Of a DNA stretch of 64,000 bases, positions 1-64,000 are shown one piece after another. The DNA comes from Paracoccaceae bacterium (GTDB taxonomy: Bacteria > Pseudomonadota > Alphaproteobacteria > Rhodobacterales > Rhodobacteraceae): positions 1 to 64,000 of the forward strand of contig JAAFAB010000006.1 in the NCBI GenBank assembly GCA_018222585.1, given 5' to 3'. Position 1 is the stretch's first letter. Each line of letters opens with the position of its first letter. Both the position numbers and the translations under genes were made by a program. Below the pieces are notes generated by a model. The model was not told where the DNA came from, made no database searches, and was given only the letters and a program-made list of their open reading frames with translations.

Positions 1-889
1 CCGGGGTCAGCGCGCCGCTGCTGGCGGTCACGTTGTAGCCGCCCGCCGTGCCGTTGGCCGTCGCCGTGATGCTCACCTGGCCCGACCCGTTGGTCACCCC
101 GGAGGGCGCCGAGAGGCTGGCCGAGGCGCCCGAGCCCGGCGCCGAGAAGCTCACCGTCTCGCCCGCCACCGGGTTGCCGCCCGCATCCGTCACCGTCACC
201 ACCAGCGCCGAGGCGAAGGCCGTGGAGACCGCCGTCGACTGGCCGCTGCCCGAGCTCACCGCAAGGCTCGCCGCCGGGCCGGCCGTGTTGGTCAGCGCGA
301 AGTCCACCGGGGTCAGCGCGCCGCTGCTGGCGGTCACGTTGTAGCCGCCCGCCGTGCCGTTCGCCGTCGCCGTGATGCTCACCTGGCCCGACCCGTTGGT
401 CACCCCGGAGGGCGCCGAGAGGCTGGCCGAGGCGCCCGAGCCCGGCGCCGAGAAGCTCACCGTCTCGCCCGCCACCGGGTTGCCGCCCGCATCCGTCACC
501 GTCACCACCAGCGCCGAGGCGAAGGCCGTGGAGACCGCCGTCGACTGGCCGCTGCCCGAGCTCACCGCAAGGCTCGCCGCCGGGCCGGCCGTGTTGGTCA
601 GCGCGAAGTCCACCGGGGTCAGCGCGCCGCTGCTGGCGGTCACGTTGTAGCCGCCCGCCGTGCCGTTCGCCGTCGCCGTGATGCTCACCTGGCCCGACCC
701 GTCGGTCACCCCGGAGGCCGCCGAGAGGCTGGCCGAGGCGCCCGAGCCGGGCGCCGAGAAGCTCACCGTCTCGCCCGCCACCGGGTTGCCGCCCGCGTCC
801 GTCACCGTCACCACCAGCGCCGAGGCGAAGGCCGTGGAGACCGCCGTCGACTGGCCGCTGCCCGAGCTCACCGCAAGGCTCGCCGCCGG
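1..889 (-). repeat. tandem 306-bp repeats encoding Ig-like domains
   Basis: Direct tandem repeat of period 306 bp (102 codons). In coding order the units are 889-584, 583-278 and 277 to the window edge. The visible overlap of units 2 and 3 differs at about one base (near position 56/362); unit 1 differs from them at only a handful of bases. This identity, silent sites included, points to recent duplication or ongoing gene conversion rather than old divergence. The total number of repeats cannot be seen here. Confidence 0.93.
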
Positions 890-1360
890 GCCGGGCCCGC
901 CGCCACCGATGGTGCCGGTGCTGCTGGCATTGGTGAAGGTGAAACTTGTCAGCGCCGTTCCACCGTGGCTGCCGGTGATCGAGCACCCCGCGGAACAGTC
1001 GACCTGCAGGGCCGGAGACACCGGTGTGCCGTTGACCGAGTAGCTGATCGCCCGGGGGTCATCCGGGCCTTCCTGCATCTCGAAGTTGCTGGTCCCTGAC
1101 GAATTAATCACATCGATGAAGATGAAATCCTCGTCGTAGCTGGTGTTGGCCGGAGGTGTGGTGCCGACCACGAAGCAATTGTCATCCGTGAGGTTCAGGG
1201 CAAGCTGTTGGCCGACGGCAGCGGCAGGACAATCCGTGTAGGCCGCACGCGCCGTGCCGGGTGTCACGACAAGCATCAGGGTGGCGAACAGGGCAAGCAG
1301 GGCGGCGGAACCGGATCGGCCGATCTCCCCGGTCATTCGGGACAAAAGCCACGGCACCAT
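1..1360 (-). CDS. secreted Ig-like (Big-1-type) repeat protein, partial at left edge
   Basis: The reading frame is open on the minus strand from an ATG at 1360 to the window edge, so the C-terminus is missing. Residues 1-40 form a signal peptide (hydrophobic stretch LLALFATLMLVV, then an ARA|AY-type cleavage site). About 115 residues of a Cys-containing domain of unknown family follow (TDCP, DDNCF, VDCSAGCS), then a GGGG linker, then 102-residue Ig-like repeats. Each repeat carries the Big-1 signature: VTVTDAGGNPVAGETV, followed by SGQVSITATANGTAGGYNVTA. Big-1 domains are typical of surface adhesins of the invasin/intimin type, so an extracellular role is inferred. The start is uncertain: in-frame ATGs at 1336, 1360, 1405, 1417 and 1429 all lack a good Shine-Dalgarno. 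The gene is divergent from the tail-collar genes. Confidence 0.75.
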   Translation of the reverse strand, partial: MVPWLLSRMTGEIGRSGSAALLALFATLMLVVTPGTARAAYTDCPAAAVGQQLALNLTDDNCFVVGTTPPANTSYDEDFIFIDVINSSGTSNFEMQEGPDDPRAISYSVNGTPVSPALQVDCSAGCSITGSHGGTALTSFTFTNASSTGTIGGGGPGPAASLAVSSGSGQSTAVSTAFASALVVTVTDAGGNPVAGETVSFSAPGSGASASLSAASGVTDGSGQVSITATANGTAGGYNVTASSGALTPVDFALTNTAGPAASLAVSSGSGQSTAVSTAFASALVVTVTDAGGNPVAGETVSFSAPGSGASASLSAPSGVTNGSGQVSITATANGTAGGYNVTASSGALTPVDFALTNTAGPAASLAVSSGSGQSTAVSTAFASALVVTVTDAGGNPVAGETVSFSAPGSGASASLSAPSGVTNGSGQVSITATANGTAGGYNVTASSGALTP

Positions 1361-2109
1361 TTCAACAAAACCACGGATGATCCGAAGACCGGTAAACGCG
1401 CCCATATCTGCGCCCATGACTGCCCCCATGCATACACATAAATTGCCGCACGGACCCACCCCGGCGACGAAAACATACGGATTCGGATGAATTCGGACCC
1501 TCGTCCGGTCAGCGATTCCAAACGCTTCGGACGGTATCCTGAAAGGCAATTCAGAAAAAGATCAAACCACAAAGACTCAGGAATGAGAAAAAACACATAC
1601 CAATACACATTAATAAATACATGAATCCATTGAGACACAGGGACCACTGGATGAGGTGATCCCCACCCTCTCGGCCGCTCAAGGGGAGAGATACCTACGA
1701 CTTTCGTCGTAAAAATTCATGATATCAATGTACTATATCAGCAAGACCCCTTCCGGGATCCGGCCTGGGATCGGGGTCCGGAGGCGGGCGCCGCCCCCGC
1801 GACTTCCGACAAGGAACGGCCCGGGAGGCAAGACAAACAAGGCCCGGTCGACTTTACGGTGCCTGTCTGCGGCTCTGGAATAGGGCCGAACGACATTGAC
1901 CGAGACCGATAGGCAACAGGTCATCTATTGGCGAAAAATTGCCGAGAACCCCCTCAAAAAGATCATTGTTTCATTGGATGCGGGCCCGGCTGCCGTTCGG
2001 AATCACTCCCTGATTTCAGGATAATTCAAAAAGCAAGATAGACAGAATGGGAATCGCAAACTACGCATTTGGTCACGCAGCATTGCAAGCAATCAGAGGG
2101 AGGAATGCG
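1361..2109. other. long divergent intergenic region, AT-richer than surroundings
   Basis: About 750 bases between the Ig-repeat gene (minus) and the first tail-collar gene (plus). Positions 1540-1740 and 1930-2050 are clearly AT-richer than the rest of the window. There is a short hairpin, TACGAC-TTTC-GTCGTA, at 1696-1711 followed by A residues. Short open frames at 1333-1647 and 1733-1924 (minus) have no good ribosome-binding site and atypical composition, and are not considered genes. The region must hold the two divergent promoters, but no convincing -35/-10 pair was identified. Confidence 0.6.
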
Positions 2110-2622
2110 GTGGCGGAACCATTTCTTGGGGAAATCCGAATGGTCGGGTTCAACTTCCCCCCACGGGGCTGGGCCTTCTGTGACGGCCAAATCCTGCCAA
2201 TCGCCCAGAACCAGTCGCTCTACTCGATCCTGGGCACCACCTATGGCGGCGATGGCATCAGCACCTTCGCGCTGCCGGATCTGCGCGGCCGGACCCCGGT
2301 CCACAAGGGCAACGGCATCTCCCTTGGTGAAAGCGCCGGGACCGAGACGGTGACGCTGACCACGGCGGAGATCCCGGAACACATCCACTACGCCAAGGCT
2401 TCGGTCAGCGTCGGGAACACCGCGAGCCCGGGCGGACATGTCCTTGCCGCCGAAACCAGTGGCGATTTCGCCTATGCGGAGTTCAGCGAGACAGATGCGA
2501 TCGCCCTCCGGGCGGGGACGCTGATGTATTCCGGTGGCAGTTTACCGCACAACAACATGCAGCCTTACCTGACCCTGGCGTTCTGCATCGCCATCCAGGG
2601 GCTCTTCCCCTCGCGCAACTGA
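2110..2622 (+). CDS. phage tail collar domain protein (MdpB-like), copy 1
   Basis: 170-residue member of the microcystin-dependent-protein-like/tail-collar family (COG4675). Family hallmarks are present in order: EPFLGEIRM at residues 3-11, GWAFCDGQ near 20-27, LGTTYGGDG near 42-50, LPDLRGR near 56-62, and a C-terminal block HNNMQPYL with the ending FPSRN. I chose a GTG start at 2110 rather than the upstream ATG at 2047, because a strong GGGAGG lies six bases before it and the protein then begins like copies 2 and 3. It has no signal peptide. It is the first gene of a plus-strand group of three paralogues and a GNAT gene. The biological role of bacterial, non-phage members is not established. 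Confidence 0.88.
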   Translation: MAEPFLGEIRMVGFNFPPRGWAFCDGQILPIAQNQSLYSILGTTYGGDGISTFALPDLRGRTPVHKGNGISLGESAGTETVTLTTAEIPEHIHYAKASVSVGNTASPGGHVLAAETSGDFAYAEFSETDAIALRAGTLMYSGGSLPHNNMQPYLTLAFCIAIQGLFPSRN

Positions 2623-2638
2623 ACCCGGAGGACATCTG

Positions 2639-3157
2639 ATGTCGGAACCCTATGTCGGCGAAATTCGCATGTTCGCCGGAAACTTCGCCCCGAAGGGCTG
2701 GGCCTACTGCGACGGTCAACTTCTGGCAGTCTCACAGAACGACGCCCTGTTTTCCCTGCTCGGCACCACCTATGGCGGCGACGGGCGCACCACCTTCGGC
2801 CTGCCGGACATGCGGGGACGTATCCCGCTGCATCTGGGCAGCGGGCCGGGCCTGACGACACGGCGTGAAGGCAGCAAGGCGGGCGGGGAAACAGTGACGC
2901 TGACCATCGCGGAAATGCCCAGCCACTCGCATGGCCTGTCGGCCAACACCTCCGCGGCGACGGCGGAAAGCCCGAGCGACCATGTCCTCGCCGCAGGTGT
3001 CGGGATCAACATGTACTCGGGCGAACCGCTGAACGCGCCGCTGGCGCCCGGCGTGATCGATCATTTCGGCGGGTCGCGATCCCACTCGAACCTGATGCCG
3101 ACGCTCTGCGTCCACTTCATCATCGCCCTCTTCGGCATCTACCCGAGCCGCCACTAG
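2639..3157 (+). CDS. phage tail collar domain protein (MdpB-like), copy 2
   Basis: 172-residue paralogue of the preceding gene, starting 17 bases after its stop with a clear CCGGAGGACA ribosome-binding site. It begins MSEPYVGEIRMFAGNFAP and contains GWAYCDGQ, LGTTYGGDG, GLPDMRGR and a C-terminal FGIYPSRH. The middle section (about residues 70-140, Gly/Ser/Ala/His-rich) differs strongly from copies 1 and 3, while both ends are conserved. In tail-fibre-like proteins that pattern fits a variable exposed part between conserved folding ends. No signal peptide, membrane segment or other phage gene is adjacent. Confidence 0.9.
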   Translation: MSEPYVGEIRMFAGNFAPKGWAYCDGQLLAVSQNDALFSLLGTTYGGDGRTTFGLPDMRGRIPLHLGSGPGLTTRREGSKAGGETVTLTIAEMPSHSHGLSANTSAATAESPSDHVLAAGVGINMYSGEPLNAPLAPGVIDHFGGSRSHSNLMPTLCVHFIIALFGIYPSRH

Positions 3158-3167
3158 GAGATCAGAC

Positions 3168-3698
3168 ATGTCGGAACCCTTCATTGCCGAGATCCGCATC
3201 TTCGCGGGCAATTTCGCGCCCCGAGGCTGGGCCTTCTGCGACGGGCAGTTGATGCCGATCGCCGATAATACCGCCCTCTTCTCCCTCATCGGAACGACCT
3301 ATGGCGGGGATGGTAGGACGACCATGGCGCTGCCGAACATGCAGGGTCGCGCCCCGATGCATCCCGGCAGGGGGCCGGGACTGACGATGCGACGCCTCGG
3401 CGAGCGCGACGGATCGTCCACCGTGACCCTGACCGAGGCCCAGCTCCCTTCGCATGACCACCCGATGATGGCCTCGTCGGACATGGCCAGCACGGCAACC
3501 CCCACCACCGAAACCTCGCTGGCCCGGTCCGGCTTCGGGGACAATCTCTACCAGACGAACACGACCGAGAGCCTCGCCTACATGGCGTATCAGGCAGTCC
3601 AGCGAACCGGCGGCAGCCAGGCGCACCAGAACATGCAGCCCTACCTGGCGCTCAACTTCATCATCGCCCTGACCGGACTTTACCCTTCCCGGGGGTGA
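3168..3698 (+). CDS. phage tail collar domain protein (MdpB-like), copy 3
   Basis: 176-residue third tandem paralogue, ten bases after copy 2, with ribosome-binding site AGGAGATCAGAC. It starts MSEPFIAEIRIFAGNFAP and has GWAFCDGQ, IGTTYGGDG, ALPNMQGRAP and the C-terminal block HQNMQPYLALNF, ending LYPSRG. The central loop again diverges from the other two copies. The three genes are spaced for co-translation and probably form one transcript with the GNAT gene. Family assignment is secure; function is unknown. Confidence 0.9.
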   Translation: MSEPFIAEIRIFAGNFAPRGWAFCDGQLMPIADNTALFSLIGTTYGGDGRTTMALPNMQGRAPMHPGRGPGLTMRRLGERDGSSTVTLTEAQLPSHDHPMMASSDMASTATPTTETSLARSGFGDNLYQTNTTESLAYMAYQAVQRTGGSQAHQNMQPYLALNFIIALTGLYPSRG

Positions 3699-3718
3699 TC
3701 CGGGATCCGGCAATCGGA

Positions 3719-3745
3719 CGGGCGGCCCGCTTGCCGGGCCGCCCG
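3719..3745 (+). terminator. strong hairpin between collar gene 3 and GNAT gene
   Basis: Perfect 11-bp stem (3719-3729 with 3735-3745, core GGGCGGCCCG) and a five-base loop. It is not followed by a T-run, so it may be a transcript-stabilising or attenuating hairpin rather than a full terminator. Confidence 0.55.
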
Positions 3746-3765
3746 CCTGCATTTGAAAGGCACCC

Positions 3766-4290
3766 ATGTCGAGCACCACCGCCTTGCAGAGACATCCCAA
3801 TGATCGCCGCGCCGGCGTGCTCGGGCTGCGGTTCCGCGACATGACCGGGGAGGACATGCCCTTCATGGCCCGCCTTTACCGCTCGACCCGCGAAGAGGAG
3901 ATGGCCGGCCTGCCCTGGAGCGAGACGCAGCGGCAGCAGTTCATCCAGATGCAGTTCGACGCCCAGCACGCCCATTACCGGCAGCACTATCCCGCAGCCC
4001 TCTGGCTGGTGATCGAGACGCTCGGGCAGCCCGTCGGGCGCCTCTATCTTGAACGCTGGCCCCAGGAGGTGCGCCTCATCGACATTGCCTTGCTGCCCGA
4101 GGCGCGGGGCAAGGGCTATGGCGGGGCGATCCTGCGCGACCTGCAGGAGGAAGCGGCCGCCGACCGCCGGTGCATCGGACTCCACGTCGAAAAGATCAAC
4201 CGCGCCCGCGGGCTGTACCATCGCCTCGGCTTCGTGCCGGTCGAAGACAAGGGGCTCTACGAGCTGCTGCACTGGACCCCTGAGGCATGA
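3766..4290 (+). CDS. GNAT family N-acetyltransferase
   Basis: 174 residues, one GNAT domain from about residue 22 to the end. The acetyl-CoA-binding motif A is visible: LLPEARGKGYGGAILRDL, with the R-x-x-G-x-G pyrophosphate loop. It is followed by a motif-B-like NRARGLYHRLGFVPV. The ATG at 3766 has GAAAGGCACCC before it. It lies 67 bases after collar gene 3 on the same strand and ends three bases before a convergent DUF6916-like gene. The acetyl acceptor is unknown. The context suggests that a collar or Ig-repeat protein, or a small molecule connected with them, could be the target; that is inference. Confidence 0.88.
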   Translation: MSSTTALQRHPNDRRAGVLGLRFRDMTGEDMPFMARLYRSTREEEMAGLPWSETQRQQFIQMQFDAQHAHYRQHYPAALWLVIETLGQPVGRLYLERWPQEVRLIDIALLPEARGKGYGGAILRDLQEEAAADRRCIGLHVEKINRARGLYHRLGFVPVEDKGLYELLHWTPEA

Positions 4291-4293
4291 GCC

Positions 4294-4587
4294 TCAGGTA
4301 AAGATCGCCTCGTACTGATAGCCCGCATCCACCCGCGCCACCGGCACGAGGAAAAGCTCCTGCGCCCCGTGCGTTTCATGGGTCAGCGCATAGGTGGCCT
4401 GGGGCAGCGCGGGTTCGCCCGGGCCCTGCCACAGCAAGGAGACCGCACCACCTTCGCGCAGGCCGCTCGACAGTCTCTGCACCTCGATCAGCGTCAACTC
4501 GATCTGCGGCTGCACGGACGCGACGGTGCAAGCACTGCCCTGCAGGGCGGTGAATTCATCGACGGTCATGGTGCTGAAATCTGTCAT
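4294..4587 (-). CDS. DUF6916-like small protein
   Basis: 97 residues with the pattern I associate with the DUF6916 family: an N-terminal FTALQGSACTV, a central VSLLWQGPGEPALPQATYAL, and a C-terminal LFLVPVARV ending YQYEAIF. The start ATG is preceded by GAGGAGAT. There is no signal peptide or membrane segment. It is convergent with the GNAT gene (three bases between stops). From memory, proteins of this type often occur beside MdpB-like tail-collar genes, which matches the neighbourhood. No function is known. Confidence 0.75.
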   Translation of the reverse strand: MTDFSTMTVDEFTALQGSACTVASVQPQIELTLIEVQRLSSGLREGGAVSLLWQGPGEPALPQATYALTHETHGAQELFLVPVARVDAGYQYEAIFT

Positions 4588-5068
4588 GCGACATCTCCTC
4601 GTCTCGCTAACCTATGGGGAGTGTAGGAGATTCTCGGGCCCGAAGCACCCGAAATCCCACCGCTCAGGCGGAAGTTGCGCCCCCCTGTCCGGCCCCGGGT
4701 GCCCGCCCTCACTGGCGACACTCGCGACCGCATGTCTCCCGCCCCAGGACTGCGCGAATCGCCCGCTCCCGGCGTCGTGGGTCGGGCCAGATCCCCCGCT
4801 CAAGCCCTGTCCCAGGCACGGAGAGGGGCACAGTCGCCTGGGTTGTTTCGTTCAACAAAAGCAGGGCTCACGGGCCGAAACCAGGCCATGCGATGCACGA
4901 AACGGTCCCGAACGGTTTGCACTTTCCCGGGCAGCTTGGTAGCAGTTGCTTCGATGTCGAAAGCAAAGTGCATTCTCAAGCCGCCCGTAAGGCGTTGAAT
5001 TTTCGCGCCACAGCACGAGGCGCGCCTGCTTTCCCTCAGCTTTACTTGAAATAACGAAGGAGAAGTCC
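4588..5068 (+). other. intergenic region upstream of the betaine ABC operon
   Basis: 480 bases between the DUF6916-like gene (minus) and the ABC binding-protein gene (plus). No supported gene was seen; the open frames here have no ribosome-binding site and resemble no family I know. It should contain the promoters of both flanking units. A TTGAAT at about 4996 is a possible -35 element, but no good -10 follows at the right distance. Confidence 0.5.
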
Positions 5069-6058
5069 ATGCGTTCGTCGAAACGTCTCTCGACCGCCAT
5101 TGCCACCGCGATGATCCTGCCTGCTGCCGCCGCCTCCGCCCAGGACGCCGAAGGCCAGTGCGGTGAGGTCTCCATCGCCCAGATGGGCTGGGCCGCCGCC
5201 GAAGTGACCACCAACATCGCCAAGTTCCTGCTGGAACAGGGCTATGGCTGCGACGTCAGCCTGGTGCAGTCCGACACGATCCCCGCCATCACCTCGGTCG
5301 CCGAGAACGGCGAGCCCGACGTGGTGACAAACCTCTGGCTGAACTCGGCCGGCGACGCCTACACCAAGCTGGAAGAGGGCGGCACCATCAAGCGCCTGAC
5401 CTCGGTGCTGGAACCGGGCGGCGTCGAAGGCTGGTGGATCCCCACCACCCTGGCCGAAGAGCACCCCGAGCTGACCACCATCGAGGGCATCCTGGAGAAC
5501 CCCGAGCTGGTCGGCGGTCGCTTCAACAACTGTCCTGACGGCTGGGGCTGCCGCGTGGTCTCCGACAACCTGTCGCGCGCGCTCGACCTCGAAGGCCACG
5601 GCATCGAGGTCTTCAACCACGGCTCCGGCGAGACGCTGGCGACCTCGATGGGCGCCGCCGTCACCAACGGCGAACCCTGGTTCGGCTACTACTGGGGCCC
5701 GACCGTGCCGCTTGGCAAGTACGACATGACCAAGGTCGACATGGGCGGCTACGACGAGGCGGCCTTTACCCCGCTGCAGAACCCCGATGCCGCCGATCCG
5801 CAGGTCTCGGACTTCCCGGCCGCGCCGATCCTGACCGCCGTCACCTCCGACTTCGCCGAGGCAAACCCGGCAGTGACCGAGTTCTTCTCGAACATGACCT
5901 TCGCCACCGACCAGATGTCGGGCCTGCTGGCCTGGAAGGACGAGAACAACGCCTCCAACGAGGAAGTGGCCGTCTACTTCCTGTCCACGGCCTCGGACAC
6001 CTGGACCAGCTGGGTGAACGACGCCGCGAACGAGAAGCTCTCGGCGCTGGTGCAGTAA
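5069..6058 (+). CDS. glycine betaine/proline ABC transporter, periplasmic substrate-binding protein
   Basis: 329 residues with a signal peptide (about 1-25, cleavage near AAASAQ|DA). The mature part is an OpuAC/ProX-type binding protein: it opens with CGEVSIAQMGWAAAEVTT and has VVTNLWLNSA and EPWFGYYWGP. The aromatic residues W and Y expected to cage a quaternary amine are plentiful. The start has AAGGAGAAGTCC upstream. It is the first gene of an SBP-permease-ATPase operon. The substrate is probably glycine betaine or a related osmolyte (choline, proline betaine); the sequence alone does not settle which. Confidence 0.87.
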   Translation: MRSSKRLSTAIATAMILPAAAASAQDAEGQCGEVSIAQMGWAAAEVTTNIAKFLLEQGYGCDVSLVQSDTIPAITSVAENGEPDVVTNLWLNSAGDAYTKLEEGGTIKRLTSVLEPGGVEGWWIPTTLAEEHPELTTIEGILENPELVGGRFNNCPDGWGCRVVSDNLSRALDLEGHGIEVFNHGSGETLATSMGAAVTNGEPWFGYYWGPTVPLGKYDMTKVDMGGYDEAAFTPLQNPDAADPQVSDFPAAPILTAVTSDFAEANPAVTEFFSNMTFATDQMSGLLAWKDENNASNEEVAVYFLSTASDTWTSWVNDAANEKLSALVQ

Positions 6059-6092
6059 GCGCGCATGGCCCCGAGGGGCCGCAGGATATTCG

Positions 6093-6116
6093 ACGGGGCC
6101 GGACAACCGGCCCCGT
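6093..6116 (+). terminator. hairpin between binding-protein and permease genes
   Basis: Perfect 10-bp stem ACGGGGCCGG / CCGGCCCCGT with loop ACAA, followed by TTCA. It lies inside the operon directly after the binding-protein gene, so it probably stabilises the upstream message or partly terminates transcription. Confidence 0.6.
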
Positions 6117-6162
6117 TTCACGTTCCACAACAAGGGTGGGCTGATCATGGCCCGATTGACAC

Positions 6163-7200
6163 ATGGCAACCTATGACGGTCTGTTTGACGGTCTTGGCCT
6201 GAGGGACTGGTGTGACACGGAGGCCGCCGACGGCCCCATGTCCATGGCCGACCTTCTGGCAAAGACCCAAGGCGGCGGCGATGCCGCCACCTCGCTGCGC
6301 GACCTTCCCTTCCCCTCTCTCGACGCGCTGCACGACGCCTGCGCCGCGATCCCCCAGTCCCGCGATCTGACACAGGGCCTGGAAACCGGCTTTCTCGGTA
6401 TCCGCGACGCCCTGCGCGTGGTGGTCGATCCGCTGACCCAGCCACTGAGCTGGGCGCTGGAGAACATGCTCTGGCTGATGACCCAGACCCCGTGGTGGGT
6501 GATGGTGCCGGTGCTGCTGCTGGTCACCTGGGCGGTGGCGCGGTCGTGGAAGGTCGTCGGCTTCGTCGCCCTCATGATCGCCGGCCTGGCGTTCGTCGAT
6601 CATTACGAAGTCGCGATGCAGACCCTGGCGATCATCTTCGTCTGCGCCTTCATATGCGTCTTGCTTGGCGTCCCCATCGGCATCGCCATGTCGCGCAGCG
6701 ACCGGCTGCAGGGCATCCTGACGCCGGTGCTGGACATGCTGCAGACCCTGCCCCCCTTCGTCTACCTGATCCCGCTGATCTTCCTCTTCTCGGTCACCGA
6801 ACCCAAGCTCTACGGCATCGCGGTGATCCTCTATGCCATCGTGCCCGTCGTGCGGCTGACCAACCTCGGCATCCGCCTGGTCGACCCCGACGTGATCGAG
6901 GCCGCCGATGCCTTCGGCATGACCAAGCGGCAGAAGCTCTTCGGCGTGCAGATCCCGCTGGCCCTGCCCAACATCATGGCCGGGGTGAACCAGACGATCA
7001 TGATGAGCCTCGCCATGGTGGTCATCGCCTCGATGGTCTCGGCCCCGGGGCTCGGCATCCTCGTGCTGCGCGGAATCCGCAACCTGGAACTGGGCGTCGG
7101 CCTTGTCGCCGGTCTGGGCATCGTGGTGCTGGCCATCGCGCTGGACCGCGTCACCAAGGCCGCCCTGGCCCGCATCGACGCCAGCCAGTCCAGCCGCTGA
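6163..7200 (+). CDS. glycine betaine/proline ABC transporter permease (ProW-like)
   Basis: 345 residues. A hydrophilic N-terminal extension of about 100 residues precedes a membrane domain with six or so hydrophobic segments (first about W111-V130, then a cluster to residue 330). The binding-protein-dependent permease motif EAADAFGMTKRQKLFGVQIPLALP couples the permease to the ATPase. The large N-terminal extension resembles ProW-type permeases. The gene ends 13 bases before the ATPase gene and belongs to the same transcript. Confidence 0.88.
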   Translation: MATYDGLFDGLGLRDWCDTEAADGPMSMADLLAKTQGGGDAATSLRDLPFPSLDALHDACAAIPQSRDLTQGLETGFLGIRDALRVVVDPLTQPLSWALENMLWLMTQTPWWVMVPVLLLVTWAVARSWKVVGFVALMIAGLAFVDHYEVAMQTLAIIFVCAFICVLLGVPIGIAMSRSDRLQGILTPVLDMLQTLPPFVYLIPLIFLFSVTEPKLYGIAVILYAIVPVVRLTNLGIRLVDPDVIEAADAFGMTKRQKLFGVQIPLALPNIMAGVNQTIMMSLAMVVIASMVSAPGLGILVLRGIRNLELGVGLVAGLGIVVLAIALDRVTKAALARIDASQSSR

Positions 7201-7213
7201 GGGAGAGAGACAG

Positions 7214-8251
7214 ATGACAGAGCAAACCGTGAAGGTCTCGATCCGCAACCTCTACAAGATCTTCGGTGAGGACCCCCAGGGGGCCCTTGCCAAGGTCCGC
7301 GACGGGATGTCCAAGCCCGACCTGCTGGACCAGACCGGGCATGTGCTGGGCCTGCAGGACATCAACGTCGACATGCACGAGGGCAAGATCACCGTCATCA
7401 TGGGCCTTTCTGGGTCCGGCAAGTCGACGCTGATCCGCCACCTCAACCGGCTGATCGAACCGACCGCCGGCGAGGTGCTGGTCAACGGCGAGGACATCCT
7501 GGCCTGGAACGACGCCCAGATGAGGAGCCTGCGGCGCGAGACCATGTCGATGGTCTTCCAGAAGTTCGCCCTTCTGCCGCACCGCACCGTGCTGGAGAAC
7601 GCCGGCATGGCGCTGGCCACCCGTGGCATCGCCCGCGAGGACTACGAGGCCGAGGCGCGCAAGTGGCTGGCCCGTGTCGGGCTGGAGGGCCAGGACGAGC
7701 AGTATCCGCACCAGCTTTCGGGCGGGATGCAGCAGCGCGTCGGGATCGCGCGGGCGCTGGCGTCGAATTCGGACATCATGCTGATGGACGAGGCGTTTTC
7801 GGCGCTCGATCCGCTGATCCGCACCGATATGCAGGACCTGCTGCTGGAGCTGCAGGAAGAGCTGCACAAGACCATCATCTTCATCACGCATGACCTGGAC
7901 GAGGCCCTGAAGCTGGCCGATCACCTGGTGATTCTGAAGGATGGCGCGGTGGTCCAGCAGGACGAGCCGCAGCAGATCCTGCTGACCCCCTCCGATCCCT
8001 ACATCGAAGAGTTCGTGGCCGACATCAACCGCGCCCGCGTGCTGCGGGTCCGCTCGATCATGTCGAGGGAAGCGCCCGAGGGCGAGGTTGCCGGAGACGT
8101 GGCTCCGGGCGACAACCTCGAAAGCGTGATCGCCAAGGCCGGGGGCGAGGCCGACCGCGTCTTCCGCGTGACGCGCGGCGACGAGGTTCTGGGCCATGTG
8201 AGCATGGTGCAGGTGCTGCGCGCCCTCGTGCCGCGCCAAGCCGCGGCCTGA
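7214..8251 (+). CDS. proV: glycine betaine/proline ABC transporter ATP-binding protein (ProV-like)
   Basis: 345 residues. Walker A GLSGSGKST at 64-72, signature LSGGMQQRVGIARAL, Walker B IMLMDEAFSALD, and H-loop FITHDLDEA. The C-terminal 80 residues after the nucleotide-binding domain fit a CBS-type regulatory tail, as in ProV/OpuAA, which senses ionic strength in characterised members. I use the ATG at 7214 behind GGGAGAGAGACAG; longer frames start inside the permease gene. The long insertion before Walker A (KIFGEDP..AL) is typical of the family. Confidence 0.9.
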   Translation: MTEQTVKVSIRNLYKIFGEDPQGALAKVRDGMSKPDLLDQTGHVLGLQDINVDMHEGKITVIMGLSGSGKSTLIRHLNRLIEPTAGEVLVNGEDILAWNDAQMRSLRRETMSMVFQKFALLPHRTVLENAGMALATRGIAREDYEAEARKWLARVGLEGQDEQYPHQLSGGMQQRVGIARALASNSDIMLMDEAFSALDPLIRTDMQDLLLELQEELHKTIIFITHDLDEALKLADHLVILKDGAVVQQDEPQQILLTPSDPYIEEFVADINRARVLRVRSIMSREAPEGEVAGDVAPGDNLESVIAKAGGEADRVFRVTRGDEVLGHVSMVQVLRALVPRQAAA

Positions 8252-8275
8252 CGGCAGACCACCACCAAGCTATGC

Positions 8276-8308
8276 AAAGGCCCCGGAGCACAGTGCTCCG
8301 GAGCCTTT
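8276..8308. terminator. bidirectional Rho-independent terminator
   Basis: Stem of 15 bp with a single mismatch: AAAGGCCCCGGAGCA at 8276-8290 and its complement at 8294-8308, with loop CAG. It has A and T runs on both sides. It lies between the stops of the convergent betaine ABC operon and the amino-sugar operon and can serve both. Confidence 0.85.
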
Positions 8309-8329
8309 CGCGTTCCGCGGGGCGGTCCC

Positions 8330-9475
8330 TCAGGCCGGGCGCATCTGACCGTCGACCATGACAGCCGTCACCTGCAGCTCCGCGTCCATCAGCGTCAGCC
8401 CGGCCCGCTTGCCGGGGGTGACAGACCCCAGGCTGTCGCCCAGCCCCATGACCTCGGCCGGGGTCAGGCTGGCCATGCGGATCGCCGCCCCCAGCCCGCA
8501 GCCGGTCAGCGCGTCCATCTGGCGCACCGCCTCGATCATCGACAGGTCCGCCCCGGCCAGCACGCCATTGGCATCGCTCAGCCGCCCGTCGCGACGGTAG
8601 ATGCGTTTGCCCAGCAGGTCGAACTCGGTCACATCGGTGCCGAGCGGGCTCATCGCATCGGTGACGAGGAACAGCCGCCCCGCGCCAAGCCGCGCCAGCG
8701 CCAGCCGCAGGTTGGCCGGGTGCACATGCTGGCCATCAGCAATGATCCCGGCGGCAAGACGGCCTGAATCGAGCACCGCCCCCACCACGCCCGGCGCCCG
8801 CCCGGCCACCTGGCTCATCGCGTTGAACAGGTGTGTGGCCCCGCTGAGCCCCTCGTCCTCGGCGGCAGCGATATCCTCGAAGCGGCCTTCGCTGTGGCCG
8901 GCGAAGACCCTCACCCCGGCACGGGCCAGCGCGGCGACCTGACCGGGCGCGGCCTCTTCCGGGGCAAGGGTCAGCATCAGGGGCAGGTCGAACTGCGTCA
9001 GATGCGCAAGATCCTCATCGGCCATCGGACGGATGCAATCGGCGGGATGGATGCCGGGGCGCGCGGGCGACAGGAAGGGCCCTTCCAGATGCAGCCCGAT
9101 CACCTCGGGCAGCTGCCGCGCGGCCGCGCGGACGGCCTCCATCGCGCGCTGGTACTTGCGGCCCGCATCGGTGATGAAGGTCGGCAGGAAATAGGCGGTG
9201 CCGCCCCGGCGCGCGCCCTCGGCCATGGTCCGCAGGCTTTCGGGCAGCGGCGCATCGTTGAACAGCACGCCCCCGGCCCCGTTCAGTTGCAGGTCGATGA
9301 AGCCCGGCGCCACGACCTCGGCCTCGATCAGCTGCCCGCCGAGCGCGGCAGCCCGCGCCCCGTCGAACTCTTCGACGAAACAGCCGTCCTCGATGACCAG
9401 CGCGCGATCGTGGCGGGGCGCACCGCCGAAACCGTCGTGCAGCGCGCCAGCGCGCAGGATGATGCGGTCAGCCAA
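8330..9475 (-). CDS. nagA: N-acetylglucosamine-6-phosphate deacetylase
   Basis: 381 residues. Removes acetate from GlcNAc-6-phosphate to give glucosamine-6-phosphate in the cytoplasm. Amidohydrolase-fold motifs: HLEGPFLSPARPGIHP (metal site), FAGHSEG, GATHLFNAM and LVTDAMSP with the catalytic Asp. I chose a TTG start at 9475 because AGAGGAGG lies eight bases upstream; a further upstream start would extend well into nagB. The reading frame overlaps the end of nagB by 8 bases. It is the last gene of the minus-strand amino-sugar operon, followed by the bidirectional terminator. Confidence 0.93.
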   Translation of the reverse strand: MADRIILRAGALHDGFGGAPRHDRALVIEDGCFVEEFDGARAAALGGQLIEAEVVAPGFIDLQLNGAGGVLFNDAPLPESLRTMAEGARRGGTAYFLPTFITDAGRKYQRAMEAVRAAARQLPEVIGLHLEGPFLSPARPGIHPADCIRPMADEDLAHLTQFDLPLMLTLAPEEAAPGQVAALARAGVRVFAGHSEGRFEDIAAAEDEGLSGATHLFNAMSQVAGRAPGVVGAVLDSGRLAAGIIADGQHVHPANLRLALARLGAGRLFLVTDAMSPLGTDVTEFDLLGKRIYRRDGRLSDANGVLAGADLSMIEAVRQMDALTGCGLGAAIRMASLTPAEVMGLGDSLGSVTPGKRAGLTLMDAELQVTAVMVDGQMRPA

Positions 9476-10244
9476 GGTCGACCTCCTCTGCGTTCGGATG
9501 CACGAAATCAAGGTAATCGCGGCCCTTCAGCGCCGAGGCGGCCCCGCCATCCAGCCGCACGGTGACGCGCGGATGAAACTGCAGCACCGAGGCCGGACAG
9601 GCGGCGCTGACCGGCCCCTCGATCATCGCCGCCACGGCCTCGGCCTTGTGCGCGCCGGTGGCGACCAGCAGGATCTGCCGCGCCTCCATGATCGTGCCCA
9701 CGCCCATGGTGATCGCATAGGTCGGCACCACCTCGCCCTCGGCGAAGAGACGGGCGTTGTCGTCGCGGGTCTTGCGCGCCAGCGTCTTGACCCGGGTGCG
9801 CGACCCGAGGCTTGAGAAGGGTTCGTTGAAGCCGATGTGGCCGTTGGCCCCCAGCCCCAACAGTTGCAGGTCCAACCCGCCGCCAGCGGCGATCCGGGCA
9901 TCATAGTCGCGCGCCTCTGTATTCGGGCTGGCGGCATCGCCGCGCGGGACATGGGTATTGGCCCGGTCGATGTCGATATGGTCGAAGAGCTGCTGTGCCA
10001 TGTAGCGGTGATAGCTCTGCGGGTGTTCGGGCGACAGGCCGACGTATTCGTCGAGGTTGAAGGTGGTCACGGCGCGGAACGAGGTGTCCGCCGCCGCCTC
10101 GCGCAGTTCGGCGTAGACCGGCTCCATCGTGCCGCCGGTGGCTAGGCCCAGCCGGCAGGCGGGCCGCGCGCGCACCAGCGACAGGATATCGTGGGCCGCT
10201 GCCGAGGTCGCGGCCTCGGCACTGTCGTGGATCAGGATCTTCAT
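9468..10244 (-). CDS. nagB: glucosamine-6-phosphate deaminase
   Basis: 258 residues. Converts glucosamine-6-phosphate to fructose-6-phosphate and ammonia. Family motifs: LATGGTMEPVY, the NLDEYVGL active-site segment, HVPRG, and LGLGANGHIGFNEP with the catalytic His. It is close to the usual 240-266 residue length. A GGGAG ribosome-binding site precedes the ATG. Downstream coupling to nagA by an 8-base overlap. Confidence 0.94.
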   Translation of the reverse strand: MKILIHDSAEAATSAAAHDILSLVRARPACRLGLATGGTMEPVYAELREAAADTSFRAVTTFNLDEYVGLSPEHPQSYHRYMAQQLFDHIDIDRANTHVPRGDAASPNTEARDYDARIAAGGGLDLQLLGLGANGHIGFNEPFSSLGSRTRVKTLARKTRDDNARLFAEGEVVPTYAITMGVGTIMEARQILLVATGAHKAEAVAAMIEGPVSAACPASVLQFHPRVTVRLDGGAASALKGRDYLDFVHPNAEEVDLG

Positions 10245-10281
10245 TGCGGGAGACTCCCAGGTAAGTCAGCGAATGTGGCCC

Positions 10282-11229
10282 TCAAGGGCCGATGTGCAGC
10301 CCCTGCCCGAGGCGCAGAGAGACGCCGCCGGGCGGGGATGTCCAGAGGGTGACACCGGGCCGCTCGACCCGGCGAAGGGCGGCAAGGCCAGACCCGGCGC
10401 GCGATCCGATTTCGCCGCTGACCAGCAGCACGTCGTCGGCGGTCTTCACCTCGCGCTGATGTGCGCTGTTGGCCCGTTCCCAGGCGCGCAGGCGCACCAG
10501 CGCCTCCAGGACGCGCCCCTCGGCCGCCAGCGCCGAGATATCCGCCATCGAGCCAAGGCCATAGGCGGCGGCGTAGCGCTCCATCCCGTCGGACCCGGCG
10601 ATGAAGCGCGCGGGGCCGCGCAGGATCTGCCGCGCGGTCGTGCCGGTGCCGGTGCTGCGCGGATGGATCGTGACGGCGGTGCTGGCGCAGTCGCGGATCT
10701 GGGCCAGCCGGCGGGCCCGCATCGCCTCTCCCCGCGCGCCGGAAAGGTCCAGCGGGCGGTAGGGCGCCACGGCGGGCATGGCGAAGCCGGGGCGGTGCCG
10801 GGCCGGACGGCGCGCAGATGTGATCTCGGCGAAACAATCGGCGTGGTCGATCCGGCTCAGGCAGAAGCCCGCTTGGTGAGGGCGAAAATGCAGGTAGGTC
10901 AGCGCGGCCAGCGGGTAGTCCTGTTCGGCCACCCTGCCCCGGCAGCGCGCCATGTAGTCGGCCTCGATCCCGCGCAGCACCTCCGCCAGCCGTGCGGGGC
11001 TGAGCGGGGCGTGCAGCACGCTGCCCGCGATCCCGGCGGACAGGCGGCGGGCGAACCAGGCGGGATCTGTCATGTCGGGCCGATAGCGCGCCGGTTCCTC
11101 GGCCAGCGAGGTCGCCCCGTCGACCACCCAGAGGTGGAATCCCGAGCGGGTCAGGCGAAAGCCGAAGGCATCTTCACTGATCGACCTGGAGGCCGGAGAC
11201 CAGAGGATTTCCCGGATCGCGATATCCAT
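10282..11229 (-). CDS. PP2C-like protein phosphatase domain protein
   Basis: 315 residues. Three short blocks match the metal-binding core of PPM/PP2C phosphatases: WVVDGATS at 34-41, AGSDGMERYAAAYG at 211-224, and KTADDVLLV at 262-270. These would supply the usual metal-binding Asp residues (D37, D214, D265/D266). The middle part is poorly conserved. It has no signal peptide or membrane segment, so it is cytoplasmic. The gene starts one base after the murQ stop and precedes nagB by 37 bases, so it is clearly in the amino-sugar operon. A phosphatase is not part of the known GlcNAc/MurNAc pathway. It could act on a phosphoprotein or on a sugar phosphate; the target is unknown. Confidence 0.7.
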   Translation of the reverse strand: MDIAIREILWSPASRSISEDAFGFRLTRSGFHLWVVDGATSLAEEPARYRPDMTDPAWFARRLSAGIAGSVLHAPLSPARLAEVLRGIEADYMARCRGRVAEQDYPLAALTYLHFRPHQAGFCLSRIDHADCFAEITSARRPARHRPGFAMPAVAPYRPLDLSGARGEAMRARRLAQIRDCASTAVTIHPRSTGTGTTARQILRGPARFIAGSDGMERYAAAYGLGSMADISALAAEGRVLEALVRLRAWERANSAHQREVKTADDVLLVSGEIGSRAGSGLAALRRVERPGVTLWTSPPGGVSLRLGQGLHIGP

Positions 11230-11230
11230 C

Positions 11231-12112
11231 TCACGCGGTCAGCGCGATATGCAGCCGTCCCTCGGCGCTGGCCAGCTTGGCCTCGGCGGCATCCCGGTCG
11301 AGCTTCAGCAACAGCATGACCACCGCCAGCTTGATCGAGCCCTCGGCAGCCGCCAGCGCCGCCCCGGCCTCGGCCTCGGGGGCATCGGCCAGCTCTGCCA
11401 CCATGCGCAGGGCGCGGGTCTGCAGCTTCTCGTTGGTCGGGCGCATGTCCACCATGCGGCCCCGGTAGACATAGCCCATGCGCACGAAGATCGCCGTCGA
11501 GAGGCAGGTCAGGATCGCCTTCTGCGCCGTGCCGGCCTTCATCCGGGTGGAGCCGGCGATGACCTCGGCCCCGGTGTCGGCAACCAGGTAGAACTGCGCC
11601 TCGCGGCCGATCGGGCCCTCAGGCGCATTGCCGATGGCCACGGTCAGCGCGCCGGCTGCGCGGGCATGGCGCAGCCCCTCGACCACGTAGGGCGTGCGCC
11701 CCGAGGCGGCGAGGCCGATCACCACGTCATCCGCGCCCATCCCCACCTCGTCCAGCGTGGCCACGGCGGCGGCGCCGTCATCCTCGGCACCTTCAACAGC
11801 CGTCACGAAAGCCCCCTGTCCGCCAGCCATCAGCGACAGGGCGCGCTCGGGCGGCCAGCCGAAGGTGGGGGGCAGCTCGGCGGCGTCGATGGCGCCGAGA
11901 CGGCCCGAGGTGCCCGCCCCGAGATAGAGCAGCCGCCCCCCGCGCGCCAGCCGCCCGGCGGCCAGTTCGACCGCCTCGGCCATCGGCGCGGCGGTGCCAT
12001 GGGCCGCGGCCACGGCGGCGACCTGGCCTTCCAGCATGGCCTCGACCATGTCACGGACGGGCCAGGTCTCGAGGCCCTTGTAGCGGGCGGCGGCGCGCTC
12101 AGTGGGAATCAT
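11231..12112 (-). CDS. murQ: N-acetylmuramic acid 6-phosphate etherase
   Basis: 293 residues. Cleaves the lactyl ether of MurNAc-6-phosphate to GlcNAc-6-phosphate and D-lactate. N-terminal TERAAARYKGLETWP matches the MurQ start, followed by a SIS domain (GAGTSGRLGAIDAAELPPTFG; VIGLAASGRTPYV; GSTRMKAGTAQK). I place the start at the ATG at 12112; a longer frame would extend further into the kinase gene. It overlaps the kinase gene by 14 bases. Its presence shows the operon handles muramic acid, as in recycling or scavenging of peptidoglycan. Confidence 0.93.
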   Translation of the reverse strand: MIPTERAAARYKGLETWPVRDMVEAMLEGQVAAVAAAHGTAAPMAEAVELAAGRLARGGRLLYLGAGTSGRLGAIDAAELPPTFGWPPERALSLMAGGQGAFVTAVEGAEDDGAAAVATLDEVGMGADDVVIGLAASGRTPYVVEGLRHARAAGALTVAIGNAPEGPIGREAQFYLVADTGAEVIAGSTRMKAGTAQKAILTCLSTAIFVRMGYVYRGRMVDMRPTNEKLQTRALRMVAELADAPEAEAGAALAAAEGSIKLAVVMLLLKLDRDAAEAKLASAEGRLHIALTA

Positions 12113-13007
12113 GGAGGGCTTCGTCCTTTTCCTTGGCAATGAGGGCGGCGTGCAGGGCGGCGTCGATGCGGGGGAATTCCACCTCGTGCCCGGCAAGGTC
12201 GCTGGTGATCTGCTCGCGGATCGAAGGGTCCAGCGCCAGCACGCCGCCGACGAAGGCCACCGGCGCCTCGCCGCAGCGGTTCAGCATGATGCGGCCAAGG
12301 TGGGCCAGCTCCTGCCCGGCCTCGCGCAGCAGGGCCTGCGCGGTCGGATCGCCCTCGCGCGCGGCCTCGGCCACGGCGACGGCCAGCCGGCCGATGCGGC
12401 CCCGGTCTCCGCCGTAGACATAGTCCCGCATGGCGTCATGGGTGCTGCCGCCAAGCGCGGTGAAGACGGTCGAGGCCAGGATCTCGGCATCACGGGTGCC
12501 CGCGCCCTCGTCCTTCAGGCGGAACAGGTGGCGGATGGCGCGCAGGGCGATCCACACGCCCGAACCCGCGTCATCGACGAGGATGCCGCGCCCGCCGACG
12601 ACCACCCGTTCGCCGCTTTCGTCATAGGTCATCCCGACCGAGCCGGTGCCCGCAGACACCAGGTGCCCGCGCCGCCCGTGGAAGGCCGCACGCCAGGCCA
12701 GCCCCATGTCGCTGGAGTAGCTGAAGCGCCCAAGCGGCAGGCCGAGGATATCCGTCACCTGGGTCTCGATCTGGGGATGACGCGAGAAGCCGGCCCCGGT
12801 GATGCCAAACTCGGCGTAGGAGACCGCCCCGGGCAACGCGTCGCGCATCGTTTCGAGGGCGCCCCGGAAACGCGCCAGGCTGCGGGCGTCGTAGATCAGC
12901 CCGCTGGCGCCCTCGGCGATGCCACGGTCCACGACCCGGCCCTCCGCATCCACCAGCACCCAGCGAGAGGCGGTGCCGCCGATATCCATACCCAGGTACA
13001 AGGTCAC
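12099..13007 (-). CDS. BadF/BadG-type N-acetyl-amino-sugar kinase
   Basis: 302 residues of the BadF/BadG/BcrA/BcrD ATPase family, actin-like fold. Phosphate-1 motif MDIGGTASRW (D8), adenosine and phosphate-2 motif LVSAGTGSVG, and a C-terminal FVGGVL. Members of this family phosphorylate GlcNAc, and in clostridial MurK both MurNAc and GlcNAc. Beside murQ, nagA and nanE this kinase is the natural source of the 6-phosphates for all three branches. It overlaps nanE by four bases (ATGA) and murQ by 14. Confidence 0.87.
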   Translation of the reverse strand: MTLYLGMDIGGTASRWVLVDAEGRVVDRGIAEGASGLIYDARSLARFRGALETMRDALPGAVSYAEFGITGAGFSRHPQIETQVTDILGLPLGRFSYSSDMGLAWRAAFHGRRGHLVSAGTGSVGMTYDESGERVVVGGRGILVDDAGSGVWIALRAIRHLFRLKDEGAGTRDAEILASTVFTALGGSTHDAMRDYVYGGDRGRIGRLAVAVAEAAREGDPTAQALLREAGQELAHLGRIMLNRCGEAPVAFVGGVLALDPSIREQITSDLAGHEVEFPRIDAALHAALIAKEKDEALHDSH

Positions 13008-13687
13008 ACTCCTGTCGTCTGTCGGGCCAGGGCCCGCACGAAGCCCTGGGCGATGGCCCGGGGGTTGGTGATCATCGTGCCGACCACGACCGCATGGGCG
13101 CCGCGCCGGAAGGCCTCGACCGCCTGTTCGGGCGTGGCGATGCGCCCCTCGGCGATCACCGGCACAGAAACCGCCGAGGCCAGCGCCTCGATCAGGTCAT
13201 AGTCCGGGCCCTCGGGCGCCGGGGCGCCCGGTTCGGTGTAGCCCGACAGGGTCGTCGCAACATAGGTCGCCCCCGCCTCGGCCGCCCGCCGCCCCTCCTC
13301 CAGCGAGGCGACATCGGCGAAGGTCTCGACCCCGGCGGCCCGTGCCTCTTCCAGCACATCCTGCCAGCGGTCAGGGGTGCCGCGGTCACGCTCGGTGCAG
13401 TCCAGCCCGAGGATCTGCGCCCCCGCCCCGATCACCGCCCGCGCTGCGGCGCGGTCCGGGGTGATGTAGACCGGCGCCTCGGCGAAGATCTTGTTGATGC
13501 CGATCACCGGCAGCGAGGTACAGGCACGGATCGCGGCGATGTCGGCGGGACCGTTGGCGCGCAGCGCCACGGCGCCCGCCTCTTCGGCGGCGCGGGCCAT
13601 GGCGGCCATGTGCACCGGCCCATGCAGCGGATTGTCCACCCGCGCCTGGCACGAGACGACGAGGCCGCCCTTTGCGATCAGGCTCAT
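13004..13687 (-). CDS. nanE: N-acetylmannosamine-6-phosphate 2-epimerase
   Basis: 227 residues, NanE-type TIM barrel. Seen: VSCQARVDNPLHGP near the N-terminus, GINKIFAEAPVYITP, ILGLDCTER with the catalytic-lysine-region pattern, TFADVASLEEG, ATTLSGYT and PVIAEGRI. It interconverts ManNAc-6-phosphate and GlcNAc-6-phosphate and so feeds a ManNAc branch into nagA. Four-base overlaps (ATGA) on both sides show tight translational coupling with the permease gene upstream and the kinase gene downstream. No sialic acid lyase (nanA) is present in the window. Confidence 0.92.
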   Translation of the reverse strand: MSLIAKGGLVVSCQARVDNPLHGPVHMAAMARAAEEAGAVALRANGPADIAAIRACTSLPVIGINKIFAEAPVYITPDRAAARAVIGAGAQILGLDCTERDRGTPDRWQDVLEEARAAGVETFADVASLEEGRRAAEAGATYVATTLSGYTEPGAPAPEGPDYDLIEALASAVSVPVIAEGRIATPEQAVEAFRRGAHAVVVGTMITNPRAIAQGFVRALARQTTGV

Positions 13688-14541
13688 TTCACCGCCCCCG
13701 CCGTCATGCCGTTGATGAACTGCTTGGACAGGACGATGTAGATGATGGTGATCGGCGCTGCCGCCAGCGTCAGCCCGGCGAACATCACCCCCCAGTCGGT
13801 CGCATATTCGCCGATGAAGCTGGTCATCCCCTGCGGCAGGGTCTTCAGCGCGTCATTCTGGATGAAGACCAGCGGGAAGAAGAAGTCGTTCCAGATCGGC
13901 ACCAGGTTGTAGATCCCGGCGATCACCATGGCCGGACGGCACAGCGGGATCATCACGCTGACCATGATGCGGAACTCCGAGGCGCCATCCATGCGGGCGG
14001 CATCCTCAAGCTCTCGTGGCAGGGTGCGGATGAAGCCGGTCATGATGAACACGGTCGAGGGCAGCCCCATGGCCGTGTAGACCGCGATCAGCGCCCAGTG
14101 GGTGTTCAGGATGCCCATGTCACGGAACAGGATGAACAGCGGGATGATCGCCAGCTTCAGCGGCACCATCAGCCCGGCCATGAAGAACAGCAGCAGGAAG
14201 CTGGAGCCCCAGAACTCATACCGCGCGATGGCATAGGCGGCCATCAGGCCCAGGGTCAGCAGCAGGAAAATCGAGGCGCCGGTCACCAGCACGGAATTCA
14301 GCAGGTAGCGCATGAAGGCGGTTTCGGTCGCCATGGCGACGAAGTTGGTGACATTGGTGAAATCGGGGATCGAGAAGGGATCCTGGAAGATCTCGATGTT
14401 CGACTTGAACCCCGACATGACCATGATGGCGATCGGGAAGAGCATCAGCACCGTGTTGGCGATCAGGATGATCTGCATCAGGCCGTCGCGCCCGTAGGTG
14501 CCCAGCAAGCCCGGCTTGTCGTAGCGGCTTTCCATGCTCAT
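13684..14541 (-). CDS. carbohydrate ABC transporter permease (MalG-like)
   Basis: 285 residues, six transmembrane segments (first about residues 21-42), CUT1-family inner-membrane permease. The EAA coupling motif is seen as EDAARMDGASEFRIMVSVMIP in the last third. It ends in ITIIYIVLSKQFINGMTAGAVK, a typical MalG-class C-terminus. It overlaps the second permease gene by four bases and nanE by four bases. It forms a heterodimer with the product of 14538-15503. Confidence 0.92.
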   Translation of the reverse strand: MSMESRYDKPGLLGTYGRDGLMQIILIANTVLMLFPIAIMVMSGFKSNIEIFQDPFSIPDFTNVTNFVAMATETAFMRYLLNSVLVTGASIFLLLTLGLMAAYAIARYEFWGSSFLLLFFMAGLMVPLKLAIIPLFILFRDMGILNTHWALIAVYTAMGLPSTVFIMTGFIRTLPRELEDAARMDGASEFRIMVSVMIPLCRPAMVIAGIYNLVPIWNDFFFPLVFIQNDALKTLPQGMTSFIGEYATDWGVMFAGLTLAAAPITIIYIVLSKQFINGMTAGAVK

Positions 14542-15503
14542 ACCTCGATCTCCCGTTTGCGGAGGTAGATTGTCCAGCTCGTCGCCACCACGGCGATGAA
14601 GAGGAACATCAGCACCGCCAGGGCCGAGCCCATGCCGAAGTCCTGGATGCCCGCCGACTGGTTGCCGAAGGCGGTCCGGTAGAAGTAGAGGCCCAGCACA
14701 TCGGTGTTGCCATAGGGCGAGCCGTCGAGGCCGACCATGATGTAGGGCAGTTCGAACCAGTTGAACGAGCCGATGAAGAGCAGCACGAAGCAGACCGTGG
14801 CCGAGGGCGCGATCAGCGGCCAGATCACCCGGCGGATCAGCGTCAGCTCGGAGTCGGTCTCCATCCGCGCGGCGTCGAGGATTTCCGAGGGGATGCGCTG
14901 CAGGCCCGCCAGGAAGACCAGCGTCGGGAAGCCGACCCAGGCCCAGGCATTGACGAAGATCAGCGCGTTTAGCGCCGTGTCGGCATCACCCAGCCAGGGT
15001 GTCGCGAGGCTGCCGAGGCCGACGGCCTTCAGCAGTTGGTTCACGGCGCCGAAGATCGGGTGGAAGAACAGTTTCCAGACATAGCCGATGATGACCGTCG
15101 ACAGCACGACGGGCAGGAAGACCGCGATGCGGTGGAAGCGCGCGCCCGGCAGGTCGCGCCACAGCGCATAGGCCAGGATGAAGCCCAGGCCGTTCTGGAT
15201 GATCATCAGGGCGAAGAAGACGAAGATGTTGTTCTTGAAGGCGTTCCAGGTGGTTGCCGCGAAGGGTTGCTGGAACAGCACCTTCTCGAAGTTGGCAAAG
15301 CCGACGAAGTCGCCGCGGGCCAGCCCCTGCCAGTCGTAGAAGGCATAGGCCAGCGCCGAGAAGATCGGGTAGATCACGAAGAGCGCCATGACCACCACCG
15401 GCGGCACCAGCAGGAAGGTGATCCAGAGGCCGCGCCCCGAGACGCGCAGGCGCGGGGTCCGCGCAGGCGTCCGGGAGATGCCGTTCGAAGTGGGGGCGGG
15501 CAT
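14538..15503 (-). CDS. sugar ABC transporter permease (MalF-like)
   Basis: 321 residues, six transmembrane segments; first at about 30-52 (LWITFLLVPPVVVMALFVIYP). EAA motif LDAARMETDSELTLIRRVIWP. The start is preceded by CAGGAGATCCCC. It is the partner of the downstream MalG-like permease in the amino-sugar importer. The 77-base gap to the upstream binding-protein gene holds a strong hairpin. Confidence 0.92.
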   Translation of the reverse strand: MPAPTSNGISRTPARTPRLRVSGRGLWITFLLVPPVVVMALFVIYPIFSALAYAFYDWQGLARGDFVGFANFEKVLFQQPFAATTWNAFKNNIFVFFALMIIQNGLGFILAYALWRDLPGARFHRIAVFLPVVLSTVIIGYVWKLFFHPIFGAVNQLLKAVGLGSLATPWLGDADTALNALIFVNAWAWVGFPTLVFLAGLQRIPSEILDAARMETDSELTLIRRVIWPLIAPSATVCFVLLFIGSFNWFELPYIMVGLDGSPYGNTDVLGLYFYRTAFGNQSAGIQDFGMGSALAVLMFLFIAVVATSWTIYLRKREIEV

Positions 15504-15540
15504 GGGGATCTCCTGGCTTCGGCGTGAAGGGGGGAAGGTC

Positions 15541-15569
15541 TGTCCGGCCGCGCAGGCGGCGGCCGGACA
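15541..15569 (-). terminator. hairpin between binding-protein and permease genes
   Basis: Perfect 11-bp stem TGTCCGGCCGC / GCGGCCGGACA (15541-15551 with 15559-15569) with a seven-base loop. No T-run follows. Position inside the operon suggests message stabilisation or partial termination. Confidence 0.6.
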
Positions 15570-15580
15570 TCCGGGACCTA

Positions 15581-16819
15581 TCAGTCCTGGAAGGGCGCGT
15601 AGTAGGTCGCGATACCGGCGGTCACCGCCTCGGCGGCCTCTTCCGGGGTGCTCTCACCGGCCAGCATCTTCTGCACTTCCGCCTGCAGCAGGACCGAGCC
15701 CGAGGGCTCTTCGTAGCGGAAGTTGGTCAGCATGATGTAGGGCACGGCCGCGCGGTTCAGCTCGGCGATCTCGTTCAGCAGGCCGTCTTCCAGCGTCACG
15801 CCGGCGATCGGGGTGATGTTGCGCAGCTTGTTGGCGAAGACCTGGCCGAACTCGGGCGTCGCGGTATAGGCCAGGAACGCCTTCACGGCCTCCGGGTGCT
15901 CGGTGGTGGCATTGCCCGCATAGCCGCCGTCGAAGAAGACGCCGACCAGCTTCTCGTCCTCGGCCGCCTCGCCGGGCGCGGCGAAGACGCCGATCTCCAG
16001 ATCGGGGTTCTGGGCGCGGAAGTTGGCGATCTCGAAGGAGCCGCCGGCGAACATCGCCGCCATGCCCGAGGCAAAGAGCTGTTGCGACGAGGCATAGTCG
16101 AGCCCGGTGAAGCCATCGGGGAAGTAGGCGCTGATATCCTGCAGGTGCCGCAGACCGCTGACGTAGCGCGGATCGGTGAAATCGGTGGTCCCCGCGACGA
16201 TCTCGTCGAAGAACTGCGACCCGACGACCGAGGAGGTCAGGGCCGAGACGATGGTCTCGTTCTGCCAGGCGGTCGCGGTGCCGTTGGCGAAGGCATACAT
16301 GCCCGCATCCTTCACGGCCTGGGCGTTGGCCATCAGCTCGTCCCAGGTCTGCGGCTCGCTGAGGCCGAGTTGCTCGTAGATGCCCTTGTTGTAGATCACC
16401 AGCATGGTCTGCGAGGCGAAGGGCACGCCGTAGACCTTGCCATCCGCGCGCAGGGTCTGGGCGGCGATGGCGGGGGCGGTCATGTCGGCCAGGCCGGGCA
16501 CGTCCTCTTCGGTCAGCGGCATCAGGTAGTTGGCACCGGCGACGGCCTCGAAGGCGCCATAGGCGCGCACCATCATCAGGTCGGGACCCGAGTCACCGGC
16601 CAGGGCGGTGGACAGGATGGTGGCATAGCTCGACGCCTCGAAGGCCTCGAAGGTCACCGTGATCTCGGGATGTTCGGCCTCGAAGGCGGCAATCAGCTCT
16701 TCGTAGACGGCGCGGTCTTCCTGGCGCCAGCTCCACAGGGACAGCTCCTGTGCCATGGCGGGCGCGGCGATGGCGGTGGCCGTCACGCCGAGCGCAAGTG
16801 TCTTGATGAAAGTCTTCAT
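15581..16819 (-). CDS. amino-sugar ABC transporter substrate-binding protein
   Basis: 412 residues, family 1 extracellular solute-binding protein. Signal peptide 1-24 (MKTFIKTLALGVTATAIA..AMAQ|EL). The mature protein starts LSLWSWRQEDRAVYEEL and has the class-1 pattern AFEAEHPEITVTFEAF and GGSFEIANF. Its position with nanE, murQ, nagA and nagB indicates an amino sugar or muropeptide-derived ligand (GlcNAc, MurNAc, ManNAc or a disaccharide). Start: ATG behind GAGGATACC. Confidence 0.9.
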   Translation of the reverse strand: MKTFIKTLALGVTATAIAAPAMAQELSLWSWRQEDRAVYEELIAAFEAEHPEITVTFEAFEASSYATILSTALAGDSGPDLMMVRAYGAFEAVAGANYLMPLTEEDVPGLADMTAPAIAAQTLRADGKVYGVPFASQTMLVIYNKGIYEQLGLSEPQTWDELMANAQAVKDAGMYAFANGTATAWQNETIVSALTSSVVGSQFFDEIVAGTTDFTDPRYVSGLRHLQDISAYFPDGFTGLDYASSQQLFASGMAAMFAGGSFEIANFRAQNPDLEIGVFAAPGEAAEDEKLVGVFFDGGYAGNATTEHPEAVKAFLAYTATPEFGQVFANKLRNITPIAGVTLEDGLLNEIAELNRAAVPYIMLTNFRYEEPSGSVLLQAEVQKMLAGESTPEEAAEAVTAGIATYYAPFQD

Positions 16820-16846
16820 GGTATCCTCGCAAGTTGGATGTGGTCG

Positions 16847-17920
<1,074 letters not shown>

Positions 17921-17941
17921 GCGGACCCCCTTTTCCGGAAC

Positions 17942-18103
17942 TGGTACCACATGACATACCAATTACAAACTTTTATTAGATTTGATAATACCAACTAAAT
18001 ACCAATTCTGAAATTCTCATGAAAACTTGAGACTTCGGTCACGCCAAAACGGTCGAGCAAATTCTCATTGAACGAAAAACCGCTCAGATGTATTAAAGTG
18101 GTA
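17942..18103. promoter_or_regulatory. putative GntR/UTRA operator sites (TGGTA/TACCA half-sites)
   Basis: The divergent intergenic region between the ATPase gene and the GntR gene is AT-rich and carries repeated half-sites. TGGTA at 17942 faces TACCA at 17957, an inverted pair. TACCA recurs at 17989 and 18000, exactly 11 bp apart (one helical turn). TGGTA at 18099 lies near the regulator start. TGGT/ACCA palindromes are typical operators of HutC/NagR-type GntR regulators. The arrangement suggests control of both the operon and the regulator gene. Confidence 0.65.
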
Positions 18104-18129
18104 TTATTACGCAGGACCGGACTCCCTCG

Positions 18130-18882
18130 ATGCAGAGCGCCCCTCACCTGGACTTGATTCGCGACACGATCGCCGAAGCGGACGAGACCGGGCCGCTCTA
18201 CCGCACGGTCGGGGACGGGCTGTCGCGGCTGATCGAAAGCGGCGCCCTGCCGCCCGGTGCGCGGTTGCCCTCGGAACGCCAGCTGACCGATCTTTCGGGC
18301 AAGAGCCGGGTGACCATCCGCAAGGCGCTGGCCCTGCTGGCCGAGCGCGGGCTGGTGCACCAGAAGAAAGGTTCGGGCACCTATGTCTCTCCGCCGAAGG
18401 ACAGCGCGCCGGCGCAGCCGGTCACCTCGCTGACCGACATCCTGCGCCGCCAGGGCCGCACCAGCCGCACCATCTGGCTGAAGCGTCACGTCGTGCCCGC
18501 GACCTACCATGACCGGCTGATCCTCGCCCGCCCGGCGCTGGAGCGCGTGGTCCGGCTGGAGCGGCTGCGGCTGGTCGACGAACGCCCGATGTCGCTGGAA
18601 CGCTCGACCTTCACCACCGAGGCCCTGCCCGACGTGACCATGATCGACCAGTCGATCTATGCCGCCCTGCGCGCCAACCGCACGCTGCCCACGCGGGTCA
18701 CGCAGGAGGTCACCGCCGAGAACATGGTGCCCCGGGTGGCCGAGCGCCTGCGCGCCCTGCCCGCAGCCGCCGCCCTGAAGATCACCCGCCGCGGCTACGA
18801 CCGCAACGGGGCGATCATTGAACATACCGAGGCAGTCTTTCACCCCGAGGCGCACCGGATCGTCAGCGAGTTCGGCAGCTGA
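18130..18882 (+). CDS. GntR family (UTRA domain) transcriptional regulator of amino-sugar operon
   Basis: 250 residues. N-terminal winged helix (LYRTVGDGLSRLIESG.. GARLPSERQLTDL.. SRVTIRKALALLAERGLV, about residues 22-75), then a UTRA ligand-binding domain (about 95-245) of the HutC/FarR/NagR subfamily. NagR-type members bind GlcN-6-phosphate or GlcNAc-6-phosphate. It is divergent from the amino-sugar operon with shared operator-like sites between, so it is the likely repressor. The start at 18130 has only a weak ribosome-binding site. Confidence 0.9.
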   Translation: MQSAPHLDLIRDTIAEADETGPLYRTVGDGLSRLIESGALPPGARLPSERQLTDLSGKSRVTIRKALALLAERGLVHQKKGSGTYVSPPKDSAPAQPVTSLTDILRRQGRTSRTIWLKRHVVPATYHDRLILARPALERVVRLERLRLVDERPMSLERSTFTTEALPDVTMIDQSIYAALRANRTLPTRVTQEVTAENMVPRVAERLRALPAAAALKITRRGYDRNGAIIEHTEAVFHPEAHRIVSEFGS

Positions 18883-18949
18883 TCGCCACGCCCTTCGACC
18901 GCCCCCGGCCCCGTCCTTTCCGCCCCGCACCGGCGCGATTGCCTGACCC

Positions 18950-18970
18950 GCAATGTTGCCGCAATCTTGC
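18950..18970 (+). promoter_or_regulatory. putative response-regulator box (11-bp direct repeat) before the regulator gene
   Basis: GCAATGTTGCC directly followed by GCAATCTTGC: two head-to-tail copies with an 11-bp period. This is the usual layout for an OmpR/PhoB-type regulator dimer. It ends 35 bases before the regulator ATG. A near-identical box lies before the RND operon. Confidence 0.7.
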
Positions 18971-19005
18971 TGGCACCCTGTGGGCGAAACGGAGCGGACG
19001 AGGAC

Positions 19006-19674
19006 ATGCGCATTCTGGTTGTCGAAGACGAGGCGGAGCTGGGCCGGATGCTGGGCGCGGCCCTGGCGCGTCATGACATCCTGGTCGACCTGGCGCCCTC
19101 CTTCGCCGTGGCCGAGGAGGCGTTGCAGCTGCATGACTACGCCGCCGTGGTGCTGGACCGCACCCTGCCCGACGGCGAGGGGCTGGACCTGCTGCCACTG
19201 ATCCGCGCCCGCCCCGCGCCCTGCCCGGTGATCGTGCTGTCGGCCCTGTCCTCGGTCGATCAGCGGGTCGAGGGGCTGGACGGCGGCGCCGACGACTACC
19301 TCGCGAAGCCCTTCGCCACCGATGAACTGCTGGCCCGGCTGCGCGCCCTGCTGCGGCGCCCCTCCCTCGCGGAGTCCGAGGCGATCGAACTGGGCCGCCT
19401 GCGCTTTCAGCCCGAACACCGCTCGGTCGAGATCGAGGGCAGCGCGCTTGAGCTGCCCCGGCGCGAATTGCTGGTGCTGGAGGCCCTGCTGCGCCGCGCC
19501 GGCCGGGTGGTGGACCGGCGCGCGCTCGAGGACGCTGTCTACGGCTACGACGACGAGATCGCCTCGAACAGCCTCGACGCCCATGTCTCGCGCCTGCGCC
19601 GCAAGCTGGCGCCGGCCGGGCTGGAAATCCACACCATCCGCGGCGTCGGATACCTGCTGAGGGCAAGCGAATGA
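19006..19674 (+). CDS. OmpR-family response regulator
   Basis: 222 residues. Receiver domain 1-115: acidic pair VVEDE, phospho-acceptor D51 in VVLDRTLPDG, conserved Lys in DDYLAKPFATDEL. C-terminal winged-helix DNA-binding domain from about 125 (ELPRRELLVLEALLRRAGRVVDR.. SLDAHVSRLRRKL.. GVGYLL). I use the ATG at 19006 behind GACGAGGAC because it begins directly with the receiver fold (MRILVVEDE). It overlaps the kinase gene by four bases. It probably controls its own operon and the adjacent RND pump through the shared direct-repeat box. Confidence 0.93.
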   Translation: MRILVVEDEAELGRMLGAALARHDILVDLAPSFAVAEEALQLHDYAAVVLDRTLPDGEGLDLLPLIRARPAPCPVIVLSALSSVDQRVEGLDGGADDYLAKPFATDELLARLRALLRRPSLAESEAIELGRLRFQPEHRSVEIEGSALELPRRELLVLEALLRRAGRVVDRRALEDAVYGYDDEIASNSLDAHVSRLRRKLAPAGLEIHTIRGVGYLLRASE

Positions 19675-21032
19675 GGCCCCGAAGGACATCGCTCAGGACC
19701 AAGCTCGCCTGGCAGTTGATCCTGTTGCAGGTCACCGGGCTGACCCTCTTTGCCGTGCTCATCGCCCTGCCACCGCTGGACGGGCGGCCCGCCGCGCCGC
19801 GGCTCGACGAGGAGATCCTCGAAGACATCGCCGAGTCCCTGCGGGACGTGGACGGCGCAATGGTGCTCCGGCCCGACGAGGATCTGCTCAGGGCGATGCA
19901 GGGAGAGCCCGGTTTCTGGCTCCAGGTCGCCCGTGGAGACGGGGCGGCGCTGCGCCACGGCCCCGTCCCCGCGAGTCCAGGGGCGCTGCTCGGCCTGCAG
20001 GTCGACCTGACCGAACTCGAGATCCGCCGCAGCGGCGAGGATCCGGCCCGCGACCTGCTGGCCGAGCAGCGGGACAGCCCGGCGGGCCGGGTCGTCATCC
20101 TGACCGGCGGCGGCCCTCGGGTCTCGGCCTTCCGGGACTTCGTCGGCGATGTCAGCGACTACTACCTGGGTCTGGTGGCGATCCTCGGGCTGCTCACCGC
20201 GCTGGTCATCCCGCTTCTGCTGATGCGCGAATTCCGCGGCCTAGCGCGGGTCGAGGCCGAGGCCGGGCGCATCGACATCGACCGCCCCGGCACGCGGCTC
20301 AGCACCTCCGGCGTTCCCGCCGAGCTGACGGGCCTGGTGCAGGCGGTGAACTTGGCGCTGGCCCGCCTCGACGAGGGGATCGGCAAGCGCAAGCGGTTCC
20401 TGGCCACCGCCGCCCATGAGCTGCGCACCCCGATCACCATCCTGACCATGCGGATCGAGGCCCTGCCCCCCGGCGAGGACCGCAGCCGCCTGCTGCTGGA
20501 CGTGTCGCGGCTGACGCTGCTGGCCAACCAGCTGCTCGACTGGCAACGGCTGGAAAGCGGCGGCCACCATCCGCACCCCATCGACCTGACCGAGGTGGCG
20601 CGCGAAGCGCTGGCCGAGGTGGTTCCGGTCGCCCTCGCCGCCGACTGCACCCTGTCACTGGAGGCACCGGACACGCCAGTGCAGGTGCTGGCGGATGCGC
20701 AGGCGGTGGCGCGGATCGTCTCGAACCTGGTGCAGAACGCCGTCGCCCATGGCGGACGGGGCACGGCGATCACGGTTACGGTCGATCCGTCGGGCCAGCT
20801 CGGGGTCGGCGACGACGGTCCGGGGATCGCGCCCGAGGATCAGCCCCACGTCTTCGATCCCTTTTTCCGGGCCCCGGGCGCGGGCGCGGGCTCGGGGCTG
20901 GGGCTGAACCTGGTGCGCGATATCGTGTTGGGCTTCGGCGGCAAGGTCCGCGTCACCACCGGGCCCGCCGGTGGCGCCCTGTTCCTCGTCCGGTTCCGCC
21001 CCGCCGGCGAGGAAGCGGAAAAGGCACGCTAG
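19671..21032 (+). CDS. sensor histidine kinase
   Basis: 453 residues, inner-membrane kinase. Transmembrane segments at about 13-34 and 166-185 enclose a periplasmic sensor region of about 130 residues with no recognised fold. A HAMP-like stretch follows, then the H-box FLATAAHELRTPI with H249, N-box IVSNLVQNAVAHGG, G-boxes VGDDGPGIAP and GSGLGLNLV. It pairs with the response regulator through an ATGA overlap. The signal is unknown; the downstream pump suggests a toxic compound or envelope stress. Confidence 0.92.
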   Translation: MRPRRTSLRTKLAWQLILLQVTGLTLFAVLIALPPLDGRPAAPRLDEEILEDIAESLRDVDGAMVLRPDEDLLRAMQGEPGFWLQVARGDGAALRHGPVPASPGALLGLQVDLTELEIRRSGEDPARDLLAEQRDSPAGRVVILTGGGPRVSAFRDFVGDVSDYYLGLVAILGLLTALVIPLLLMREFRGLARVEAEAGRIDIDRPGTRLSTSGVPAELTGLVQAVNLALARLDEGIGKRKRFLATAAHELRTPITILTMRIEALPPGEDRSRLLLDVSRLTLLANQLLDWQRLESGGHHPHPIDLTEVAREALAEVVPVALAADCTLSLEAPDTPVQVLADAQAVARIVSNLVQNAVAHGGRGTAITVTVDPSGQLGVGDDGPGIAPEDQPHVFDPFFRAPGAGAGSGLGLNLVRDIVLGFGGKVRVTTGPAGGALFLVRFRPAGEEAEKAR

Positions 21033-21059
21033 CGCCGCCGGCGCGCCGCGCCGCGCCGC

Positions 21060-21080
21060 GCAACCTTGGCGCAATCTTGG
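21060..21080 (+). promoter_or_regulatory. putative response-regulator box before the RND operon
   Basis: GCAACCTTGGC directly followed by GCAATCTTGG, an 11-bp direct repeat nearly the same as the box at 18950-18970. It ends 42 bases before the membrane-fusion-protein ATG, close to the spacing in the first case. Confidence 0.7.
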
Positions 21081-21122
21081 CACCGCAGGGAACGGAAAAC
21101 CTCCTCCCGAACGGTGACCCGG

Positions 21123-22268
21123 ATGACCTCTTTCGACAGACCCAGGACAAGATCCTCTCTCCTGCGCGGCCTCGCGCTCTGCCTCGCCCTCGGCGCAACC
21201 GCCCTCGGGCTGCAGGCCGCCGGCGGCATGGGCGGCAGCGCCGCGCCAACGCCCGAGGACGCCCCGCCGCCGGTGAAGCTGCTGGCCGCCGAGGAGGTCC
21301 TGCACCTCGCCCAGAGCGAACTGCGCGAGACACTCTCGATCTCGGGCAGTGCGGCGCCGGTGCAGCGCGTGACCGTCTCGGCCCAGGTCTCCGGACTGAT
21401 CGAAGCCGTCGCCGTGCAGTCCGGCGACGAGATCCCCAAGGGCGCCCTCCTGCTGGAGATCGCGGCAGGGGACTACCGGCTGGCACTGCAGGCCCAGGAG
21501 GCCAGCCGCGCAAGCCTTGCCGCCCAGCTTGCCGCCGTCCGAGCCGCCTACACGCGGACCCAGACGCTGGCCGACCGGGGCGTCGCACCCCGCAGCAGCC
21601 TTGACGCGGCGCGGGGCGAGGTCGATGCCCTCACTGCCCAGATCGCGGCCGCCGAGGCGCAGATGCGGCTTGACGCGGCCCGGCTGGAGCGCGCCCGGCC
21701 CCGCGCGCCCTTCGCCGGGGTGGTCACCCGCCGCCTGGTTGAGCCGGGGCAGCTGGTGCAGGCCGGGGCGCCGCTGGTCGAGATCCTCGACCTCTCCGAG
21801 ATGCTGGTCGAAACCTTGGTGCCGCTTGATCGGCTGGACGAGATCACGCCAGGCCAGCAGGCCCGCCTCTGGCTGCCCCGGGACCCGGACCGCAGCTTCG
21901 ACGCCCGGGTCGAGCGGATCAGCCCGCAGGCCGTCGAGGGCACCCGCTCTGCCCGGGTCTACCTGCGCATTCCCGAGGCCGGGGGCGCCCTGCCCGCCGG
22001 TCTCTACCTCAGCGGCGAGATCCTGCTGCGCAGCGCCCGTGCCCTTGCCCTGCCGGAGAGCGCGATCCGCCAGGAGGCGGAAACCGCCACCGTTCTGGCC
22101 CTGCGTGGCGGCACCCTGACGCCGGTCCTGATCGGCACCGGCCCCCGCTGGCAGAACGGCAGCCTAGTCGAGATCACCGCCGGCCTTGCCCCGGGCGACC
22201 TGGTGCTGGCCCGGCCGCTGGCGAACCTTGCCGAAGGCGACTCCGTGCGCCTCGCCACGGAGGAGTGA
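21123..22268 (+). CDS. RND efflux periplasmic adaptor (membrane fusion protein)
   Basis: 381 residues. N-terminal membrane anchor or signal (LLRGLALCLALGATALG, about 12-28). Barrel-sandwich half-motifs flank a helical hairpin (VSAQVSGLIEAVAVQSGDEIPKGALLLEI.. RAPFAGVVTRRLVEPGQLVQAGAPLVEI). A beta-barrel and membrane-proximal domain follow. It links the inner-membrane pump to an outer-membrane channel. I choose the ATG at 21123; a longer frame from 21066 would include the regulator box. The stop lies three bases before the pump gene. Confidence 0.92.
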   Translation: MTSFDRPRTRSSLLRGLALCLALGATALGLQAAGGMGGSAAPTPEDAPPPVKLLAAEEVLHLAQSELRETLSISGSAAPVQRVTVSAQVSGLIEAVAVQSGDEIPKGALLLEIAAGDYRLALQAQEASRASLAAQLAAVRAAYTRTQTLADRGVAPRSSLDAARGEVDALTAQIAAAEAQMRLDAARLERARPRAPFAGVVTRRLVEPGQLVQAGAPLVEILDLSEMLVETLVPLDRLDEITPGQQARLWLPRDPDRSFDARVERISPQAVEGTRSARVYLRIPEAGGALPAGLYLSGEILLRSARALALPESAIRQEAETATVLALRGGTLTPVLIGTGPRWQNGSLVEITAGLAPGDLVLARPLANLAEGDSVRLATEE

Positions 22269-22271
22269 GCC

Positions 22272-25200
22272 ATGTTCCTGACCCGTATCAGCATTTCGCA
22301 GCCCGTTTTCACCACGATGATGATGCTCGCCGTCCTGGCCTTCGGCCTGATCGGCTGGCGCGCCATCCCGATCGACCGCTTCCCCGCCGTAGATTACCCG
22401 GTGGTCGCCGTGCTGACCCCCTATTCCGGCGCCGCCCCGGAAAGCGTGGAAAGCGATGTCACCCGGATCGTCGAGGATGAGCTGAGCACGCTGGCCGGCA
22501 TCGACCGGATCACCTCGACCTCGTCGCAGGGACATTCGACCGTGGTCGTGCTGTTCACCCTGGAAACCGACAGCGCCGCCGCCGTGCAGGACGTACGCGA
22601 CCGTATCGCCCTGATCACCCCCGCCCTGCCCTCGGGCGCCGAGGCCCCGCAGGTGGTGCGCTTCAACCCGACCGACGATCCGGTGGTGACCCTGGCGCTC
22701 AGCAGTGCCACGGCGGGCGCGGGCCGCCTGTCGCGGCTGGCCGAGGACGTGGTGGTGCCCCGGCTAACCGCCCTGCCCGGCGTCGGCAGTGCCTCGCTGA
22801 TCGGCGGGGTCGAGGACCAGGTCAGCGTGCTGCTCGATCCCGACCTGCTGCGGGCGCATGGTCTCGGCGTCGCCGATATCCGCGACGCCCTGGCCGGCGA
22901 CAACCTCAGCCTGCCTGCCGGCGCGCTGACCCGCGGCGCCCGGACACTGCAGCTGCAACTGAACGCCGAGGCGCGCGACCCGCGCGAGCTGTCGGAGCTG
23001 GTGGTGGCGCGACACGGAGAGGAGCTGATCCGCCTGCGCGACGTGGCCACCGTCACGCGCGGCCTGTCCGATCCCGACAGCCTGGCCTTCAACGACGGCG
23101 ATCCCGCGCTGGTGATCGAGGTGATCAAGGCCGACGGTGCCAATACGGTCGCCCTCGCCCATACCATCGAGACCCTGCTGGAGCAGATGAACCGCGAGGG
23201 GCTGGCCGGGAGCGCCCGGCTGGATATCCTGACCAACCAGGCCGTCGCCATCGAACAGAACTACCACACGGTCCGCTCGACGCTCTACGAGGGGGCGATC
23301 CTGGCGGTGCTGATCGTCTTCCTCTTCCTCAACTCCTGGCGGTCGACCGTGATCACGGCGCTGACGCTGCCGATTTCCTTCCTCGGGACGCTGGCGGTGA
23401 TCAGCCTGTTGGGCTTCACCCTGAACATGATGACCATGCTGGCGCTGACCCTCTCGGTCGGCATCCTGATCGACGACGCCATCGTGGTGCGCGAGAACAT
23501 CACCCGCCACCTTGCCATGGGCAAGGACCACCACCGGGCCGCGCTGGACGGCACCGCCGAGATCGGCCTGGCCGTGGTCGCCACCACCCTGGCGCTCTGC
23601 GCCGTCTTCCTGCCGCTGGCCTTCATGCAGGGGATCGTCGGCCGCTTCTTCGTCCAGTTCGGCGTCACCGTCACCGTCTCGGTGCTGATCTCGCTCTTCG
23701 TCAGCTTCACCCTCGACCCGATGCTGTCGAGTGTCTGGCACGACCCGCAGTCGCAGCCGGGCGTCCAGCGCCGCGCCTTCGGCCGCGCCGTGGCCCGGTT
23801 CGAGCGGGCGATCGAGCGGCTCGGACAGCTCTATGGCCGGCTGCTGGCGCTCTGCCTGCGCCGCCGCCTGACGACGCTGGTCCTGGCCCTCGCCTGCCTC
23901 GGCGGCAGTCTGGCGCTGTTTCCCCGCCTGGGGTTCGAGTTCCTGCCCGCCAGCGACGAGGGGCGCCTTCGCATCGAGGCCCTGACGGCCACCGGCTCGT
24001 CACAGGGGTACACGGCGATGAAGATGGCGCAGATCGCCGCCATCGTCGAGGAGATGCCCGAGGTCACCGGGATCTATACCTCTGTCGCCGGGGGCAGCGG
24101 GGCGGGCGCCAACGAGGCGCGGATGGAGATCACCCTGGCGCCGCTGGCCGAACGGCAGACCCCGGCCGATGCGATGGTGCTGCGCCTGCGCGCGGCGCTG
24201 GCCCGGATCCCCGGCGTCACCCTCGGCATCAGCTCGGTCGGGGGCGTCGGGGGCGGCGGCGCCCCCATCGAGCTGTCGGTCCGCGGGCGCGATCCGGTCG
24301 CGCTGAGCCATGCCGCCGAACGTATCGCCGAGATGATCGCCGCGATCCCCGGCACCGCCGAGGTGCAGCTCAGCGCCGAGGCCGCGCAACCGCTGCTCGA
24401 TTTCCGCATCCAGCGTGACCTGGCCGCCGACTTCGACGTCTCGCCCCAGGCCGTCGGGGCCACCCTGCGCACCCTGATCGACGGCGCCGAGGTCTCGGCC
24501 CTGCGCCGCGCCGACGGCGGCACCGACCCGGTGGTGCTGCGGCTGCCCGAGGCGCTGCGCCGCGATCCCGCCGCGCTCGGCGCCCTGCCGGTGGCGCGCA
24601 GCGGCGACAGCACGCTGCGGCTGGACCAGCTGACCCGCGAGGTCGCCGGGCTGGGCCCCGCCAGGATCGACCGCGAGGCGCGCAGCCGGGTCATCACCAT
24701 CACCGCCGGGCTCGACGGTCGGGTGCTGGGCGACGTGCTGGCCGAAATCGAAAGCGGGCTGGCGGGCCTGGACCTGCCCGAGGGCATCGAGACCGGCACC
24801 GGTGGCGATGCCGAGGAGCTTGGCGACACGGTGGCCAGCATGGCCATGGCCCTCGGGATGGCGGTGGTCTGCATCTACCTGGTACTGGCCAGCCAGTTCG
24901 CCAGCTTCCTGCAGCCGCTGGCGATCATGGCCGCCCTGCCCCTGGCCCTGGTCGGGGTGATGCCCGCCCTGCTGCTGGCCGGGTCGACGATGAACATCTA
25001 CTCGATGATCGGGCTGGTGATGCTGATGGGTCTGGTGGTGAAGAACTCGATCCTGCTGGTCGACAACGCCAACCAGCAGCGGCGCGCCGGCCTGGCGCTG
25101 CCCGAGGCGCTGGTGCGCGCCGGCACGACGCGCTTCCGCCCGATCCTGATGACCACCCTGGCGATGATCTTCGGGATGCTGCCCCTCGCCCTGGCCCTGC

Positions 25201-25388
25201 ACCCCGGCAGCGCGCAAAGCGCCTCGATGGCCCAGGCGGTGATCGGCGGACTGATCAGCGGCACCTTGCTGACACTGGTGGTGGTGCCCGTGGTGCTGAC
25301 CTGGCTGGAGGGCTTCGGCCAGTGGCTGCGCGGGCTGCGGGGCGCGCCCCCGGCCCCGCCCATGGCAGCCCTCGGCGACCCGTCCTGA
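22272..25388 (+). CDS. RND family multidrug/solute efflux pump, inner-membrane component
   Basis: 1038 residues, the normal HAE1/AcrB-family length. Two repeated halves with 12 transmembrane segments and two large periplasmic loops. The first segment ISQPVFTTMMMLAVLAFGLIG begins near residue 9. The proton-relay Asp pair D401-D402 is present in GILIDDAIVVREN, as is the second-half Lys motif GLVVKNSILLVDNAN. The periplasmic FPAVDYPVV and GVGSASLIGG segments fit the family. No outer-membrane factor gene is nearby, so it must use a TolC-type channel encoded elsewhere. The substrate is unknown. Confidence 0.95.
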   Translation: MFLTRISISQPVFTTMMMLAVLAFGLIGWRAIPIDRFPAVDYPVVAVLTPYSGAAPESVESDVTRIVEDELSTLAGIDRITSTSSQGHSTVVVLFTLETDSAAAVQDVRDRIALITPALPSGAEAPQVVRFNPTDDPVVTLALSSATAGAGRLSRLAEDVVVPRLTALPGVGSASLIGGVEDQVSVLLDPDLLRAHGLGVADIRDALAGDNLSLPAGALTRGARTLQLQLNAEARDPRELSELVVARHGEELIRLRDVATVTRGLSDPDSLAFNDGDPALVIEVIKADGANTVALAHTIETLLEQMNREGLAGSARLDILTNQAVAIEQNYHTVRSTLYEGAILAVLIVFLFLNSWRSTVITALTLPISFLGTLAVISLLGFTLNMMTMLALTLSVGILIDDAIVVRENITRHLAMGKDHHRAALDGTAEIGLAVVATTLALCAVFLPLAFMQGIVGRFFVQFGVTVTVSVLISLFVSFTLDPMLSSVWHDPQSQPGVQRRAFGRAVARFERAIERLGQLYGRLLALCLRRRLTTLVLALACLGGSLALFPRLGFEFLPASDEGRLRIEALTATGSSQGYTAMKMAQIAAIVEEMPEVTGIYTSVAGGSGAGANEARMEITLAPLAERQTPADAMVLRLRAALARIPGVTLGISSVGGVGGGGAPIELSVRGRDPVALSHAAERIAEMIAAIPGTAEVQLSAEAAQPLLDFRIQRDLAADFDVSPQAVGATLRTLIDGAEVSALRRADGGTDPVVLRLPEALRRDPAALGALPVARSGDSTLRLDQLTREVAGLGPARIDREARSRVITITAGLDGRVLGDVLAEIESGLAGLDLPEGIETGTGGDAEELGDTVASMAMALGMAVVCIYLVLASQFASFLQPLAIMAALPLALVGVMPALLLAGSTMNIYSMIGLVMLMGLVVKNSILLVDNANQQRRAGLALPEALVRAGTTRFRPILMTTLAMIFGMLPLALALHPGSAQSASMAQAVIGGLISGTLLTLVVVPVVLTWLEGFGQWLRGLRGAPPAPPMAALGDPS

Positions 25389-25537
25389 GCGTCACCCTGC
25401 CCACCCTCCGGGCGGGCAGCAGCCCCTCCCGGGACGGCGGCAGGAGGCAGGCGGCGACCGGGCTGCCGCCCGCCTCGGACACCAATTTTCAACGCCAGCA
25501 CCGCCTGGCGATCACATGGTTTCAGTCAGCGTCACCA

Positions 25538-25567
25538 AATAACCCACAGTTATCAAATTCGGTTATT
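25538..25567 (+). promoter_or_regulatory. LysR-type regulator binding site
   Basis: ATAAC-CCACA-GTTAT at 25539-25553 is a perfect dyad with the LysR T-N11-A spacing (T25540, A25552). A further GTTAT half-site follows at 25562-25566. With the promoter below, the dyad would lie at about -74 to -60, the classical recognition-site position for LysR regulators, and the extra half-site near the activation-site position. The probable ligand-responsive regulator is the LysR gene at the end of this same operon. Confidence 0.7.
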
Positions 25568-25577
25568 ATTTATCACT

Positions 25578-25606
25578 TTGTGTCACCTCTGGCGCGACCC
25601 TATAGT
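25578..25606 (+). promoter_or_regulatory. sigma-70 type promoter of the TRAP operon
   Basis: TTGTGT (25578-25583), 17-bp spacer, TATAGT (25601-25606). The expected start is near 25613, leaving a leader of about 26 bases before the DctP ATG. Confidence 0.65.
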
Positions 25607-25638
25607 TCCTCCCACAACAGGAACCGAGGTAAGAAAAA

Positions 25639-26646
25639 ATGAAAAACTCTCATCGCACCATCGGCGCCGCCCTGCTCGGGACCGCCCTCGCCCTCGTCTC
25701 GGGGCAGCAGGCCCTGGCGGAAACCTGGCGCCTTTCGACCAAGATCCCGGCCGACAGCTTCGAGGGCAAGCTGCACCAGGAATTCGCCGACAAGGTGGCC
25801 GAGTACACCGGCGGCAACGTCCAGGTCCAGGTCTACCCGTCCGAGCAACTGGGCGACGCGCAGACCGTTCTGGAACAGGTCAGCTCGGGGATCATCGACA
25901 TCTTCGTGGATGACGTCAGTTACCTGAACCGCTTCAACGAGGACATCACCTGGACCTCGGCGCCCTTCCTCTTCGACGACCGCGCCCACTGGACCTGCTT
26001 CATGAAGTCCGACTACTTCCACCAGATCCTCGGCAAGATCGAGGAGCAGGACAATATCGGCGTCATCGGCGAGGTCGGCCCCTTCAGCCGTGGCTTCCGC
26101 GTGCTGGTCACCAAGGACGAAATGGCCTCCTACGACGACGTGCAGGGCCTGAAGCTGCGGCTCTGGGACAACCAGATGATCGTCGATGTCTGGACCGCCC
26201 TGGGCACCGACCCGCTGGTCATGGCCTGGACCGATGTCTACCAGTCGCTGCAGACCGGCATCGTCGAGGCCGTCACCTCGCCGGCGATCCTGGTCGAGCC
26301 GATGAAGTTCTACGAGGTCGCGCCGCATATCGCGCGCACCGACGAGTTCAACCAGGCCAATGCCTACATGATCAACCTCGACAGCTGGAATGCCATCTCC
26401 GAGGACGACCAGGCGGCGGTGATCCGCGCCTACCACGAGGTCTCGGACGAGGCCGTCGCCGGGCTGCAAGCCTCCTTCGACGCCTCGCTGGAGAAGATGA
26501 AGGCGCAGGGCGTGACCTACAACGAACTCGACACCGGCCCCTTCGTCGAGGCCGCCGCGGCGATCTACGAGGGATACGAGGCCGACGGCACCCTGCCCTC
26601 GGGCTTCCTTGATGCCGTGGCGGCAAGCCGCGACACCTGCCACTGA
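25639..26646 (+). CDS. TRAP transporter substrate-binding protein DctP
   Basis: 335 residues. Signal peptide about 1-27 (ALLGTALALVSGQQALA|ETW). DctP-family features: LHQEFADKVAEYTGGNVQVQVYPSEQLGD near the N-terminus, and VQGLKLRLWDNQMIVD, which carries the conserved substrate-carboxylate Arg. The ligand is therefore expected to be an organic acid. The start has GAGGTAAGAAAAA before it. It is the first gene of an operon that also encodes an amidase, an aldolase, an RraA-like protein and a LysR regulator, whose substrates should correspond to the transported compound. Confidence 0.92.
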   Translation: MKNSHRTIGAALLGTALALVSGQQALAETWRLSTKIPADSFEGKLHQEFADKVAEYTGGNVQVQVYPSEQLGDAQTVLEQVSSGIIDIFVDDVSYLNRFNEDITWTSAPFLFDDRAHWTCFMKSDYFHQILGKIEEQDNIGVIGEVGPFSRGFRVLVTKDEMASYDDVQGLKLRLWDNQMIVDVWTALGTDPLVMAWTDVYQSLQTGIVEAVTSPAILVEPMKFYEVAPHIARTDEFNQANAYMINLDSWNAISEDDQAAVIRAYHEVSDEAVAGLQASFDASLEKMKAQGVTYNELDTGPFVEAAAAIYEGYEADGTLPSGFLDAVAASRDTCH

Positions 26647-26671
26647 GGGACTACTCCCCCCGGTGCCCTGT

Positions 26672-26695
26672 CCGGTCCGCCCCCGTGCGGACCGG
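26672..26695 (+). terminator. hairpin between dctP and dctQ
   Basis: Perfect 9-bp stem CCGGTCCGC / GCGGACCGG with loop CCCCGT, followed by GCCTTTTC. It has the form of an intrinsic terminator but lies within the operon, so it probably lowers expression of the membrane subunits relative to DctP. Confidence 0.65.
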
Positions 26696-26728
26696 GCCTT
26701 TTCGCCACTGCCGTTCAAGGAGATCCAC

Positions 26729-27256
26729 ATGACCGGGATCCTCGCAGCGGGACATCGTGGCCTGGACCGCATGGCCAGCCTCTACGAGAGTCTCTGCGTT
26801 GCGCTGCTGGTCGCCATGCTGGCGATCAACGCGCTGAACATCGTCAGCCGGGGCGTCTTCGATGTCTCGCTCAACTGGGTCTGGCCCTGGACCATGGTGG
26901 CCTTCCTCTACTGGGTCATGCTGGCCTTCTTCCCTCTCTACCAGCGGCGCAAGGACGTCTCCATCTACATCCTGCTGCAGTACCTGCCCGGCGGCGCGCA
27001 ACGCGGCCTTGGCGTGCTGGTGGCGCTGGCGATCATGGCGGCCTCGGGCCTGCTGATCTGGACCTTCCCCGAGCGCCTCGCCTCGCTGCGCGGGAACATC
27101 GAGATCGTCGGCCTGCCGCGCAAGCTGCTGGCCTGGCCGCTGCTGGCCTCGGCGGCGCCGATCTTCCTCGGCGCCCTGATCGACGCACTGCGCATGATCG
27201 GCGGCGCGGCCTATGTGCCCTTCGGCATGATCCACGTCACGGAGACCGCGGAATGA
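26729..27256 (+). CDS. TRAP transporter small permease DctQ
   Basis: 175 residues with four transmembrane helices (first about ESLCVALLVAMLAINALNIVSR at 20-41). Contains the DctQ pattern WVWPWTMVAFLYWVMLAFFPLYQRRKDVSI. The ATG at 26729 has an excellent AAGGAGATCCAC. It overlaps the dctM gene by four bases. It forms the membrane complex with DctM and needs DctP for ligand delivery. Confidence 0.92.
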   Translation: MTGILAAGHRGLDRMASLYESLCVALLVAMLAINALNIVSRGVFDVSLNWVWPWTMVAFLYWVMLAFFPLYQRRKDVSIYILLQYLPGGAQRGLGVLVALAIMAASGLLIWTFPERLASLRGNIEIVGLPRKLLAWPLLASAAPIFLGALIDALRMIGGAAYVPFGMIHVTETAE

Positions 27257-28539
27257 CCGGATTGCTCGTACTCGCCACCTTCGTGCTGCTGGCCTTCCTC
27301 TCGGTGCCGATCCTGACCTCGATCATCATCGCCGCCGCCACCGGGGTGATGGCCCTCGGCTTCACCGACAAGCTGGGCATCGTCTCTCAACAGATGCTGG
27401 ACGGGATCAATTCGCCCACTCTGCTGTCGGTGCCGTTCTTCATCCTGGCGGGCAACCTGCTGAACGGGCTGCAGCTGACCGACCGGATCTTCCGCTTCGC
27501 CAACAACATCGTCGGCCATATCCGCGGCGGCCTGGCGCAGGTAAACATCCTCGCCTCGCTGCTCTTCGCCGGCATCTCCGGCGCCGCCGTGGCCGATTGC
27601 GCCGCCCTCGGCACGGTCGAGGTCAAGGCGATGCGCGAACGCGGCTATCCCGCGCCCTTCTCGGCCGGGCTCACCGCCGCCTCCTCGATCATCGGGCCGA
27701 TCTTCCCGCCTTCGATCCCGCTGCTGCTCTTCGCCTTCGTCGCCAATGCCTCCGTCGGCCGCCTGTTCCTGGCCGGCGTGGTCCCCGCCATCGTGCTGCT
27801 GGCGGTGCTGATGAGCTACGTGCACATCGTCGCCACCCGCCGCAACTTCCCGCGTGAGCCGCGCCCGCCGCTGAAGGAGATCCTGCTGTCGGGCATCGAC
27901 GGGTTCCTGACGCTGCTGGCGCCCGGCATCATCCTCGGCGCCATGCTGACCGGCTTCACCACCGCCTCGGAGGCCGGCGTCCTGGCCTGCCTCTATGCCA
28001 TGGCACTCGGGATCTGGTACCGGACACTGACCTTCAGGGTGCTGCTGACCGCCTTCCGCGAAACCGCCGTTCTGTCCACCATCGCCCTGCTGATGATCGG
28101 CTTCTCGGCCTGCGTCGGCTGGATCCTGGCCTTCGACATGGTCCCGCAGCGCCTCGCCGACTTCATCCTCGGCTCGATCGACGCGAAGTGGCAGTTCCTG
28201 CTGATCTACCTGCTGTTCCTGGTGCTGATCGGCTGCGTCTTCGACGCCACCGCGGCGCTGATCATCCTGGTGCCGATCCTGCTGCCCATCGTCGACGGCT
28301 TCGGCATCGACCGGGTGCATTTCGGGATCTTCACGGTGCTGACCCTGATGGTCGGCATCCTGACCCCGCCGATCGGCATCGCGCTCTACATCATGATGGA
28401 TGTCGCCAAGCTGCCGTTCGAGGAGGTCGCCCGCGCCACCGTGCCCTTCCTGGTGCCGATCATGATCGCCGTGCTGCTGATCACCTTCGTGCCCGGCATC
28501 TCCCTGTTTCTTCCGAACCTGGTCTACGGCACCCCCTGA
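27253..28539 (+). CDS. TRAP transporter large permease DctM
   Basis: 428 residues, about 12 transmembrane segments, typical DctM length. Family motifs: VPFFILAGNLLNGLQLTDRIF, FAGISGAAVADCAALG, and GPIFPPSIPLLLFAFVANASVGRLFLAGVVPA. It drives sodium-coupled uptake in the TRAP complex. It follows dctQ with an ATGA overlap; the amidase gene starts 39 bases later. Confidence 0.94.
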   Translation: MTGLLVLATFVLLAFLSVPILTSIIIAAATGVMALGFTDKLGIVSQQMLDGINSPTLLSVPFFILAGNLLNGLQLTDRIFRFANNIVGHIRGGLAQVNILASLLFAGISGAAVADCAALGTVEVKAMRERGYPAPFSAGLTAASSIIGPIFPPSIPLLLFAFVANASVGRLFLAGVVPAIVLLAVLMSYVHIVATRRNFPREPRPPLKEILLSGIDGFLTLLAPGIILGAMLTGFTTASEAGVLACLYAMALGIWYRTLTFRVLLTAFRETAVLSTIALLMIGFSACVGWILAFDMVPQRLADFILGSIDAKWQFLLIYLLFLVLIGCVFDATAALIILVPILLPIVDGFGIDRVHFGIFTVLTLMVGILTPPIGIALYIMMDVAKLPFEEVARATVPFLVPIMIAVLLITFVPGISLFLPNLVYGTP

Positions 28540-28578
28540 GGCGCCGGACCCCTCTCCTCAAACTGAAAGGACACCGCC

Positions 28579-29391
28579 ATGCGTGTTGCCATGCTGCAGA
28601 TGAACTCCCGTCACGACAAGGCCGCGAACATCGCCGCCATCCGCGAGATGTTCGAGACCCGGATCAAGGGCCAGGGCGTCGACCTGGTCGTCGCGCCGGA
28701 ATACGCCACCTTCCTCGGTGGCTCCAAGGAAGAACAATGGGCCGCCGGCGAAAGCTTCCCCGAAGGCGAGGGCTATGGCGCCATGCGTCAGCTGGCCATC
28801 GACTACGGTGTCACCTTCCACGTCGGCTCGATGATCGAGACCGAGGGCAACAACCACTACAACACCGCCGTCGTCTTCGATCCCGAAGGCAACGAGCTGG
28901 CCCGCTACCGCAAGATCCACCTCTTCGACGTGGAGACCCCGCAGGGCCACGTCTTCCGCGAGAGCGACATCATCAACCCCGGCTCGGAAATCGTCTCCTA
29001 CGAGGCCGGTCCGCTGAAGGTGGGATGCGCGATCTGCTACGACATGCGCTTCGCCGAGCTGTTCCAGACCCACATGAAGAACGGCTGTACCGCGCTGACC
29101 GTGCCCGCCGCCTTCAACATGGAGACCGGCAAGGACCACTGGGAGCCGATCCTGCGCGCCCGCGCCATCGAGAACCAGTGCTGGCTGATCGCCCCCGGCC
29201 AGGTCGGGCTGCACAAGGAACCCGCCGGCGAACGCGCCTGCTACGGCAACTCGATGATCATCGACCCCTGGGGCACCGTCATCGCGCGCGCCTCGAACAG
29301 GCCCGGCGTGACCATCGCCGACCTGGACATGGACCTGCAGGAGAACATCCGCACCATCCTGCCCTCCAACAAGCATCACGTGCTGGGCTGA
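28579..29391 (+). CDS. nitrilase-superfamily carbon-nitrogen hydrolase (amidase)
   Basis: 270 residues, one CN-hydrolase domain. The catalytic triad is readable: E41 in VVAPEYATF, K112 in RYRKIHLFD, C153 in VGCAICYDMRF. The second structural Glu region is seen at KDHWEPILRARAIENQ. The pattern resembles the Nit1/Nit2-like omega-amidase branch more than true nitrilases. Ribosome-binding site AAAGGACACC. In context it probably hydrolyses an amide or carbamoyl group on the acid imported by the TRAP system; the exact substrate is unknown. Confidence 0.88.
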   Translation: MRVAMLQMNSRHDKAANIAAIREMFETRIKGQGVDLVVAPEYATFLGGSKEEQWAAGESFPEGEGYGAMRQLAIDYGVTFHVGSMIETEGNNHYNTAVVFDPEGNELARYRKIHLFDVETPQGHVFRESDIINPGSEIVSYEAGPLKVGCAICYDMRFAELFQTHMKNGCTALTVPAAFNMETGKDHWEPILRARAIENQCWLIAPGQVGLHKEPAGERACYGNSMIIDPWGTVIARASNRPGVTIADLDMDLQENIRTILPSNKHHVLG

Positions 29392-29394
29392 GCG

Positions 29395-30117
29395 ATGCTG
29401 GACGGATTTGCAATCTGGATGAGCACGCCCAATCTCGATTTCCTCGAGATGGCGCATAACGCGGGTTTCCGCGCCGTGGTCTGCGACGTGGAACACAACG
29501 CCTTCTCGCCCGACCGCCGCGAGGCGCTGGTGGTCGCGGCCAAGGCGCTCGGGATGCGGATCTTCTTCAAGATCGAGGCGCCCGAGCCGGTCTGGGTCCA
29601 GCGGGCGCTGGACCTCGCCGTCGACGGGGTGATCATTCCCCATGCCGGTCGCCTCGCGGACCTGCGCGCGGCGGTCGAGACCGCCAAGTTCCCGCCCCTC
29701 GGCACCCGCAGCTACGCCGCCGGGCGTTCGGCCCGTTTCCAGGCCCCGGACGAGGACTATTTCGCGCGCTGCAACCGCGAGATCCTCTGCCTGCCGATGA
29801 TCGAGACCGCCGAGGCCTTCGAGGATGTCGAGGCGATCCTCGGCCATGACTGCGTCGACGGCATCTTCGTCGGCCCCTTCGACCTGGCCCTGACCCGGGG
29901 CCGGGCGACCTATGCCTTCACCGAGGCCGACCGCGCCGACATCACCCGTCTGGCCGAAGCCGCGGGCGCATCGGGCAAGGTCTGGTGGATGCCCACCTGG
30001 CGCCCCGAGGAGCAAGCCTTTGCCCATGACAAGGGCGTTGCCATGCGCGTCGTCGCCGCCGAACATCAGGTGATCGCCCTCGGGCTCTCCTCGCTGACCG
30101 CCGCCCTGAAGGACTGA
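29395..30117 (+). CDS. HpcH/HpaI-type class II aldolase
   Basis: 240 residues of the HpcH/HpaI aldolase/citrate lyase beta family (phosphoenolpyruvate-binding TIM barrel). Seen: AVVCDVEHNAFS (Asp/Glu near metal), FFKIEAPEPVWVQRALDLAVDGVIIPHA, ILCLPMIETAEAFEDVEAIL with the metal-binding Glu, and GIFVGPFDLALTRG with the metal-binding Asp. These enzymes cleave 2-keto-3-hydroxy or 4-hydroxy acids to pyruvate-type products. It starts three bases after the amidase stop. Confidence 0.88.
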   Translation: MLDGFAIWMSTPNLDFLEMAHNAGFRAVVCDVEHNAFSPDRREALVVAAKALGMRIFFKIEAPEPVWVQRALDLAVDGVIIPHAGRLADLRAAVETAKFPPLGTRSYAAGRSARFQAPDEDYFARCNREILCLPMIETAEAFEDVEAILGHDCVDGIFVGPFDLALTRGRATYAFTEADRADITRLAEAAGASGKVWWMPTWRPEEQAFAHDKGVAMRVVAAEHQVIALGLSSLTAALKD

Positions 30118-30130
30118 CAGAAAGACCGAC

Positions 30131-30796
30131 ATGAAAGACTTCATCAAGAACCCCCTGCCCGCCTCGCTTCCCCAGGGTCTGATCGACAAGCTGGAGCAGG
30201 TCGAGACCGCCACGGTCGGCCATTTCCTGCACTCGGTCTTCGTCGATCGCGGCATCACCGCCATCGACCCAGGCAAGCGCGTCGCGGGCACCGCGGTGAC
30301 CCTGCGCCTGGCGGCCAACGACTCGACCCTGCTGCATGACGTGATCTCGACCCTGCGGCCGACCGACATCCTGCTGATCGACCGCTCGGGCGACACCAAA
30401 CATGCCTGCTGGGGGGGTGTGATCACCAATGCCGCGGCGATCTGCGGCTTCAAGGCCGGCGTCGTCGACGGCCCGGTCACCGACGTGAACGAGATCCGCA
30501 GCAACGACTTCCCGATGTGGAGCCGGGGCCGCTCCTCGGTGACCACCAAGCTCTATGCCCAGTCCGGCGCCTTCAACGTCCCGGTCTCCATCGGCGGTGT
30601 GACGGTGACCCCCGGCGACGCGGTGCTGGCCGACGAGAGCGGCGTCATCGTCCTGGATCCGGCCGAGGCCGAGGCGGTGGCCGACAAGGCCCTGGGGATG
30701 CAGGCGGCGGAGCTGGACCTGATCGCGCGGCTGAAGGCCGGCGAGCCCCTGGGCCAGATCACCGGCGCCTCGAAGATGGTGGCGGAGCGCCTCTGA
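30131..30796 (+). CDS. RraA family protein (possible 4-hydroxy-4-methyl-2-oxoglutarate aldolase)
   Basis: 221 residues of the RraA/HMG-aldolase fold. Seen: KLEQVETATVGHFL at the start, GTAVTLRLAANDSTLLHDVI, DGPVTDVNEI in the G-x-x-x-D region, and VTVTPGDAVLADESGVIVLDP. Catalytic members have Arg and Asp in GG-x20-R-D. Here the corresponding part, CWGGVITNAAAICGFKAGVVDGPV, has K-A-G-V-V-D instead of the usual R-G-x-V-x-D. It may therefore be a divergent aldolase/decarboxylase or a non-enzymatic relative. It is co-transcribed with the HpcH aldolase and amidase. Confidence 0.82.
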   Translation: MKDFIKNPLPASLPQGLIDKLEQVETATVGHFLHSVFVDRGITAIDPGKRVAGTAVTLRLAANDSTLLHDVISTLRPTDILLIDRSGDTKHACWGGVITNAAAICGFKAGVVDGPVTDVNEIRSNDFPMWSRGRSSVTTKLYAQSGAFNVPVSIGGVTVTPGDAVLADESGVIVLDPAEAEAVADKALGMQAAELDLIARLKAGEPLGQITGASKMVAERL

Positions 30797-30800
30797 CCCC

Positions 30801-31760
30801 ATGAACCTCGACGCGCTCAGAACCCTGGTCAACATCTCGCTCTACGGCAACTACCGGCGGGTGGCCGACATCATGCATATCTCCCAGCCCGCGATCACCA
30901 AGCGGATCCGGGTGCTGGAAGAGCATTTCGGCCACAAGCTCGTGGAGCGTTGCGGCGCGTCGATGCGCCTGACCCCGGCGGGTCAGGCGCTGCTGCCCTA
31001 TTTCCAGCGTATCCTGGCGACCTTCGACGAGGCCAGCCGCCGGCTGAGCGAGCCGGGCAAGTGGAAGGGCACGATCCGGCTGGGGGCGGTGGACACCATC
31101 ATCTCGACCTGGCTGACCGATTTCCTCGACCTGCACCAGCAGCGCTACCCCAACATCAAGATCGAGGTCGTCTCGGCCCCGACGCTGGACCTGCTCGATG
31201 AGCTGCGTCAGGGCAATGTGGACATCGGCATGGTCCTCGGCCCCTCCTACGACCGGGCGCTGGCCGAAGTCTCTCTCTGCATCATGGATGTCGCCTTCTA
31301 CGGCGCGCCCGAGCCCGGCCAGCCGCCCAGTGCCCAGCCCCGCAAGATGGCGCCTGAAGCGCTGTCGGAGGCCAATATCATCACCTTCCCGCGCGGCTCC
31401 CGCCCCTATGTGGACGTGGTGCAGCGACTGGCGCAACTGCAGTTGCCGGCCACGCCCTCAGTGTCGGGCTGTACCTCGCTCTTCACCATGCGCAGCATGG
31501 CCGAGCGCGGGCTGGGCGTGATCACCCTGCCCCGCAGCATGGCCACCGAGGCCCGCCTGCAGGAGCTGGACCTGGGCCTCGACCTGCCCTCGATGGGTTT
31601 TGCCGCGGTCTACGATCCCGCCGGGGCGCCGCCCATGTACGCGGTGACCTGCGCCCTCGCCGCCGATGTCGCCAGTGCCTATGCCAGGCGTGTCGGCAAT
31701 GGCGTGCATGTCCCGCCCGGCCCGACTGCCGTCCCGCCCCGGGCCGAGAGTTTCGAGTGA
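30801..31760 (+). CDS. LysR family transcriptional regulator
   Basis: 319 residues. N-terminal winged helix (LDALRTLVNISLYGNYRRVADIMHISQPAITKRIRVLEEHFG, residues 4-46). A LysR substrate-binding domain follows from about 90 (GTIRLGAVDTIISTWLTDFLDLHQQRYPNIKIEV). It starts four bases after the RraA-like gene on the same strand. Most LysR genes are divergent from their target, so placement at the 3' end of the operon is less common and would give positive feedback. The T-N11-A site at 25539-25553 is its likely target. Confidence 0.92.
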   Translation: MNLDALRTLVNISLYGNYRRVADIMHISQPAITKRIRVLEEHFGHKLVERCGASMRLTPAGQALLPYFQRILATFDEASRRLSEPGKWKGTIRLGAVDTIISTWLTDFLDLHQQRYPNIKIEVVSAPTLDLLDELRQGNVDIGMVLGPSYDRALAEVSLCIMDVAFYGAPEPGQPPSAQPRKMAPEALSEANIITFPRGSRPYVDVVQRLAQLQLPATPSVSGCTSLFTMRSMAERGLGVITLPRSMATEARLQELDLGLDLPSMGFAAVYDPAGAPPMYAVTCALAADVASAYARRVGNGVHVPPGPTAVPPRAESFE

Positions 31761-31816
31761 TCCGCCAGGCAGGGTCGAGGGCAGACTCTTGACGAAGCGC
31801 CGACGACCAGCCCGGT

Positions 31817-33340
31817 CTACGGCGAGAGGGTCACGATCTGCCCGGCCTGCCAGCTCTGCCAGGCGGAGACCTTTCCATCCGGCCAGGTGACCCGGATCTC
31901 GGCCCGATCCGCAGTGCCAAGTCCGAAGTGCTGCAGCCCGGCATGGCCGCTGGCATGGCCGCCGCCGATGGTGACCTCTCGGGTCTGCACCTGGTCCCCC
32001 GCACGCACCTCGATCACGCTGCCGATGCCGGCGGTGTTCGGCGCCGGCGCCGCGAGGCCGACCAGCAGCCAGTGTCCCGCCGGGGTCACATTCTCGTAGA
32101 TCTCCAGCGGCGCGCGCCGGTTCACCACCGCCAGGTCGAGCCGGCCATCGTTGTCCAGGTCCGCCAGCGCCGCACCGCGCGCCCGCGCCATCGAGGCCAG
32201 CCCGGCCTCGCCCGCCCGTTCGGCGAAGCTGCCGTCGGCCTGCTGCATCAGCAGGGTGTTGGGATCCTCCATCGCGGCATCGGGCATCTGTTCGACATTG
32301 CCCTTGGCGACGAAGATGTCATCGCGCCCGTCGTTGTTCACGTCGCCGAAGGCCGCGTGCCATCCGGTCGAGGGGCGCCCGTCGCTGCCCATGTGCGGCC
32401 GGTGCGCGGTGGTGCCGCGGGCATAGGTCGCGTCCCGCCATGTCGGTCCGCCGGCAGCGGGATCGAACTCCTGAAACTTCTGGTCACCCATCGAGGTCAG
32501 GTAGACATCCGGGTAGCCATCCCCGGTCACATCCCGCGAGGCAATGCCCATGCCCCAGATCGAATAGGGCAACCAGCCGTCCTCGGGGGTGTAGAGGCGC
32601 GGGGTCTTTTCCATGGCCCACATCTGTTCTTGCCCGCCGCGCACGTAGTAATGCCGGTCATTGGACACACGTAGATCGGCCCGCCCGTCGCGGCGCCAGT
32701 CCGAGAAGAGCATGGAGAGCGCGCAGAACCCCGGGCTCAGCCGCTCCGGCGCGCGGTAGCGGTCCCCCTCGGGCCGATAGAGCAGCGTGTCGTCGCAGGC
32801 TTCGAAGGGTCCCGCCGGGTCGGCGCGGTCCACGTAGGTGCCGAAGGCCAGGGTGGGCAGGCTCTGCCCGGCTTCCCAGGTGGCCGAAAAGGCGGTGCTC
32901 CAATGCGCCTCAGAGACGAAGCCGAGCGCCGCGCCGAACGCCTCGAACCGGCAATCGCCGAGGCCGCGCAACAGGTGGTCCTCGCCGACCCGCAGCACGG
33001 CGAGGTCCAGCAACCCGTCCCCGTCGATGTCCAGCGGATAAGCCCCGGTGACCCCGGTCAGGGCAAGCTCGGCGGGGGTCTGCACCTCGAAGGCAAGACC
33101 ACTGCGCGAGCGGTTGCGGAACAGGCTCGCCGGGTTGCTGCCGCCGGCGGCGTAGAGCTCCGGCAGGGCGTCGCCGTCGCAGTCGAAGGCGGCCACGCCG
33201 CCGCCGACGAAATGCTCCCACCCGCCGTCATAGACATGCGGCGCGATCGCCACCGGGGTGAAGCGCGGCGGTGCCGGCTCTGCCAGCAGCGGCACAGGCA
33301 GCATCAGCAACAGGACCAGGCTACGCCACATCGCGACCAT
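31817..33340 (-). CDS. secreted FG-GAP/VCBS repeat protein with ASPIC/UnbV domain (CRTAC1-like)
   Basis: 507 residues. Signal peptide MVAMWRSLVLLLMLPVPLLA|EP. It is a predicted seven-bladed integrin-like propeller with several calcium-binding FG-GAP loops of the D-x-D-x-D-G type: FDCDGDALPELY, DIDGDGLLDLA, DVTGDGYPDVY, DVNNDGRDDIF and DLDNDGRLDLA. The C-terminal ASPIC/UnbV segment (GIGSVIEVRAGDQ.. ITVTWPDGKV-like, here IRVTWPDGKV) is present. The start overlaps the 3' end of the ROK gene by 20 bases, so it is translated with the xylose repressor. No known role in xylose metabolism. ATG 33331 is an alternative start. Confidence 0.85.
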   Translation of the reverse strand: MVAMWRSLVLLLMLPVPLLAEPAPPRFTPVAIAPHVYDGGWEHFVGGGVAAFDCDGDALPELYAAGGSNPASLFRNRSRSGLAFEVQTPAELALTGVTGAYPLDIDGDGLLDLAVLRVGEDHLLRGLGDCRFEAFGAALGFVSEAHWSTAFSATWEAGQSLPTLAFGTYVDRADPAGPFEACDDTLLYRPEGDRYRAPERLSPGFCALSMLFSDWRRDGRADLRVSNDRHYYVRGGQEQMWAMEKTPRLYTPEDGWLPYSIWGMGIASRDVTGDGYPDVYLTSMGDQKFQEFDPAAGGPTWRDATYARGTTAHRPHMGSDGRPSTGWHAAFGDVNNDGRDDIFVAKGNVEQMPDAAMEDPNTLLMQQADGSFAERAGEAGLASMARARGAALADLDNDGRLDLAVVNRRAPLEIYENVTPAGHWLLVGLAAPAPNTAGIGSVIEVRAGDQVQTREVTIGGGHASGHAGLQHFGLGTADRAEIRVTWPDGKVSAWQSWQAGQIVTLSP

Positions 33341-34538
33341 TGCCCTCGCGGATCCTGAGGATCGAGACCATCTCGATCCCATGCGCCGCCGCCCCCCGGG
33401 CCCACATCGTCTCGTCCAGGTTGCGCACGGTGATCCCCGGCAGGGGCGCATCCACCTGCACCGTGTTGCGCTGCAGCGCGTCGAGCATGGCCTGGGTGTA
33501 GACATCATCGAAGCGCGGACGCGACCGGGCGAGCACGATGTGCTGCGGGTCGAAGAGGTTGACCAGCCCGGCCAGCGCGACCCCGAGGATCTTCGACGCC
33601 CGCTCCAGCACCTCGCCGGACAGGCGGTCACCGGCGCGCGCGGCGGCCAGGATATCGCTCAGGCTCTTGTGCATGTCGACCTGCCGCCCGACCGAGGCGT
33701 CGCGGATCAGCGCGTACTCTCCGACGTAGGCTTCCAGGCAGCCGCGCTGCCCGCACTGACAGACCGCCCCCTCGAACTGCACCTTCATGTGGCCGAACTC
33801 GGCCCCGCAGCCGCGTTCGCCACGGTAGAGCTGGCCATCCAGCACGATTCCCATGCCCACGCCGTGTTCGATGGTCACGACGAGGAAATTGCGCAGGCCC
33901 CGCCCCGCCCCGAACAGGTGCTCGGCCTTGGCGACCAGGTTGGCATCGTTGTCCAGGAAGGCGGGACAGGGCAGATGCCGGGCGAAGAGGGGCGCGAAGC
34001 TTAGGTTGCGCTCCTGCACGGAAGAGGACCAGTGCATGAAGCCGGTCTCTCCGTTCACGAAGCCCGGCAGCCCCAGGGCCACCCCCGCCACCGCGTTCTC
34101 GTCGAGACCGAGGGCGACCCGGGCGTCGTCCAGGGCCCGACGTACCGCGCGCACCAGCTCCTCGGCCGCCATGCAGGAGTGCGCCAGCGGCGAGACATGA
34201 GAGCCGATCTCGTCCCCCTTGAAGTCCACCATCATCACATGGATCGCATCGCGCGCGACCTTGATCCCGGCCACGGCAAGCGCCTGGGGATTGACCTCCA
34301 GCATGACCCGGGGCCGCCCACGCTGCGCCGCGTCCGAGCGCCCGGCCATGACCTCGCGGATCAGCCCGGCCTCCAGCAGCGCGCCGCAGGCCGTGGTCAC
34401 CGTCGCCGGGCTGCTTTCCAGCTGCCGGGCGATGTCGGTGCGCGACACCTGCCCTTCGCGCCGGATGCATTGAAACACCCTCAGCCGCGTCATGTCGCGT
34501 GCATCCAGGTCCGTGAACTGCGTGGTTTCCTTGTTCAT
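33321..34538 (-). CDS. ROK family transcriptional repressor, probable xylose repressor
   Basis: 405 residues. N-terminal winged helix about 15-60 (TRLRVFQCIRREGQVSRTDIARQLESSPATVT), then a ROK sugar-kinase-like domain with the zinc-binding Cys cluster CQCGQRGCLEAY and VALGLPGFVNG. XylR-type members of this size repress xylose genes and release DNA on xylose binding. I start at the ATG at 34538; a much longer open frame would include the operator palindrome. Divergent from xylF, with a 44-bp palindromic site between. Confidence 0.9.
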   Translation of the reverse strand: MNKETTQFTDLDARDMTRLRVFQCIRREGQVSRTDIARQLESSPATVTTACGALLEAGLIREVMAGRSDAAQRGRPRVMLEVNPQALAVAGIKVARDAIHVMMVDFKGDEIGSHVSPLAHSCMAAEELVRAVRRALDDARVALGLDENAVAGVALGLPGFVNGETGFMHWSSSVQERNLSFAPLFARHLPCPAFLDNDANLVAKAEHLFGAGRGLRNFLVVTIEHGVGMGIVLDGQLYRGERGCGAEFGHMKVQFEGAVCQCGQRGCLEAYVGEYALIRDASVGRQVDMHKSLSDILAAARAGDRLSGEVLERASKILGVALAGLVNLFDPQHIVLARSRPRFDDVYTQAMLDALQRNTVQVDAPLPGITVRNLDETMWARGAAAHGIEMVSILRIREGNGRDVA

Positions 34539-34577
34539 GGCGCGATCATCCCCAAATCCCTCCCCTGCCGCCAGCAT

Positions 34578-34621
34578 TTTTTTCAGCGGCAAAATAAAAT
34601 TTAATTTTGCCGCTGAAAAAA
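34578..34621. promoter_or_regulatory. large palindromic operator between ROK gene and xylF
   Basis: Perfect inverted repeat with 18-bp arms (34578-34595 TTTTTTCAGCGGCAAAAT; 34604-34621 its complement) around an eight-base AT spacer. It lies in the divergent promoter region, 40 bases before the ROK start and about 105 before xylF. The size and symmetry match operators of ROK/XylR repressors. The T/A-flanked arms could also form an intrinsic terminator in either direction, but the location between two divergent genes favours the operator role. Confidence 0.82.
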
Positions 34622-34725
34622 CTGTGCAAGATGGAGAGGCCGGTGACGATTCGAGGAGGAACGGAGCGCGCCAGGCCACGAGCTGACCGATCGAAGCCAC
34701 CGGTCGACCATTTGGGAGGAAACTC

Positions 34726-35739
34726 ATGAAACTCTTCGCAACCACTGCGATCGCCATGGTGCTGGGCACCGGCGCCTTCGCGCAAACCGTCGGCGTGAGC
34801 TGGTCCAACTTCCAGGAAGAACGCTGGAAGACCGACGAGGCCGCCATCGTCGCCGCCCTGGAAGCCGCCGGCGCCGACTACATCTCGGCCGATGCGCAAT
34901 CGTCCTCGTCCAAGCAGCTCTCCGACGTGGAAAGCCTGGTCGCCCAGGGCGCCGACGTGCTGGTGATCCTGGCGCAGGACACCCAGGCGATCATTCCCGC
35001 CGTCGAAGCGGCCGCCAACGAGGGCATTCCGGTCATCGCCTATGACCGCCTGATCGAGGATTCCCGCGCCTTCTACCTGACCTTCGACAACGTCGAGGTC
35101 GGCCGGATGCAGGCCCGCGCGGTCTTCGAGGCCCAGCCGACCGGGAACTACGTGATGATCAAGGGCTCGCCCACCGATCCGAACGCCGACTTCCTGCGCG
35201 GCGGCCAGCAGGAGGTGCTGCAGGCCGCCATCGACGCGGGTGACATCACCATCGTGGACGAAGCCTACACCGACGGCTGGCTGCCGGCGAACGCGCAGCG
35301 CAACATGGAGCAGATCCTGACCGCCAACGACAACAACGTCGATGCCGTCGTGGCCTCCAACGACGGCACCGCCGGCGGCGTCGTGGCGGCGCTGACGGCC
35401 CAGGGTCTCGACGGGCTGCCGGTGTCCGGCCAGGACGGCGACCATGCCGCGCTGAACCGCGTCGCCCGTGGCACGCAGACCGTCTCGGTCTGGAAGGATG
35501 CCCGCGAGCTGGGCAAGGCCGCCGGCGAGATCGCCGTGGCCCTGGCCGGAGGCACCGCCCCCGCCGAGATCGACGGCGCAGCGGAATGGACCTCGCCTGC
35601 GGGGACCACGCTGACCGCGAAGTTCCTCGAGCCGATCCCGGTCACGGCGGCCAACCTCGGCGTTGTCGTCGATGCCGGCTGGATCGACCAGGACACGCTC
35701 TGCCAGGGCGTCAGCGACGGCCCCGCGCCCTGCAACTGA
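34726..35739 (+). CDS. xylF: D-xylose ABC transporter substrate-binding protein
   Basis: 337 residues, periplasmic-binding-protein family 2 (RbsB/XylF type). Signal peptide [21 protein letters not shown]. XylF-like stretches: [56 protein letters not shown] and [16 protein letters not shown]. Ribosome-binding site GGGAGGAAACTC. First gene of the plus-strand xyl operon and the most likely target of the palindromic operator. Confidence 0.92.
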
Positions 35740-35755
35740 TCCGGCACCACACCCC

Positions 35756-35785
35756 GCGACCCTCGCCCGCCGTGGCGGGGGTCGC
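35756..35785 (+). terminator. hairpin between xylF and xylH
   Basis: 12-bp stem with one G-T wobble, GCGACCCTCGCC / GGCGGGGGTCGC, loop CGCCGT. It lies directly after the binding-protein gene. No T-run follows, so stabilisation or attenuation is more likely than full termination. Confidence 0.58.
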
Positions 35786-35813
35786 CCCCACTCAAGACAG
35801 AACCGAGGTCACC

Positions 35814-37106
35814 ATGGCAGACGCCAGCGCCTCCGGCACGTCGGGCGGACGCAAGAACATCTTCAGGACTCTGGAATTCGATACCCGCCTGCTCGGCATG
35901 GTGGGCGCCTTCATCCTGGTCTGCATCGTGTTCAACATCCTCACCGAGGGCCGGTTTCTCACCCCCCGCAACATCTTCAACCTGACGATCCAGACGGTCA
36001 GCGTGGCGATCATGGCCACCGGCATGGTCTTCGTCATCGTCACCCGTCATATCGACCTCAGCGTCGGCGCGTTGCTTGCCACCTGTTCGGCCACCATGGC
36101 CATGACCCAGACGCAGATCCTGCCGGGCCTCGGGATCGACTACGGCAGCCCCCTGATCGCACCGGTCGCGATCCTCGTCGGCCTGGTGGCCGGCGGCCTG
36201 ATCGGCGCCTTCCAGGGCTGGCTGATCGGCTACCTGACCATCCCCGCCTTCATCGTCACCCTCGGCGGCTTCCTGATCTGGCGCAATGTCGCCTGGTACA
36301 TGACCAGCGGCCAGACCATCGGCCCGCTCGACGACACCTTCCAGATGCTCGGCGGCATCGGCGGCACCATGGGCGAGACGGCCAGCTGGATCTTCGGCCT
36401 GCTCTGCGTCGCCGCCGCCTGCTACGCGATCTGGCAGGCGCGCCGGGCCCGCATCGCACACCGTTTCCCGGTCAAGCCGGTCTGGGCCGAGGCGGCGCTG
36501 ATGGCGCTTTCGGCGCTGCTGATCCTCGGCTTCGCGGCCACCCTCAACGCCTATGAGGTGCCCTCCCGCGTGCTGTCCCGCGCCTTCGAGGCGCGTGGCG
36601 AGGTCCTGCCCGAGGGCTACACCCAGGGCTACGGCATTCCCTACTCTGTCCTGCTGCTGATCGCGGTCGCGGTGGCGATGACCCTTCTCGCCCGCCGCAC
36701 CCGCCTCGGCCGCTACATCTTCGCCACCGGCGGCAACCCCGATGCGGCAGAGCTGTCGGGCATCAACACCCGGCTGCTGACGGTCAAGGTCTTCGCCATC
36801 ATGGGCGCGCTCTGCGCCCTGGCCGGCATGGTCGCCTCGGCGCGCCTCTCGTTCCACTCCAACGACATCGGCACGCTGGACGAGTTGCGGGTGATCGCGG
36901 CGGCGGTCATCGGCGGCACGGCGCTGGCCGGCGGTCTCGGCACGATCTACGGTGCCATCCTCGGCGCGCTGATCATGCAGTCGCTGCAGTCGGGCATGGC
37001 CATGGTCGGCGTCGACGCCCCCTTCCAGAACATCGTCGTCGGCGCCGTCCTCGTGCTGGCCGTGCTGATCGACATCCTCTACCGCAAGCGGACGGGAGAC
37101 GCATGA
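35814..37106 (+). CDS. xylH: xylose ABC transporter permease
   Basis: 430 residues, about ten or more transmembrane segments, BPD-transporter-2 family as in XylH and AraH. Seen: RNIFNLTIQTVSVAIMATGMVFVIVTRHIDLSVGALLA, FIVTLGGFLIWRNVAWYMTSGQTI and ATGGNPDAAELSGINTR, near the C-terminal conserved loop. The length (430) matches XylH-class permeases rather than the 320-residue RbsC class. ATG at 35814 behind GAGGTCACC. Four-base overlap with the ATPase gene. Confidence 0.92.
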   Translation: MADASASGTSGGRKNIFRTLEFDTRLLGMVGAFILVCIVFNILTEGRFLTPRNIFNLTIQTVSVAIMATGMVFVIVTRHIDLSVGALLATCSATMAMTQTQILPGLGIDYGSPLIAPVAILVGLVAGGLIGAFQGWLIGYLTIPAFIVTLGGFLIWRNVAWYMTSGQTIGPLDDTFQMLGGIGGTMGETASWIFGLLCVAAACYAIWQARRARIAHRFPVKPVWAEAALMALSALLILGFAATLNAYEVPSRVLSRAFEARGEVLPEGYTQGYGIPYSVLLLIAVAVAMTLLARRTRLGRYIFATGGNPDAAELSGINTRLLTVKVFAIMGALCALAGMVASARLSFHSNDIGTLDELRVIAAAVIGGTALAGGLGTIYGAILGALIMQSLQSGMAMVGVDAPFQNIVVGAVLVLAVLIDILYRKRTGDA

Positions 37107-37870
37107 TGATTGACCGCAGCGCAACGCCCCTGGTCGAGATGCGCGACGTCTCGGTCTCCTTCGGCGGCATCAAGGCCGTCGACCACGTCACGATAGATCT
37201 CTACCCCGGCGAAGTCGTCGGCCTGCTGGGCCACAACGGCGCGGGCAAGTCGACGCTGATCAAGTGCCTCTCCGGCGCCTACCGGATGGACGCGGGGGAG
37301 ATCCTGATCGACGGCACCCGCGTCGACATCCAGAACCCCCGGGACGCCCGTGCCTACAACATCGAGACGATCTACCAGACCCTCGCGCTGGCCGACAATC
37401 TCGACGCGGCCTCGAACCTCTTCCTGGGCCGCGAACTGGTGACCCCCATGGGCTTCGTCGACGACGCCCGGATGGAGGCCGAGACCCGCAGGATCATGGG
37501 CCGGCTCAATCCCAACTTCCAGAAGTTCAAGGATCCGGTGAAGGCGTTGTCCGGCGGCCAGCGGCAGTCGGTCGCCATCGCCCGGGCGGTCTACTTCGAC
37601 GCCCGCATCCTGATCATGGACGAACCCACGGCCGCGCTCGGCCCGCAGGAGACCCAGATGGTCGCCGAGCTGATCGAGCAGCTGAAGGCGCAGGGCATCG
37701 GGATCTTCCTGATCGAGCATGACGTGCATTCGGTGATGAACCTCTGCGACCGCGCCTCGGTGATGAAGAACGGCCAGCTGGTCGGGACGGTCGACGTGGA
37801 CGCGGTCAGCGACGAGGACATCCTGTCGATGATCATCCTGGGCAAGACGCCCGACACCGCAGCGACCTGA
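37103..37870 (+). CDS. sugar ABC transporter ATP-binding protein, single-domain XylG-like
   Basis: 255 residues with a single nucleotide-binding domain: Walker [14 protein letters not shown], signature [15 protein letters not shown], Walker [14 protein letters not shown]-loop [10 protein letters not shown]. Classical XylG/RbsA/AraG ATPases have two fused domains of about 500 residues. The short form works as a homodimer in some alphaproteobacterial sugar importers (as in FrcA-like proteins). Four-base overlap with xylH. Not a truncation: the domain is complete and ends cleanly before xylA. Confidence 0.9.
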
Positions 37871-37949
37871 CGGCCGCCCCTTTCTGAAAACGCTTCAGCG
37901 CCCCGGCCCCGGTCGGGATGCCGACCTCACTTTGCCAAGGACCAGGACC

Positions 37950-39257
37950 ATGAGCACAGGTTTCTTCGACGGGATCTCCCGCATCGCCTACGAGGGCCCG
38001 GAAAGTACCAACCCCCTCGCCTTCCGCCACTACAACCCCGACGAGATCGTGCTGGGCAAGCGCATGGAGGATCACCTGCGCTTCGCCGTCGCCTACTGGC
38101 ACAGCTTCGCCTGGGAAGGTGGCGACCCCTTCGGCGGCCAGACGTTCCAGCGCCCCTGGTATCCGCAGGACGACATGGCGCAGGCCCGGCTCAAGGCCGA
38201 TGTCGCCTTCGAGATGTTCGACATCCTGAACGCCCCCTTCTTCTGCTGGCATGATGCCGACATCCGCCCCGAACAGGGCAACTACGCCGACAATCTCGCC
38301 CGGCTGGAAGAGATCACCGACTACATCGCCGAGAAGATGATCGGCTCGAAGACCCGCCTTCTCTGGGGCACCGCCAACATGTTCAGCCACCGCCGCTGGA
38401 TGTCGGGCGCCGCGACCAACCCCGACCCCGATGTCTTCGCCTTCGCAGCCGCCACGGTGAAATCCTGCATGGATGCCACGCACAAGCTGGACGGGGCGAA
38501 CTACGTCCTCTGGGGCGGACGCGAAGGCTACGAAACCCTGCTCAACACCGACCTGGGCAGCGAGCTGGACCACATGGGCCGTTTCCTGGCCATGGTCGTC
38601 GACTACAAGCACAAGATCGGTTTCGAGGGGCAGATCCTCGTCGAGCCCAAGCCCCAGGAACCCTCGAAGCACCAGTACGACTTCGATGTCGCCACCTGCA
38701 TCGGCTTCCTGCGCAAGTACGGGCTGGAAAACGAGGTGAAGCTGAACATCGAGCAGGGCCATGCGATCCTCGCCGGCCATTCCTTCGAACACGAGCTGGC
38801 GCTGGCCGCCTCCCAGGACATGCTCGGCTCGATCGACATGAACCGCAACGACTATCAATCCGGCTGGGACACCGACCAGTTCCCGAACAACACGCCCGAG
38901 GTGGCGCTGGCCTATTACCATGTGCTGAAAGCGGGCGGCTTCACCACCGGCGGCACCAACTTCGACGCCAAGCTGCGGCGCCAGTCGCTTGATCCCGAGG
39001 ACCTGATCGCCGCCCATGTCGGGGGCATGGACATCTGTGCCCGTGGCCTGAAGGCCGCCGCCGCGATGATCGAGGACGGCGGTCTCGATGCCGCGCTCGG
39101 AGAGCGCTACGCGGGATGGCAGACCCCCGCGGCGCAGCAGATGCTGCAGAGCGATCTCGGCGCGATCGCCGAGCGCGTGCTGCGCGAGGGGATCAACCCC
39201 GCCCCCCGCTCGGGCCGGCAGGAGATCCTCGAGAATTACGTCAACCGCTTCGTCTGA
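37950..39257 (+). CDS. xylA: xylose isomerase
   Basis: 435 residues, class II length. Converts D-xylose to D-xylulose with two divalent metals. Active-site blocks are seen: [15 protein letters not shown] (catalytic His/Asp), [17 protein letters not shown] (metal-binding Glu and proton-shuttle Lys), [18 protein letters not shown] and [20 protein letters not shown] with metal-binding Asp residues. The ATG at 37950 follows AGGACCAGGACC. It is 79 bases after the ATPase gene and in the same operon direction. Confidence 0.96.
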
Positions 39258-39279
39258 GGCGTCAGGCAAGGAAGTGCCC

Positions 39280-40731
39280 ATGTATCTCGGTCTCGATCTC
39301 GGAACCTCGGGCCTGCGCGCCATCCTCACCGACGAGGCGGGCGCGGTGCAGGCCGAGGCGGAGGCGGCCTTCGAGGTCGCCCACCCTCACCCCGGCTGGT
39401 CCGAGCAGGATCCGGCGGATTGGATCGACGCCTGCCGCTCGACCGTCGCCGCACTGAAGGCGAAGGCCCCCACGGCCTTCGCCGGGCTGAAGGGCATCGG
39501 GCTCAGCGGCCACATGCACGGCGCCACCCTGCTCGACGCGCAGGATGGGGTGCTGCGGCCCTGCATCCTGTGGAACGACACCCGCTCGACCCGGGAGGCC
39601 GCCGAGCTGGATGCCATGCCGGGGCTGCGCGAGATCACCGGCAACATCGTCTTTCCCGGGTTCACCGCCCCGAAACTGGCCTGGGTCGCCCGGCATGAGC
39701 CCGAGGTCTTCGCCCGTGTCGCGAAGGTGCTGCTGCCCAAGGACTACCTGCGGCTCTGGCTGACCGGAGAGCATATCTCGGACATGTCCGACAGCGCCGG
39801 CACCGCCTGGCTGGACGTGGGCGCGCGCGACTGGTCCGGGACGGCCCTCTCCGCGTCGGGGATGCGGCGCGACCAGATGCCGGAGCTTGTCGAGGGCGCG
39901 GCCCCCGGCGGCACCCTGCGCCCGGCGCTGCTGGCCGACTGGGGGCTGTCGGCCCCGGTCATCGTGGCGGGGGGCGCAGGCGACAACGCGGCGGCGGCCT
40001 GCGGCATCGGGGCGCTCGGCGAAGGCAATGGCTTCGTCTCCCTCGGTACCTCCGGGGTGCTGATGGTGGGGCGCGACCGCTATGCGCCCGACCCGGGCTC
40101 CGCCGTGCACAGCTTCTGCCACTCGGTGCCGGACCGCTGGTACCAGATGGGCGTCATCCTGGCCGCGACCGACAGCCTCAACTGGCTGTCCCGCACCCTC
40201 GGCGAGAGCCCGGGCGCCCTCTCCGCCCCCCTGCCCGAGGCTGCCACTGGCCCCGGCCGCCTGACCTTCCTGCCCTACCTCTCGGGCGAGCGCACACCGC
40301 ACAACGACACCGGGATCCGGGGCGCCTTCATCGGCCTCGACGTCGCCATGGGCCGCACCGAGCTGACCCGCGCTGTCATGGAGGGCGTCAGCTTCGCGCT
40401 GCGCGACAGCCTCGAGGCCCTGAAGGGCACCGGCGCGCGGTTCGACACGCTCTTTGCCGTCGGCGGCGGGGCGCGGTCGCGCTTCTGGCTGTCCAGCCTG
40501 GCGAGCACCCTGGACCTGCCGTTGTCGATCCCTGCCGGCAGCGAGCTCGGCGCGGCCATGGGGGCCGCCCGCCTTGCCATCTGCGCGGTGACCGGCGCCG
40601 GCCCGGAAGAGGTGATGACCCAACCCGCCACCGGCGACGTGATCCCCCCGGACCGCACCCTCACCCCGGCCTACGAGGACGCCTACCACCGTTACCGCGC
40701 CCTCTACCCGGCGCTTTCCGCCCTGGGCTGA
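39280..40731 (+). CDS. xylB: xylulokinase
   Basis: 483 residues, FGGY kinase. Phosphorylates D-xylulose to xylulose-5-phosphate for the pentose phosphate pathway. N-terminal phosphate motif MYLGLDLGTSGLRAIL, substrate region GLSGHMHGATLLD, GGAGDNAAAACGIGAL, and C-terminal FGGY signature MEGVSFALRDSLEAL. Starts at 39280 (AAGGAAGTGCCC), 22 bases after xylA, so XylA and XylB are made together. Confidence 0.95.
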   Translation: MYLGLDLGTSGLRAILTDEAGAVQAEAEAAFEVAHPHPGWSEQDPADWIDACRSTVAALKAKAPTAFAGLKGIGLSGHMHGATLLDAQDGVLRPCILWNDTRSTREAAELDAMPGLREITGNIVFPGFTAPKLAWVARHEPEVFARVAKVLLPKDYLRLWLTGEHISDMSDSAGTAWLDVGARDWSGTALSASGMRRDQMPELVEGAAPGGTLRPALLADWGLSAPVIVAGGAGDNAAAACGIGALGEGNGFVSLGTSGVLMVGRDRYAPDPGSAVHSFCHSVPDRWYQMGVILAATDSLNWLSRTLGESPGALSAPLPEAATGPGRLTFLPYLSGERTPHNDTGIRGAFIGLDVAMGRTELTRAVMEGVSFALRDSLEALKGTGARFDTLFAVGGGARSRFWLSSLASTLDLPLSIPAGSELGAAMGAARLAICAVTGAGPEEVMTQPATGDVIPPDRTLTPAYEDAYHRYRALYPALSALG

Positions 40732-40805
40732 GCGATGTATCCTTGCCCTGCGCCACCGCCCGCGATCTGCGCCCCCCGCCCCTCCCGGCCCAGCGAGGTC
40801 CCCGG

Positions 40806-42095
40806 ATGATCAGACCCCTGTCCCTCGTCTTCCTCGCCCTCGCCGGTGGCGCCATGGCGCAGGATCTCGGCCCGCGCCCGATCTTCCCCGAGCCGGACAT
40901 GGCCCGCGTCGAGCTGGGACATCTGCTGTTCTACGATCCCGTCCTGTCGGGCAATCGCGGGGTCAGCTGCGCCACCTGTCACCATCCCGACTTCGGCACC
41001 TCGGACGGGCTGTCCCTGGGCCTGGGCGATGGCGGCACCGGGCTGGGCACCGCGCGTGTGCCGGACCCCGCCAACCTGCCCGAGCAGCGCATCCCGCGCA
41101 ATGCGCCGGGGCTGTGGAACCTCGGCGCGACGGAATTCACCCGGTTCTTCCACGATGGCCGCCTCGAACTGGACGAGAGCCAGCCCGACGGCATCCGCAC
41201 CCCGCTCGGGCGCGACATGACGAAGGGCTTCGCCTCGCCCCTTGCCGCCCAGGCCATGTTCCCGGTGCTTTCCGGTGACGAGATGGCCGGGCACTACGCC
41301 GAGAACGACATCAGCCAGTCGGTGCGCCAGGGCCTGCTGTCCCAGCCCGGCGGCGCCTGGGACAGGATCGCGGCGCGGGTCGCCGCCATCCCGGCCTATG
41401 CCGACCGCTTCGCCGAGATCGATCCGGGCGCCCCTGTCACCTTCGCAGGCATCGCCAATGTGATCGCCGATTTCATCGCCTTCGAATGGCGGGCCGATGA
41501 TGCGCCCTTCGACCGGGCCATGGCCGGAGAGGAGCGCCTGCCGCCCCGGGCGCAGCAGGGCATGGACCTGTTCTACGGCCCGGCCGGATGCGCCACCTGC
41601 CATGCGGGTTGGCTGCAGACCGATCACCGGTTCCACGCCATCGCCATGCCCCAGATCGGGCCCGGCAAGGCGGCGCGCTTCGAACCGCACAATCGCGACG
41701 AGGGCCGTTTCCGCGTCACCGGCGACCCGGCGGACGCCTATGCCTTCCGCACGCCCTCGCTGCGCAACGTGACGCTGACGGCCCCCTATGGCCATGACGG
41801 CGCCTATGCCACGCTCGACGCGGTGATCCGGCATCACCTGGATCCCGTCGCCGCGCTGCGCCGCTACGACATCTCCCAGGCCGTCCTGCCGGACCTCGCG
41901 CAGGCGGATGACCTGCGCATCCAGCACGCCGAGGCCGATGTGAAGGCCATCGCCCGCGCCAGCACCCTGCGCCCGCAAAGCCTGTCCGAGGCCGAGATCG
42001 CCGCCCTCGTCGCCTTCCTCGAAAGCCTGGAAGATCCCGCCCGCCGCCTGGGCGTGCCGAGCGCGGTTCCCAGCGGCCTGCCGCTGTTCCCCTGA
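40806..42095 (+). CDS. di-heme cytochrome c peroxidase / MauG-like protein
   Basis: 429 residues, signal peptide about 1-19 (LSLVFLALAGGAMAQ). Two CxxCH heme c sites, C55-H59 (SCATCHH) and C262-H266 (GCATCHA). The usual LFYDPVLSGNRGVSC and FHDGRL motifs of the CcpA/MauG family are present, and the conserved AYAFRTPSLRNV precedes the C-terminal heme region. Members reduce hydrogen peroxide or oxidise protein substrates in the periplasm. Start ATG 40806 with GAGGTCCCCGG. 75 bases after xylB; a functional link to xylose is not evident. Confidence 0.9.
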   Translation: MIRPLSLVFLALAGGAMAQDLGPRPIFPEPDMARVELGHLLFYDPVLSGNRGVSCATCHHPDFGTSDGLSLGLGDGGTGLGTARVPDPANLPEQRIPRNAPGLWNLGATEFTRFFHDGRLELDESQPDGIRTPLGRDMTKGFASPLAAQAMFPVLSGDEMAGHYAENDISQSVRQGLLSQPGGAWDRIAARVAAIPAYADRFAEIDPGAPVTFAGIANVIADFIAFEWRADDAPFDRAMAGEERLPPRAQQGMDLFYGPAGCATCHAGWLQTDHRFHAIAMPQIGPGKAARFEPHNRDEGRFRVTGDPADAYAFRTPSLRNVTLTAPYGHDGAYATLDAVIRHHLDPVAALRRYDISQAVLPDLAQADDLRIQHAEADVKAIARASTLRPQSLSEAEIAALVAFLESLEDPARRLGVPSAVPSGLPLFP

Positions 42096-42156
42096 TCATC
42101 GCCCGCTGCCACGGTCAAGCTGGACAGGCCGCGCCTTTTGGCGTCATGATCCTGTC

Positions 42157-43236
42157 ATGAACGATCCGATCGACGCTGTGATCACCTGGGTAGACGGCGC
42201 CGATCCGGCCCATCTTGCCCGGCGCACCGCCCATGCCGACGAGATGCCGGATCGCGACCCCCGCGCCTGCGCCGCCACCCGCTACGACAGCAGCGGAGAG
42301 ATCTATTTCGCCCTCGCCTCGCTGCTGAAGCACGCCCCCTTCCTGCGCCACATCTGGCTCGTCACCGACCGCCAGACCCCGGCCCGTCTTCCAGACTTCG
42401 AAGCCGAGGGGATCTGTGCCCCGGGCCGCATCCGCATCGTCGATCACCGCCAGATCTTCGAAGGACACGAGTCCCGCCTGCCCAGCTTCAACTCGAATGC
42501 CATCGAGGCGATGCTCTGCAGGATTCCGGGGCTGAGCGAGCGGTTCCTGTCGCTGAACGATGATTTCGTCATCACCCGGCCCGTCACGGAGGCCGATTTC
42601 TTCGATGGTCCGCGCCCGCGACTCTACGCCCGCCCCCAGCTGCAGCGCAGCCAGCCGCCCAAGGTGAAGCTGCGCCGCCTGCTGCGCTGGCTGACCTTCC
42701 GCCCGGCGGTGGATGTCTTCAAGTTCGACCACGCCGCCGACCTTGCCGCCCGGCTCTGCGGCGAAACCCGCTACAGCCTGCTGCCCTTCCACAGCCCCCG
42801 GGCGATGCGCCGCTCCCTGCTGGAGAGCTTTCACCGCAACCACCCCCGGCAACTGCAGCGCCAGATCACCCCGCGTTTCCGCACCCCGCGTCAGTACCTC
42901 GTTCCGGCGCTCACCTGTCAGCTTGCCCTGCGCCAGGCCGGGGGGATCCTCGACACCGGGGAAGCCCGTCACGCGCTGCTGGAAGGCAGCGCCCCGGACT
43001 TGCCCGACCGGTTGGAGGAGGTTCTGAACACCCCGGCCAAGCACTTCCTCTGCATCCAGAGCCTGGACCAGGCGCCAACGGCCAGCCGGCGCCTGGTCCA
43101 GGCGCGGTTGACCATGCTGCTCCGCAGCCATCTTCCCCGGTCGCTGGCAGCGGATGCCGGCGAACCGGAACGGCCCTGGGTCGGAGGATGGCCGGACGTG
43201 CGGCCCGGGACCGTGGCCGCTGGCCCCGCAGGCTAG
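42157..43236 (+). CDS. Stealth family sugar-phosphate transferase
   Basis: 359 residues. Stealth conserved regions in order: CR1 IDAVITWVDGADP at 5-17, CR2 with RYDSSGEIYFALASLLKHAPFLRHIWLVTD, CR3 SLNDDFVITRPV with a metal-binding DD pair, and later CR4-like FLCIQSLDQAP. Stealth enzymes transfer hexose-1-phosphate to make phosphodiester-linked capsule or exopolysaccharide. It has no signal peptide. It is followed by a GT4 glycosyltransferase; a capsule export cluster lies 11 kb downstream. Confidence 0.88.
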   Translation: MNDPIDAVITWVDGADPAHLARRTAHADEMPDRDPRACAATRYDSSGEIYFALASLLKHAPFLRHIWLVTDRQTPARLPDFEAEGICAPGRIRIVDHRQIFEGHESRLPSFNSNAIEAMLCRIPGLSERFLSLNDDFVITRPVTEADFFDGPRPRLYARPQLQRSQPPKVKLRRLLRWLTFRPAVDVFKFDHAADLAARLCGETRYSLLPFHSPRAMRRSLLESFHRNHPRQLQRQITPRFRTPRQYLVPALTCQLALRQAGGILDTGEARHALLEGSAPDLPDRLEEVLNTPAKHFLCIQSLDQAPTASRRLVQARLTMLLRSHLPRSLAADAGEPERPWVGGWPDVRPGTVAAGPAG

Positions 43237-43405
43237 GCTTTCAGCGGCACCCGCACCGCCTTGCCACCGACCGGCGCCATGCCGCGCGCGCGCACGGCAC
43301 TGACCCGGCACTGGGTTGCATTGCGGGGCAGGATGTCGTTTGCCTCGCGCTGAACAGGACAGGGCGCGCCCGTCCGATCCACAAGACCCCAAGACGGAAC
43401 CGAAG

Positions 43406-44656
43406 ATGCCTCAGATCTACTATGACCTTACCGAGCTGTTTACCTACTACGGCGGACGCGCCAGGTACTACGGCATCGCCAAGGTAGTCAGCGAGGTCGC
43501 CCGCGAGATCTCCCTGCGCCATCCACAGGTGCGCTTCGTGGTGTTTTCCAGCGGTCACCGCGACTTCTTCGAGGTGACGCTCGAGGATCTCGCGACCCTG
43601 AGCCGTGCCGCCTCGGTAAGGATGCGCCATGTCTTTCCCGAGCCCAGGCTGCTGCGGGACCTGCTGGCGCCGCCGGTCTGGGGTGCCGGTCGCCTGATCA
43701 GCCGTCGGCGCTGGAGCCGCGCCGGCCTCGATTTCCCTGTCGCCAGGATGGAGGGCGGCGCGCTGGTTTCGGCGGCGCGGGTGAAGCTGTTCCCCGAGAT
43801 GATCGAGGCGATCCACCGCAGCGGCGCCGATGTCGCCCTGCACCCGATCCTGCACGACTTCATGCCGCTCACCACCACGCCGGACTGGCGACAGGATTCC
43901 TGGCGGCGCAAGTTCCATGTCGACAACAGGGTGATCCTTGAGGCCGCGCCGCAGGTGGTGACGGTCTCGCAATACACCGCCGACGAAGCCTGGCGTCTGG
44001 CCGACGAGGGTGTGCTGCCAAGGCCGACAGAGGTGCGCGCGGTGCAGCTTGTCCACGAATGCCCCGCCGGGGAAGAGACCCCAGACCAGCGCCCCCCGCA
44101 GGAGCCCTACCTGCTGGCCGTCGGTCAGCGGGTCGGTCGCAAGAACCTCGAATGCACCTTCGATGCGCTGCTGGCCCTGCAGGAGGCCGGGCAGCGCCCG
44201 CCCGCCCTGGTGCTGGCCGGCGGGCGCAGGGCCGATACCATCGACTGCCTCGCCCAGCCGAAATACGACGCGATCCGTGACCGGGTGCTGCACTATGTCG
44301 ATGTCAGCCAGACCGACCTCGTGGCGCTCTACCGCAATGCCCTGGCCACGGTCATGGCGACGCGGATGGAGGGCTGGGGCCTGCCCGCCGGTGAATCCCT
44401 GTGGGAGGGCACGCCCGCGCTCTGTTCCGACATTCCGGTGCTGCACGAGGTCTGCGGCGACCTGGCGCTCTATTTCGATCCCGATTCACCGCAGCAGCTG
44501 GCCGACCATGTCCAGCGGCTGATGCGGGATGACAGCTTCCGCGAGGCCTTGCGCAGGCGCATCGCGACGGCGCGCCCGGGGCTGCGCGGCTGGTCTGCGG
44601 TGGCCGACGATCTGGTCGCGGTGGTCGAAGCCTTTCACGGCACCCGGGCCGCGTAG
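43406..44656 (+). CDS. GT4-family glycosyltransferase
   Basis: 416 residues, glycosyltransferase group 1. The C-terminal Rossmann domain is clear: YLLAVGQRVGRKNLECTFDALLAL, LVLAGGRR, then GWGLPAGESLWEGTPALCSDIPVLHEVCGD with the E-x7-E type donor-binding pattern. The N-terminus (YYDLTELFTYYGGRARYYGIAKVVSEV) resembles glycosyltransferases that begin with a strand and RGIxR-type loop. Start ATG 43406. Probably acts with the Stealth transferase in surface polysaccharide synthesis. Acceptor and donor are unknown. Confidence 0.86.
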   Translation: MPQIYYDLTELFTYYGGRARYYGIAKVVSEVAREISLRHPQVRFVVFSSGHRDFFEVTLEDLATLSRAASVRMRHVFPEPRLLRDLLAPPVWGAGRLISRRRWSRAGLDFPVARMEGGALVSAARVKLFPEMIEAIHRSGADVALHPILHDFMPLTTTPDWRQDSWRRKFHVDNRVILEAAPQVVTVSQYTADEAWRLADEGVLPRPTEVRAVQLVHECPAGEETPDQRPPQEPYLLAVGQRVGRKNLECTFDALLALQEAGQRPPALVLAGGRRADTIDCLAQPKYDAIRDRVLHYVDVSQTDLVALYRNALATVMATRMEGWGLPAGESLWEGTPALCSDIPVLHEVCGDLALYFDPDSPQQLADHVQRLMRDDSFREALRRRIATARPGLRGWSAVADDLVAVVEAFHGTRAA

Positions 44657-44763
44657 CGCCTCGCCTGCCCCTGCGCGGTCCCGCCCCGGGGTGCCGGCCC
44701 GCGGCACGCCCCCGGGGCCAGCGGGCCCCTGGCGGCCCCGTCACCCGCCGCCCGGAACGTCGA

Positions 44764-44812
44764 TGCCAGGATCGCCAGGCCAGCCAATCCTGACAATGGG
44801 CCAATCCTGGCA
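44764..44812. repeat. inverted and direct short repeats after the glycosyltransferase gene
   Basis: TGCCAGGAT at 44764-44772 and its complement ATCCTGGCA at 44804-44812, enclosing two direct copies of GCCAATCCTG (44783 and 44800). It may form a hairpin at the end of the glycosyltransferase transcript; it also marks the edge of the degraded region that follows. Confidence 0.4.
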
Positions 44813-44821
44813 AAACGTCCC

Positions 44822-45162
44822 TTGGCGCCGCTCTTACGCCAGGGAGGGTCCCGCCGGGCGAAGAAGGCCCCGACACCCATGACGGCCTCCTCGGCCTCCC
44901 AGCGATCTGCAAGAGCCGCGGCCGAAAGCGCGGCCTGCGAGGCAGGGTCGTGCCGGAGACGCGCCCGGCACAACGCCTTGGAGGCCGCGACAGCACCCGG
45001 AACGCAGTCGAGGCAACAGGCGACTTCGGTCTCGACGGCGGCATCCAGATCCTCGGGCGGCACGCAGCGGCTTATCATGCCGGCGCGCAGCAGCAGCTCG
45101 GGTTCTATGGGGGCACCGTTGAAGAAGACCTGACGGGCGAAGGCCTCTCCCAGCTTGGCGAC
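44822..45162 (-). pseudogene. enoyl-CoA hydratase/isomerase, C-terminal remnant
   Basis: The minus strand encodes a clear C-terminal third of a crotonase-family protein: KLGEAFARQVFFNGAP, then LLLRAGMISRCVPPEDLDAAV, then AASKALCRARL, ending AFFARRDPPWR. The N-terminal two thirds, with the oxyanion-hole motifs, are absent. Homology stops at about 45162, where the sequence passes directly into a CoA-transferase remnant on the other strand. The frame stays open further upstream only because it runs antisense to that remnant. No start or ribosome-binding site exists at the junction, so this is a relic. Confidence 0.75.
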
Positions 45163-45790
45163 ATGGCGGGCGGCAGCTTCTCGCTCTTCGGCCTGCTGAC
45201 GGCGCTTTGCGAGCGCAGCGTCACCGGCAAAGGCAAGCATGTCGAACTCGCCATGCTGGACAGCCTGATCGCCATGCAGGGCTACCTGTCCCAGATCTAT
45301 TTCGTCACCGGCGAAACCTCCGAACCTGTCGGTACCAAGCACCCCAGCATCGTGACCTACGGCACCTTTCCGACTGCCGACGGCCATGTCATCTTCGCCT
45401 GCCTGACCGAAAGCTTCTGGCAGACCTTCGCCCGCTGCCTCGACTGGCCCGAGCTCCTGGAGGATCCGCGCTTTTCGGCCTACCAGGCCCGGCTGTCTCA
45501 TCGCGCCGAACTCGAGCCGCTGATCGAGGCCCGGATGCGCCAGGACACCACCGAGTACTGGCTGGCCCGGCTGGCGGAGTTCGACGTGCCAAGTGCTGCG
45601 ATCCTGTCGATCGGCGAGGCATTGACCCAGCCTCACCTCGCGCAGCCAGGACTGCTGGGCCATGCCACGCACCCGCAGGCCGCGGAGATGGCATTCGTGC
45701 GCAGTCCGATCCGCTACGACGGCCGGTCTCTGGACATCGGTTGTCCGCGAGGACGCGGCTGGCGCAGGGACACCGCCTGCGCTCGGTCGG
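45157..45790 (+). pseudogene. CaiB/BaiF-type CoA-transferase, C-terminal remnant
   Basis: The plus strand encodes the C-terminal half of a class III CoA-transferase: GDMAGGSFSLFGLLTAL at the junction, then VTGKGKHVELAMLDSLIAMQG, GTKHPSIVTYGTF, ADGHVIFACLTE and VRSPIRYDGRS. The N-terminal half, including the catalytic Asp region, is missing. The C-terminal end decays: residues after 45740 read better in another frame (RLAQGHRLRSVG), which suggests a frameshift. An in-frame start at 44950 exists only within the antisense of the hydratase remnant. This copy should be inactive. Confidence 0.75.
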
Positions 45791-46026
45791 CGCGCATCCA
45801 CCAATGGACCGCGCCCGCCCGAGGCAGCGGCGGGCGGCAGCCCGGTCACCCGAACCAGGCTGAACCGCGGCCCGGGACAGGAACCCATCCCGGGGTCGGG
45901 AAAAATCGCAACCGTCACTTCTCCAAGGGTGCTTGAATGCGACGCGCAACCAGGACGGCTGACCAGGGTGGTGCGATCCGGCTTTGCAACCGGCCATGAA
46001 TGAATGAAGCTGAGAGAATGGTGGGA

Positions 46027-46103
46027 TGGTACCGCCTCCCCGGCTTGAACGGGGGACCTCTGGATCCACAATCCAGCGCTCTAACCAACTGAGCTAAGGC
46101 GGC
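46027..46103 (-). tRNA. tRNA-His (GTG anticodon)
   Basis: 77 nt with the CCA end encoded. D-arm TAGCTCAGTTGGTTAGAGC, anticodon loop TTGTGGA giving GTG, T-arm around GTTCAAG. The acceptor stem begins G1 paired with U72, the discriminator is A73, and no G-1 is encoded as a paired extra base. This is the exceptional tRNA-His form known from alphaproteobacteria, recognised by a divergent histidyl-tRNA synthetase. Confidence 0.95.
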
Positions 46104-46240
46104 ACGTGGAGGGTCATCTACCCAGAGGGGCGAGCGAATGCAAGGGGCCAATCTCACAAATTCGCCCCGCAGCGGGTCCGGCCATGCCGGCGCCTTGACC
46201 GGACCTTGGTCCGGTCCACGGCCTTGCCAGAAAAGAGAAA

Positions 46241-46272
46241 CGCCACCTTCGGGAGAGCATCCGAAGGTGGCG
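46241..46272 (-). terminator. intrinsic terminator on the minus strand, possible small-RNA 3' end
   Basis: Perfect 12-bp stem CGCCACCTTCGG / CCGAAGGTGGCG with an eight-base loop. On the minus strand it is followed by TTTCTCTTTTC. Just before it on the same strand is a second small hairpin, CCCGGA-CGT-TCCGGG (about 46288-46302). No supported minus-strand gene lies between here and mmcB at 46732, which is interrupted by the plus-strand DUF6324 gene. The 46104-46524 interval holds no other gene I can support, so a short minus-strand RNA ending here is possible. Confidence 0.6.
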
Positions 46273-46524
46273 TCTGGGACAAGACCCGGAACGTCCGGGC
46301 TGGATTTTCAAGCATGTGGCACCGAGGGAAGGGACCAGCAGGCTCTGCATCACTGTGTTGAGACCCTTATCCAGCAGAAATGCGGCGAAATTGTGGCAAA
46401 GCCCCCGAATGATCCGCCAGAGGTCTCATTTCCGCCGCAAAGCCCCCGCGCCACCGTCGGCGCCCCCTCTTGCCAATCGCCCCGCTCGCGGGGTAACGAT
46501 CCGCAGCCATTTCCGGAGGTTTCC

Positions 46525-46725
46525 ATGGGCATCGACACTGAACGCGACATCGAGGCGAACCTGCAGATCGGCCCCACCGACGCGGGCATGGTGCGGCTTT
46601 TCATCGAAGCCGGCAGCACCGAGATCCCGATGGACTTCGAACCCGAGGAAGCCCTCGAGATCGCCGAGGAAATCCGCGCCGCAGCAGCGGCAGCCTCTCA
46701 GGCGGGCGGCAAGAAGCGCCGCTGA
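46525..46725 (+). CDS. DUF6324-like small protein
   Basis: 66 residues: MGIDTERDIEANLQIGP, then MVRLFIEAG, MDFEPEEALEIAEEIRAA and a Lys/Arg tail. I recognise the pattern as DUF6324, a short conserved protein of Rhodobacterales; function unknown. A strong CCGGAGGTTTCC precedes the ATG. It is convergent with mmcB, with six bases between stops. Confidence 0.8.
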   Translation: MGIDTERDIEANLQIGPTDAGMVRLFIEAGSTEIPMDFEPEEALEIAEEIRAAAAAASQAGGKKRR

Positions 46726-46731
46726 GCGCCC

Positions 46732-47187
46732 TCAGATCCGGGGATCGCGCAGCGCCTGCAGGCGCCGCGCCGCGTCACGGGCGAATTTCTGCGTCATCGA
46801 CTTGCGCCGGGCGCCGGCCAGCTTGCTTTCGTCCGGCATCCGCACCACCTCGCCGCCATAGGCGTCGGCGATGATGAGGCCACTCTCCTCCGGCAGCAAC
46901 TCGACCGGGAAATCCTGGTCGACGGCCCAGAAGAAGCGGTCGCACCAGTCCAGGTAGCCCTGCCACTTGCTGTCCGACATGAAGTCGGCGCGCGAGCTCT
47001 TGCACTCCACCACCCAGATCTCGCCCTTCGGCCCCAGGCCGATGACATCGACGCGCTTGCCGCGCTCGGGGACGAATTCCTCAAGCGGCGTGAACCCGTG
47101 CGAGAGCAGCAGGCGGCAGACTCCGCGGGCAATCAGTTGGCCGGGCTGGGGGGCGACGGGATCGGGGGCAAGGGGGGTCACGGGCAT
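46732..47187 (-). CDS. mmcB: MmcB family DNA repair-associated protein
   Basis: 151 residues. MmcB/DUF1052-type nuclease-like fold: GQLIARGVCRLLLSHGF, then FVPERGKRVDVIGLGPKGEIWVVECKSSRADFMSD with the PD-(D/E)xK-like D-x(n)-E-x-K pattern (D in RVDVI, VECKS), WCDRFFWAVDQDFP and ADAYGGEVVR. MmcB in Caulobacter is a DNA-damage-induced protein. The start at 47187 gives the family length; the ribosome-binding site is weak. The long frame extending to 49038 is antisense to other genes. Confidence 0.87.
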   Translation of the reverse strand: MPVTPLAPDPVAPQPGQLIARGVCRLLLSHGFTPLEEFVPERGKRVDVIGLGPKGEIWVVECKSSRADFMSDSKWQGYLDWCDRFFWAVDQDFPVELLPEESGLIIADAYGGEVVRMPDESKLAGARRKSMTQKFARDAARRLQALRDPRI

Positions 47188-47292
47188 GGCAGCATTCTGA
47201 ACATTCCGTGAACAGGCGCAAGCCCCTTTGGTCCCCGGCAAGGCGACGCCTATGTTTCCAGGATGGGCAGGCCAAGAGGGGCGAGGAATCAC

Positions 47293-48585
47293 GTGAGCGA
47301 CAAGACCGAAGACCGCGACAAGATCGAAGGCCAGGGGGCCGCGCAGCCTGATCCCCGCGCCCGCATGGTGCACGAGCTGGAGGGCCACCTGGGCATCCTC
47401 GACACTTTCACCGGCGCAGCCCTCGGCGTGCTGGCGGTGGCCTCGGGGATCTATACCTACCTCGGGGTGCAATCGCTGCTGGACGGCGACGGCGCCATGC
47501 AGGCCTTTGCCGCCATTGCCTATTCCGTCGCCGTCTCGACCGGGATCTTCGTCTTCTGGTCCTACCTGATGCGCCTCTTCCCGGCCATGCGCTCGGCCCG
47601 GTCGCGCGCCGGGCTGCTGGCCGCCATGGGCCTGGGATCGCTGGCCATCGTGGCGATGTCCTCCTGGCTGAACGCGGCGGCGCTGGCGGGGGGCGCAGCG
47701 GTGGAACAGCACCTGGCCGAGACCGTGCAGGACTACCAGGCGGCGCTGGAGCGCGCCAACGAGAACGCCCTGGCCGCCCAGGGTCTGCAACGCGACGTGG
47801 CGCGGGTTCAGCAGAGCTTTGCGGACCTGTCCGAGCAGGAGGCATCGGGCGGGCTTTCGGGGCTGGCCGGGCGCGGCGCGGTCTTCCGCGTGCTGCGCCA
47901 GAAGTCCGAGGAACTGTCGGCGCTGGAACAGCAGATCGCGGCCCAGTCGCCGCTGGTCGATGCGGCCTTCACCGAGGGCAACGCGATCCTCAGCCGGATG
48001 CGCGCCCTGACGGTGGAACCCGGCCCCGTCGAAACCCGCGCGGTAGAGTTCTCCGAGGAAGCCGTGCAACTTGCCGGGCTGATCGCGCGGCTGCGTCAGC
48101 TCTCGGTGGCGCCGCTGGTGGAACGCGCGGCGCAGGATCTGACCGCCTCGGTGGTGCTGCCGGAACTGGACGGCGGCAGCGAAACCTCGCGCCTGGCGCA
48201 GGGCACGACCATCGCCTCGGTGCTGGACGTGCTGGCACAGCGCGCCACCACGCTGGAGAGCGCCGCCACCCAGGTCATCGCCCTGCCCGCCCCGGTCGAG
48301 ATCACCTATACCCCCCTGTCGCCCGCCGATGCGGTGATCCGCTACGCCGGCAATTTCGTGCCCTCCTGGGCCGGGGCCATCGCCATCGACCTGCTGCCGG
48401 CGGTGCTGGTGCTGATCCTTGCCGTCACCCATACCGCCATCCGCTCGGGCCGCGAGGCGGTGCCGATCGAGGACCGGATGACGGTCTCGGAATTGCGCGC
48501 GGCGCTGGCGGCGGCGCGCGACGTCGATGTCGCCCTGGCCGAGGGGCGGGTCAGCGCAAGCCGCAAGGATGCGCCGGATGTCTGA
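47293..48585 (+). CDS. conserved membrane protein with coiled-coil region
   Basis: 430 residues, not assigned to a known family. Three hydrophobic segments lie near residues 37-60, 72-95 and 107-135. A long Gln/Glu/Ala-rich, coiled-coil-forming part follows (about 140-240), then a periplasmic-looking section and a fourth transmembrane segment near 355-378 (GAIAIDLLPAVLVLILAVTH). I choose the GTG at 47293 because GCGAGG precedes it; an ATG at 47263 lacks a ribosome-binding site. It overlaps the next gene by eight bases, which suggests a two-component membrane/periplasm unit. Confidence 0.75.
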   Translation: MSDKTEDRDKIEGQGAAQPDPRARMVHELEGHLGILDTFTGAALGVLAVASGIYTYLGVQSLLDGDGAMQAFAAIAYSVAVSTGIFVFWSYLMRLFPAMRSARSRAGLLAAMGLGSLAIVAMSSWLNAAALAGGAAVEQHLAETVQDYQAALERANENALAAQGLQRDVARVQQSFADLSEQEASGGLSGLAGRGAVFRVLRQKSEELSALEQQIAAQSPLVDAAFTEGNAILSRMRALTVEPGPVETRAVEFSEEAVQLAGLIARLRQLSVAPLVERAAQDLTASVVLPELDGGSETSRLAQGTTIASVLDVLAQRATTLESAATQVIALPAPVEITYTPLSPADAVIRYAGNFVPSWAGAIAIDLLPAVLVLILAVTHTAIRSGREAVPIEDRMTVSELRAALAAARDVDVALAEGRVSASRKDAPDV

Positions 48586-49327
48586 AGCCAATGAAGGCGT
48601 GACCCTGCGCCGCGCCCTCACCGGGGTGCTGGGCTTCCAGGTCGTGTTGGCGCTGCTGCTGTTCGTCGGCGACCTGGGGGAGGGCTTTGTCTGGCCGCGC
48701 CGTGGCGCCGATGCGCCGGGCTTCGACCAGCCGACCGCCCCCGGCGACCAGACCCGCCGCTTCGAACCGACCCGCCCTGCCGGCCCCGGTGTCGCGCCCT
48801 CGGGCCCGATGCCCGAGCGACTGGTGCTGACCGAACGGGAAGGCGCCTGGTATCTGTCGGGCAATATCTCTCCGGGCGACGGCGCGCGCATCGCCCGACA
48901 GATCGACGCCCGAGAGGGCGAGACAGCGCCGGAGCAGATCTTTCTCGACAGCCCCGGCGGCTCGGTCCAGGACGCTCTGGAGCTGGGCCGGGCGCTGCGC
49001 GCGGCAGGTCTGGGCACCAACATGGAGGACGGCGCCATCTGCCTCTCGGCCTGCCCCTACCTGCTGGCGGGCGGCGTGACCCGCCGCGCCGACGAAGGCG
49101 CGCGGATCGGGGTGCACCAGCATTACTTCGGCGAGAACACCCTGCTGCCCGCCTTCACCGCCGTATCGGATATCCAGCGCGGTCAGGGCCTGGTGATGCG
49201 CTACCTCGAGGAAATGGGCGTCGACCCGCGCCTGATGGGCCCCGCGCTGATGACCCCGCCGGACGAGATCTACCTGCTGACCCGCGAGGAGCTTGCGGAC
49301 TACGCGTTGCTTGCAGAGGCGGGCTGA
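48578..49327 (+). CDS. ClpP/crotonase-fold periplasmic protein (COG3904-like)
   Basis: 249 residues. N-terminal signal anchor (LTGVLGFQVVLALLLFVGDL, about 13-32), a Pro-rich linker, then a ClpP-like domain: FLDSPGGSVQDALELGRALRAAGLGT, ICLSACPYLLAGGVTRRAD and RIGVHQHYF. The nucleophile-type Ser in LSAC and the His in GVHQ are positioned as in COG3904 predicted periplasmic serine proteases. Activity is not proven for this group. Translationally coupled to the upstream membrane protein by an eight-base overlap. 49328-49583 downstream holds no supported gene. Confidence 0.82.
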   Translation: MSEANEGVTLRRALTGVLGFQVVLALLLFVGDLGEGFVWPRRGADAPGFDQPTAPGDQTRRFEPTRPAGPGVAPSGPMPERLVLTEREGAWYLSGNISPGDGARIARQIDAREGETAPEQIFLDSPGGSVQDALELGRALRAAGLGTNMEDGAICLSACPYLLAGGVTRRADEGARIGVHQHYFGENTLLPAFTAVSDIQRGQGLVMRYLEEMGVDPRLMGPALMTPPDEIYLLTREELADYALLAEAG

Positions 49328-49583
49328 ATCCGCTGAATTCTACGGGATCCCCTTGCCGAGCGCCCCGCAAGGGCCTAGGTGAGGGATCGGCGGGTGCTGC
49401 CCTTCTCGTGTACGGTTACATTCCGGTGGCCTTAAGCAAATCCGAGGGAGCTGGCTCTGTCCGGGCCGTGGTCCGGTTACCTGGCGCCCACCTGATCATC
49501 AGGTCCTCGGGAATGCGTCAACCCAACGGTTGCGTGCGGGCCCGCCACTTTCCCCGAAGTTTCGCCGCAAGGTGAATGGCTTG

Positions 49584-49883
49584 TCAGCCTTTCTTCACCC
49601 GCGCCTCGACGCGGACGGGCTGGGCCAGCAGCGGCAGGCGCGTGCCGCCGCGCGGCGCGTCCTCGTCCTTCAGGCGCATCACCGAGATGGCGAACTGCAC
49701 CCCGGCAAAGACAATCCCGTTCGAGAAGAAGATCAGGAAGGCGCCGAGGATCCCGTCGGATGAGCCAAGGACAAGCCGCTGCAAGCCCATGACATCGAAG
49801 CAGATCAGACCCGCGGTGAACACCGCGGAAATCCCGAAACCGATCAGGCATTGGGTGATGTAGAGACGGATGAGCTTGGGCAT
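49584..49883 (-). CDS. conserved small membrane protein, unknown function
   Basis: 99 residues. Two hydrophobic segments (about 8-28, LYITQCLIGFGISAVFTAGLI; about 44-66, GILGAFLIFFSNGIVFAGVQFAI) with a short basic C-terminal tail. ATG at 49883 preceded by GGAGGTTCCC. Divergent from the ATPase gene at 49971. I recognise the general type as conserved in Rhodobacterales; no function can be given. Confidence 0.72.
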   Translation of the reverse strand: MPKLIRLYITQCLIGFGISAVFTAGLICFDVMGLQRLVLGSSDGILGAFLIFFSNGIVFAGVQFAISVMRLKDEDAPRGGTRLPLLAQPVRVEARVKKG

Positions 49884-49970
49884 GGGAACCTCCGTGGATG
49901 CCCTCAGCCTAGCCCGACTCACCCGCTGCCGGCCAGAAGACCCGTTGTCGCGGGCGAGGGTTGCCAGACC

Positions 49971-50507
49971 ATGCGAAATTTCCACGTTATTTCAGGCTGT
50001 TCCGGCGGCGGAAAGTCGACCCTGCTGGAGGCGCTGCGCCAGAGCGGCGCCCATGTGGTGCCGGAACCGGGGCGGCGGATCGTCGAGGCAGAGCGTGACC
50101 CGGACAGCCCCCGCCTGCCCTGGAACGACCTGGCCTGCTTTGCCGAGGCCGCCATCGCCCTGGCCCTGGAGGACCTCGCGCGCACCCGCGCCCTGCCCGG
50201 TCCGGTCTTCTTCGATCGCGGGCTGGTCGATGCGGTCGCCGCACGCTGGCAGGCCCGGGGCGCGCCCGAACGGGCCGGTAAGGACCCGCTGCTGCAGGCC
50301 CGACCCTATGCGCGAAGGGTCTTCCTGACGCCCCCCTGGCCCGACATCCATGTCACCGATGCCACCCGTCCGCATGGGCTGGCCGAGGCCATGGCAGAGC
50401 ATGAACGGCTGGCCCGGCTCTACCCCGCCCTAGGTTACGAGGTCATGGAGATCCCCCGCGCGAGCGTCAGCCAGCGCGCCGATTTCGTTCGGCGTTTCAC
50501 GGGGTAG
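49971..50507 (+). CDS. AAA-type ATP-binding protein (AAA_28-like)
   Basis: 178 residues. P-loop ISGCSGGGKSTLLEALRQ near residues 7-24, EPGRRIVEAE and a Walker-B-like FFDRGLVDAVAA. The pattern fits the small P-loop nucleotidases/kinases of the AAA_28 group (predicted ATPases such as the NadR-type kinase relatives). The substrate is unknown. Start ATG 49971. Convergent with nusB, three bases between stops. Confidence 0.8.
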   Translation: MRNFHVISGCSGGGKSTLLEALRQSGAHVVPEPGRRIVEAERDPDSPRLPWNDLACFAEAAIALALEDLARTRALPGPVFFDRGLVDAVAARWQARGAPERAGKDPLLQARPYARRVFLTPPWPDIHVTDATRPHGLAEAMAEHERLARLYPALGYEVMEIPRASVSQRADFVRRFTG

Positions 50508-50510
50508 AGG

Positions 50511-51005
50511 TCAGAACGCCTCGGGCCGGGCTTCCCGCGCCATGTGGTCAAGCACGGCGTTGACGAACTTGGCTTCCTTGCCCTCGGGAAAGAACGCCTT
50601 GGCCACGTCGACATATTCGACGATCACCACCTTCGGCGGCGCCTCGCCCTCGATCAACTCGGCACCGGCAGCGCGGAAGAGCGCCCGCAGGGTGGTGTCG
50701 ATGCGACCCAGCGGCCATTTGGCGACCAGCGCGCGGTCGGTCATCTGGTCGACCTTCACCTGCCAGTTGACCGCGTCGCGCAGGGTCTTGCGGAACAGCT
50801 CGACATCGCCTTCCTGGAAATCGCCCTCTTCGTAGGAGGCGCCAAAGCGGTGATCCTCGAACTCGACGATGACCCGGTCGACGGCCTGCCCCCCCAGCTC
50901 CAGCTGGTAGAGCGCCTGCACCGCGTAGAGACGCGACGCAGAGCGCATCTTGCGCTTCTGGTTGCCCGAAAGGGGCGCGGCGGGGGTCGGGGTCTCGTCA
51001 CTCAT
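50511..51005 (-). CDS. nusB: transcription antitermination factor NusB
   Basis: 164 residues. All-helical NusB fold: RLYAVQALYQLELGG, then LVAKWPLGRIDTTLRALFRAAGAELI and VIVEYVDVAKAFFPEGKEAKFVNAVLDHMA. Binds boxA RNA with NusE for rRNA antitermination. Last gene of the ribE-hyp-ribB-ribH-nusB series on the minus strand, an order typical of alphaproteobacteria. Confidence 0.95.
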   Translation of the reverse strand: MSDETPTPAAPLSGNQKRKMRSASRLYAVQALYQLELGGQAVDRVIVEFEDHRFGASYEEGDFQEGDVELFRKTLRDAVNWQVKVDQMTDRALVAKWPLGRIDTTLRALFRAAGAELIEGEAPPKVVIVEYVDVAKAFFPEGKEAKFVNAVLDHMAREARPEAF

Positions 51006-51041
51006 CTCGGGCGTCTTTTCTGCTGGCGGTCAGCGCCGGGC

Positions 51042-51572
51042 TCATTGCCCGGCCAGGCTGGCCTCGTCTGCGGCGGGCAGGAATCCCACGCCGCTTTTCG
51101 GAGCGCCCCATTTGCGCGAAAGCGCGACGAGATGCAAGGCCGCAGCGGCCGCGCCGCCACCCTTGTTCTGTTCGGCCACGCGGGCGCGGGCAAGCGCCTG
51201 GTCGCGGTTCTCGACCGTGAGGATGCCATTGCCGATGCACAGACCCTGCAGCCCCAACAGGGTGAGCCCGCGCGAGCTGTCGTTGCAAACCGTGTCGTAA
51301 TGGGTCGTCTCGCCGCGAATGACGCAGCCGAGGGCGACACAGGCATCGAAATCGGCCATGCGACCGGCCATGGCGATGGCGGTCGGGATCTCCAGCGCGC
51401 CGGGCACCTCGATCAACTCGTGGGTGGCACCCCAGGCCTCGATCTCGGCCCTCGCGCCGGCGATCAGCTCGTCGGCGATGTCCTTGTAATAGGGCGCGAC
51501 GACGATCAGAACCTTGACCGGCTTGGAGAAACTGCCGCGCGGCAGGGTGTAGTGCTGTTCGGAACCGGCCAT
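51042..51572 (-). CDS. ribH: 6,7-dimethyl-8-ribityllumazine synthase
   Basis: 176 residues. Condenses 5-amino-6-ribitylaminouracil with dihydroxybutanone phosphate. Core motifs: VLIVVAPYYKDIADELIAGA, EVPGALEIPTAI, CVALGCVIRGETTHYDTVCNDSSRGLT with the active-site His. It is longer than the usual 150-160 residues by a short N-terminal and a C-terminal tail. 36 bases before nusB, 9 after ribB. Confidence 0.95.
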   Translation of the reverse strand: MAGSEQHYTLPRGSFSKPVKVLIVVAPYYKDIADELIAGARAEIEAWGATHELIEVPGALEIPTAIAMAGRMADFDACVALGCVIRGETTHYDTVCNDSSRGLTLLGLQGLCIGNGILTVENRDQALARARVAEQNKGGGAAAAALHLVALSRKWGAPKSGVGFLPAADEASLAGQ

Positions 51573-51581
51573 GGCCCCCTC

Positions 51582-52712
51582 CTATTCGGTGATCCGGCGC
51601 GTGCCGGAGATTTCCAGCCCGTAGGCATCCAGGCCCACGACATTGGGCTGCGGGGAATTGGTCAGCAGGACCAGCTTGGACAGCCCGAGCGTGGTCAGGA
51701 TCTGCGCGCCAAGGCCATACTGGCGCAGGGTCTGCGGCGAGACCTCCTCGCCACTGACCAGTTTCATCTGCAGGTCACGCAGCAGCACGACGACGCCACG
51801 CCCCTCGTTGGCGATCAGCCGCATGGAATCGCGGAACTCGTTGGCGCGGCCCGCCGAGCAGACCCCGGCCACGTCGCGCAGCGGATCCAGCGCGTGCATC
51901 CGCACCAGCACCGGCTCCTCGCCCGAGATATCGCCCTTGATCATCACGATATGTTCGGCGCCCTGGGTTTCATCGACGTAAATCTTCAAGGCCCATTCGC
52001 CGCCGAACTCGGTCTGGACGATCTCCTCCTTCTCGACGCGCACGAGGTTGTCGTTGCGGCGTCGGTAGGCGATCAGGTCCGAGATCGTGCCGATCTTCAG
52101 GTTGTGGCGCTGCGCGAAGGCGATCAGCTCGGGCAGGCGCGACATGGTGCCGTCCTCGTTCATGATCTCGCAGATCACGCCCGAGGGGTTGAGGCCGGCC
52201 AGCCGGGAGACGTCGACAGCCGCTTCGGTATGGCCGGCGCGCACCAGCACGCCGCCCTCGCGGGCGCGCAGTGGGAAGACGTGGCCGGGGGTGGCGATGT
52301 CCTGCTGCCCCTTGCCCGCATCGATGGCCACGGCCACGGTGCGGGCCCGGTCATGGGCCGAAATGCCGGTCGAGACACCCTCGCGGGCCTCGATGGAAAC
52401 GGTGAAGTTGGTCTCGTGGCGCGACGAGTTCTGCGACGACATCAGCGGCAGGCCAAGCTGGTCAACCCGTTCCCCCGTCAGGGAAAGACAGATCAGGCCG
52501 CGCCCGTGGGTGGCCATGAAGTTGATCGCCTCGGGGGTCGCCATCTGGGCCGGGATCACCAGGTCGCCCTCGTTCTCGCGGTCCTCGTGGTCGACGAGGA
52601 TGAACATCCGGCCGTTGCGGGCGTCCTCGATGATCTCCTCGATGGAGGAGATCGCATCGGACCAGCTCTGCTCGACCGGGCCCTTGGCTTCATAGGCGGC
52701 GCTATCGCTCAT
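51582..52712 (-). CDS. ribB: 3,4-dihydroxy-2-butanone 4-phosphate synthase with degenerate GTP cyclohydrolase II domain (RibBX type)
   Basis: 376 residues. The N-terminal RibB domain (to about 215) is intact: LVDHEDRENEGDLVIPA, THGRGLICLSLT, TGISAHDRARTV, GHVFPLRAREGGVLVRAGHTEAAVDV. The C-terminal half has the length and end of GTP cyclohydrolase II (GAQILTTLGLSKLVLLTNSP) but lacks its zinc site: the GD-x8-C-x-C cluster is replaced and only one Cys (GVCSAG) remains. The catalytic EGRGIGL block is also lost. So only the RibB reaction is expected, and a separate RibA must be encoded elsewhere. ATG 52712 after CAGGAGTGAGTG. Confidence 0.92.
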   Translation of the reverse strand: MSDSAAYEAKGPVEQSWSDAISSIEEIIEDARNGRMFILVDHEDRENEGDLVIPAQMATPEAINFMATHGRGLICLSLTGERVDQLGLPLMSSQNSSRHETNFTVSIEAREGVSTGISAHDRARTVAVAIDAGKGQQDIATPGHVFPLRAREGGVLVRAGHTEAAVDVSRLAGLNPSGVICEIMNEDGTMSRLPELIAFAQRHNLKIGTISDLIAYRRRNDNLVRVEKEEIVQTEFGGEWALKIYVDETQGAEHIVMIKGDISGEEPVLVRMHALDPLRDVAGVCSAGRANEFRDSMRLIANEGRGVVVLLRDLQMKLVSGEEVSPQTLRQYGLGAQILTTLGLSKLVLLTNSPQPNVVGLDAYGLEISGTRRITE

Positions 52713-52882
52713 CACTCACTCCTGACGTTTTTTGCGGCCATAGCGCAGGCGCAGGGGAAAGGCCAGTAAAACGCGGCGGAGCCGAGCGCGGAGACCTGTG
52801 CGAAGGCGCACATGACGCCGGAGGGAACCGGGAAAAAGTGCGTTGATAAAATAACGGCATCGCTTCGGCGCCCGGCGCAGGG

Positions 52883-53464
52883 TCAGCCGAAGAGAGCGTC
52901 CCCCGGCAGCGCGCCACCGAGGCCACCGGCGGCAACCCATTCGGCCTCCAGGCCAAGGGCGGTGATCGCCACCAGCCCGGCGGCGGGCAGGCGGCCCTGG
53001 GCGCGGGCGAGGGCCGCGCGGATCTCGGGGAAGCTGCCAAGCAGCGGCGGCGCGGGAAAGACGAGGTCGAGCCCCGCCACGCGCTCCAGCAGCAGGCGCG
53101 GGTCCAGAGGCGGCTGCGCCAGCCCGATGCGCAGCACATGGCGCAGCGACAACAGTTTCTCGGTGATCCGGGGGGCGACGGGGGCGGCATTGGACTGGAC
53201 GCCGAGGGCGTTCGAGGAAATCAGGTAACCCGCGATATCCCGGCCGGAGGTGGCGCGGATACGGCAGTAATCGGCATAGGACAGGCCCAGTTCCTTGGCG
53301 CGGGCGATGCGCATCCGGTGGATGGCGACGGGGATGCGGGCCTCGCGGTGGCTGGCCTGCGCGCGGGTCCAGGCATGGACGCGAAACTGCCGCCCGGCAT
53401 CCATCGAGGGGCCCTGGTTGTGGCCGATGCCGGCCCAGGGCCTGCCCCCGTCGCCCTCGTTCAC
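52883..53464 (-). CDS. conserved hypothetical protein in rib operon
   Basis: 193 residues, no recognised domain. It has AGIGHNQGPSM near the N-terminus, then YADYCRIRATSGRDIAGYLISSNALG and LSLRHVLRIG. No membrane segment or signal peptide. It overlaps ribE by four bases and lies 170 bases before ribB, so it is co-transcribed with riboflavin genes. The 170-base gap after it carries no supported gene. Function is unknown. Confidence 0.7.
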   Translation of the reverse strand: MNEGDGGRPWAGIGHNQGPSMDAGRQFRVHAWTRAQASHREARIPVAIHRMRIARAKELGLSYADYCRIRATSGRDIAGYLISSNALGVQSNAAPVAPRITEKLLSLRHVLRIGLAQPPLDPRLLLERVAGLDLVFPAPPLLGSFPEIRAALARAQGRLPAAGLVAITALGLEAEWVAAGGLGGALPGDALFG

Positions 53465-54048
53465 GCGAACTCCTGCAGGCGGGCCACGTAGCGGGCCATG
53501 GTGTCGACTTCCAGGTTGATGCGGTCGCCCTCGGCGACACGGCCCCAGGTGGTGACGGACTTGGTGTGCGGGATCACGTTGACACCGAAGGTGGCGCCCT
53601 CGACCTCGTTCACCGTCAGCGAGGTGCCGTTCAGCGCGATCGAGCCCTTGGGCGCGATGAACCTGGCCAGCGCCTCGGGGGCGCGGAAGGTCATCCGGGT
53701 GCTGTCGCCCTCGTCCTTCAGCGAAACCAGCTCGGCGACGCCATCGACATGGCCCGAGACGATATGCCCGCCCAGTTCGTCACCGACCTTCAGGGCGCGC
53801 TCCAGGTTGACGGTCCGCCCTTCGGCCCAGGTGTCGAGGTTGGTCTTCGACAGGGTTTCGGCGCTGATCTCGACATCGAACCAGTCACCGCCGGTGGCGA
53901 TGACCGTCAGGCAGACGCCGTCGCAGGCGATCGAGGCGCCGAGGTCGACACCCGCCATGTCATAGTGACAGCCGATGCGCGCCAGCAGGTCGCCGCGGTG
54001 CTGAAGCGACCTGACCTCGCCCATGTCGGTGATGATGCCGGTGAACAT
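53461..54048 (-). CDS. ribE: riboflavin synthase, alpha subunit
   Basis: 195 residues. Two homologous lumazine-binding barrels: MFTGIITDMGEV and GASIACDGVCLTVI in the first, GHIVSGHVDGVAEL and KGSIALNGTSLTVNEV in the second. It dismutates two lumazine molecules to riboflavin. ATG 54048 with AAGGAGAGCCCAC. It heads the ribE-hyp-ribB-ribH-nusB transcript, divergent from the kpsS-like gene. No FMN riboswitch was recognised upstream. Confidence 0.95.
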   Translation of the reverse strand: MFTGIITDMGEVRSLQHRGDLLARIGCHYDMAGVDLGASIACDGVCLTVIATGGDWFDVEISAETLSKTNLDTWAEGRTVNLERALKVGDELGGHIVSGHVDGVAELVSLKDEGDSTRMTFRAPEALARFIAPKGSIALNGTSLTVNEVEGATFGVNVIPHTKSVTTWGRVAEGDRINLEVDTMARYVARLQEFA

Positions 54049-54263
54049 GTGGGCTCTCCTTGCCGTGGCGGTGACGTTGCCTCGGCGTAGCGCGCTGCGC
54101 GGGCCGGTGCAAGACGGCAGGCGGCCTTGCCCGGCATCGGCCGCAGCACGGCCCCATTTCCGCCGGTTTGACGGGCTAGCAATATCTCCGCAATATGGAG
54201 GTGGGGCAAGGGAAGGCCCCACGACAATGGCAACGGGGCGCCCGGCGTATCCCGGAGGGACAG

Positions 54264-55556
54264 ATGCAGCACATGGCACCGGAGTCACGGGTGTTCCTCT
54301 TCCTGCAGGGACCCCACGGGCCTTTCTTCCACCAGCTCGCCCGCGCCCTGCGGCTTGCGGGCGCGACCTGCTGGCGCGTCGGCTTCAACGCCGGCGATGC
54401 CGCCTTCTGGCCCGGGCGCGCCAGCTACCTGCCGTTCCGCGAGGCGCCTGACGCCTGGCCTGCCCGGCTGGCCGCCCTGCTGGACGAGAAATCCGTCACC
54501 GACCTGGTGCTTTACGGCGATACCCGCCCGATCCATGCCGAGTCGGTGGCCCTGGCCAGGGCGCGCGGCCTGCGGGTGCATGTCTTCGAAGAGGGGTATC
54601 TGCGCCCCTACTGGGTCACCTACGAGCGCGGCGGGGCCAACGGCCATTCCCGGCTGATGGAGATGGACCTGGCCGGGATGCGCGCCGCGCTGGCCCTGTC
54701 GGACATGGATGCCCCCCTGCCCCCGGCCCGCTGGGGGGACATGCGCGAACATGTGTTCTACGGCGCGCTCTACCACTGGTTCGTGATGTGCGCCAATCGC
54801 GGCTATCGCAACTTCCGCCCGCATCGCAGCATCGGCGTGGCGCGGGAATTCCAGCTCTACCTGCGCCGCCTGGTGACCATGCCGGTCACCGCGGTGACAC
54901 GCTGGCTGGCCTCTCGCCGGATCCGGAGGGGCGGCTTTCCCTACCATGTCGTGCTGCTGCAGCTGGCCCATGATGCCTCGTTCCGCGACCATTCCCCCTT
55001 CGCCTCGCTGGAGGAGTTCCTGGACGTGGTGATGCGCGGCTTTGCCGAGGGCGCGCCGCGCCACCATCACCTTGTCTTCAAGGCGCATCCGCTGGAGGAC
55101 GGCCGGGTGCCGATCCGGCGCGAGCTGGCCCGGCTGGCCCGCGAACTGGGGCTTGAAGGGCGCATCCACTGGGTGCGCGGCGGCAAGCTGGCACAGCTGC
55201 TGGCCGATGCGCGCTCTGCGGTGACGGTGAATTCCACCGCCGCGCAGCAGGTGCTTTACCGGGGCATCCCGTTGAAAACATTCGGCAATGCGGTCTACAA
55301 CAAGCCCGAGTTCGTCTCGGACCAGCCCCTGCCCGAGTTCTTCGCCGGCGCCCGCCGCCCCGATGGCGCGGCCTACAAGGATTACCGGCGCTTCCTGCTG
55401 GAAACCAGCCAGGTCGCCGGGGGCTTCTACGCCGCGCGCTCGCGCCGGCAACTGCTGCGCCAGGTGGTCGACATGATGCTGGCCGAGGACGATCCCTACG
55501 ATGCCCTGCGATCGGGCACCGCGGCGCCACGGCAACAGTTGCGGGCGGTGACGTGA
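54264..55556 (+). CDS. capsule polysaccharide Kdo-transferase, KpsS-like
   Basis: 430 residues of the capsule-polysaccharide biosynthesis family (KpsS/LipB, Pfam Capsule_synth). Seen: VFLFLQGPHGPFFHQLARALRLAGATCWRVGFNAGD at the N-terminus, VFEEGYLRPYWVTYERGG, FKAHPLEDG, VTVNSTAAQQVLYRGIP, and KTFGNAVYNKPEFVSDQPL. KpsS adds the first Kdo to the phosphatidylglycerol anchor of group-2 type capsules. CCGGAGGGACAG precedes the ATG. First gene of the kpsS-wza-kpsC cluster that lies between ribE and ribD. Confidence 0.88.
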   Translation: MQHMAPESRVFLFLQGPHGPFFHQLARALRLAGATCWRVGFNAGDAAFWPGRASYLPFREAPDAWPARLAALLDEKSVTDLVLYGDTRPIHAESVALARARGLRVHVFEEGYLRPYWVTYERGGANGHSRLMEMDLAGMRAALALSDMDAPLPPARWGDMREHVFYGALYHWFVMCANRGYRNFRPHRSIGVAREFQLYLRRLVTMPVTAVTRWLASRRIRRGGFPYHVVLLQLAHDASFRDHSPFASLEEFLDVVMRGFAEGAPRHHHLVFKAHPLEDGRVPIRRELARLARELGLEGRIHWVRGGKLAQLLADARSAVTVNSTAAQQVLYRGIPLKTFGNAVYNKPEFVSDQPLPEFFAGARRPDGAAYKDYRRFLLETSQVAGGFYAARSRRQLLRQVVDMMLAEDDPYDALRSGTAAPRQQLRAVT

Positions 55557-55704
55557 CGCGCGCGGAAGGTCACCCCCGAGAGTCTGGCTTTTGCAGCCAA
55601 GCTCCTGTAACGTCGCGGGAAAGAGGCGACGTGGCGGCGGATCCGGGCAAACCCGGACCATCGCGGCAGACAGAACGGCCAGCCATAGGCCGAGGAGACG
55701 AGCA

Positions 55705-56838
55705 GTGAAACCGACCCCCTCCCGATGGACCCGGTCCGTCGCGTTGATCGCGGCGATTGCCGCCCTGTCCTCCTGTGCCGTCCTGCCCCGCAGCGGCCCG
55801 ACCAAGCGCGAGATCTACGCCGGCTCGGTCCAGCGCGAGGGTGACGCCTTCGTCGTCGCCGTGAACGACCGGGTGACCCGGGCCACCGCCGTCATCCCGG
55901 CGCTCGGCTTTTCGGATGCCTTCCTCAACGCCGGGCCCGTCGGGGCCGACGTGATCCGCCCCGGCGACACGCTGTCGCTGACCATCTGGGAAAACGTCGA
56001 CGAGGGGCTGCTGGCCTCCGAAGGCGTCAACTACACCTCGCTGAGCGCGGTGCAGGTGGATGGCGCAGGCTTCATCTTCGTCCCCTACGCAGGCCGCATC
56101 CGCGCGGCAGGCAATTCGCCCGAGTCGATCCGGCGCATCATCACCGAGAAACTGGCCGACCAGACCCCCGACCCGCAGGTCGAGGTGGTGCGCGAGGCCG
56201 GCGACGGTGCCAGCGTCACGCTGATCGGCGCCATCGGCGGGTCCGGCGTCTACCCGATCGAGCGGCCGACGCTGCGGCTCTCGGGGATGCTGGCGGCGGC
56301 GGGCGGGATCTCGGTTCCCCCCGAAAGCGCGCTGATCACCGTGGTGCGCGGCAACCAGCGCTCGACCATCTGGTTCCAGGATCTGTTCGACGATCCGCGC
56401 TACGACATCGCCCTGCGCAATGGTGACCGCATCCTGCTGGAAGAGGACACCCGCAGCTTCACCGTGCTGGGCGCGGCCGGCACCCAGAGCGTGATCGACT
56501 TCGAAAGCCAGACCCTGTCGGGCATCGAGGCCATTGCCCAGGCGGGCGGGCTGAAGGCCAATGCCGCCGATCCGACCGGCGTCTTCGTCTTCCGCAATGA
56601 GGCCGAGGAGATCTCCGAGCAGGTGCTGGGACGTTCCGACCTGACCGGCGCGCAGCGCATGGTCTACGTGCTGGACCTGACCCAGCCGAACGGCATGTTC
56701 ATGGCCCGCGACTTCCTGATCCGCGACGGAGACCTGCTCTATGTCACCGAAGCGCCCTTCACCCAGTGGGACAAGACCATCGCGGCGCTGACCGGCTCTC
56801 TCAGCCGGGTCGATGCGCTCGGCTCCATCGGGCAGTAG
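55705..56838 (+). CDS. Wza/KpsD-type polysaccharide export lipoprotein
   Basis: 377 residues. Lipobox LSSC with C24, so an outer-membrane lipoprotein. Polysaccharide-export (Poly_export) domain: VIRPGDTLSLTIWENVDEGLLA, then VPYAGRIRAAGNSPESIRRIITEKLAD. Two SLBB-type segments follow (VTLIGAIGGSGVYPIERPTLRL; FTVLGAAGTQSVIDFESQTLSGIEAIAQAGGL). GTG start at 55705 behind GAGGAGACGAGCA. Eleven bases upstream of kpsC. Forms the outer-membrane channel for capsule export. Confidence 0.92.
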   Translation: MKPTPSRWTRSVALIAAIAALSSCAVLPRSGPTKREIYAGSVQREGDAFVVAVNDRVTRATAVIPALGFSDAFLNAGPVGADVIRPGDTLSLTIWENVDEGLLASEGVNYTSLSAVQVDGAGFIFVPYAGRIRAAGNSPESIRRIITEKLADQTPDPQVEVVREAGDGASVTLIGAIGGSGVYPIERPTLRLSGMLAAAGGISVPPESALITVVRGNQRSTIWFQDLFDDPRYDIALRNGDRILLEEDTRSFTVLGAAGTQSVIDFESQTLSGIEAIAQAGGLKANAADPTGVFVFRNEAEEISEQVLGRSDLTGAQRMVYVLDLTQPNGMFMARDFLIRDGDLLYVTEAPFTQWDKTIAALTGSLSRVDALGSIGQ

Positions 56839-56849
56839 GCAGGGCAGCG

Positions 56850-58889
56850 ATGACCCCCGAGGCGGCCCCGCAGTCCGATCCCTCCGAGAGCGCGACGGGT
56901 GAGCTGCAGCCACTGCATTTCTACAACGCCGGCTTCCTGCGCCAGAAGCGCGTGCGGCGGACCCTGGAGCTGTCAGGCTACCGGCTGACCCCGCTGGGCG
57001 ATCCCGGCCCCGGGGGGCTGATCGGGGTCTGGGGCCATTCCCCCTATGCCAAGCGCGGCGAGGCGGTGGCCGAGAAGTCCGGCGCCTCCCTGCTGCGCAT
57101 CGAGGATGCGTTCCTGCGCTCGCTGCAGCCTGGCCGGATGGGAGAGCCCCCGCTGGGCCTGACGCTGGACCGGACGGGCTGCCATTTCGACGGCACCGCC
57201 CCCTCGGACCTTGAGCGTCTGCTGAAGACCCACCCTTTCGACGACGGCGCCCTGCTGAACCGCGCCCGGGGCCTGCGGGCCCGGATGCGCGAGGCGCACC
57301 TGTCGAAATATGCCGCCTGCGACCCCGACCTGCCACTGCCGGACCCGGGCTACGTGCTGGTCATCGACCAGCTGCGCGGCGATGCCTCGGTGCGCCTCGG
57401 CGGGGCGGATGCCAATACCTTCAAGGAGATGCTCTACTGGGCGCAGGAGGATCACCCCGGCGCCCGCATCGTCATCAAGACCCATCCCGAGACCCAGGGC
57501 GGCAAGCGGGACGGCTACTACGGCGCGGCCGATGTCGCGGCAGCGGCGCCGGGCCGGATCACCCTGCTGGACACGCCGGTCAGCCCCTGGCTGCTGCTGG
57601 AGGGCGCGGTCGCGGTCTACACCGTCAGCTCGCAGCTGGGGTTCGAGGCGATCCTGGCCGGACACCGGCCCCGGGTCTTCGGCCTGCCCTTCTATGCCGG
57701 CTGGGATCTTTCCGACGACCGCCATCCGCTGCCCCCCGGGCCCTCGCGCCGGGGGCGTCGCCTGACCCGCACCCAGCTGACCGCCGGGGCCCTGTTGCTC
57801 TATCCGCGCTGGTACGACCCCTACGAGGACCGGCTCTGCGGGGCCGAGGAGGCCGCCGAGGCGCTGGCCGCCCGGGCCCGCGCCTGGCGCGAGGATCGCC
57901 ACGGCTGGCGCGCCAGCAATATCCGCCTGTGGAAACGGCGCCATTTCCAGGCCTTCTTCGGCCAGGACAGCCGGATGCGCTTTTCCCCCGGCACCGGGCC
58001 GCAACGGCAAATGAGCTGGGGCGGCGCCACCCGTGGCGCGGTCGGGGTCGAGGACGGTTTCCTGCGCTCGCGCGGGCTGGGGGCCGAGCTGGTGCCGCCG
58101 CTCTCGCTGACGCTGGACGATCTGGGCATCTACTACGATCCGCGCCGGGAAAGCCGGCTGGAACGGCTGATCACCGCCCGCGCCGAGCTGCGCCCGGACC
58201 AGTTGCTGCGCATCGAGCGGCTGATCGCCACCATCCGCAAGTCTGGCCTGTCGAAATACAACCTGGAAGGCGCCGCGACCCTGCCCAGGCTGCGGCCCGG
58301 GCGGCGGGTGCTGGTGCCGGGACAGGTCGAGGATGATGCCTCGGTGCTCTGCGGCGCCGGGCCGGTGCGCAGCAACCTGGAACTGCTGCAGGCGGTGCGC
58401 AAGGTCGAGCCGGACGCGGTGGTGCTCTACAAGCCCCACCCCGATGTCGAGCGCGGTCTGCGCCCCGGGCGGCTGGAGGACGATCAGGCGCTGGCCTATG
58501 CCGACGAGATCCTGACCGCCGCCGATCCCGCCGCCCTGCTGGAGCAGGTCGATGCGGTCTGGACCATGACCTCGCTGATGGGGTTCGAGGCGCTTCTGCG
58601 CGGGGTCGAGGTGATCTGCACCGGGCTGCCCTTCTATGCCGGCTGGGGACTGACGCGGGACCTCGACCATGTGCCGCGCCGCCGCGCCCGGGTCAGCCTG
58701 GAGAGCCTGGCCCATGCCGCGCTGATCGACTATCCGCGCTACCTGGATCCGGTGACGCGCCTGCCCTGTCCGGTCGAAGTCGCGGTGCGGCGGCTGCAGC
58801 AGCCGGGCGGATCCGACGCCGGACCGGGGCTGCGCGCGCTGTCGAAGGCCCAGGGGCTGCTGGCCTCGCGCCCGGGTCTCTGGCGCTAG
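56850..58889 (+). CDS. capsule polysaccharide Kdo-transferase, KpsC-like (two modules)
   Basis: 679 residues made of two related modules, as in KpsC where they carry beta-2,4 and beta-2,7 Kdo-transferase activities. Module 1: LLRIEDAFLRSLQPG, LGLTLDRTGCHFDG, LVIDQLRGDASV, VIKTHPETQGGKRDGYY, FGLPFYAGWDLSDD. Module 2: VGVEDGFLRSRGLGAEL, LSLTLDDLGIYYDP, LVPGQVEDDASV, LYKPHPDVERGLRPG, CTGLPFYAGWGLTRD. It builds the poly-Kdo linker of the capsule. No KpsM/T/E ABC exporter is in the window. Convergent with ribD, 14 bases between stops. Confidence 0.93.
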   Translation: MTPEAAPQSDPSESATGELQPLHFYNAGFLRQKRVRRTLELSGYRLTPLGDPGPGGLIGVWGHSPYAKRGEAVAEKSGASLLRIEDAFLRSLQPGRMGEPPLGLTLDRTGCHFDGTAPSDLERLLKTHPFDDGALLNRARGLRARMREAHLSKYAACDPDLPLPDPGYVLVIDQLRGDASVRLGGADANTFKEMLYWAQEDHPGARIVIKTHPETQGGKRDGYYGAADVAAAAPGRITLLDTPVSPWLLLEGAVAVYTVSSQLGFEAILAGHRPRVFGLPFYAGWDLSDDRHPLPPGPSRRGRRLTRTQLTAGALLLYPRWYDPYEDRLCGAEEAAEALAARARAWREDRHGWRASNIRLWKRRHFQAFFGQDSRMRFSPGTGPQRQMSWGGATRGAVGVEDGFLRSRGLGAELVPPLSLTLDDLGIYYDPRRESRLERLITARAELRPDQLLRIERLIATIRKSGLSKYNLEGAATLPRLRPGRRVLVPGQVEDDASVLCGAGPVRSNLELLQAVRKVEPDAVVLYKPHPDVERGLRPGRLEDDQALAYADEILTAADPAALLEQVDAVWTMTSLMGFEALLRGVEVICTGLPFYAGWGLTRDLDHVPRRRARVSLESLAHAALIDYPRYLDPVTRLPCPVEVAVRRLQQPGGSDAGPGLRALSKAQGLLASRPGLWR

Positions 58890-58903
58890 GTTCCTGCGGG
58901 GAA

Positions 58904-60010
58904 TCAGACGTTGGCGCGCGTCCAGCGCGACATGACATCGACCCCGACGCGGCGCTCTTCCAGCAGGGTCAGCCGGGGCGCCTCGCCCAGCCGTTCAAGG
59001 CCGAGCGCGCCCATCCCAGGGCGCCCTTCGGCCCCCAGCAGGAGGCCGGCAGAGAAGATCACCAGCTCGTCCACCAGGTCTGCGCCGATCAGCGTCGCCG
59101 CCAGCGCGCCGCCGCCCTCACAGAAGACGCGGGTCAGGCCGGCTGCGCCAAGCTCTTGCAGGACCGAGGAAATATCAAGCTGCCGCCCTGCCAGATCGCA
59201 GGCGATGAGGCGCGCGCCCAGGCCCTGCCAGGCTTCAATCAATGCCGGGTCGGCATCCCGGCCGTGGCAGATCCAGACCGGGATCGCCCTGGCCGTGCGC
59301 GCCAGTTGACCCATCAGCGGCAGATCGAGACGGCGCGAGATGACAATGCGTACCGGCTGGAAATCCAGCCCCATGTCCCGCACCGTCAACGTCGGGTCAT
59401 CGGCCCGTGCTGTGCCGGCCCCGACCATCACCGCGTCATGGCGGGCGCGCATGGCATGGACCTCATGCCTGGCCGCGGGGCCGGTGATCCACTTGCTCTC
59501 GCCGGTCGCAGTGGCGATGCGACCATCCAGCGAGAGCGCCAGTTTCAGGGTGACGAAGGGGCGGCCCTGCTCGCGGTTGAGGAAGAAGCCGGCATGATCT
59601 TCCAAAGCCTCCTGCGCCATCAGGCCGGTCGAGACCTCGATGCCAGCGGCGCGCAGCATCGCGAAGCCCTGGCCGTCGACCTTGGGGTCGATATCGGCGA
59701 TCGGCGCCACGACCCGGGCGATCCCGGCGGCGATCAGCGCCTCGGCGCAGGGCGGCGTCTTGCCGTGATGGGCGCAGGGTTCAAGCGAGACATAGGCGGT
59801 GGCGCCGCGCGCCGCCGCGCCCGCCTGGGCCAGCGCCACGGTTTCCGCATGGGGCCGTCCGCCGGGCTGTGTCCAGCCGCGACCGAGTATGCGGCCCTCC
59901 TTGACGATGACGCAGCCGACCGCCGGATTGGGCCAGCAGCGCCCCTGCCCTCGCCGCCCCAGCGACAGCGCCAGGGCCAGGTAGCGGGCGTCCTGCGCAG
60001 CCGGCATCAC
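58904..60010 (-). CDS. ribD: bifunctional riboflavin deaminase/reductase
   Basis: 368 residues. N-terminal zinc deaminase: [15 protein letters not shown] and [18 protein letters not shown] (zinc His and two Cys). C-terminal reductase: [44 protein letters not shown] and [14 protein letters not shown]. It catalyses the second and third pyrimidine steps of riboflavin synthesis. Overlaps nrdR by four bases. Confidence 0.95.
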
Positions 60011-60474
60011 TCGTCGCGGGGCATGTTCGGACGCAGTTCGCTGACGAACTTGTCGAAATCGTCGGCGGCCTGGAAATTCTTGTAGACACTGGCGAAACGC
60101 ACGTAGGCGACAGTGTCGATGCGGGCCAGGGCCTCCATCACGATCTCGCCGATCACCTTCGAGGGAATGTCGGTCTCGCCCATGCTCTCGAGGCGGCGCA
60201 CGATGCCCGAGATCATCTGGTCGATGCGTTCCTGCTCGACCGGGCGCTTTTGCATCGAGATGCGGATCGACCGTTCCAGCTTGTCGCGATCGAAGTCCTC
60301 GCGCCGGCCGGTGGACTTGATCACCACGAGGTCGCGCAGCTGCACGCGCTCATAGGTGGTGAAGCGCCCGCCGCAGGCCGGGCAGAACCGGCGCCGCCGG
60401 ATCGCCGCGTGATCCTCGGCCGGGCGGGAATCCTTCACCTGGGTGTCGACATTTCCGCAAAACGGACAGCGCAT
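60007..60474 (-). CDS. nrdR: transcriptional repressor NrdR
   Basis: 155 residues. Zinc ribbon [18 protein letters not shown].. [20 protein letters not shown] (four Cys) followed by an ATP-cone domain ([27 protein letters not shown]). It represses ribonucleotide reductase genes in response to ATP/dATP. A TATAGT -10-like element lies about 60 bases upstream on the minus strand; no clear -35 partner. Co-transcribed with ribD. Confidence 0.96.
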
Positions 60475-60624
60475 CGGCCTGGGCTCCCACTACTTGCCCC
60501 CCATTCTGGGGGCACCCCGGTTTTATCCACAGGTACTATAGGGGGTCCACTGAGGATTGGGTAGGTCCGTTTTCGCATCACCAGATGTGCTGCGCAATTG
60601 CCACGTCGGCGCGGACAGCCGACG

Positions 60625-61749
60625 TCACCCCGGCTCGGACTGGAAGAAGGAATGCCGCGCCCGCCCCGCCTTCTTCGAGGCATAGAGCGCGCTGTCGGCA
60701 TCGGCGAGCATCTGGTCCGGCCGGGGCTGGTCATAGAAGGTCGACAGGGTGGTGCCCATCGAGCAGGAGATGTGGCAGCTCGCCCCCTCGAAGCTGATCG
60801 GGATCTCGAGGCGCCGGATCAGCCGCGTCGCGATCTCCTCGATCCGCGACCGCTTGGTCAGGTTGTGGAACAGCAGGACGAATTCGTCCCCCCCGATCCG
60901 CGCCACCGTGTCGCCGGCACGGGTTTCATCCACCATCAGCCGGGCGACATGCTGCAGCACGTAGTCCCCGGCCGCGTGACCATGGGTATCGTTGACCTGC
61001 TTGAACCAATCGAGATCGAGGTGCATCAGGGCGAAATCCTGCCCCGTGCGCACCAGCCGGGCCAGGATGTGATCCATGGCGCGGCGGTTCTTCAGCCCGG
61101 TCAGCGTATCGGTATAGGCCTGTTCCTCGGCGGCGATCTTGGCGCCCTGCAGACGCAGGTTGAGGGTGCGCGACGCCTCCATCGCGGCGGTCTTCGCCTC
61201 GATCAGGTAGAGCATTTCGATGGTCAGGTCGGTGGGGGCGAAGTCGCCCGAGTGCAGGGTATAGGTCTGGATCGCGTCGAGAATGGAGATGCCGAAGGAG
61301 AAATTGACCACCGCCCCCCGCCGCCCCTGCCCGTCGGGCGCAAGCGGCACCAGCACCGCCTTGAGCGGCGTGCGCGGATCATCCCTGAGCCGCAGGTGCA
61401 GCTTGATTCCCGCCGAGGCCAGCAGCGCCGCCATGGAGGAGACCGCCCGGGGTCGCGACAGTTCGAAGAGCTCGAGGAACCGCTGCCCGGCCATCGGCAG
61501 GTCCGGGCGCAGCTTCTGCATCGTCGGCCCGGCATGGATCACATGACCACTGTCGTCCAGCACCAGGTGCATCGGGGAAAGCGCATCCATCGACTCCAGC
61601 GGCAGGGCCGGCAACAGCATGGCGGCGGACAGGCGCCCGCCTCCGGAGGGGGCCGCGGACTCCGTCCGTCTTTGCCCTGCCCGCCCCTGATCGGCGCGCG
61701 CCTGATCCGCGCAATCCTGATCGACCTGCCCTTGATCAACCCGGCTCAT
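60625..61749 (-). CDS. diguanylate cyclase (GGDEF) with H-NOX-associated sensor domain
   Basis: 374 residues. Residues 1-40 are Asp/Gln/Arg-rich and probably disordered. About 45-170 resembles the HNOBA (H-NOX associated) PAS-like domain (LPLESMDALSPMHLVLDDSGHV.. MAGQRFLELFELSRP). A coiled linker follows, then a GGDEF domain with GGDEF intact at 286-290 and an I-site RAGD at 277-280, so active and product-inhibited c-di-GMP synthesis is expected. It overlaps the H-NOX-like gene by an ATGA, so the two proteins probably form a signalling pair. Confidence 0.92.
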   Translation of the reverse strand: MSRVDQGQVDQDCADQARADQGRAGQRRTESAAPSGGGRLSAAMLLPALPLESMDALSPMHLVLDDSGHVIHAGPTMQKLRPDLPMAGQRFLELFELSRPRAVSSMAALLASAGIKLHLRLRDDPRTPLKAVLVPLAPDGQGRRGAVVNFSFGISILDAIQTYTLHSGDFAPTDLTIEMLYLIEAKTAAMEASRTLNLRLQGAKIAAEEQAYTDTLTGLKNRRAMDHILARLVRTGQDFALMHLDLDWFKQVNDTHGHAAGDYVLQHVARLMVDETRAGDTVARIGGDEFVLLFHNLTKRSRIEEIATRLIRRLEIPISFEGASCHISCSMGTTLSTFYDQPRPDQMLADADSALYASKKAGRARHSFFQSEPG

Positions 61750-62333
61750 CCCGCTTTGCCCCCCAGCTCGAAGGCGCGCCCCTCGGCGAAGGCGGTTTCC
61801 ACCAGAGTCACCTCGACCGTCTCGACCCGCTGGGCTTCGCCCATGTGATCAAGGATCACCAGCGCGCCGTAGTCGTCGGCCATGGCACGCAGGATCCCGA
61901 CGAGCACATGGCCGAAGCCGGGAAAGCCTGCACTGCAGGTGATTGAATAGCGCGAGGCCGAGTGCTGGCGCAGCTCCAGCTCGGGCAGGTCGAGATCGGA
62001 GACCGCCAACCGGGTGCGATCGGGCAGGTCATCGAGCGAATGCAGGAAATCCTCGTACCCCAGACCGGCGAAGCGCAGCAGCCGGCGCAGCCCTTCGTTG
62101 TTGGGATGCGAGACGAGGTAGGTGCCGATATCCTCCAGCACCATGGCGCGGGTCTTCTTCAGCTTGACGGCAGCGGCGTCCAGCACCCGGCCGGTCAGCG
62201 CGTCCTCGTAGACCAGCATCGCCTCGAACTCGACGAAGGGCAAGTCGGCGGCGGCAGCCACGTCGAGCCAGAGCGCGTCCCCGTAGGTATCGCGCAGGAA
62301 ACATTGAATAGACCTGTTGATCAATCCGTGCAT
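61746..62333 (-). CDS. H-NOX-like (heme NO-binding family) protein lacking canonical heme ligands
   Basis: 195 residues over the whole H-NOX domain: MHGLINRSIQCFLRDTYGD at the start and GLRRLLRFAGLGYEDFLHSLDDLP in the middle. In canonical H-NOX the proximal His lies in D-E-V-H after F-L; here that position is Pro104 in LDDLPDR. The propionate-binding Y-x-S-x-R motif is Y129-S-I-T-C133. Both classical heme contacts are thus altered. The protein may bind heme differently or sense something else. Coupled to the diguanylate cyclase gene. Confidence 0.85.
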   Translation of the reverse strand: MHGLINRSIQCFLRDTYGDALWLDVAAAADLPFVEFEAMLVYEDALTGRVLDAAAVKLKKTRAMVLEDIGTYLVSHPNNEGLRRLLRFAGLGYEDFLHSLDDLPDRTRLAVSDLDLPELELRQHSASRYSITCSAGFPGFGHVLVGILRAMADDYGALVILDHMGEAQRVETVEVTLVETAFAEGRAFELGGKAG

Positions 62334-62408
62334 GGCCTGCCGCCCGTCCTCGTTCCCCGCAGGATGACCGCAGGGACTTAAGATAGGCTCAACAGCGATG
62401 CGATCGGG

Positions 62409-63998
62409 TCAGAAGTCGGTCGGCGCCCCGCCCTCTTCCTTTCGCCGGATCACGAAGTCTTCCAGCGCCGCGCGGTTGGCATCGGGCATCGGCGGCGGGG
62501 TGAAATCGGCAAGGATGCGTTTCCAGGTCACATGGGCGCGCTCGGCGGTCCAGACCTCGCCTGCCTGCTGGAACGCCTCGAAGTTGCGCCAGTCCGACAG
62601 GAAGGGCTGGTAGAAGGCCGTCGCATAGCGTTCCTGAGTATGGGGAATGCCGAAGAAGTGGCCGTTCTGGCGCACCTCGCGCATCGCCTCCAGCGCCAGG
62701 GCGCCCTCATCGACGGCGCAGATCTCGGGTTCCAGGTATCGCTGGATCTGCTGGATCACCTCGCAGTCCATGACGAATTTCTCAGGGCTGGCGATCAGCC
62801 CGCCCTCCAGCCAGCCGGCGGCGTGGTAGACCACGTTGGCGCCCGACTGCACGGCGGACCAGAGCGCGTTGGAGGTTTCCCACATGGCCTGGCCGTCAGG
62901 CACATTGGCCGCGCACGAGCCCGAGGCGCGCATCGGCAGCCCGTAGTGGCGGCACATCTGGCCGGTCATCTGGGTGGCGCGCATGTATTCCGGCGTGCCG
63001 AAGGCCGGCGCGCCCGACTTCATGTCAACGTTGGAGGTGAAGGTGCCGAAGGCGCAGGGGATGCCGGGCCGGATGTACTGCGCCAGGGCGATGGCCGAGA
63101 GGCCCTCGGCCAGCGACTGCACCACCGCCCCCGCCATGGTTACCGGCGCCATCGCGCCCGCCAGGGTGAAGGGCGAGACGATCAGCCCCTGCCCCCGTCG
63201 CGCCATGCGCATCCAGCCGTCCAGCATCGGATAGTCGTGCTTTAGCGGCGAGGTGGAGTTGATGTTGGTGTAAAGATGAGGGCGCGAGGTGAAGGTCTCT
63301 TCGTCCCAGCCGCCGGCAAGGCGGACCATCTCCATCACGTCCTCGACCCGCTCGGCCCCGAGGGAATAGGCGTGCGGCACCTTGTCGGTCAGGGTCAGCT
63401 TGTCGAAGAGCACGTCGAGGTGGCGCACCGAGGCATGGACGTCGACCGGCTCCACCGGGTAGCCGCCGACAAAGTGGATGCAGTTGAAATACTGCGAGAG
63501 TTTCAGCAGGTTGGCGCAGTATTCGCGGGTGCCGGGGATCTTGCGGCCCAGGTCCATGTCCCAGTAGTTCGGCGGCGAGGAGACATTGCCGAAGAGGATG
63601 TGCCTGCCCCCGACCGGCAGGTCGTGGGCCGGGTTGCGGGCATGGAGGGTCCATTCGGCCGGCGCGTGCGACAGCATCTCGGTGACGAAATCGCGGCCCA
63701 TGCGGACCACCTCCCCCTCCACGATGCAGCCGGCTTCGGCCAGTATCGCGCGGGCCTCGGGGTTGAGAAAGGCGATGCCGATCTCCTCCAGCACCACCAT
63801 CGCGGCCTCGTGGATGGCGGCGACCCCCTCTTCGGAGAGCGGTTCGGTCGGGGCGTCGATATTGACCGGAATGCGCCAGTCGCTTTGCACGATGGCGGCG
63901 GAACCGCGGCGCGCGGCAGAGCCGGCCCGGCCACCGCCGCGGCGCTTGCGCGCCTGGCCTGCGGGATCTGCGCTGTCGGCTGCGGGAATGTCCGCCAT
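62409..63998 (-). CDS. MttB-family corrinoid methyltransferase, non-pyrrolysine type
   Basis: 529 residues, trimethylamine methyltransferase (MttB) superfamily. An Arg/Gly-rich N-terminal tail (1-35) is followed by the barrel: LSEEGVAAIHEAAMVVLEEIGIAFLNPEARAIL, GNVSSPPNYWDM, VSPFTLAGAMAPVTMAGAVVQSLAEGLSAIALAQYIRPG. The frame is uninterrupted with no internal TAG, so pyrrolysine is absent. Non-Pyl relatives such as MtgB demethylate glycine betaine or other quaternary amines. The start at 63998 is two bases from the window edge, so a further upstream start cannot be excluded. The corrinoid protein partner is not visible. Confidence 0.9.
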   Translation of the reverse strand: MADIPAADSADPAGQARKRRGGGRAGSAARRGSAAIVQSDWRIPVNIDAPTEPLSEEGVAAIHEAAMVVLEEIGIAFLNPEARAILAEAGCIVEGEVVRMGRDFVTEMLSHAPAEWTLHARNPAHDLPVGGRHILFGNVSSPPNYWDMDLGRKIPGTREYCANLLKLSQYFNCIHFVGGYPVEPVDVHASVRHLDVLFDKLTLTDKVPHAYSLGAERVEDVMEMVRLAGGWDEETFTSRPHLYTNINSTSPLKHDYPMLDGWMRMARRGQGLIVSPFTLAGAMAPVTMAGAVVQSLAEGLSAIALAQYIRPGIPCAFGTFTSNVDMKSGAPAFGTPEYMRATQMTGQMCRHYGLPMRASGSCAANVPDGQAMWETSNALWSAVQSGANVVYHAAGWLEGGLIASPEKFVMDCEVIQQIQRYLEPEICAVDEGALALEAMREVRQNGHFFGIPHTQERYATAFYQPFLSDWRNFEAFQQAGEVWTAERAHVTWKRILADFTPPPMPDANRAALEDFVIRRKEEGGAPTDF

Positions 63999-64000
63999 GA

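What the first reader, a model, noticed from the sequence alone, without database searches (positions are those of the whole stretch)
1..4587. Cassette of Ig-repeat surface protein, three tail-collar proteins, GNAT and DUF6916 outside any phage
Three tandem MdpB-like tail-collar proteins with conserved ends and divergent centres sit between a secreted Big-1 repeat protein and a GNAT/DUF6916 pair. No other phage gene is visible. A collar-type protein family with its own acetyltransferase and a conserved small partner looks like a dedicated surface or particle system whose function has not been described. Family assignments are from sequence motifs; the idea that they work together is inference from clustering.
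Basis: partly seen in the sequence, partly recalled or inferred. Interest (0 to 1): 0.8.

Follow-up and report, generated by a model that had tools for sequence, protein, structure and literature searches.

The report
Bacterial three-part tail-fibre-tip cassette
Bacteria of many phyla carry, in their own genomes, a set of three related genes like the tip of a virus tail fibre, usually with an acetyltransferase, a small partner of unknown function and often a giant repeat protein; by analogy with a virophage fibre described in 2025 the three probably join into one binding head, here apparently put to use by the cell itself.

Summary
The window starts a contig: a cut Big_1 surface protein, three collar genes, a GNAT and a convergent DUF6916 gene. 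Such triads recur in 11 phyla. Of 46 triads with full context, 43 have this GNAT family within 4 kb and 35 DUF6916; a giant repeat-protein ORF lies within 1.5 kb of 33. In 200 genomes of the window's phylum, 32 of 35 DUF6916 genes lie within 5 kb of a collar. The three positions are old, distinct paralogues; all 228 collars aligned keep the HxH metal motif of trimeric phage fibres; four fused or part-fused cases still total three collar domains. A 2025 paper shows that three consecutive collar proteins of a virophage form a 1:1:1 heterotrimer that binds bacterial LPS. Best reading: a cellular version of that head, matured in the cytoplasm with the GNAT (absent at 12 of 12 Sec-type collar sites) and DUF6916, and used with the giant protein at the cell surface or released. 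Trimer, acetylation target, export and ligand are inferred for the bacterial cassette. The cassette itself (GNAT, DUF6916, giant protein, cellular context) appeared in none of my open-access searches.

The parts
2..1360 (-). N-terminal 453 aa of an Ig-repeat (Big_1 x3) protein with a leader, cut by the contig end; the same-genus homologue ends in a barrel homologous to an autotransporter domain
1..894 (.). 306-bp tandem repeat (2.9 copies) coding the Big_1 domains; the contig ends here
2110..2622 (+). collar protein 1 (p1), 170 aa, no leader, GTG start
2380..2388 (+). HxH motif of p1 (aligns with T4 gp12 His445/His447)
2639..3157 (+). collar protein 2 (p2), 172 aa, no leader
2924..2932 (+). 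HxH motif of p2
3168..3698 (+). collar protein 3 (p3), 176 aa, no leader
3453..3461 (+). HxH motif of p3
3766..4290 (+). cassette-type GNAT acetyltransferase, 174 aa, with conserved acetyl-CoA-loop glycines
4294..4587 (-). DUF6916 protein, 97 aa, convergent with the GNAT (3-bp gap)

Best explanation
The cassette makes a heterotrimeric collar head, a cellular version of the tripartite fibre described in virophages. SHOWN here: three old, distinct collar paralogues are inherited as a set; each keeps the HxH motif; the set travels with one GNAT family, with DUF6916 and often with a giant repeat protein, some examples of which carry surface anchors. SHOWN by others, for a virophage: three consecutive collar proteins co-purify as a 1:1:1 heterotrimer and bind Synechococcus LPS (PMC12724248). 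INFERRED for the bacterial cassette: one p1, one p2 and one p3 knit into a trimer whose six histidines hold a metal ion. The leaderless subunits are matured in the cytoplasm, where the GNAT probably acetylates them (candidate site: the N-terminal Ser/Ala exposed after Met removal), and DUF6916 acts as a small assembly or export partner. The head then works at or outside the cell surface, with the giant protein as stalk or anchor, binding LPS-like glycans or other surfaces. The export route of the leaderless form is unknown.
For: Cassette: 64 of 79 loci fetched hold exactly one triad and 2 hold six collar genes; of 46 triads with at least 4 kb on both sides GNAT lies within 4 kb in 43, DUF6916 in 35; farther out there are no GNAT hits and 1 DUF6916 hit. 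All 44 DUF6916 members put in the alignment score as PF21880. 200 genomes of the phylum, not chosen by collar and including the window's own: 32 of 35 DUF6916 places within 5 kb of a collar; 65 collar runs are 35 singles, 3 pairs, 27 triads. Three distinct subunits: tree of 76 triads (228 collars), 30 position changes against 108 for shuffled labels (0 of 200 as low); the best match in another phylum has the same position for 178 of 222 collars and beats the best match inside the own triad for 210 of 222; 61 of 74 triads hold one of each class. The virophage paper reports the same position-wise grouping (section 28), AlphaFold3 favouring the heterotrimer, co-purification, native PAGE and EM (section 20), and LPS-dependent binding by ELISA (section 27). 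Trimer: HxH in 228 of 228, aligned to T4 gp12 His445/His447; PMC6116203 (passages) describes an HxH fibre site as six histidines, three copies of the motif, around a metal, and says gp12 has the motif and bound zinc; only 63 of 116 collar ORFs on contigs catalogued as viral hold it in the matched part. Stoichiometry: L036, L199, L200 and L201 have fused collars, always totalling three; L200 is collar-collar-GNAT in one chain. GNAT: present in 70 of 91 runs scored leaderless, 0 of 11 Sec-type (Fisher 7e-7); second residue Ser/Ala in 199 of 230. Surface: giant ORF within 1.5 kb of 33 of 46 triads, scarce farther out; of nine scanned by Pfam, four show an anchor: autotransporter barrel (L027), SLH (L031, L092), T9SS tail (L072); L199 fuses three collars to RTX repeats and L036 has a leader; a PLL-type lectin propeller sits between p3 and GNAT in some.
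Against: No leader and no recurrent export gene in the leaderless cassettes: how or whether they leave the cell is unknown. No complex of the bacterial collars was predicted or measured; the p2 monomer folds poorly (pLDDT 59), which fits an obligate oligomer but proves nothing. 10 of 68 leaderless triads lack the GNAT and 21 lack DUF6916; 24 of 68 have no giant-like ORF within 3 kb, and three of nine giant proteins scanned (L077, L112, L119) showed no anchor. DUF6916 also accompanies 8 of 35 single collars, so it is not triad-specific. The position classes are not clean clades; in L015 and L035 the three collars are each other's closest kin. L199's three-collar fusion has no HxH. The 79 loci are the best by similarity to window p2, hence biased towards triads like this one. 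Six of the 12 Sec-type sites are in the window's own family, so the Fisher value overstates independence. DUF6916's fold has no significant match. Triads or multiples of three also occur on 11 of 79 contigs catalogued as viral, so the triad alone is not proof of a cellular system.
Confidence: 0.65

Rival explanations
1. Three separate homotrimers: each collar gene makes its own gp12-like head with a different specificity, displayed side by side; no heterotrimer.
For: Single collar genes with DUF6916 nearby exist (8 of 35 single runs) and presumably homotrimerise; in the virophage study one subunit also gave a fairly stable homotrimer in simulation (section 20). Divergent centres would suit three specificities.
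Against: Number fixed at three (27 triads, 3 pairs, none longer in 65 runs); the same three classes kept across phyla; fusions total three domains, in two cases within a single chain; a heterotrimer is published for the virophage triad.
Confidence: 0.15
2. A cytoplasmic complex of unknown function (for example a metal store or regulator) that never leaves the cell; the giant surface protein is a frequent but separate neighbour.
For: Leader-like extensions were flagged in only 7 of 234 collars of 78 triads (six of them in L035 and L105); no secretion gene stood out among the recurrent flanking families (first 25 families inspected by eye).
Against: Relatives with Sec leaders (12 sites) and an RTX-tailed three-collar fusion place the same module outside the cell; the giant ORF abuts the triad at tens of base pairs in many loci; lectin-like and periplasmic-type genes share the operon slot; the virophage triad binds LPS.
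Confidence: 0.14
3. Remnant or cargo of a prophage, virophage, tailocin or contractile injection system.
For: Collar is a phage tail family, and the collars hit tail PHROGs. Nine of 79 contigs catalogued as viral hold three collar ORFs, one six and one nine; L122 and L123 also hold this GNAT, and L127 (two collars at the contig end) holds GNAT and DUF6916. A virophage lineage has collar triads (PMC12724248).
Against: DUF6916 has no PHROG. In the phage collection all 367 matching records are under 60% identity, the top-ranked ones at 39%, against 70% in plasmids. 62 of 79 viral-catalogued loci hold one collar ORF and only 3 a GNAT of this type. Nine annotated plasmid copies list no capsid, sheath or lysis gene and no tail gene apart from the collars and one 'tail fiber domain' protein in L035. 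In virophages the triad sits beside the minor capsid gene (section 23), not beside GNAT and DUF6916. Whether L122, L123 and L127 are truly viral was not decided.
Confidence: 0.06
4. A surface decoy or blocker: the heads cover or mimic phage receptors and protect the cell from phages rather than attaching it.
For: T4 gp12 is annotated as responsible for irreversible adsorption to host cells, and the virophage triad binds LPS; a bacterial head could compete for the same ligand.
Against: No PADLOC model matches; no direct evidence.
Confidence: 0.06

Closest known systems
Tripartite tail proteins of Dishui Lake Virophage 2 and 44 related virophages (PMC12724248, 2025)
   Same: Three consecutive genes, all with the collar domain PF07484; grouped by position in trees; reported to form a 1:1:1 heterotrimer of about 16 nm and to bind Synechococcus LPS (sections 20, 23, 27, 28)
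   Different: Viral, beside a minor capsid gene; the words acetyltransferase, DUF6916, HxH and histidine do not occur in its main text. Sequence comparison with the bacterial triads was not done here
Phage T4 short tail fibre gp12 (PDB 1ocy, 1pdi, 5iv5)
   Same: Collar domain and HxH at aligned positions; profile match E 2.8e-7
   Different: One gene, with a shaft, in a virion; here three different genes with GNAT, DUF6916 and a cellular giant protein
Rhizobium leguminosarum rhiABC (RhiB)
   Same: A non-phage collar protein (RhiB, COG4675) in a plant-associated operon (PMC6969944 and PMC13133039, passages)
   Different: The passages name one collar gene; no Pfam domain in RhiA and RhiC; no GNAT, DUF6916 or giant protein is mentioned in them. 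Its sequence was not compared
Large repeat adhesins: autotransporters, SLH proteins, T9SS Ig-repeat proteins, CshA/tandem-95 fibrils
   Same: The giant neighbour is of this kind
   Different: I know of none described with collar triads, a GNAT and DUF6916 (recall)
PLL-type lectin propellers of Photorhabdus (PDB 6rfz)
   Same: The gene between p3 and GNAT in L027 matches at E 2.4e-13
   Different: Here an optional passenger of the cassette, absent from the window

Membership tests
Collar PF07484 | Pfam model over the curated cut-off | tested here: met
   98-105 bits against a cut-off of 24 for all three
Tripartite collar fibre (virophage type) | Three consecutive collar genes, same strand, grouping by position | tested here: met
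   definition from PMC12724248
Tripartite collar fibre (virophage type) | 1:1:1 heterotrimer and LPS binding | not testable with these tools
   Only single chains can be predicted; no bench data for the bacterial proteins
Tripartite collar fibre (virophage type) | Neighbouring minor capsid gene | tested here: not met
   No capsid gene in the nine annotated copies; the window has a glycine-betaine-type transport gene downstream (OpuAC)
T4 gp12-type trimeric metal head | HxH motif at the gp12 position | tested here: met
   228 of 228 collars of 76 triads aligned to His445/His447
T4 gp12-type trimeric metal head | Trimer with bound metal | not testable with these tools
   Monomer model only, pLDDT 59
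DUF6916 PF21880 | Pfam model over the curated cut-off | tested here: met
   83.8 bits against 27; 44 of 44 aligned relatives match at E 0.001
GNAT N-acetyltransferase | GNAT domain with acetyl-CoA loop | tested here: met
   G117 and G119 invariant in 13 of 13
GNAT N-acetyltransferase | Acts on collar N termini | not testable with these tools
   Inference from RimI-like similarity (35 bits, cut-off 86.4), Ser/Ala second residues and absence beside Sec-type collars
Prophage tail module or tailocin | Neighbouring tail, capsid, sheath or lysis genes | tested here: not met
   Not listed in nine annotated plasmid copies apart from the collars and one 'tail fiber domain' protein in L035 (incomplete gene tables); not among four ORFs scanned beside L013
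Autotransporter | C-terminal beta-barrel on the giant protein | tested here: inconclusive
   Met for L027 (E 1.5e-23) and, by homology to it, for the same-genus L013 (E 5e-31; no Pfam barrel match of its own); the window copy is cut before its C terminus
rhiABC operon | Homology of other cassette genes to RhiA or RhiC | not tested
   Sequences not fetched
Known anti-phage defence systems | PADLOC model match | tested here: not met
   0 hits at E 0.01 for the three collars, GNAT, DUF6916 and the same-genus giant protein

The most novel reading that the evidence does not exclude
A pan-bacterial class of surface machine: an obligate A:B:C heterotrimeric tail-fibre-tip head, metal-locked by one HxH per subunit, built in the cytoplasm under a dedicated acetyltransferase and the DUF6916 protein, leaving the cell by an undescribed leaderless export route and mounted on, or released with, giant anchored Ig/cadherin-type stalks. 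The virophage fibre would then be a viral borrowing from, or cousin of, a widespread cellular device, with DUF6916 as its export or assembly partner.
Probability: 0.35. Interest if true: 0.9.

Novelty: new variant of a known kind. Interest (0 to 1): 0.75.

Why it matters
Collar genes in bacterial genomes are annotated as 'tail fiber protein' or 'microcystin-dependent protein' and easily dismissed as phage debris. The evidence here says that many belong to a conserved multi-gene system in at least 11 phyla, with a precise stoichiometric prediction (1:1:1 around one metal ion), a candidate dedicated modifying enzyme and a context for DUF6916, which no paper in the library mentions. It ties the recently described virophage heterotrimer to a much wider bacterial family and makes three questions testable: what these heads bind, how leaderless collars leave the cell, and what RhiB-type collar proteins of rhizosphere bacteria may do.

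Tried and rejected
Chance clustering: rejected by the distance profiles and the sample of 200 genomes. Prophage remnant: rejected as the general explanation, but triads on viral-catalogued contigs are left open. Known defence system: no match. Structure of DUF6916: a confident model (pLDDT 92.6) but no significant relative in PDB (best E 0.12) or BFVD (best 0.038); the top PDB rows (viral proteases) are not significant. Collar p2 monomer model: too poor to search with. One shared 400-aa gene between p3 and GNAT: rejected as one family; it is a slot with unrelated passengers (PLL-type propeller in L027 and its kin, periplasmic binding protein in Deinococcus). A lasso-peptide function for the cassette: rejected as general, because the lasso-type neighbours were seen only in some copies. 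E. coli genomes: no DNA match to p3. PMC12724248 had been listed and I had passed over it; read it shows the collar heterotrimer in a virophage. For that reason the novelty class and interest went down, the odds of the heterotrimer reading went up and those of the homotrimer rival went down.

Literature: ten searches, open-access papers only and listings capped. Papers seen: passages of PMC5579227, PMC6969944, PMC13133039 and PMC6116203; passages and sections 20, 23, 27 and 28 of PMC12724248. Soil metaproteomes list COG4675 proteins, so relatives are expressed (PMC5579227).

Rows dropped before counts: one search counts only triads with at least 4 kb on both sides (46 of 64; the other 18 are printed there). 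One search uses loci with exactly three collar ORFs, from a list that left out five fetched triads (L015, L018, L019, L028, L035). One search scored 74 of those 76 triads, two of unknown phylum being set aside; the phyla of the window and of the unnamed and plasmid loci in it were put in by hand. One search counts one of two pieces of a single broken-up hit on G000 C61, and includes the window's own genome. One search uses runs with at least 2.5 kb on both sides (103 in all: 91 leaderless, 11 Sec-type, 1 mixed), drops L202 as a duplicate of L107 and leaves out L037 and L038. L100 was counted as leaderless but has a leader when read by eye: corrected, 70 of 90 and 0 of 12; Fisher not recomputed. 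L105 (Sec-type triad, no GNAT) and the window fell to the 2.5-kb rule. Leader calls are a home-made hydrophobicity rule; giant ORFs were picked by length and composition, and ten were looked at with family models (L013, L027, L043, L031, L072, L112, L119, L077, L092 by Pfam; L107 by NCBIfam).

Full report
WHAT IS IN THE WINDOW. The window is base 1 of contig C19 of a 5.15-Mb, 63-contig genome. It opens inside a 306-bp tandem repeat that codes Big_1 Ig domains of a leader-bearing protein on the minus strand (2-1360). On the plus strand follow three collar genes (2110-2622, 2639-3157, 3168-3698) and a GNAT (3766-4290); a DUF6916 gene (4294-4587) converges on the GNAT with a 3-bp gap. The same-genus copy (G003, locus L013) has the same order and a complete giant protein whose C terminus is homologous (E 5e-31) to a Pfam-recognised autotransporter barrel in the Ruegeria copy. 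Of four ORFs scanned to its left, three gave Pfam matches, none of them phage families.

IT IS A CONSERVED CASSETTE. In plasmid records, 34 of the 40 listed (of 76 matched) hold exactly three places for a p2-like collar, from Ruegeria to Deinococcus, Paenibacillus and Comamonas. 64 hold exactly one triad, 2 hold six collars, 10 one, 3 two. Of 46 triads with at least 4 kb on both sides, the cassette GNAT lies within 4 kb in 43, DUF6916 in 35 and both in 35; hits by kilobase from the triad run 35, 6, 2, 1 and then none for the GNAT, and 30, 6, 3, 0, 0, 1 and then none for DUF6916. All 44 DUF6916 members placed in the alignment were confirmed by Pfam. These loci were chosen by similarity to the window's p2, so I also took 200 genomes of the window's phylum drawn without regard to it (Pseudomonadota by inference: one 'same phylum' genome, G280, has a contig of the same length as the Gilvimarinus contig of L107). 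DUF6916 occurs in 31, the window's own included, and 32 of its 35 places lie within 5 kb of a collar; 65 collar runs split into 35 singles, 3 pairs and 27 triads, none longer. The exceptions are G146 (45 kb away), G166 (no collar found) and G279 (none on that contig). Two genes that rarely occur apart, in a fixed trio, are not a chance cluster.

THE FIFTH COMPONENT. A long, Thr/Gly/Ser/Val/Asn/Ala-rich ORF lies within 1.5 kb of 33 of 46 triads and is scarce farther out (32, 4, 0, 1, 1, 1, 0, 0, 0 by kilobase), in many loci ending 12-280 bp before collar 1. All nine scanned by Pfam hold Ig-, cadherin- or similar repeats, and four show the anchor usual for their lineage: autotransporter barrel in Ruegeria, SLH in two Paenibacillus, T9SS tail in Dyadobacter; L013 has a barrel by homology; L077, L112 and L119 showed none.

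THREE DISTINCT SUBUNITS. In a tree of 76 triads (228 collars) the position labels need 30 changes against 108 when shuffled (0 of 200 as low). For 178 of 222 collars the best match in another phylum has the same position (one third is expected), and for 210 of 222 it beats the best match inside the own triad; 61 of 74 triads hold one of each class, 8 of them with positions 1 and 2 exchanged. The triads scored span 11 phyla. Triplication is therefore older than most of these lineages or has been transferred as a set. The classes are not clean clades, and in L015 and L035 the three are each other's closest kin, so recent triplication or gene conversion also happens.

WHY A HETEROTRIMER. The profile matches T4 short tail fibre gp12 (E 2.8e-7). 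All 228 collars keep HxH at the columns of gp12 His445 and His447, gp12's only HxH. A paper on pyocin fibres describes such a site as octahedral, six histidines from three copies of the motif, and says that gp12 has the motif with zinc bound (PMC6116203, passages). Of 116 collar ORFs on contigs catalogued as viral, 63 have the motif in the matched part. Fusions keep the count: L036 has a leader and three collars, each with HxH, in one chain; L199 has three collars followed by RTX repeats in one chain (no HxH); L200 is collar-collar-GNAT with a third collar beside it; L201 is collar-collar plus one. The strongest support is published: in Dishui Lake Virophage 2 three consecutive proteins, all with PF07484, co-purify as a heterotrimer reported as 1:1:1, form fibres of about 16 nm, are favoured as heterotrimer by AlphaFold3, group by gene position across the virophages that have them (45 with DSLV2), and bind Synechococcus cells in an LPS-dependent way (PMC12724248, sections 20, 23, 27, 28). 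I did not compare those sequences with the bacterial ones. For the bacterial collars the trimer was not shown; the p2 monomer model is poor (pLDDT 59).

GNAT AND DUF6916. Of 234 collars in 78 triads, 230 have a possible start codon within three residues of the collar's first residue, Ser or Ala follows it in 199 of the 230, and leader-like extensions were flagged in 7, six of them in L035 and L105. Where collars carry a Sec leader the GNAT is absent (0 of 11; 0 of 12 with L100 read by eye), and so is DUF6916; runs scored leaderless have the GNAT in 70 of 91 (Fisher 7e-7). Kinship is not corrected for: six of the twelve Sec-type sites are from the window's own family. The GNAT resembles RimI and other N-terminal acetyltransferases only at family level. 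I infer that it matures leaderless collars in the cytoplasm, probably at the N terminus. DUF6916 is modelled with confidence as a small beta-rich domain (pLDDT 92.6) without a significant structural match and without a PHROG; assembly or export partner is the best guess from its distribution. It also accompanies 8 of 35 single collars.

WHERE IT ACTS. Anchors on some giant proteins, Sec leaders on relatives, the RTX-tailed fusion, a PLL-type lectin propeller in the slot between p3 and GNAT (E 2.4e-13) and the LPS binding of the virophage triad point outward. Against this, leaderless cassettes show no recurrent export gene. A surface or released binding device is the best-supported reading; ligand and route are open.

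VIRAL COUNTERPARTS. Among 79 contigs catalogued as viral that were fetched with the same query, 62 hold one collar ORF, six two, nine three, one six and one nine. GNATs of the cassette type occur in L122, L123 and L127, DUF6916 only in L127, where two collars lie at the contig end. Whether these are viral or misfiled bacterial DNA was not decided. In the phage record collection 367 records match, all under 60% identity, and each of the 30 listed has one place.

NOVELTY. No paper in the library mentions DUF6916, and searches joining tail collar with acetyltransferase and fibrils, with Ig-like and operon, with surface or secretome terms, or with adhesin and genomic context listed no such cassette; only open-access papers are searchable here. 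The collar heterotrimer as such is known from virophages (listed). What appears new is the cellular, cross-phylum cassette with its GNAT, DUF6916 and giant protein: hence a new variant of a known kind.

Noticed in passing
L033 2495-6948; L014 1800-8116; L017 10871-14800; L016 6934-7401: Some collar triads sit beside peptide-modification genes of the lasso-peptide type: PqqD-like carrier, lasso B2 protein, asparagine synthetase-like enzyme, HPr-kinase-like protein, sulfotransferases. Whether the collars and these peptides are linked is unknown.
   Followed up: partly
L199 7568-9760 (+): A single 730-aa protein made of three collar domains followed by RTX calcium-binding repeats, suggesting type I secretion of a three-collar head; it lacks the HxH motif.
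   Followed up: partly
L200 5195-6874 (-): Collar-collar-GNAT fusion in one chain.
   Followed up: yes
L124 1-5456; L126 5693-8909: Contigs catalogued as viral with nine and six collar ORFs in tandem, again multiples of three.
   Followed up: no
L047, L051, L055, L057 (between p3 and GNAT): A family of about 118 aa with a twin-arginine-like leader read by eye occupies the passenger slot in four Pseudomonadota cassettes.
   Followed up: no
Giant proteins of L084, L112, L119 and others, C termini: Several unanchored giant proteins end in a shared motif of the type R-QR-STT-RLPGYGG...AV..F...N...CP just before collar 1 (by eye); it could be a docking site for the head.
   Followed up: no
L127 1-2254: A contig catalogued as viral (IMG/VR) carries two collars at its end, a GNAT and DUF6916; misclassified bacterial DNA or real viral carriage was not decided.
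   Followed up: partly
L012 1912-2145 (+): A short ORF beside a DUF6916 gene that by eye resembles a peptide precursor.
   Followed up: no
G000 contig C20 373427 and C61 300973: The window's genome has two further collar-domain genes (open frames of 1068 and 310 aa) away from the cassette.
   Followed up: no
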